Assembly: GCA_031290295.1 (NCBI GenBank)
Contig: JAITNT010000099.1
Coordinates: 1-17,301 of the forward strand
From: Clostridiales bacterium
GTDB taxonomy: Bacteria; Bacillota; Clostridia; Christensenellales; DUVY01
Direction of reading: 5' to 3'
Length of the DNA: 17,301 bases
Under the pieces are notes generated by a model. It was not told the origin of the DNA. It worked only from the letters and a program-made list of their open reading frames with translations, and did no database searches. Below, one piece after another: positions 1 through 17,301 of the stretch (positions within the stretch are counted from its first letter, which is position 1; every line of letters starts with the position of its first letter). Made by a program: the position numbers and the translations under genes.

Positions 1-857
1 AACGGAATGTTAGACATGATTTCCTCGACCGTAAGCAGCTCAAGCTGCGTGGCGGCGGCGCTGCCGCTCGGATTGATGTTCTTAGGTAATTTGTCGTAAT
101 TCAGAATAATCCACCTTAACGGCTCCACCTTGAACCAATTGATAGTACCCTTTTCCCCGACCGTATCGTTCGTGCTGTAGGTATAAGAACCGGTAGACTC
201 GGTATAAGGCACTATCGACACGCGGACATATTTCGCGTCTTGATACGTATACGCGTAGTTTTCCTTTGAGGTATATGTTTTGTTCGCCGCGCTAGTGCTG
301 TTTCCGTTCGTTTTGTAGCTTCCCGCCGCCGTAAGCTGCGCCGATATGCTGCCGCCGTTATATAACCCCTCCAGAGTAGTGTTAAGGGCGGTTCCGACAA
401 AGCTTCCCGGATATTCGCCGTATTCCAGATAATGCAGCCCCGCGCGTACGCCGTTCGTCCCGTCGCCGACCTTGATGTTCCAACCGGAATCGTCCGGTTC
501 CTCCGGCTCCTCGCCGCCGTCGGAAAGCGCGCTGAATTTTGCTTTGAGCGAAAGCGCGCTTGCGGGCATAAGGAAGGTATAAGCCGCCAAAGCGCTTTTT
601 AGCGTGTCGTCCGAGGTATACCAGCCGTCGAGCTTGAAGCCCGTATTCGCCGCGGCGGTTGCCGTAACGGACGCGCCCTCTTCAAATTCCCCGCCGCCGG
701 AAACGGTGCCGGCGGCAGCGTTATCGGAGCTGAGCGTCAGGGCGTAGGTTTTTGCGCCCGTCTGACCCCCGCCGCCGCTTTCGCCGCACGCCGAGAATCC
801 GAACGCCGCCGACACGACGAACAACAGCGACAAGGCGGTAGTCAATAGTCTTTTCAT
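1..857 (-). CDS. Secreted lipoprotein with bacterial-repeat and DUF6273-like domains (partial, C-terminus outside window)
   Basis: Reading from the ATG at 857-855, the frame stays open for 285 codons to the window edge, so the C-terminus is missing. Residues 1-24 form a lipoprotein signal: a KR start, a hydrophobic stretch, then FSAC with the lipidated Cys at 24. A Gly/Ser linker follows. Residues about 37-100 resemble the divergent InlB-type 'bacterial repeat' (GTVSGGG, then TGFKLDGWY). From about residue 140 the pattern YLEYGEYPG and later WFKVEPLRWIIL resembles DUF6273, a domain of unknown function common in Clostridia surface proteins. An AAGGAG site (868-873) lies 10 nt before the start and a near-perfect promoter lies upstream. 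It probably sits on the outer face of the membrane. No enzymatic residue is recognised; domain names come from pattern memory. Confidence 0.85.
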   Translation of the reverse strand, partial: MKRLLTTALSLLFVVSAAFGFSACGESGGGGQTGAKTYALTLSSDNAAAGTVSGGGEFEEGASVTATAAANTGFKLDGWYTSDDTLKSALAAYTFLMPASALSLKAKFSALSDGGEEPEEPDDSGWNIKVGDGTNGVRAGLHYLEYGEYPGSFVGTALNTTLEGLYNGGSISAQLTAAGSYKTNGNSTSAANKTYTSKENYAYTYQDAKYVRVSIVPYTESTGSYTYSTNDTVGEKGTINWFKVEPLRWIILNYDKLPKNINPSGSAAATQLELLTVEEIMSNIP

Positions 858-891
858 AAGTAAAAATCTCCTTTTTGTATGTTTTGTTTTA

Positions 892-920
892 ATTATATCA
901 AGGACAAGTTTGGTTGTCAA
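892..920 (-). promoter_or_regulatory. Sigma-A promoter of the DUF6273-like lipoprotein gene
   Basis: On the minus strand TTGACA (920-915) and TATAAT (897-892) are both exact consensus hexamers with an ideal 17-bp spacer. The start codon is 35 bp downstream of the -10, with AAGGAG between them. This predicts strong constitutive transcription unless a repressor acts. Confidence 0.85.
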
Positions 921-956
921 CGGAATTACCGGGGGCGGCGCGAAATTCCGCGGTAA

Positions 957-1033
957 AGAGGGCAAGAAGACGATTGGTAAGCGGCGAAGATGGTAGAAAG
1001 AGGATAAAATCAAACCGGATTCCTACGGCGCTA
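957..1033. repeat. Dispersed repeat, family A copy 1
   Basis: GAGGGCAAG (958-966) followed by GATTGGTAAGCGGCGAAGA recurs, with small changes, at 2169, 7575 and 13326. The second part, GAGGATAAAAT to TCCTACGGCGCTAACG (about 1000-1033), is repeated almost exactly at about 2352-2388 inside the inverted-repeat element. It is non-coding; peptides read through it are spurious. Confidence 0.75.
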
Positions 1034-1092
1034 ACGACAAAGAGGGCCGGTTTTGTGGGGTATGGGTAGACAAACCGCGGTTGTCCTTGTAG

Positions 1093-1114
1093 GGGCGACC
1101 GCCCCCGGTCGCCC
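1093..1114. repeat. Perfect 9-bp stem hairpin, short interspersed GC repeat
   Basis: GGGCGACCG (1093-1101) pairs exactly with CGGTCGCCC (1106-1114) across a CCCC loop. The GTAGGGGCGACC...GGTCGCCCG type is, from memory, a common interspersed repeat in Clostridia genomes. No T-run follows on either strand, so it is not an obvious terminator. Confidence 0.6.
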
Positions 1115-1217
1115 GCATATGTAATTACTCGGCGTTAGGCAGATAGACTTGTTATGAAGCTCTTTCGCCGCACAGTTTTTTAACCGACTTATCGCCGCTT
1201 ATTTTTCTCAAAGAAAG

Positions 1218-1266
1218 CTCACACCGCGTTATTCCGCGCTCATACATTGGTAGGAGTGAGTTTTTT
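1218..1266 (+). terminator. Possible leader terminator or attenuator upstream of the ZIP gene
   Basis: CTCAC (1218-1222) pairs with GTGAG (1256-1260), enclosing a CCGCG/CGCG mini-hairpin, and six Ts follow at once (1261-1266). Just upstream TTTCT-CAA-AGAAA (1204-1216) is another small hairpin. The outer stem is only 5 bp, so the call is weak. It ends 89 nt before the ZIP start codon, where a metal-responsive leader would be plausible, but I recognise no riboswitch class. Confidence 0.25.
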
Positions 1267-1355
1267 ATTAGCAGCGGAACGGTCTGCGAGGGCGTTTCCG
1301 GTCGGTCGGCATTACGCCGGCTCCGGCTGTCACACAGGTTAAAGGGGAAGAAGGT

Positions 1356-2162
1356 ATGGCGGAATTAAATCCCTTGATATTGGCGCTTGCCGGAACGGGC
1401 ATAACGTTTGCGGGAACTATTGTCGGGGCGAGCTTGGTTTTTTTTACGCGGAAGGAAATAAATCAGCGATTGCAGAAGCTTTTTATGGGACTGGCGGCGG
1501 GGGTTATGCTGGCGGCGGCGGTATGGTCGCTGCTTATCCCCGCTATAGATTTGAACGCGGACGACCGCGCGCCTTGGCTGCCGGCGGCGGCGGGCTTCCT
1601 TGCGGGCGGCGCAATGATATTCGCGTTTGACAAAATATCCGCCGGAAAGCAAAAAAACAAGCCGAACGGCTTACAAAAAAATACGGACTCCGCGGGCGAG
1701 CCGCGCTTACGCACGTCTAAACTGATTTTCACCGTAACTATGCACAATTTCCCGGAGGGCATGGCGGTGGGTCTTAGCTGCGCCTTAGCGGGTACGCAGG
1801 GCGCGGGCGCGTCGATAGCCTCCGCTATAATGCTTGCGATAGGCGTCGCCGTGCAAAATATCCCCGAAGGCGCGATAATAGCCCTCCCCTTGCGCAGCGG
1901 CGGAAGCTCCAAAAAACGCTCTTTCCTTTACGGCGTGCTTTCCGGCGCGGTGGAGCCGGCAGCGGGGGTGTTCGGCGCCGCGCTGATAATGCTTACCTCG
2001 GCGATACTGCCCTGGATGCTCGCTATCGCCGCGGGCGCTATGATTTATGTGGTAGTAGACGAGTTGGTTCCCTCCGCCCGCGAAAAATACACGAAGGTCG
2101 CGACTGCGGGCGCCATGCTGGGCTTCGTGTTGATGATGATTCTGGACGTAATGTGCGGGTAG
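1356..2162 (+). CDS. ZIP-family divalent metal transporter (GufA/ZupT-like)
   Basis: The 268-residue protein has the ZIP pattern. Three N-terminal hydrophobic helices are followed by a variable charged loop at about residues 94-120. A metal helix carries HNFPEG (130-135), the next carries QNIPEG (167-172), and two or three C-terminal helices contain VVDELVP (D235, E236). HN-PEG and QN-PEG are the paired binuclear metal-site motifs of the GufA-type branch, which imports Zn2+, Mn2+ or Fe2+ across the cytoplasmic membrane. The exact metal cannot be read here; the loop is not His-rich. Length is normal (about 250-270). The ATG has a purine-rich GGGGAAGAAGG just upstream. The gene is monocistronic, flanked by repeat-rich DNA on both sides. 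Confidence 0.93.
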   Translation: MAELNPLILALAGTGITFAGTIVGASLVFFTRKEINQRLQKLFMGLAAGVMLAAAVWSLLIPAIDLNADDRAPWLPAAAGFLAGGAMIFAFDKISAGKQKNKPNGLQKNTDSAGEPRLRTSKLIFTVTMHNFPEGMAVGLSCALAGTQGAGASIASAIMLAIGVAVQNIPEGAIIALPLRSGGSSKKRSFLYGVLSGAVEPAAGVFGAALIMLTSAILPWMLAIAAGAMIYVVVDELVPSAREKYTKVATAGAMLGFVLMMILDVMCG

Positions 2163-2168
2163 GGGAAA

Positions 2169-2236
2169 GAGGGCAGGAGAATGATTGGTAAGCGGCGATA
2201 GAGTTTGTTTCGACTGCGCGATAGCATTGACATTGG
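2169..2236. repeat. Dispersed repeat, family A copy 2
   Basis: GAGGGCAGGAGAATGATTGG through AAGCGGCGA (2169-2198), then GTTTCGACTGCGC...TGACATTG (about 2207-2236), match segments at 958, 7575-7692 and 13326-13435. The copy starts 7 nt after the ZIP stop codon, so it forms that gene's 3' region. Confidence 0.7.
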
Positions 2237-2274
2237 TGGGTTTTAATTTTTTGGGTACGGGTAAACAACTACAG

Positions 2275-2460
2275 TTGTCCTTAGCGAGGAGCTGAAAGCG
2301 ACGCGGCAATCCAGAAACCGCCTGCTGCATTCGGTAATGCGGCATGAGGAAAGAGGATAAAATTAAACTGGATTCCTACGGCGCTAACGCGCCTCTGAAT
2401 GACAGAGAGGGCAAGCTTGAACCGGATTGCCGCGTCGCCGGCGCTCCTCGCTAAGGACAA
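2275..2460. repeat. MITE-like element with 37-38-bp terminal inverted repeats
   Basis: The left end is TTGTCCTTAGCGAGGAGC (2275-2292), 5 nt, then GCGACGCGGCAATCC (2298-2312). It is mirrored on the right by GGATTGCCGCGTCGC (2424-2438), 4 nt, then GCTCCTCGCTAAGGACAA (2443-2460). Both arm segments match perfectly (18 and 15 bp). The 111-bp core contains another family A piece. No transposase ORF fits inside. I see no clear target-site duplication next to the ends. Confidence 0.7.
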
Positions 2461-2709
2461 TCCGTACGGTGAACGGCGATAATGCAATTAAGCCGGAGCG
2501 CACCTGTAAATTTGCACAATAAAAACTGGCAAAATTTGGCAAAAAATATTTTGCGATTTCTGTCAAAACGTCTTGACAAACAAACGTTCTGTATGATAGA
2601 CTGTGAGTACGGTCGATGTGCGGGCGATCGGGGGGGGGCGAGCCTAAACGGGGGAGGTTCGCAACAAGCCCGCCGGTTTACGGGGTATTAGGGCGAGCCG
2701 TCGGGGGCT
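2461..2709. other. Intergenic stretch with AT-rich patch, orphan promoter and G-run
   Basis: The 2515-2580 stretch is unusually AT-rich for this window. A sigma-A-like promoter follows at 2573-2602. A run of nine Gs lies at 2630-2638. Short ORFs here lack ribosome sites and recognisable products. The region ends at the stop codon of the minus-strand ABC gene. Confidence 0.5.
2573..2602 (+). promoter_or_regulatory. Orphan sigma-A-like promoter with a LexA-like box
   Basis: TTGACA (2573-2578) is consensus; 18 bp later is TAGACT (2597-2602, 4 of 6). Between them AAAC-AAAC-GTTC (2578-2589) is one base from the Gram-positive SOS box GAAC-N4-GTTC. No plus-strand gene follows: transcription would run antisense into the 3' end of the ABC gene ending at 2710. 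Confidence 0.4.
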
Positions 2710-4518
2710 TTAGCGCGCTCGGGGCATTACGGATATTGCGGCGGAGTCGGGGGCGCTTGTCGGGGCGGCGTACTGGCTTTCGTACAGCTCCTTGTACGTG
2801 CCGCCTAAGGCAATGAGGTCGTCGTGGGTGCCAAGCTCGGCTATCGCGCCGTCCTTCATTACGATTATCATGTCCGAATCGACGACAGTGCTTAGGCGGT
2901 GCGCTATTATGAAGGACGTGCGTCCACGCAAAAGCTCGGCGACGGCTTTTTGGATTTTTCGTTCGGTGTGGGTGTCTATACTGCTGGTCGCTTCGTCAAA
3001 AATCAACATGGGGGCTTTGGTGAGGATTGCGCGGGCGACGGTGAGGAGCTGACATTCGCCCTGCGAAAAATTACCGCTCGCGTCGATAACCGTGTCGTAC
3101 CCTGCGGGCAGGCGGCCGATAAACCCGTCCGCGCGGGCGGCGCGGGCGGCGGCTTCTATTTGCCCGGCGGTGGAGCCGCGCTCGCCGAAAGCGATATTTG
3201 CGCCCACCGAGCCGTGAAAGAGCCACGTTTCCTGCAAAACCATGGCGAAGCATTCGCGCACGCTGTCGCGGTTTACCGTCCTTATGTCCGTGCCGTCGAT
3301 AAGGATACTGCCGCCGTCCGTTTCGTAAAAGCGCATCAAGAGGTTAATCAGCGTGCTTTTGCCCGCGCCCGTAGGCCCTACTATCGCGACCTTAGACCTA
3401 GGCGGCACGACCAGCGAAAAATTCTCTATAAGCGGCGTATCGGGGCGGTAGCGGAAGCTCACGTTCCTGAACTCCACCGCGCCTTCCTTAAACGCAAGAC
3501 CCGGCTTGCGGCTTTCGTCCTCCTCGGATTGCTCGTCGAGCAGGGAAAAGAATCTACCCGCCGCCGCTTCCGCCATTTGCAGCTGGGTAAAAATCGCCGT
3601 CATTTCGTTAAACGGCCGCGAGAATTGCATAGAATACGATATCAGCGAGGTGATAACCGCGACCGAAAGACCCTTGCTTATCGCGGCGACCCCGCCGATA
3701 AGCCCGATAAGCACATAGGCGGCGTTGCCGATAAGCCGCGTGGCGGGATTAACGAGCGAGCTGTAAAACTGCGCCTTTTGACCCGCGGCATAGAGCCGCG
3801 AATTGATTTCCGCAGTCTTACTCTCGGCGCCGTCCGCATAACCGAAAGCCTTGATTACGGTTTGATTCTCGATAAGCTCGTTAACGTAACCCGTGAATTC
3901 GCCCGTAATCCTTTGGTTTTCCCGGAATTTGGCGCCCGCGTTCCCGGCGATAAGGACCGAGACAAGCACCGCAAACGGCACGACCGCGATTACGGCGAGC
4001 GCAATCATCGCGTCCATAATAATCATCATTACCACGCAGCCGATTATCGTCGATATGCCGGTAATAAGCTGAGTGACCGTTTGAAGTATGCCCTCCGCCA
4101 CCATGTCGATATCGTTGGTAAAACGGCTCACAAGGTCGCCCGCCGAACGGCTGTCGAGATAGCTTACGGGCAGACGCATAAGCTTACGGAAAGCGTCCCT
4201 CCTCATTCTCTTGACGGCAAGCACGGAAATAACGTTCGATAAGCGTGACAGCCCGAAGTTAGCGAGCGCCGTGACCGCGTAGACTGCGGTAAGAATAGAC
4301 AGATAGAATCCGATTTCTGCGAAATCGACGCCGCCCGCCGACGCCGCCGCGCCGATAATCCTGCCTATAAGGTAAGGACCGGCGATGCCGCCCGCGCTGA
4401 CGGCGAGCGCGGAAAGAACGGAAAAGCACACAGGAAAAACCGTCGACGCGCCGCCTCGCGCCATATATCCCGCGAGCCTGAAAATCGGCCGCCTCCCCGC
4501 GGCGGCGCGCTTACGCAT
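2710..4518 (-). CDS. Heterodimeric ABC exporter subunit B, ATP-binding/permease (YheH/BmrD-like)
   Basis: From the ATG at 4518 this is a 602-residue fused exporter: six transmembrane helices in about residues 20-310, then a nucleotide-binding domain. That domain has Walker A GPTGAGKS (381-388), Q-loop VLQE, a degenerate signature FSQGE (484-488) in place of LSGGQ, Walker B LIFDE with catalytic Glu 509, and H-loop His 540 (IIAHR). The weak signature with intact Walker B and His is the pattern of the half that completes the active site in heterodimeric exporters such as TM287/288, LmrCD and BmrCD. The upstream gene supplies the complementary half. The frame also opens at a TTG at 4572 (adding 18 residues); I prefer ATG 4518 because GGGGG lies 6 nt upstream and the TTG has no ribosome site. 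Substrate unknown; drug or lipid-like export is typical. Confidence 0.93.
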   Translation of the reverse strand: MRKRAAAGRRPIFRLAGYMARGGASTVFPVCFSVLSALAVSAGGIAGPYLIGRIIGAAASAGGVDFAEIGFYLSILTAVYAVTALANFGLSRLSNVISVLAVKRMRRDAFRKLMRLPVSYLDSRSAGDLVSRFTNDIDMVAEGILQTVTQLITGISTIIGCVVMMIIMDAMIALAVIAVVPFAVLVSVLIAGNAGAKFRENQRITGEFTGYVNELIENQTVIKAFGYADGAESKTAEINSRLYAAGQKAQFYSSLVNPATRLIGNAAYVLIGLIGGVAAISKGLSVAVITSLISYSMQFSRPFNEMTAIFTQLQMAEAAAGRFFSLLDEQSEEDESRKPGLAFKEGAVEFRNVSFRYRPDTPLIENFSLVVPPRSKVAIVGPTGAGKSTLINLLMRFYETDGGSILIDGTDIRTVNRDSVRECFAMVLQETWLFHGSVGANIAFGERGSTAGQIEAAARAARADGFIGRLPAGYDTVIDASGNFSQGECQLLTVARAILTKAPMLIFDEATSSIDTHTERKIQKAVAELLRGRTSFIIAHRLSTVVDSDMIIVMKDGAIAELGTHDDLIALGGTYKELYESQYAAPTSAPDSAAISVMPRAR

Positions 4519-4665
4519 TATAACCCCCGCCGACGCAAAGGGCGTGCGAAAAACCGTGCGCGCCGCAGACAAAGAAAGCGAGTGCCCCCGACGGGGAGTG
4601 TATACGGAAATACATGACCCTAGGGGACGCGACGCTTTCCGCGGTATCCGGCAGCGTATGAGCCT

Positions 4666-6393
4666 TCACGCTATCTCCTCCTTGTTCTGCGAATTATAAA
4701 TGCTTCTGTACAGCGGGCACAGCCGCATGAGGCTGTCGTGCGAGCCTATGCCGACAAGCCCGCCGTTCTCTAAAACCAGGATTTGCGAGCAGTCCCTCAC
4801 CGCGCTCACGCGTTGAGAAACGATTATTACGGTCGTACCCGCGTAGTTCTTGGCGAGCGCTCTGCGAAGCTTCCTGTCGGTAATATAGTCGAGCGCGGAA
4901 AGCGAGTCGTCAAGCACCAGAATATCGGGGTTAGCGCAAAGCGCGCGCGCGACGGTAAGCCGCTGTCGCTGTCCGCCCGAGAAATTAGCGCCGCCCCGCG
5001 CGACGGCGGTGTCTAACCCGTCGGGAAGCGCCGCCACAAAATCCGCCGCCTGCGCGGTTTCTAACGCGAGCGCCAGCCCGGCGTCGGTAACGGCGCGCCC
5101 CAGCACGAGGTTCTCGCGCACGGTTTCCGGAAAAAGCCCGGCTTTTTGCGGCACATAGCCGATTTTCGCGCGCAGCTCCTCCGGCGCGTATTCCTTGACG
5201 GGCACGCCGAACACCTTGATTTCGCCGCCGCTCGCGTCGTAAAAACGCGGCAACAGCTTGACGAGCGTACTTTTGCCCGCGCCCGTTCCGCCGACGATGC
5301 CTATACTCTCGCCCCGCGCCGCCGCGAAGCTTATATCCTTCAACGCGTCGCCGCCGCCGTAATCGAAGCTTACCCCGTTAAACGCCACCGCCGCCGCGTA
5401 CGGCTCGGGGCGGACGGGCGCGGAGGGCGCGGCGGGCGCGGTTACGGACGGGTCAAGCTTCATAATCTCGGCTATTCTGCCGCCGGAGGCGAGCGCGCGC
5501 ATGAACATTACGGTAAGATTGGCGGCAAGACTCAACGCGAGCGTGACCTGCGTTATATAGTTGATAAATGCGACAAGCTCGCCCTGCTTGAGCAAGCCCG
5601 TATCGATATGACCGCCGCCGAACCAAAGCACGGCGACCACGGCGGAATTAAGCACGAGCGCGGTAATAGGCGACATAAGCGAGGCGAGCCGTCCCGCCCT
5701 TAACGCCGCTTTTGCCCACGCGTCGTTAGCCGAGGCGAAGCGTTTCTCCTCCGCGCCGCTCTCGTTAAAGGCGCGCACCACTCTGACGCCGCCGAGGTTC
5801 TCCTTCACCGAGGTGGAAATACCGTCCAGTTTCTCCTGCGTTTTACGGTAGCGGGGAAGCGTTTTACGCATGACGAGGAAGGTGACAAGCACAAAAACCG
5901 CGATAAACGCCGTAAGGATAAGCGCGAGCCGCCAGTCCATGACAAACGACATGACCAGGCTGCCGATACAGATGAAGGGTACGCGCGTGACAAGCCTTAT
6001 GAACATAGCCACCGCGTGCTGTACGTTGTTTACGTCCGACGTCGCGCGCGTAAGCAGCGTGGAGTTGCCGAAGCGTTCCAAATCCTTGTGCGACAGTCCG
6101 TTGATTTTGGCTACGTACGCGTTGCGAAGCGTAGTCCCGTAGCCTTGGGAGGCGACCGAAGCCGAATACTGACAATAGACCGACGAGGCGCACCCGACGA
6201 GGGTAAACACCGCCATATAGATAACCGTGCGCACGACGTAGCCGACGTCGTAAAGGAGGTTTATACCGACGTCGATAAGCTGCGCCATAAGCATAGGCAG
6301 CATAAGCTCGAGCACCGCCTCCAAAAGCTTGGCGAGCGGTCCGAGAATTAATTGCTTAGTATAGGGCTTGAGGTAAATTAAAATCACTTTCAA
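4666..6393 (-). CDS. Heterodimeric ABC exporter subunit A, degenerate-site half (YheI/BmrC-like)
   Basis: This 575-residue exporter half has a six-helix membrane domain (about 12-310) and a nucleotide-binding domain. The latter has Walker A GGTGAGKS (368-375), Q416, a canonical signature FSGGQ (471-475) and Walker B LVLDD. Asp 496 replaces the catalytic Glu, and Gln 527 (VSQR) replaces the H-loop His. It can bind but should not efficiently hydrolyse ATP at its own Walker site, matching the degenerate site of heterodimeric exporters. The start is a TTG (6393-6391) overlapping the TGA of the upstream hydrolase gene (TTGA), with GGAG about 10 nt before it, so the two are translationally coupled. 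The partner half follows downstream. It acts in the cytoplasmic membrane; substrate is unknown. Confidence 0.94.
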   Translation of the reverse strand: MKVILIYLKPYTKQLILGPLAKLLEAVLELMLPMLMAQLIDVGINLLYDVGYVVRTVIYMAVFTLVGCASSVYCQYSASVASQGYGTTLRNAYVAKINGLSHKDLERFGNSTLLTRATSDVNNVQHAVAMFIRLVTRVPFICIGSLVMSFVMDWRLALILTAFIAVFVLVTFLVMRKTLPRYRKTQEKLDGISTSVKENLGGVRVVRAFNESGAEEKRFASANDAWAKAALRAGRLASLMSPITALVLNSAVVAVLWFGGGHIDTGLLKQGELVAFINYITQVTLALSLAANLTVMFMRALASGGRIAEIMKLDPSVTAPAAPSAPVRPEPYAAAVAFNGVSFDYGGGDALKDISFAAARGESIGIVGGTGAGKSTLVKLLPRFYDASGGEIKVFGVPVKEYAPEELRAKIGYVPQKAGLFPETVRENLVLGRAVTDAGLALALETAQAADFVAALPDGLDTAVARGGANFSGGQRQRLTVARALCANPDILVLDDSLSALDYITDRKLRRALAKNYAGTTVIIVSQRVSAVRDCSQILVLENGGLVGIGSHDSLMRLCPLYRSIYNSQNKEEIA

Positions 6394-7397
6394 CCCAAAA
6401 ACTCCAAAACCGTATCGATAAAATCCGGCTCCCAGCCGCGTTGCAGCTCCATAATTTCTTTTTTGAACCCGGCGCGGAGCAACCCGCGCGACGGCTCGTC
6501 CGCCGCCGCCAGCGCGCGCTTGTGCTTATCCGTCGCTTCGCGCATGACCGCCGACCGCGCGCCGGAAAAAAACGGATTATGCCCTCTGTCGTCGAAAAAC
6601 ACAAACCGGACGTTGCGCGCGGCTTGCAGCTTGCGGAGCATTCTTCGGTAAATACTGTAAGGGACCTCCTTGTCGTCGCGCGAATAAAGCATAAGCACGC
6701 GGGTGTCCCGGGCTTTTTTGATACCGCCGACCGCGGAGTACCCCGAAATGCGTCCGCGCTTGAAAAAGGAGAAGGTCAGCATAGGCAGATACAGCAAAAA
6801 CGCGGCTTTGCCCTGACGCACCGCCATGAAGCCGGATATGCTGTTAAAGCCTGCAATATCCACAGCCGCCTCTATACGGCAACCCGGCGAATTAAGGCGC
6901 GCCGTAACCGCGTAACCGCCCCAGCTGTGCCCGCTAAGGGAAATTTTGTATCCGGACAGAGCCGAGTCGGATTTGACGTACCTTAACGCGCTGCCGAGGT
7001 CGAGAACCGCTTGCTCGAGACTGCCCGGGCAAGCCCCTCCGCTCTCTCCGTAACCCGTATTGTCATAGGCAAACACAAGATACCCGCCCTTACAAAGAGC
7101 GTCGATATAGTACAAATAGTCTCTGTGCACGCTGCCCTTGCCGTGACAAAAAACATGCAGGCCCTTAACGGCGACCCCCGCGCGGGAATAGACGTACCCG
7201 GAGAGCCTCTCGCCCCTGTAATTAGGGAACGGCTTCGCCTCGGCAAAAAGCCCCGGGAACTCCTCCAAACGGTAGCCCGGAAAGGACTCGCGCCGCCCGA
7301 AAGCCCTATGCACATTATACGCCGTCACAAGTATCAGCGACGAAAACAAGACCGCAAGGCTGCCGACTACGATTAAAATTATTCCCCAACTCGGCAT
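6390..7397 (-). CDS. Membrane-anchored alpha/beta hydrolase
   Basis: The 335-residue protein starts with one hydrophobic helix (about 5-27), an uncleaved-anchor type, followed by an alpha/beta-hydrolase fold. An oxyanion-hole HGKG lies at 85-88, then YDNTGYGESGG. The nucleophile elbow is GHSWGG with Ser 158, the acid Asp 241 or 242 lies in YSRDDKEVP, and His 273 is in DRGHN. The order Ser-Asp-His and the spacing fit the family (serine esterase, lipase or peptidase). The ATG at 7397 follows GAGGTG by 6 nt, and a promoter lies about 80 bp upstream. It is first in an operon with the ABC exporter pair, so it may process or detoxify the exporter's substrate; this is inference from context. The substrate cannot be told from sequence. 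Confidence 0.9.
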   Translation of the reverse strand: MPSWGIILIVVGSLAVLFSSLILVTAYNVHRAFGRRESFPGYRLEEFPGLFAEAKPFPNYRGERLSGYVYSRAGVAVKGLHVFCHGKGSVHRDYLYYIDALCKGGYLVFAYDNTGYGESGGACPGSLEQAVLDLGSALRYVKSDSALSGYKISLSGHSWGGYAVTARLNSPGCRIEAAVDIAGFNSISGFMAVRQGKAAFLLYLPMLTFSFFKRGRISGYSAVGGIKKARDTRVLMLYSRDDKEVPYSIYRRMLRKLQAARNVRFVFFDDRGHNPFFSGARSAVMREATDKHKRALAAADEPSRGLLRAGFKKEIMELQRGWEPDFIDTVLEFLG

Positions 7398-7443
7398 AAT
7401 ACACCTCTTTTTTAATAGAGTTATTAGATTTTTTTTCGATGTG

Positions 7444-7469
7444 CGAAGCTAACCGCGAGGAGAGCTTCG
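7444..7469 (-). promoter_or_regulatory. Hairpin in the 5' leader of the hydrolase-ABC operon
   Basis: CGAAGCT (7444-7450) and AGCTTCG (7463-7469) form a perfect 7-bp stem with a 12-nt loop. It lies between the promoter and the start codon, so it is transcribed. No U-run follows in the direction of transcription, so it is not a terminator; mRNA stability or regulation is possible. Confidence 0.4.
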
Positions 7470-7480
7470 GGGCAATTCTC

Positions 7481-7510
7481 ATTATATCATAATCCGAAGC
7501 AAGTAGTCAA
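7481..7510 (-). promoter_or_regulatory. Sigma-A promoter of the hydrolase-ABC exporter operon
   Basis: On the minus strand TTGACT (7510-7505, 5 of 6) and TATAAT (7486-7481, exact) are separated by 18 bp. The hydrolase start codon lies about 84 bp downstream of the -10, leaving a leader that contains the 7444-7469 hairpin. Confidence 0.75.
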
Positions 7511-7802
7511 CGCGGTTTGTACATAGGGAACGGACAAGCGGAGGAAGAACGAGGGAAAAAAAGGGGGGGGGGAAGAGAGCAAGTGAATGATTGGTAGGCG
7601 GCGAAGATGGCAAAAAGAGGGCAAGAGAATTGCATCGGAGCGTTGAAAGCGGCGAAGAGATGTTTCGACTACGCTCAACATGACATTGATTTTGTTTTGT
7701 TTATGGAGTGCGGAAGAACAAGGAGAACCCGTACCGCTAGCGAGCGGAATGACCACGCGAGTAACGTGCTACGGTACACGCCCGGATAGACTAAACCTCT
7801 TT
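7511..7802. other. Repeat-filled intergenic stretch
   Basis: No gene supported. It contains a ten-G run (7563-7572) next to a poly-A patch, the family A copy at 7575-7692, and a small self-complementary patch (about 7732-7785) with GTACCG / CGGTAC as outer arms and CCGCT-AGCG-AGCGG inside. Short ORFs have no ribosome sites and read through repeat DNA. Confidence 0.5.
7575..7692. repeat. Dispersed repeat, family A copy 3 (two-unit mosaic)
   Basis: Unit one, GAGAGCAAGTGAATGATTGG plus TAGGCGGCGAAGA (7575-7607), is followed by unit two starting GAGGGCAAGAGAATTG (7617). Unit two runs into GCGTTGAAAGCGGCGAAGAG and the tail TGTTTCGACTACGCTCAACA TGACA. The same pieces occur at 13326-13435 in the opposite internal order. 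The tail is the kind that yields the familiar spurious peptide 'VMLSVVETS' in annotations. Confidence 0.8.
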
Positions 7803-7905
7803 AAGTCCGACTGAATCGGATTAAGCAAGACAAGTCGCCCGTAAAGGGCGGCTTGTCGCAGCGCCGATTCACGCTTGGTCGGTATATTCGCCGCGTCCGG
7901 GCGGT
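7803..7905. repeat. Structured repeat element S, copy 1
   Basis: CCGAC (7807-7811) pairs with GTCGG (7878-7882), and TGAATCGG (7812-7819) with CCGATTCA (7864-7871), leaving a 6-nt bulge CGCTTG. Inside is a second stem, GACAAGTCGCCC (7829-7840) with GGGCGGCTTGTC (7846-7857), one G-T wobble. A conserved ATTAAGCAAG precedes the inner hairpin and GCGTCCGGGCGGT closes the element 4 nt before the stop codon of the minus-strand gene at 7910. A second copy at 13534-13633 keeps the fold with compensatory changes. Confidence 0.75.
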
Positions 7906-7909
7906 ATTT

Positions 7910-8044
7910 TTAGTCGGTAATAATGTAATCCGCCCTCTCGTAGCCGCCGTAACCGTCTACGCCGGAATACTCGTCGCCGGGCGGCGCGGCGGTTAACGCC
8001 GCGAGTGTCGCCAAAATTATAGCCGCCGCTAATTTGCGCTTCAT
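7910..8044 (-). CDS. Small exported peptide, 44 residues, unknown function
   Basis: ATG at 8044-8042 opens a 44-codon frame: MKRKLAAAIILATLAALTAA, then an acidic, Gly/Tyr-rich tail (residues 21-44) ending ADYIITD. The first 20 residues are a classic signal peptide with an Ala-rich end, and cleavage after A20 would release a peptide of about 24 residues. There is no Cys, so it is neither a lipoprotein nor a disulfide peptide. GAGGTG lies 4-6 nt before the start. A promoter-like -10 and a 12-bp palindrome lie directly upstream, divergent from rqcP. I do not recognise the family. It could be a secreted peptide or the remnant of a longer exported protein; coding is plausible, not certain. Confidence 0.5.
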   Translation of the reverse strand: MKRKLAAAIILATLAALTAAPPGDEYSGVDGYGGYERADYIITD

Positions 8045-8064
8045 ATCGCACCTCAAGCTTTGAT

Positions 8065-8076
8065 TAGACTAGTCTA
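8065..8076. promoter_or_regulatory. Perfect 12-bp palindrome, possible repressor operator
   Basis: TAGACTAGTCTA is perfectly self-complementary. It lies immediately downstream of the minus-strand -10 (8081-8076), over the predicted transcription start of the small peptide gene, where a dimeric repressor would block initiation. TetR-type operators often have TAGAC-GTCTA arms; the regulator is not in this window. Confidence 0.45.
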
Positions 8077-8105
8077 TTATAATATTATTCCGCATTTATC
8101 GTAAA
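8076..8105 (-). promoter_or_regulatory. Putative promoter of the small exported peptide gene
   Basis: On the minus strand TATAAT (8081-8076) is exact; TTTACG (8105-8100) matches 4 of 6 -35 bases with an 18-bp spacer. It is back to back with the rqcP promoter. Confidence 0.5.
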
Positions 8106-8108
8106 AGA

Positions 8109-8137
8109 TATACAACGCGGCAAAAAAATGATATAAT
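8109..8137 (+). promoter_or_regulatory. Sigma-A promoter of the rqcP-ispDF-ktrBA operon
   Basis: TATACA (8109-8114, 4 of 6) and an exact TATAAT (8132-8137) are 17 bp apart. The -10 ends only 6 nt before the ATG at 8144, so initiation would fall at or within a base or two of the start codon. The message would be leaderless. Confidence 0.65.
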
Positions 8138-8143
8138 ACCGCT

Positions 8144-8392
8144 ATGAGATTAGATAAATTTCTAAAGCTTAGCCGGATAATTAAGCGGCGCACCGTGGCG
8201 AATCAGGTTTGCGACGGCGGGCGCGTAAAGGTCAACGGGAAGTCAGCAAAGCCCGCGCACACGCTTAAGGAGGGCGATATTATCACTATCGCGTTTGGCG
8301 ACCGCGAAATCTCGGCACGCGTGCTTTCGGTCGACGAGAAGCTTGCGCGCAAAGACCCCAAAGCCTTATATGAAGGAGCGGAATTAGATTGA
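8144..8392 (+). CDS. rqcP: RqcP (YabO) S4-domain ribosome quality control factor
   Basis: This 82-residue protein is almost entirely one S4 RNA-binding domain. It opens MRLDKFLKLSRIIKRRT, continues GGRVKVNGKSAKPAHTLKEGDIITI and ends with a short acidic tail, matching RqcP/YabO in length and order (family about 80-90 residues). In Bacillota RqcP binds stalled 50S subunits with RqcH and helps add C-terminal alanine tails to nascent chains. HslR-type heat-shock S4 proteins are related, but the size and start favour RqcP. The ATG has no Shine-Dalgarno, and the -10 box is 6 nt upstream, so translation is probably leaderless. Its TGA overlaps the TTG of ispDF, linking the two. Confidence 0.88.
   Translation: MRLDKFLKLSRIIKRRTVANQVCDGGRVKVNGKSAKPAHTLKEGDIITIAFGDREISARVLSVDEKLARKDPKALYEGAELD
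8373..8378 (+). promoter_or_regulatory. Ribosome binding site deciding the TTG start of ispDF
   Basis: AAGGAG inside the end of rqcP lies 10 nt before the TTG at 8389-8391, whose TG is shared with the rqcP TGA stop (8390-8392). It supports the TTG as the start, since the frame has no ATG near it. Confidence 0.75.
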
Positions 8393-9534
8393 CGGATTAC
8401 ACCAACCGAACGGTCGCGCTTATACTCGGCGCGGGGAGCGGCTCGCGCGCGGAGCTGGGTTACAATAAGCTGTTATACGAGGCGGGCGGCAAGACCGTCA
8501 TAGAATACACGCTGGAAAAATTCTCGGCGTATCCGGTCGTGCTTGTCGCCGCGCCCGCCGAAATACAGCAGTTCGCAATTATCGCGGCGCGGTACAAGAA
8601 CGTGGAAATAACCGAGGGCGGCGGACAACGCTCGGAATCCGTAAGGCGCGGACTGAAATATATTAAGTCCTGCGATATGGTAATAATTCATGACGGCGCG
8701 CGCCCCAACGTGACTCCTGAAATAATCGCTCAAGCGGTAGACGCCGCCGGCTCGCAGGGCGGCGCGGTGGTTTATGTGCCGTGCACCGACACCGTTAAGG
8801 AAATACTGCCCGACCGGGCGAACACCTTTGACCGCGGACGGCTCATACAGGCGCAAACGCCGCAGGTGTTCGACTACGGCATGATATGCGAGGCTCTCCT
8901 TACGGCGGGCGCGGGCGACTATTCCGACGACTCGCAAATATTCGAGGCCTGCTTCCATAAATGCGCCTACATTACGGGAAGCACGGCTAACTACAAAATA
9001 ACGACTATGGCGGACATTAAACGCTTCACCGCCGAACACACGGGAGGATATGAAATCTTGAGAATAGGTAACGGCTACGACATTCACCGTTTCGCTTTGG
9101 GCCGCAAGCTCATGCTGGGCGGAATAGAGATACCGCATTATGAGGGGCTTACCGGTCATTCGGACGCGGACGCGGTGATACACGCGCTCGCGGACAGCCT
9201 GCTTTCCGCGATAGGCGAACGCGATATCGGGTACTACTTCCCCAGCGCAGACCCGCAATACGCCGATATTTCGGGCGCGGAAATCCTAGCCCGCGTAATG
9301 AAGCTCGTCAGGACGCGCAAGTTTAAGGTGGATAACGTTTCGATAGTAATAATAACCGAACGCCCGCGCATGTCCGAGCATATACTGCCTATGAAACGCA
9401 GCCTTGCCGGTCTGCTCGGAATCGACGGCGACAGCGTAGGCGTCACCGCCAAAACGAACGAGGGCGTGGACACGATAGGCGATCAAAAGGCTCTCGCCGT
9501 ACACGCGGTAAGTCTGCTTACCAAGCTTAATTAA
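8389..9534 (+). CDS. ispDF: IspDF: bifunctional MEP cytidylyltransferase / MEcPP synthase
   Basis: A 381-residue fusion of two non-adjacent steps of the MEP isoprenoid pathway. Residues 1-223 are IspD (2-C-methylerythritol 4-phosphate plus CTP): LGAGSGSR (13-20) with K27, HDGARP (101-106), TDTVK (133-137), QTPQ (156-159) and Lys 203 in NYKITT. Residues 224-381 are IspF (cyclisation to MEcPP): metal ligands D231, H233 and H265, GHSDAD (256-261), D279, and TNE with E358. These equal E. coli IspF D8, H10, H42, D56 and E135 with a constant offset of 223. Oddities: N228 replaces the common His in GHGYD, and GERDIG replaces the usual LGDIG. A Shine-Dalgarno-like GGGAGGA (9042-9048) precedes TTG 9058 at the junction. 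TTG start; the TAA shares its last base with the ktrB ATG. Confidence 0.96.
   Translation: MTDYTNRTVALILGAGSGSRAELGYNKLLYEAGGKTVIEYTLEKFSAYPVVLVAAPAEIQQFAIIAARYKNVEITEGGGQRSESVRRGLKYIKSCDMVIIHDGARPNVTPEIIAQAVDAAGSQGGAVVYVPCTDTVKEILPDRANTFDRGRLIQAQTPQVFDYGMICEALLTAGAGDYSDDSQIFEACFHKCAYITGSTANYKITTMADIKRFTAEHTGGYEILRIGNGYDIHRFALGRKLMLGGIEIPHYEGLTGHSDADAVIHALADSLLSAIGERDIGYYFPSADPQYADISGAEILARVMKLVRTRKFKVDNVSIVIITERPRMSEHILPMKRSLAGLLGIDGDSVGVTAKTNEGVDTIGDQKALAVHAVSLLTKLN
9042..9060 (+). promoter_or_regulatory. Internal Shine-Dalgarno-like site at the IspD/IspF junction
   Basis: GGGAGGA (9042-9048) lies 9 nt before an in-frame TTG (9058-9060) immediately ahead of the first IspF residues RIGNGYDIH. 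It may be a leftover start of an ancestral separate ispF gene, or may still make free IspF. A nearby out-of-frame ATG (9050) stops after three codons. Confidence 0.4.
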
Positions 9535-10925
9535 TGAAATCGGCTTCCGGACGTTCAAGAAAAAGGGTGTTGAAGCCCACACAGGTAATCGTTATCGGCT
9601 TCGCGACGGCGATTCTCGTAGGCGCGTTCCTTTTGTCGTTGCCTATAGCGAACACAAACCGCGAATGGGTGAGCTTCGTAGACGCGTTATTCACCTCGAC
9701 GACGTCCTTGTGCGGCTCGGGGCTTACCGTATACGACACCGGCGCTTTCTTCAATATTTTCGGGCAGATAGTAATTCTTCTGCTGATTCAGATAGGCGGG
9801 CTGGGCGTAATGGCTGTAGCCACGCTCGTTTTTACCCTTATACGCAAAAAGATATCCTACTCCGAACGGCTCATGCTGCAGCAAACCCTGTCCTCGGACG
9901 CGGCGGGCGGCGTAGTAAAGATGACGCGATACCTGCTCGCCTGCTCCGCGATAATAGAGGGCGCGGGCTTCGTCCTGCTGCTGCCGGGCTTTATTATCGA
10001 ATACGGCGCGGCGGGGATTTTTAAGGCTCTTTTTACGGCGGTATCGTCCTTTTGTAACGCGGGCATAGACGTTTGCGGAGCCTCCGTCACGGGCGGCTTC
10101 AGCATATCCCCGCTTGCGGGGAGCGTGTCCGTACTGCTGTCCATGTCCTTCCTCGTAATACTGGGCGGTCTGGGCTTCACCGTTATACTCGACGTCGTGC
10201 GCCGCAGAACCCGTTTCAAAAAATACGCGCTGCATACAAAGCTCGTGCTGATCGCCGCCGCCGTACTGCTAGCGGCGGGCACGCTGTTTTTCCTTGTCGC
10301 CGAATACGACAATCCCGACACCCTGGGCGGCATGAATTTCGGGCAAAAGCTGCTCAACGCGTTCTTCCTTGCCGTCACGCCGCGCACCGCGGGGTTCTCC
10401 GTTTTCCCTCCCGACAGCCTTACGGCGATAAGCAGATTTTTTACTATGTTCCTGATGATAATCGGCGGCAGCCCCGCCTCTACCGCGGGCGGAGTGCGGA
10501 CGACAACGATAGTAATCCTGCTGTTTATAATCGTTTCGGCGGCGCGGGATAAGCGCTCGGTAATAATCGCTAAGCGCAGAATTAACTTCCGAACCGCGAT
10601 GCGCGCCGTAAGCATGCTGTTCTTCGCCGTCGCGCTTATCGTGATAGGCACGCTGGTTCTTTTTGCGGTGGAGGCGGGCAACCCCGACATGGCTAAATAC
10701 TACTCGCTCGAGCATATAATTTACGAGGTTATAGCCGCGCTGAGCACCGCCGGGCTTACGCTCGGAATAACGCCCCATCTGTCCGCGGTAAGCAAGCTTA
10801 CTCTGGCGCTTCTCATGTTCGTAGGCAAGCTCGGACCGCTTACGCTGGGGCTGTTATTTGCAAGCAAGACGGGCGGTATAAAGCCTATAGTTTTATACCC
10901 CGACGCAAACGTGATAGTAGGCTGA
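9534..10925 (+). CDS. ktrB: KtrB-type potassium channel subunit (TrkH/KtrB family)
   Basis: A 463-residue polytopic membrane protein with the fourfold M1-P-M2 layout of the TrkH/Ktr family. The four pore loops end in filter glycines: CGSGL (60-64), NAGI (175-178), TAGF (285-288) and TAGL (405-408). The conserved GGSPASTAGGVRTTT (311-325) lies in the third repeat's M2 gating loop. Length fits KtrB (about 440-460) rather than TrkH (about 480+). It carries K+ in, usually Na+-coupled, when gated by a cytosolic KtrA ring, encoded next. The ATG overlaps the ispDF stop (TAATG) with no ribosome site of its own, implying termination-reinitiation coupling. An exact palindrome CCGTATACGG (10926-10935) follows its stop codon. 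Confidence 0.95.
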   Translation: MKSASGRSRKRVLKPTQVIVIGFATAILVGAFLLSLPIANTNREWVSFVDALFTSTTSLCGSGLTVYDTGAFFNIFGQIVILLLIQIGGLGVMAVATLVFTLIRKKISYSERLMLQQTLSSDAAGGVVKMTRYLLACSAIIEGAGFVLLLPGFIIEYGAAGIFKALFTAVSSFCNAGIDVCGASVTGGFSISPLAGSVSVLLSMSFLVILGGLGFTVILDVVRRRTRFKKYALHTKLVLIAAAVLLAAGTLFFLVAEYDNPDTLGGMNFGQKLLNAFFLAVTPRTAGFSVFPPDSLTAISRFFTMFLMIIGGSPASTAGGVRTTTIVILLFIIVSAARDKRSVIIAKRRINFRTAMRAVSMLFFAVALIVIGTLVLFAVEAGNPDMAKYYSLEHIIYEVIAALSTAGLTLGITPHLSAVSKLTLALLMFVGKLGPLTLGLLFASKTGGIKPIVLYPDANVIVG

Positions 10926-10989
10926 CCGTATACGGGCGGCAAAAAAATAAACGGTATTCTTAAATACAAACCTTTAGGGAGGATAACAA

Positions 10990-11697
10990 ATGCGCAAACC
11001 TAATAAAAAAGACGGTCTTAATATGATAGCGGTAATCGGCTTGGGCGGCTTCGGCTCGGCATTCTGCAAGGCGCTTTACGCGATGGATAAGGAGGTGCTC
11101 GCCGTAGACAAAAGCAACGATTTGGTTACGGAGCATATACCCTTCGCTACGAACGCGGTTTGTACGGACGCGTCCGACGAGAACGTGCTTAAAACTCTGG
11201 GCATAAAAAACTTCGACGTCGTCGCCGTATGCGTGGGCGACGTGGAATCGAGTATTTTTATAACGCTTTTGTGCAAGCAAATGGGCGTGCCGTACATTAT
11301 AGCTAAGGCGAGCAGTCATCTTCACAAAACCGTGCTGGAAAAAATAGGCGCGAACCTCGTGGTTTTTCCCGAGGCGCAAATGGGCGAAAAAATAGCCGCC
11401 TCTATTTTTAACCCGACTATCGTCGAAATAGCCGAGCTGACGCCGGACTTCAAAATCATAGAGATAATCACGCCGGAGAAGTGGGAGAATAAATCCCTTA
11501 TCGAGCTGGATATACGCCGCAAACACAATGTCAATATCATTCTTATCAAGAGCAGCGGCGACAACGTAATACTCAACCCCGCCGGCGAGCAGGTTCTGCA
11601 TAAGAACGACACATTGGTAATTTGCGGCGGCTCACAGCAAATAGCCAAGCTTAGAAGCAAGGCCACGGTGGCTTTTCCCGACGCGGACTTGATATAG
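10990..11697 (+). CDS. ktrA: KtrA-type RCK regulator of potassium uptake
   Basis: A 235-residue soluble protein with two RCK parts. The N-terminal Rossmann domain has GLGGFG (17-22) and an acidic residue at the end of strand 2 (D40), for NAD(H)/ATP/ADP binding. The C-terminal RCK_C domain (about 145-225, PTIVEIAEL to TLVICGG) is a ligand site that binds c-di-AMP in Bacillota KtrA. An octameric ring of this protein gates KtrB. AGGGAGGA ends 6-7 nt before the ATG, the only strong ribosome site inside this operon, fitting the extra dose a ring subunit needs. The gap after ktrB is 64 bp. The first 11 residues, before the Rossmann strand, are a slightly longer lead than usual. Confidence 0.94.
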   Translation: MRKPNKKDGLNMIAVIGLGGFGSAFCKALYAMDKEVLAVDKSNDLVTEHIPFATNAVCTDASDENVLKTLGIKNFDVVAVCVGDVESSIFITLLCKQMGVPYIIAKASSHLHKTVLEKIGANLVVFPEAQMGEKIAASIFNPTIVEIAELTPDFKIIEIITPEKWENKSLIELDIRRKHNVNIILIKSSGDNVILNPAGEQVLHKNDTLVICGGSQQIAKLRSKATVAFPDADLI

Positions 11698-11698
11698 C

Positions 11699-13300
11699 AT
11701 GAAAAAGATATACAAAATAACGGGACTCGATTGCGCGGTATGCGCGCAGGCGGTGGAGGACGAGCTGAAAAAGCTCGCTATGCCGACGTCGGTTTCGTTA
11801 AATTTCGCGACGGGCAAGCTTTATATAGAAACGGACGCGTCCGACGCCGACGCGCTGTACGCCGAAATACTTGCCGCCGCGCGCGCCTGCGAGCCGGAGG
11901 TCGCCCTCGTCGATACGGCGAGCGGTCAATTGTGCGAGGATGCGGTAAAAAAATCCGTGTTTAACGTTCCCAACCTTATCCGCCTTATAGGCGCGGCGGT
12001 TTTTTTGGTGATGTTCGTATTCGACGCGCTCGAGGAAAGCGGCTTGTTCGTACCTAAGTCCGAGGACGTTTATACCGTTCTTTCTATAACGCTGTTCGCG
12101 GCGGCCTTCGTCATGATTGCCCACAGCGTTATTTACAAGTTCCTGTCAAATATTCTCAAGTTGCGGTTTTTGGACGAAAACTTCCTGATGATGCTCGCCG
12201 CGATAGTCGCTTTTGTAATGGGCGATTACCCGGAGGGCGCGGCGATAATGCTGTTTTATCAGGTGGGTGAATTCTTCCAAAAGCTCGCTATCACCCGCAG
12301 CCGTCTTTCCATTCAAAGGCTCGTCGCTCAAAAGTCGAACGCCCACAACGCAAATACCGCGCTGTCGCCGGACACCGGCGACATAACCGAGCAGGTGGAA
12401 GCCGCCGTTAATAAAAAAGCGAAAAGCGAGCAATTCATAACTAAATTTTCCCGCGTATACACGCCAGCGATGCTCGGAATCGCCGTAATAATAGGCGCGC
12501 TCTTGCCGCTTTTTTCGGGCGAAAATCATCTGAACTGGGGCTATTGGATTCATATCGCGCTAACCTTTTTGATAGTGGCGTGCCCGTGCGCCTTGGTGCT
12601 TTCCATTCCGATGTGCTTCTTCGGCGGCGTAGGCGCGGCGTCGCGGCTCGGAATACTGTTTAAGGGGTCAAACTACCTCGAGGCGCTTGCGCGTCCGGAA
12701 AGCATATTCTTCGGCGACGTTTTAGGCGAGCACGCCTCCGCCGACATACGCGCCCTAAAGACTCTCGGCATCAAAAAAACCGCGTTCCTTACGGGCGGCA
12801 CTTCCGCGGACGCCGAGGCCGAGCTAAGGCGCGCGGACATCGACGAGGCTCACGCCGACTGCAGACCCGAGGACAAAATGGGGCTTATCCTCAAGCATTC
12901 TAAGTCGGGCAAAACGGTCTTTGCGGGCAAGGACACAAGCGACGTACTCGCTCTGTCCGCCGCCGACGTGGGAATAGCCTTCGGCAACGCGGGAACCGAC
13001 GAGGCGATAGAAGCCGCCGACGTAGTATTGATGACCGACGAGATATCCAAAATTTACACCGCCGTCAAAATCGCCCGCCGCACCCGCGCCCTTGTGGCAA
13101 TTAACATCGGCATAGTTATGGTGATTAAGGTACTCATGCTTGTGCTGTCCTTCCTCATGCCGGACTCCGGCTCGTTAGTCCTTGCCGAGGTAGCCGACGT
13201 AGGCGCCGCCATAATAGCGATTTTTATAGCCCGCACCGTTCTGCGCTATAATCCTAAGCCCCCTGCGGCTGCGGACTGCCGCGGTCACGGGCGGGGGTAA
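11699..13300 (+). CDS. Catalytically stripped P1B-2 (Zn/Cd/Pb) ATPase-like membrane protein
   Basis: An intact 533-codon frame that aligns end to end with Zn/Cd ATPases except for two large in-frame gaps. Present: a heavy-metal domain with GLDCAVC (C12, C15); two leading helices (about 92-148); LDENFLMML to GDYPEGAAIMLFYQVGEFFQ (158-194); the metal helix CPC (295-297); N469 and K477 in the next-to-last helix; and D500 in the last. Missing: nearly all of the actuator domain with its TGE loop (join near 212-225), and the DKTGT phosphorylation site with the whole nucleotide-binding domain (join near 333). In the remaining P-domain TGD is TGG (365-367) and GDGxND is GKDTSD (410-415). It should not hydrolyse ATP by the normal cycle. 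It starts 1 nt after the ktrA stop without a ribosome site. It may be a metal channel, sensor or buffer; family lengths are from memory. Confidence 0.9.
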   Translation: MKKIYKITGLDCAVCAQAVEDELKKLAMPTSVSLNFATGKLYIETDASDADALYAEILAAARACEPEVALVDTASGQLCEDAVKKSVFNVPNLIRLIGAAVFLVMFVFDALEESGLFVPKSEDVYTVLSITLFAAAFVMIAHSVIYKFLSNILKLRFLDENFLMMLAAIVAFVMGDYPEGAAIMLFYQVGEFFQKLAITRSRLSIQRLVAQKSNAHNANTALSPDTGDITEQVEAAVNKKAKSEQFITKFSRVYTPAMLGIAVIIGALLPLFSGENHLNWGYWIHIALTFLIVACPCALVLSIPMCFFGGVGAASRLGILFKGSNYLEALARPESIFFGDVLGEHASADIRALKTLGIKKTAFLTGGTSADAEAELRRADIDEAHADCRPEDKMGLILKHSKSGKTVFAGKDTSDVLALSAADVGIAFGNAGTDEAIEAADVVLMTDEISKIYTAVKIARRTRALVAINIGIVMVIKVLMLVLSFLMPDSGSLVLAEVADVGAAIIAIFIARTVLRYNPKPPAAADCRGHGRG

Positions 13301-13325
13301 GGAGGAAAAATGTCTAATGACAATA

Positions 13326-13435
13326 GAGGGCAAGTGAATTGTATCGGGGCGTTGAAAGCGGCGAAGCGGGGAAAGAGGACAAGTAATTGTCTTAGCAAGC
13401 GGCGAAGAGATGTTTCGACTGCGCTCAACATGACA
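13326..13435. repeat. Dispersed repeat, family A copy 4 (two-unit mosaic)
   Basis: Unit one starts GAGGGCAAGTGAATTG and includes GCGTTGAAAGCGGCGAAG (13326-13366). Unit two starts GAGGACAAGTAATTG (13375) and ends in AAGCGGCGAAGAG plus the tail TGTTTCGACTGCGCTCAACA TGACA. The internal order of unit types is swapped compared with 7575-7692, while the shared tail stays at the same end. Confidence 0.8.
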
Positions 13436-13533
13436 TGGGCTTGTTTTATTCGTATTCGGTACGGGTGGCGCGGTGATAATGCAAATAAAACGGAGCATAG
13501 CAAAATCGCATTTTTGCGGAGCGACCCCGTTGA
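13436..13533. other. Short non-coding stretch between repeats
   Basis: Contains a degenerate piece of the GGTACGGGT repeat tail (about 13459) also seen at 1063 and 2254, and a weak inverted repeat GCAAAA / TTTTGC (about 13500-13517). No gene or clear terminator seen. Confidence 0.35.
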
Positions 13534-13633
13534 AAGTCCGACTGAATGCGATTAAGCAAGCAAGGCGCTAGCCGCAGCGCAGCGCGCATTCACGTTTGGT
13601 CGGTTCTCTTGCGCGCATTCGCGTCCGGGCGGT
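13534..13633. repeat. Structured repeat element S, copy 2
   Basis: CCGAC (13538-13542) pairs with GTCGG (13599-13603), and TGAATGCG (13543-13550) with CGCATTCA (13585-13592), with a 6-nt bulge CGTTTG. Compared with copy 1 two adjacent pairs of the stem are exchanged on both sides (TCGG/CCGA to TGCG/CGCA). ATTAAGCAAG follows the stem as in copy 1. The inner hairpin is shorter (GCGCT 13565-13569 with AGCGC 13576-13580). GCGTCCGGGCGGT ends 4 nt before the histidine kinase stop codon. Confidence 0.75.
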
Positions 13634-13637
13634 TTCG

Positions 13638-14846
13638 TCACAATATTACGCTGAACGTAATAGCGGATTCATTATCCGTTTTGACGGTTATTTTCCAGTT
13701 GTTGCGTTTAGCGAGCGCCTCCAAAATGGATAAGCCTAAGCCGGAGCCTACGCTTTCGGCGCGGGCACCGTCGCTTCTGTAAAAGCGCTCGAACAGAAGC
13801 TTGATTTCCTCCTCTTTTATTGCGCCGCCCGTATTAAAGACGGAGAACGCGGGATGCGCGCCCTGCTTGACAAGCGCGGCTTTGATCGTGCCGTTAGAGT
13901 CGGAGTGTTTTATAGCGTTGTCGCAAAGTATCGAAATCATATTGCTTATTTCGCGCGGACTTCCCGTATAGCTTAAATTCGGGCAGACAGCGTAAGTGAA
14001 CGTTTTACCGTTTTCAAAGGCGACGCTTTCAAACGACAGAATTTCCGACAAGACGGTCTTGGATAAATCAAAGCTTACGTTGCTCTTAGGCGCGGTATCC
14101 TCGTCTATTTTTGAAAGCGACAGCAGATCGGAAACAAGCGCGCTCATTTTGTCCGTTTGCGATTTTATGTCCGAAATCCATTTACTCATGGCAGGGGACG
14201 CCGTTTCTTCATTAAGCTGTTTTTCTAAAAGCTCGGTTCCGGCAGAGATAATCGTAAGCGGCGTTTTTAATTCGTGGCTCGCGTCGGAAATAAAACGCTT
14301 TTGTTTTTTGAACGCTTCCGCGGTGGGCTTGATCACCCAGTAGGACAGCAACCAGACGACGCCGAACAAAACCACGGCGCCGACTATACCGGCAAGCAAT
14401 ACCGTAAGCAGCAGCTCGCGGAACATGGAGTTTTCCACGCTGTTATCGATAACCGCGATTATTTGCCCGTCCGGAATAACCCTGACGACAAAAAGCATAT
14501 CGCCTACGGCACCCTGCTCGGCGCCGCTCTCGATAATATCGGAGGCGTAATTTTCAATATCCTCGACGGTATAGAAGTCGGAGTTGAATTTTGCCTCCTT
14601 TATGTTAAATTCGGCGTCAAGCTTGATAATAAAGCTGCGCACCCGATCGAACTGTTCGCCTTGCTGCGGCTTCTCGTCCTTTGCGGAGCGGGTATATTCG
14701 TCCGCTATCATATACAAAAGCTTGAAGCTGCGCGAGCGGTTGCCGGAGTAAGTGCTTATCAAAATCGCGCTGCAAAATACCGCGACAATGATTATCACGA
14801 TCGCCATAGTGGCGCATACGAATTGTAATCTCGCTTTTTTAATCAC
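13638..14846 (-). CDS. Sensor histidine kinase of a two-component system
   Basis: A 402-residue membrane kinase. A first transmembrane helix (about 9-31), a compact extracytoplasmic sensor region (32-143) and a second helix (about 144-170) lead into the kinase core. The core has the H-box FISDASHELKTPLTI with phospho-accepting His 191, N-box CDNAIKHS with Asn 310, G1-like FNTGGAI (337-343), FERFYRSDG (352-360) and G2 GSGLGLSI (367-374). It autophosphorylates and passes phosphate to the regulator encoded just upstream. The start is a GTG at 14846-14844, overlapping the regulator's end by 8 bp (GTGATTAA), with GGAG upstream, so the pair is coupled. The sensor domain is not one I recognise, so the signal is unknown. 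Element S begins 4 nt after the stop. Confidence 0.94.
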   Translation of the reverse strand: MIKKARLQFVCATMAIVIIIVAVFCSAILISTYSGNRSRSFKLLYMIADEYTRSAKDEKPQQGEQFDRVRSFIIKLDAEFNIKEAKFNSDFYTVEDIENYASDIIESGAEQGAVGDMLFVVRVIPDGQIIAVIDNSVENSMFRELLLTVLLAGIVGAVVLFGVVWLLSYWVIKPTAEAFKKQKRFISDASHELKTPLTIISAGTELLEKQLNEETASPAMSKWISDIKSQTDKMSALVSDLLSLSKIDEDTAPKSNVSFDLSKTVLSEILSFESVAFENGKTFTYAVCPNLSYTGSPREISNMISILCDNAIKHSDSNGTIKAALVKQGAHPAFSVFNTGGAIKEEEIKLLFERFYRSDGARAESVGSGLGLSILEALAKRNNWKITVKTDNESAITFSVIL

Positions 14847-15519
14847 CGCTTTCTCCGCTCAGAATATATCCGACTCCGCGCACGGATTTTATGCAGACGG
14901 CGGATTCTATCGCCGAAAGCTTTTTGCGTAAAAACGAAACGTATACCTCGACGTTGTTGTACTCCGCCGCGCTGTCCCAGCCCCAAACCCGCTCTATCAT
15001 GCGTTCCTTGGTAAGAATGATATCGGGATTCAGCATGAGTATTTCGACGACCTTGAATTCGGTAAGGCTAAGCTTGATTTCATGCACACCCGAGGAAAGC
15101 GCGAGCGTATTCTTGTTAAGCCGCAGCGTACCGAATTCTATGATATCGCTCACGAACTCGGCTTTTCGCCGGGTCAGCGCCTTGACTCTCGCGATAAATT
15201 CGCCTACGGCAAACGGCTTGGTCAAATAATCGTCCGCCCCGCCGTTAAGCCCGAGTATTTTATCCGATAACTCGGATTTTGCCGACAGTAATAAAATCGG
15301 CGCGGATAATTTTTTCTCCCGCAACGTTTTCAATACGTCAAGACCGTTGATTTTGGGCAGCATAATATCCAGAACGATTAGGTCGTAGCCGCCCGACAAA
15401 GCATAGTCTACGGCATCCTCTCCGTCAAAAACGGCGTCCGCCTCGATTTTATTCTGCTTCAATATTTCCTTTAACATGCCGGCGAGCGTTTTCTCGTCGT
15501 CTACGATTAAAACCTTCAA
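14839..15519 (-). CDS. OmpR/PhoB-family response regulator
   Basis: From the TTG at 15519 this is a 226-residue regulator. The receiver domain has acidic pair D7/D8, phospho-acceptor D51 (LIVLDIMLP), S79 in LLLSA and K101 in TKPF. The winged-helix DNA-binding domain (about 125-225) has LTEFKVVEIL, RVWGWDS, VEVYVSFLRKKL and SVRGVGYIL. A longer in-frame reading begins at an ATG at 15642, but it adds a non-conserved 41-residue stretch crossing the promoter. The TTG has AAGGAGG (15526-15532) exactly 6 nt before it and places KVLIVDDE at the N-terminus, as the family demands. Its kinase overlaps the 3' end. The promoter carries a motif shared with the divergent lipoprotein gene, suggesting autoregulation. 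Confidence 0.94.
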   Translation of the reverse strand: MKVLIVDDEKTLAGMLKEILKQNKIEADAVFDGEDAVDYALSGGYDLIVLDIMLPKINGLDVLKTLREKKLSAPILLLSAKSELSDKILGLNGGADDYLTKPFAVGEFIARVKALTRRKAEFVSDIIEFGTLRLNKNTLALSSGVHEIKLSLTEFKVVEILMLNPDIILTKERMIERVWGWDSAAEYNNVEVYVSFLRKKLSAIESAVCIKSVRGVGYILSGESGD

Positions 15520-15525
15520 GCCCCG

Positions 15526-15532
15526 CCTCCTT
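15526..15532 (-). promoter_or_regulatory. Shine-Dalgarno site fixing the TTG start of the response regulator
   Basis: AAGGAGG on the minus strand lies 6 nt before TTG 15519-15517. It rejects the longer reading from 15642. Confidence 0.85.
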
Positions 15533-15561
15533 GCAAAACGTTGGTGTTTTGTGTAATTTAT

Positions 15562-15589
15562 GTTATACTGCATATATACTATCATACAA
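15562..15589 (-). promoter_or_regulatory. Putative promoter of the two-component operon
   Basis: On the minus strand TATAAC (15567-15562, 5 of 6) has a poor -35, TTGTAT (15589-15584, 3 of 6), 16 bp away. A weak -35 next to the operator at 15588-15610 fits an activator-dependent promoter. Confidence 0.5.
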
Positions 15590-15610
15590 ACATTAAAGTT
15601 AGCTTGAAAA
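15588..15610 (-). promoter_or_regulatory. Putative response-regulator operator, copy 1
   Basis: On the minus strand TTTTCAA (15610-15604), 9 nt, AATGTTT (15594-15588). It abuts the -35 of the two-component operon. The same two 7-mers with the same 9-nt gap occur at 15644-15666 on the plus strand. Confidence 0.55.
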
Positions 15611-15643
15611 GAATAAGCTTTTTTTGATTTTAATTTTATCATA

Positions 15644-15666
15644 TTTTCAACATTCTTTCAATGTTT
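15644..15666 (+). promoter_or_regulatory. Putative response-regulator operator, copy 2
   Basis: TTTTCAA (15644-15650), 9 nt, AATGTTT (15660-15666). This copy also contains a direct repeat TTTCAA at 15645 and 15656, an 11-bp period typical of tandem binding by PhoB/OmpR-type regulators. It overlaps the -35 of the lipoprotein gene. Confidence 0.55.
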
Positions 15667-15684
15667 ATATGGTATACATAAAAT
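15656..15684 (+). promoter_or_regulatory. Putative promoter of the beta-helix lipoprotein
   Basis: TTTCAA (15656-15661) and TAAAAT (15679-15684, 5 of 6) are 17 bp apart. TATAAA at 15684-15689 is an alternative -10. The -35 is itself half of the operator repeat, as in activated promoters. Confidence 0.45.
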
Positions 15685-15713
15685 ATAAATAATCGATATC
15701 GGAGGGATTTTTC

Positions 15714-17301
15714 ATGAAGCATTATTCAATACGCACGCTTATCGTTTCGCTCGTGCTCGTTTTGGCAATGGCGTTTACCGTTGCGGGTTGTACCTTTGGA
15801 CCCGATAACGGCGGCGGCGGCCCGAACGACGGCGACGGAAGCACCGATCAAAGCATACCGACGCCGGAGATGCCGGATATCGACGTTATAGCGCCGGAAA
15901 CCTCGCAACCCGAGGCGGACGACGGCGACCTGCTCGGGGACGCGGATACAAGCGGCGCCGACGCCGTTATTACCTTGACCGGCGCGTCGGCGGAATTTAC
16001 GGGCAGTAACGTAAAGGTTGTGGAGAGCGATATTTACGGTACGATCGTCGAGATAAGCAAAAGCGGAACCTACGTCGTGCAGGGAACGTTGACGCAGGGC
16101 TTCGTCGCAGTATCAAAAAAGGAGCTGACGGTCACGATTATTCTTAACGGCGTAAATATATACTGCTCAAATTACGCGGCAATTACCTGTCTGAAGAGAT
16201 CCGCCGTCACAATCGAGCTTGCGGAAAACTCGACTAATTACCTGACGGACGGCGCGGAATATTACGATAACGCGGAGGACAGATACGATGAGGACGAAAC
16301 GCCGAACGCGGCTCTGCTTATCCGTACCGATCTGACTATACGGGGTTCGGGCAAATTAATCGTTAACGGCAATTGCAACAACGGAATAGGCAGCCGCGCA
16401 AATCTTACGATAGAGGGCGGCGATATTTCCGTTAACGCCGTAAACAACGCGCTTAAAGGCAATGATTCTATTACGATAAGCGGCGGCACGCTTACGCTTA
16501 TCTCTTCAAGCGACGGGATTAAATCGGAGGACGACGACGCTTTGGGCGAGGTCGGAGATATAAACATAACGGGCGGCACCTTAGTTATCGCCGCCGTGAA
16601 CGACGCCGTGCAAGCCGCCGCAAACCTTTCGGTTGCAAACGCCGCGCTGAAGCTGAAAACGGGAGGCGGGAGCGCCGCCGCCGCGACGAGCGCAAGCGCC
16701 AAAGGGTTAAAGGCGACTATCGGTTTGACTGTCGTTTCCGGCGATATCGATATCGACTCGAACGACGACAGCCTGCACGCCGTTACGGTAACGATAGAGG
16801 GCGGAGCCTTGACATGCGCCAGCGGCGACGACGGTATACACGCCGACGAAACGCTTACTGTTAACGGCGGCACTATTAATATAAGCAAAAGCTACGAGGG
16901 ATTGGAGGCGAAGGACATCGGTCTGAACGGCGGTTCGGTAAGGGTAAAATCTACGGACGACGGAGTCAATATATCGGGCGGCAAGGATTCCTCCGCGACG
17001 AACAGACCGGGTCAGGGCGGAGCCCGTCCGGGGCAGCCTAGCGCAGGTTCGACAGCGGCAAGCGGCACACTCACGGTAACCGGCGGAATTTATTATGTAG
17101 ATGCAAGCGGAGACGGGCTTGACTCTAACGGAAGCATCGTCATGAGCGGCGGTACGGTAATCGTGTTCGGTCCCACCTCCGGCGGCGACGCCGCTATCGA
17201 CTATGACGGAACCTTCAAAATAACCGGCGGCACGCTGATTTCCCTGGGCAGCTCCGGTATGGCGCAACAGCCCGGGTCAACGTCGACGCAATATTCCTTC
17301 C
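15714..17301 (+). CDS. Cthe_2159-like beta-helix lipoprotein (carbohydrate-binding type), partial
   Basis: The frame opens at ATG 15714, with GGAGGG about 7 nt upstream, and runs to the window edge (529 codons), so the C-terminus is missing. Residues 1-26 are a lipoprotein signal with lipobox VAGC and lipidated Cys 26, followed by an acidic Gly/Asp/Pro linker. From about residue 80 the pattern SKSGTYVVQGTL, VTIILNGVNIYC, NALKGNDSITISGGTL, SSDGIKSEDDD and GDDGIHADETLTVNGGT repeats. These are rungs of the Cthe_2159 family, right-handed beta-helix surface proteins known to bind Ca2+ and acidic polysaccharide (polygalacturonate). Residues about 423-450 form a PGQGG-type flexible insert between rungs. 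It probably sits on the cell surface. Divergent from the two-component genes and sharing their operator, it is a likely target of that system. Confidence 0.9.
   Translation, partial: MKHYSIRTLIVSLVLVLAMAFTVAGCTFGPDNGGGGPNDGDGSTDQSIPTPEMPDIDVIAPETSQPEADDGDLLGDADTSGADAVITLTGASAEFTGSNVKVVESDIYGTIVEISKSGTYVVQGTLTQGFVAVSKKELTVTIILNGVNIYCSNYAAITCLKRSAVTIELAENSTNYLTDGAEYYDNAEDRYDEDETPNAALLIRTDLTIRGSGKLIVNGNCNNGIGSRANLTIEGGDISVNAVNNALKGNDSITISGGTLTLISSSDGIKSEDDDALGEVGDINITGGTLVIAAVNDAVQAAANLSVANAALKLKTGGGSAAAATSASAKGLKATIGLTVVSGDIDIDSNDDSLHAVTVTIEGGALTCASGDDGIHADETLTVNGGTINISKSYEGLEAKDIGLNGGSVRVKSTDDGVNISGGKDSSATNRPGQGGARPGQPSAGSTAASGTLTVTGGIYYVDASGDGLDSNGSIVMSGGTVIVFGPTSGGDAAIDYDGTFKITGGTLISLGSSGMAQQPGSTSTQYSF

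Follow-up and report, generated by a model that had tools for sequence, protein, structure and literature searches.

A P1B-2 ATPase homologue that keeps the metal path and lacks the ATP engine, encoded directly after ktrA in an uncultured bacterium

Tight coupling of ATP to transport is exemplified in textbooks by the P-type pumps, and the locus described here raises the question of what a member of this family might be once its ATP engine is gone and its metal path is still in place. The protein, P0001, is encoded in a window (the whole stretch of DNA analysed, 17301 nucleotides) and is known as one sequence from one MAG of an uncultured bacterium, 62% complete and in 306 contigs. A preliminary description of this DNA had reported an uninterrupted 533-codon frame with metal motifs but without TGE, DKTGT and the nucleotide-binding (N) domain, and with TGG and GKDTSD in place of catalytic motifs. 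Both halves of that description are borne out, the first by the frame itself and by the presence of C12xxC15, CPC (295–297), N469, K477 and D500, and the second by alignment and Pfam.

The gene and its two in-frame deletions

The frame at 11699–13300 (+) is open from ATG to stop over 533 codons, with no internal stop or frameshift, and is the last in the gene order S4, ispDF, ktrB, ktrA and the P0001 gene (Table 1). In all five segments of P0001 the codon-use score is higher in frame than out of frame, and the scores are near those of ktrA, ktrB and ispDF, three genes that were themselves in the training set. Scans for terminators and promoters found about as many as in shuffled sequences (6 against a mean of 4.7 and 12 against a mean of 8.8).

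Table 1. Coordinates in the window of the operon genes and of the parts of P0001
Feature	Position	Strand	Evidence
S4-domain protein gene, first gene of likely operon	8144..8392	+	PF01479 and ORF
ispDF, isoprenoid synthesis, second gene of likely operon	8389..9534	+	PF01128 and PF02542
ktrB-type K+ channel subunit, TrkH family	9534..10925	+	PF02386
ktrA-type regulatory subunit	10990..11697	+	PF02254 (TrkA_N), PF02080 (TrkA_C)
Engine-less P1B-2 ATPase homologue P0001, 533 aa	11699..13300	+	ORF, Pfam/NCBIfam profiles, alignments
HMA metal-binding domain, residues 1–75	11699..11923	+	PF00403; C12xxC15 at 11732–11743
Lead-in helices and M1–M2, residues 76–215	11924..12343	+	Helices in model; N161, M164, E179, Y187, E191
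Actuator-domain deletion junction, residues 213–228, TGE lost	12335..12382	+	P0002 215–286 missing
M3–M4 with CPC motif (12581–12589), residues 229–338	12383..12712	+	Alignments
DKTGT and N-domain deletion junction, F338|G339	12710..12715	+	P0002 413–524 missing; breaks in tblastn with relatives
P-domain remnant, residues 339–455	12713..13063	+	TGG at 12791–12799, GKDTSD at 12926–12943
M5–M6, residues 456–516	13064..13246	+	N469, K477 (13127–13129), D500 (13196–13198)

By its residues P0001 is a P1B-2 (ZntA/CadA-type) homologue by descent. It carries the marks of this group, i.e. CPC in M4 (C295–C297), N(x)7K in M5 (N469/K477) and DxG in M6 (D500/G502), and in an unrooted 22-sequence tree it pairs with P0002, the branch between this pair and all other sequences having a support of 100. 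P0002, a full-length protein of 725 aa, is the nearest relative among the matches listed, with 56% identity in the alignment. Pairwise alignment with P0002 places two deletions in P0001, both of which keep the reading frame and have nothing inserted: residues 215–286 of P0002 (71 aa), which make up the actuator (A) domain with TGE, and residues 413–524 (111 aa), which comprise the phosphorylation loop with DKTGT and the N domain. Most of the matches listed when P0001 was compared with relatives by tblastn break close to these places, ending near residues 210–214 and 339–343 and starting near 226–229 and 335–338; the exceptions include a match over 1–260 in one genome of the family (G002) and several that extend to 350–418.

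Profile searches give the same picture. PF00403 (HMA) matches P0001 with 31.3 bits against a cut-off of 24.8, PF00122 is matched only in its second half, starting at position 93 of the 181 in the profile, and PF00702 found no match in the Pfam search, whereas in P0002 PF00702 is complete and PF00122 starts at position 15. Among the NCBIfam models only the general profile TIGR01494 exceeds its cut-off (76.2 against 62.3 bits); the cadmium P1B subfamily profile TIGR01512 (198.5 bits, cut-off 313.5) and the P1B profile TIGR01525 (201.7 bits, cut-off 346.25) both fall below theirs. An AF2 model of P0001, derived from 46 aligned sequences that are mostly full-length and carrying no information on activity, has a mean pLDDT of 84.4 and a pTM of 0.75, with pLDDT of 90–96 at residues 1–70, 90–95 at 331–410 and below 50 at 213–225. 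In this model the P-domain strand that precedes DKTGT (335–338) is still there and runs straight into the next P-domain segment, so that a Rossmann core can, as modelled, still form. Structure searches with the model recover P-type ATPases, as the sequence predicts, a result with no bearing on function.

Residues lost, residues kept and the rates at which they change

The losses extend beyond the two deletions. In the P domain TGG (365–367) replaces TGD and GKDTSD (410–415) replaces G[D/E]GxND, so that D367, G412 and N414, invariant in 212 of 212 relatives, are all lost; position 411, acidic in the relatives (D in 201, E in 11), is K, and I413, which is I in 194 of the 212, is T. A further loss is that of K343, at a position next to the deletion junction that holds K in 211 of 212 relatives. 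T365, G366, P390, K393, G410 and D415 are retained. Since P0001 is without the DKTGT aspartate and the TGE loop, there is no site left for the known phosphorylation cycle, and we conclude from these losses that the protein cannot be an ATP-driven pump.

The metal path, by contrast, is retained. We took the roles of path residues in ZntA from PMC6305203, which covers E184/E214/D348, M187/F210, C392/C394/D714, E202 and K693, and placed them on P0001 by alignment. They correspond to N161/E191/T248, M164/Y187, C295/C297/D500, E179 and K477 respectively, and all ten are the commonest residue of the relatives. Nine of them each occur in at least 207 of the 211–213 relatives (T248 in 210 of 213), and the tenth, N161, occurs in 183 of 212; HMA4 likewise has N at the ZntA E184 position. 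The HMA cysteines are also the commonest residues (C12 in 142 of 144 relatives, C15 in 137 of 142). Beside the CPC motif, residue 294 is S in 211 of 213 relatives and A in P0001. That the ATP engine has gone while the metal path has stayed is well supported.

We compared how far each part has been held by counting losses at conserved columns. At P-domain columns (345–455) that are at least 99% invariant, P0001 has lost 4 of 18, against a maximum of two in any of 212 relatives, and at columns at least 95% conserved it has lost 11 of 34 (P0002 5), which none of the 212 equals. In the membrane part, with the A junction left out, the losses are 1 of 41 at the 99% level, where 19 of 212 relatives have lost as many or more, and 9 of 69 at the 95% level (P0002 6), where one of 211 relatives reaches that number; with the junction included the latter figure becomes 12 of 76, above every one of the 211. 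Two membrane losses in the invariant-column test, G213 and G214, sit at the A-domain junction. The contrast between membrane and P parts at invariant columns is not significant (Fisher p 0.057 to 0.091). In P0001 the membrane part was constrained to about the same degree as in P0002, although within the family it ranks among the loosest.

Lineage-specific changes were counted with nine outgroups, in columns where at least five of the nine agreed. Changes found only in P0001 versus only in P0002 numbered 4 versus 7 in the HMA domain and 8 versus 2, 5 versus 0, 5 versus 10 and 4 versus 6 in the membrane parts, a total of 26 versus 25, whereas the P remnant had 23 versus 6 (p=0.002). The contrast between the two regions gives a Fisher p of 0.017, and of 0.44 when at least eight of nine outgroups must agree (11 versus 6 for HMA plus membrane and 14 versus 3 for P). 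With the topology of a 22-tip tree fixed and the P remnant taken without its junction, ML branch lengths were 0.368 for P0001 versus 0.342 for P0002 over HMA plus membrane (HMA 0.386 versus 0.396; membrane 0.363 versus 0.333), but 0.919 versus 0.212 in the P remnant, which is approximately four times faster. Bootstrapping (40 replicates each) gave an ln ratio of −0.01 (2.5–97.5%, −0.48 to 0.35) for HMA plus membrane and 1.44 (0.51 to 2.59) for P. When 111 columns were drawn at random 100 times, the ln ratio had its 97.5th percentile at 1.48, about equal to the observed 1.47, and its maximum at 1.77, and none of the draws attained the observed share of tree length. In a 127-tip tree, where the ranking covers the 109 tips with a membrane branch of at least 0.1, P0001 ranks third for the ratio of P to membrane rate (0.97, against a mean of −0.03 and an sd of 0.49), and the two sequences that exceed it, L076 and L020, have all motifs intact.

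These data clearly point to release of the catalytic part from constraint. The imbalance in rates, unusual but not unique, would be hard to obtain from the drift of a dead gene and argues against plain decay. The preliminary description had proposed repurposing rather than decay, and the domain-selective rates favour that proposal; it is unproved, coming from one sequence, and the other tests (the rank among 109 tips and the conserved columns) are weaker.

Relatives and genomic setting

As a check on repurposing, the preliminary description had pointed to homologues with the same two deletions, and here the outcome went against it: none beyond P0001 was present among the matches listed. In a protein search with P0001, only P0001 itself had the double-deletion form in the best 120 of 7994 matches. 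A length-restricted search with a 341-aa query (residues 130–470), chosen so that the length filter excludes most full-length pumps, returned only P0001 with both deletions in the best 120 of 3494 matches (7997 candidates scored), and there was no further case among the matches listed in the 41 and 297 genomes searched with P0001 (up to four candidates scored per genome in the latter) or in the 391 genomes of the class searched with P0121 (up to three per genome).

Three P1B-2 proteins of a rare form that surfaced in the length-restricted searches, P0121 (542 aa), P0122 (533 aa) and P0296 (521 aa), resemble P0001 in size and in missing the whole N domain in frame. Unlike P0001, which has lost the catalytic motifs and keeps HMA, they retain TGES, DKTGT, TGD or SGD, and GDGxND, and have no Pfam HMA match. 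P0121, whose AF2 model has a mean pLDDT of 80.0, lies on a 109-kb contig and is 78% identical with P0122, and P0296 is more distant. The likeness of P0121 and P0122 is of the same degree in the membrane (0.81) and P (0.83) parts, so the N-domain-less architecture has been maintained at least between two lineages; among the matches listed in 391 genomes of the class (P0121 as query, up to three scored per genome) there was no N-domain-less form. That these three proteins might use another phosphoryl donor is speculation. Loss of the N domain has, to judge from these alignments, happened in the family apart from P0001, which with its catalytic residues also gone would be either a further step or an independent case. 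Smaller in-frame losses were seen in otherwise intact P1B-2 proteins, affecting parts of the A domain in P0131, P0203 and P0216 and part of the N domain in P0125 and P0342, and may be real variants, decay or assembly effects. One P1B-2 fragment, P0184, has an internal tandem duplication that reaches from the A-domain end as far as the CPC region, possibly an assembly effect.

The P0001 gene sits outside the ArsR-plus-pump setting of most of its relatives' loci. Of 87 relatives' loci (two of which, L068 and L069, come from one MAG), 60 have an ArsR-like tblastn match on the same strand no more than 400 nt upstream, whereas the P0001 gene, examined as the 88th locus by the same criterion, has none. 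Full-length P1B-2 genes of 710–756 aa are present elsewhere in four of five other genomes of the family (G001, G002, G003 and G005), with an ArsR-family gene (PF01022) directly upstream of the pump in G001, G003 and G005; no P1B-2 gene was seen in G004, a genome 73% complete. The MAG that encodes P0001 has one weak ArsR-like match, on another contig, as well as one CDF exporter and five other PF00122 loci, and as it is 62% complete, a normal ZntA may exist in it unseen. On the same contig, approximately 9 kb upstream of the P0001 gene, there is a ZIP-family (PF02535) metal transporter gene at window positions 1356–2162 (+).

Coupling to ktrA and a role in potassium homeostasis had also been suggested. 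ktrA ends at 11697 and the ATG of P0001 is at 11699, a gap of 1 nt, and by eye there is no Shine-Dalgarno-like stretch before this ATG, so translation is probably coupled to that of ktrA. The link to potassium is weak. No P1B gene follows ktrA in any of the five other family genomes (G001–G005): the ispDF–ktrB–ktrA order recurs in G003 without one, and in G001, G003 and G005 the gene after ktrA is convergent. In the fetched flanks of the 80 named loci there was no ktrA tblastn match (E 1e-8); one of these loci, L019, has a KtrB-like gene. A specific K+ role for P0001 is only a suggestion from gene position. A full-length copy at the same locus in close relatives had been named beforehand as a finding that would overturn repurposing; none was seen, the five family genomes having no P1B gene there.

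What P0001 may be

The reading that we tentatively prefer, at slightly under an even chance, is that P0001 is a non-pumping Zn2+/Cd2+-type metal-binding membrane protein, i.e. a pseudo-pump. Its metal-handling part would have stayed under near-normal constraint after release of the catalytic part, as the rates suggest. An ion could reach the C295/C297/D500 site either from the HMA domain or through the cytosolic funnel (E191), and K477 could balance the charge of D500. With no phosphorylation cycle the site would only bind the ion or let it move passively along its gradient. What remains of the P domain, its Rossmann core, may serve as a scaffold or a surface for docking, and the protein would probably be translated with KtrAB through coupling, rather than in response to metal. 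Ions of the Zn2+/Cd2+ type would be bound at the HMA and CPC/D500 sites, and metal sensing, metal buffering and slow passive conduction are all candidate roles. A bolder version, in which the pump fold has become an ATP-independent Zn/Cd channel or sensor wired into the K+-channel operon, seems unlikely.

The most serious rival is that P0001 is a decaying pseudogene whose two large deletions kept frame by chance and which is now drifting, a substantial possibility that we hold somewhat less probable. It fits a single copy with no second such protein among the matches listed, the several invariant residues that are gone, a count of membrane losses at 95% columns that is high among the relatives and the absence of an adjoining ArsR-like gene, and sporadic in-frame domain deletions do occur in otherwise intact homologues such as P0131, P0203 and P0216. 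Drift should nevertheless strike the membrane and P parts equally, which is at odds with 26 versus 25 changes in one and 23 versus 6 in the other, and with branches of 0.37 versus 0.34 for HMA/membrane against 0.92 versus 0.21 for P; nor is there any stop or frameshift, and when 120 random substitutions were simulated on the P0001 gene DNA, giving approximately 17 changes in residues 339–455, only 6% of 500 runs stayed free of stops.

The same 1-nt gap, with the lack of an own Shine-Dalgarno-like stretch (by eye) and the probable co-translation that these imply, would suit a regulatory partner of the KtrAB channel, whose metal binding or P-domain remnant influences KtrA; as the ktrA–P1B pair is found in none of the five other family genomes and none of the 80 named loci has a ktrA match in its flanks, we regard this as quite improbable. 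Assembly or binning could have cut two stretches out of a full-length gene, and the fragmented and incomplete state of the MAG (306 contigs, 62%) would be in keeping with this, but the gene is inside its contig, both joins are in frame, and D367, G412 and N414 are substituted at some distance from the joins, neither of which would create such changes, making an artefact very improbable. Hardly credible is a split enzyme, with A and N domains supplied in trans by another gene. The five other PF00122 loci could be thought to provide them, yet a search of the 62%-complete genome with P0002 found no separate ZntA-like piece over residues 215–306 or 414–537, the sole matches over those ranges lying within other pumps, and the catalytic residues of the P domain would be missing all the same.

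Compared with ZntA and CadA, the P1B-2 Zn2+/Cd2+/Pb2+ ATPases (PDB 4umv and 4umw), P0001 is without TGE, DKTGT, the N domain, TGD and GDGxND. SPCA2 is a full pump, and pumping is not known to be needed for its partner role toward Orai1. This mammalian Golgi Ca2+ P-type pump is described as a channel partner in PMC3696057; metal, organism and partner all differ from those of P0001, and the likeness is that of a P-type pump with a possible partner role toward a channel. Pseudoenzymes are defined, in PMC10211241, by a lack of conserved catalytic motifs, a loss that P0001 has in common with them. No paper on a P1B pseudo-pump or on an engine-less or N-domain-less P1B protein was found by title or abstract opening among the open-access papers searched. 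If the pseudo-pump reading is true, an ion path is under selection without its engine and is useful on its own, and P0001 is a small engine-free construct for asking whether an uncoupled ZntA path leaks metal; if the gene is decaying, it cautions that domain-clean in-frame deletions can mimic repurposing.

Two other features of the contig were observed. A dispersed modular intergenic repeat occupies window positions 13310–13640 and parts of 7568–7905, 952–1036 and 2162–2460, with at least 97 matches to 13300–13640 in the same genome, self included (40 of 238 candidates scored); an 81-aa ORF at 13310–13555 lies inside this repeat and is probably not a gene. Towards the contig end, an open-ended frame of 529 aa (15714–17300, +) has, by eye, a lipoprotein-like start and repeats, and runs off the contig.
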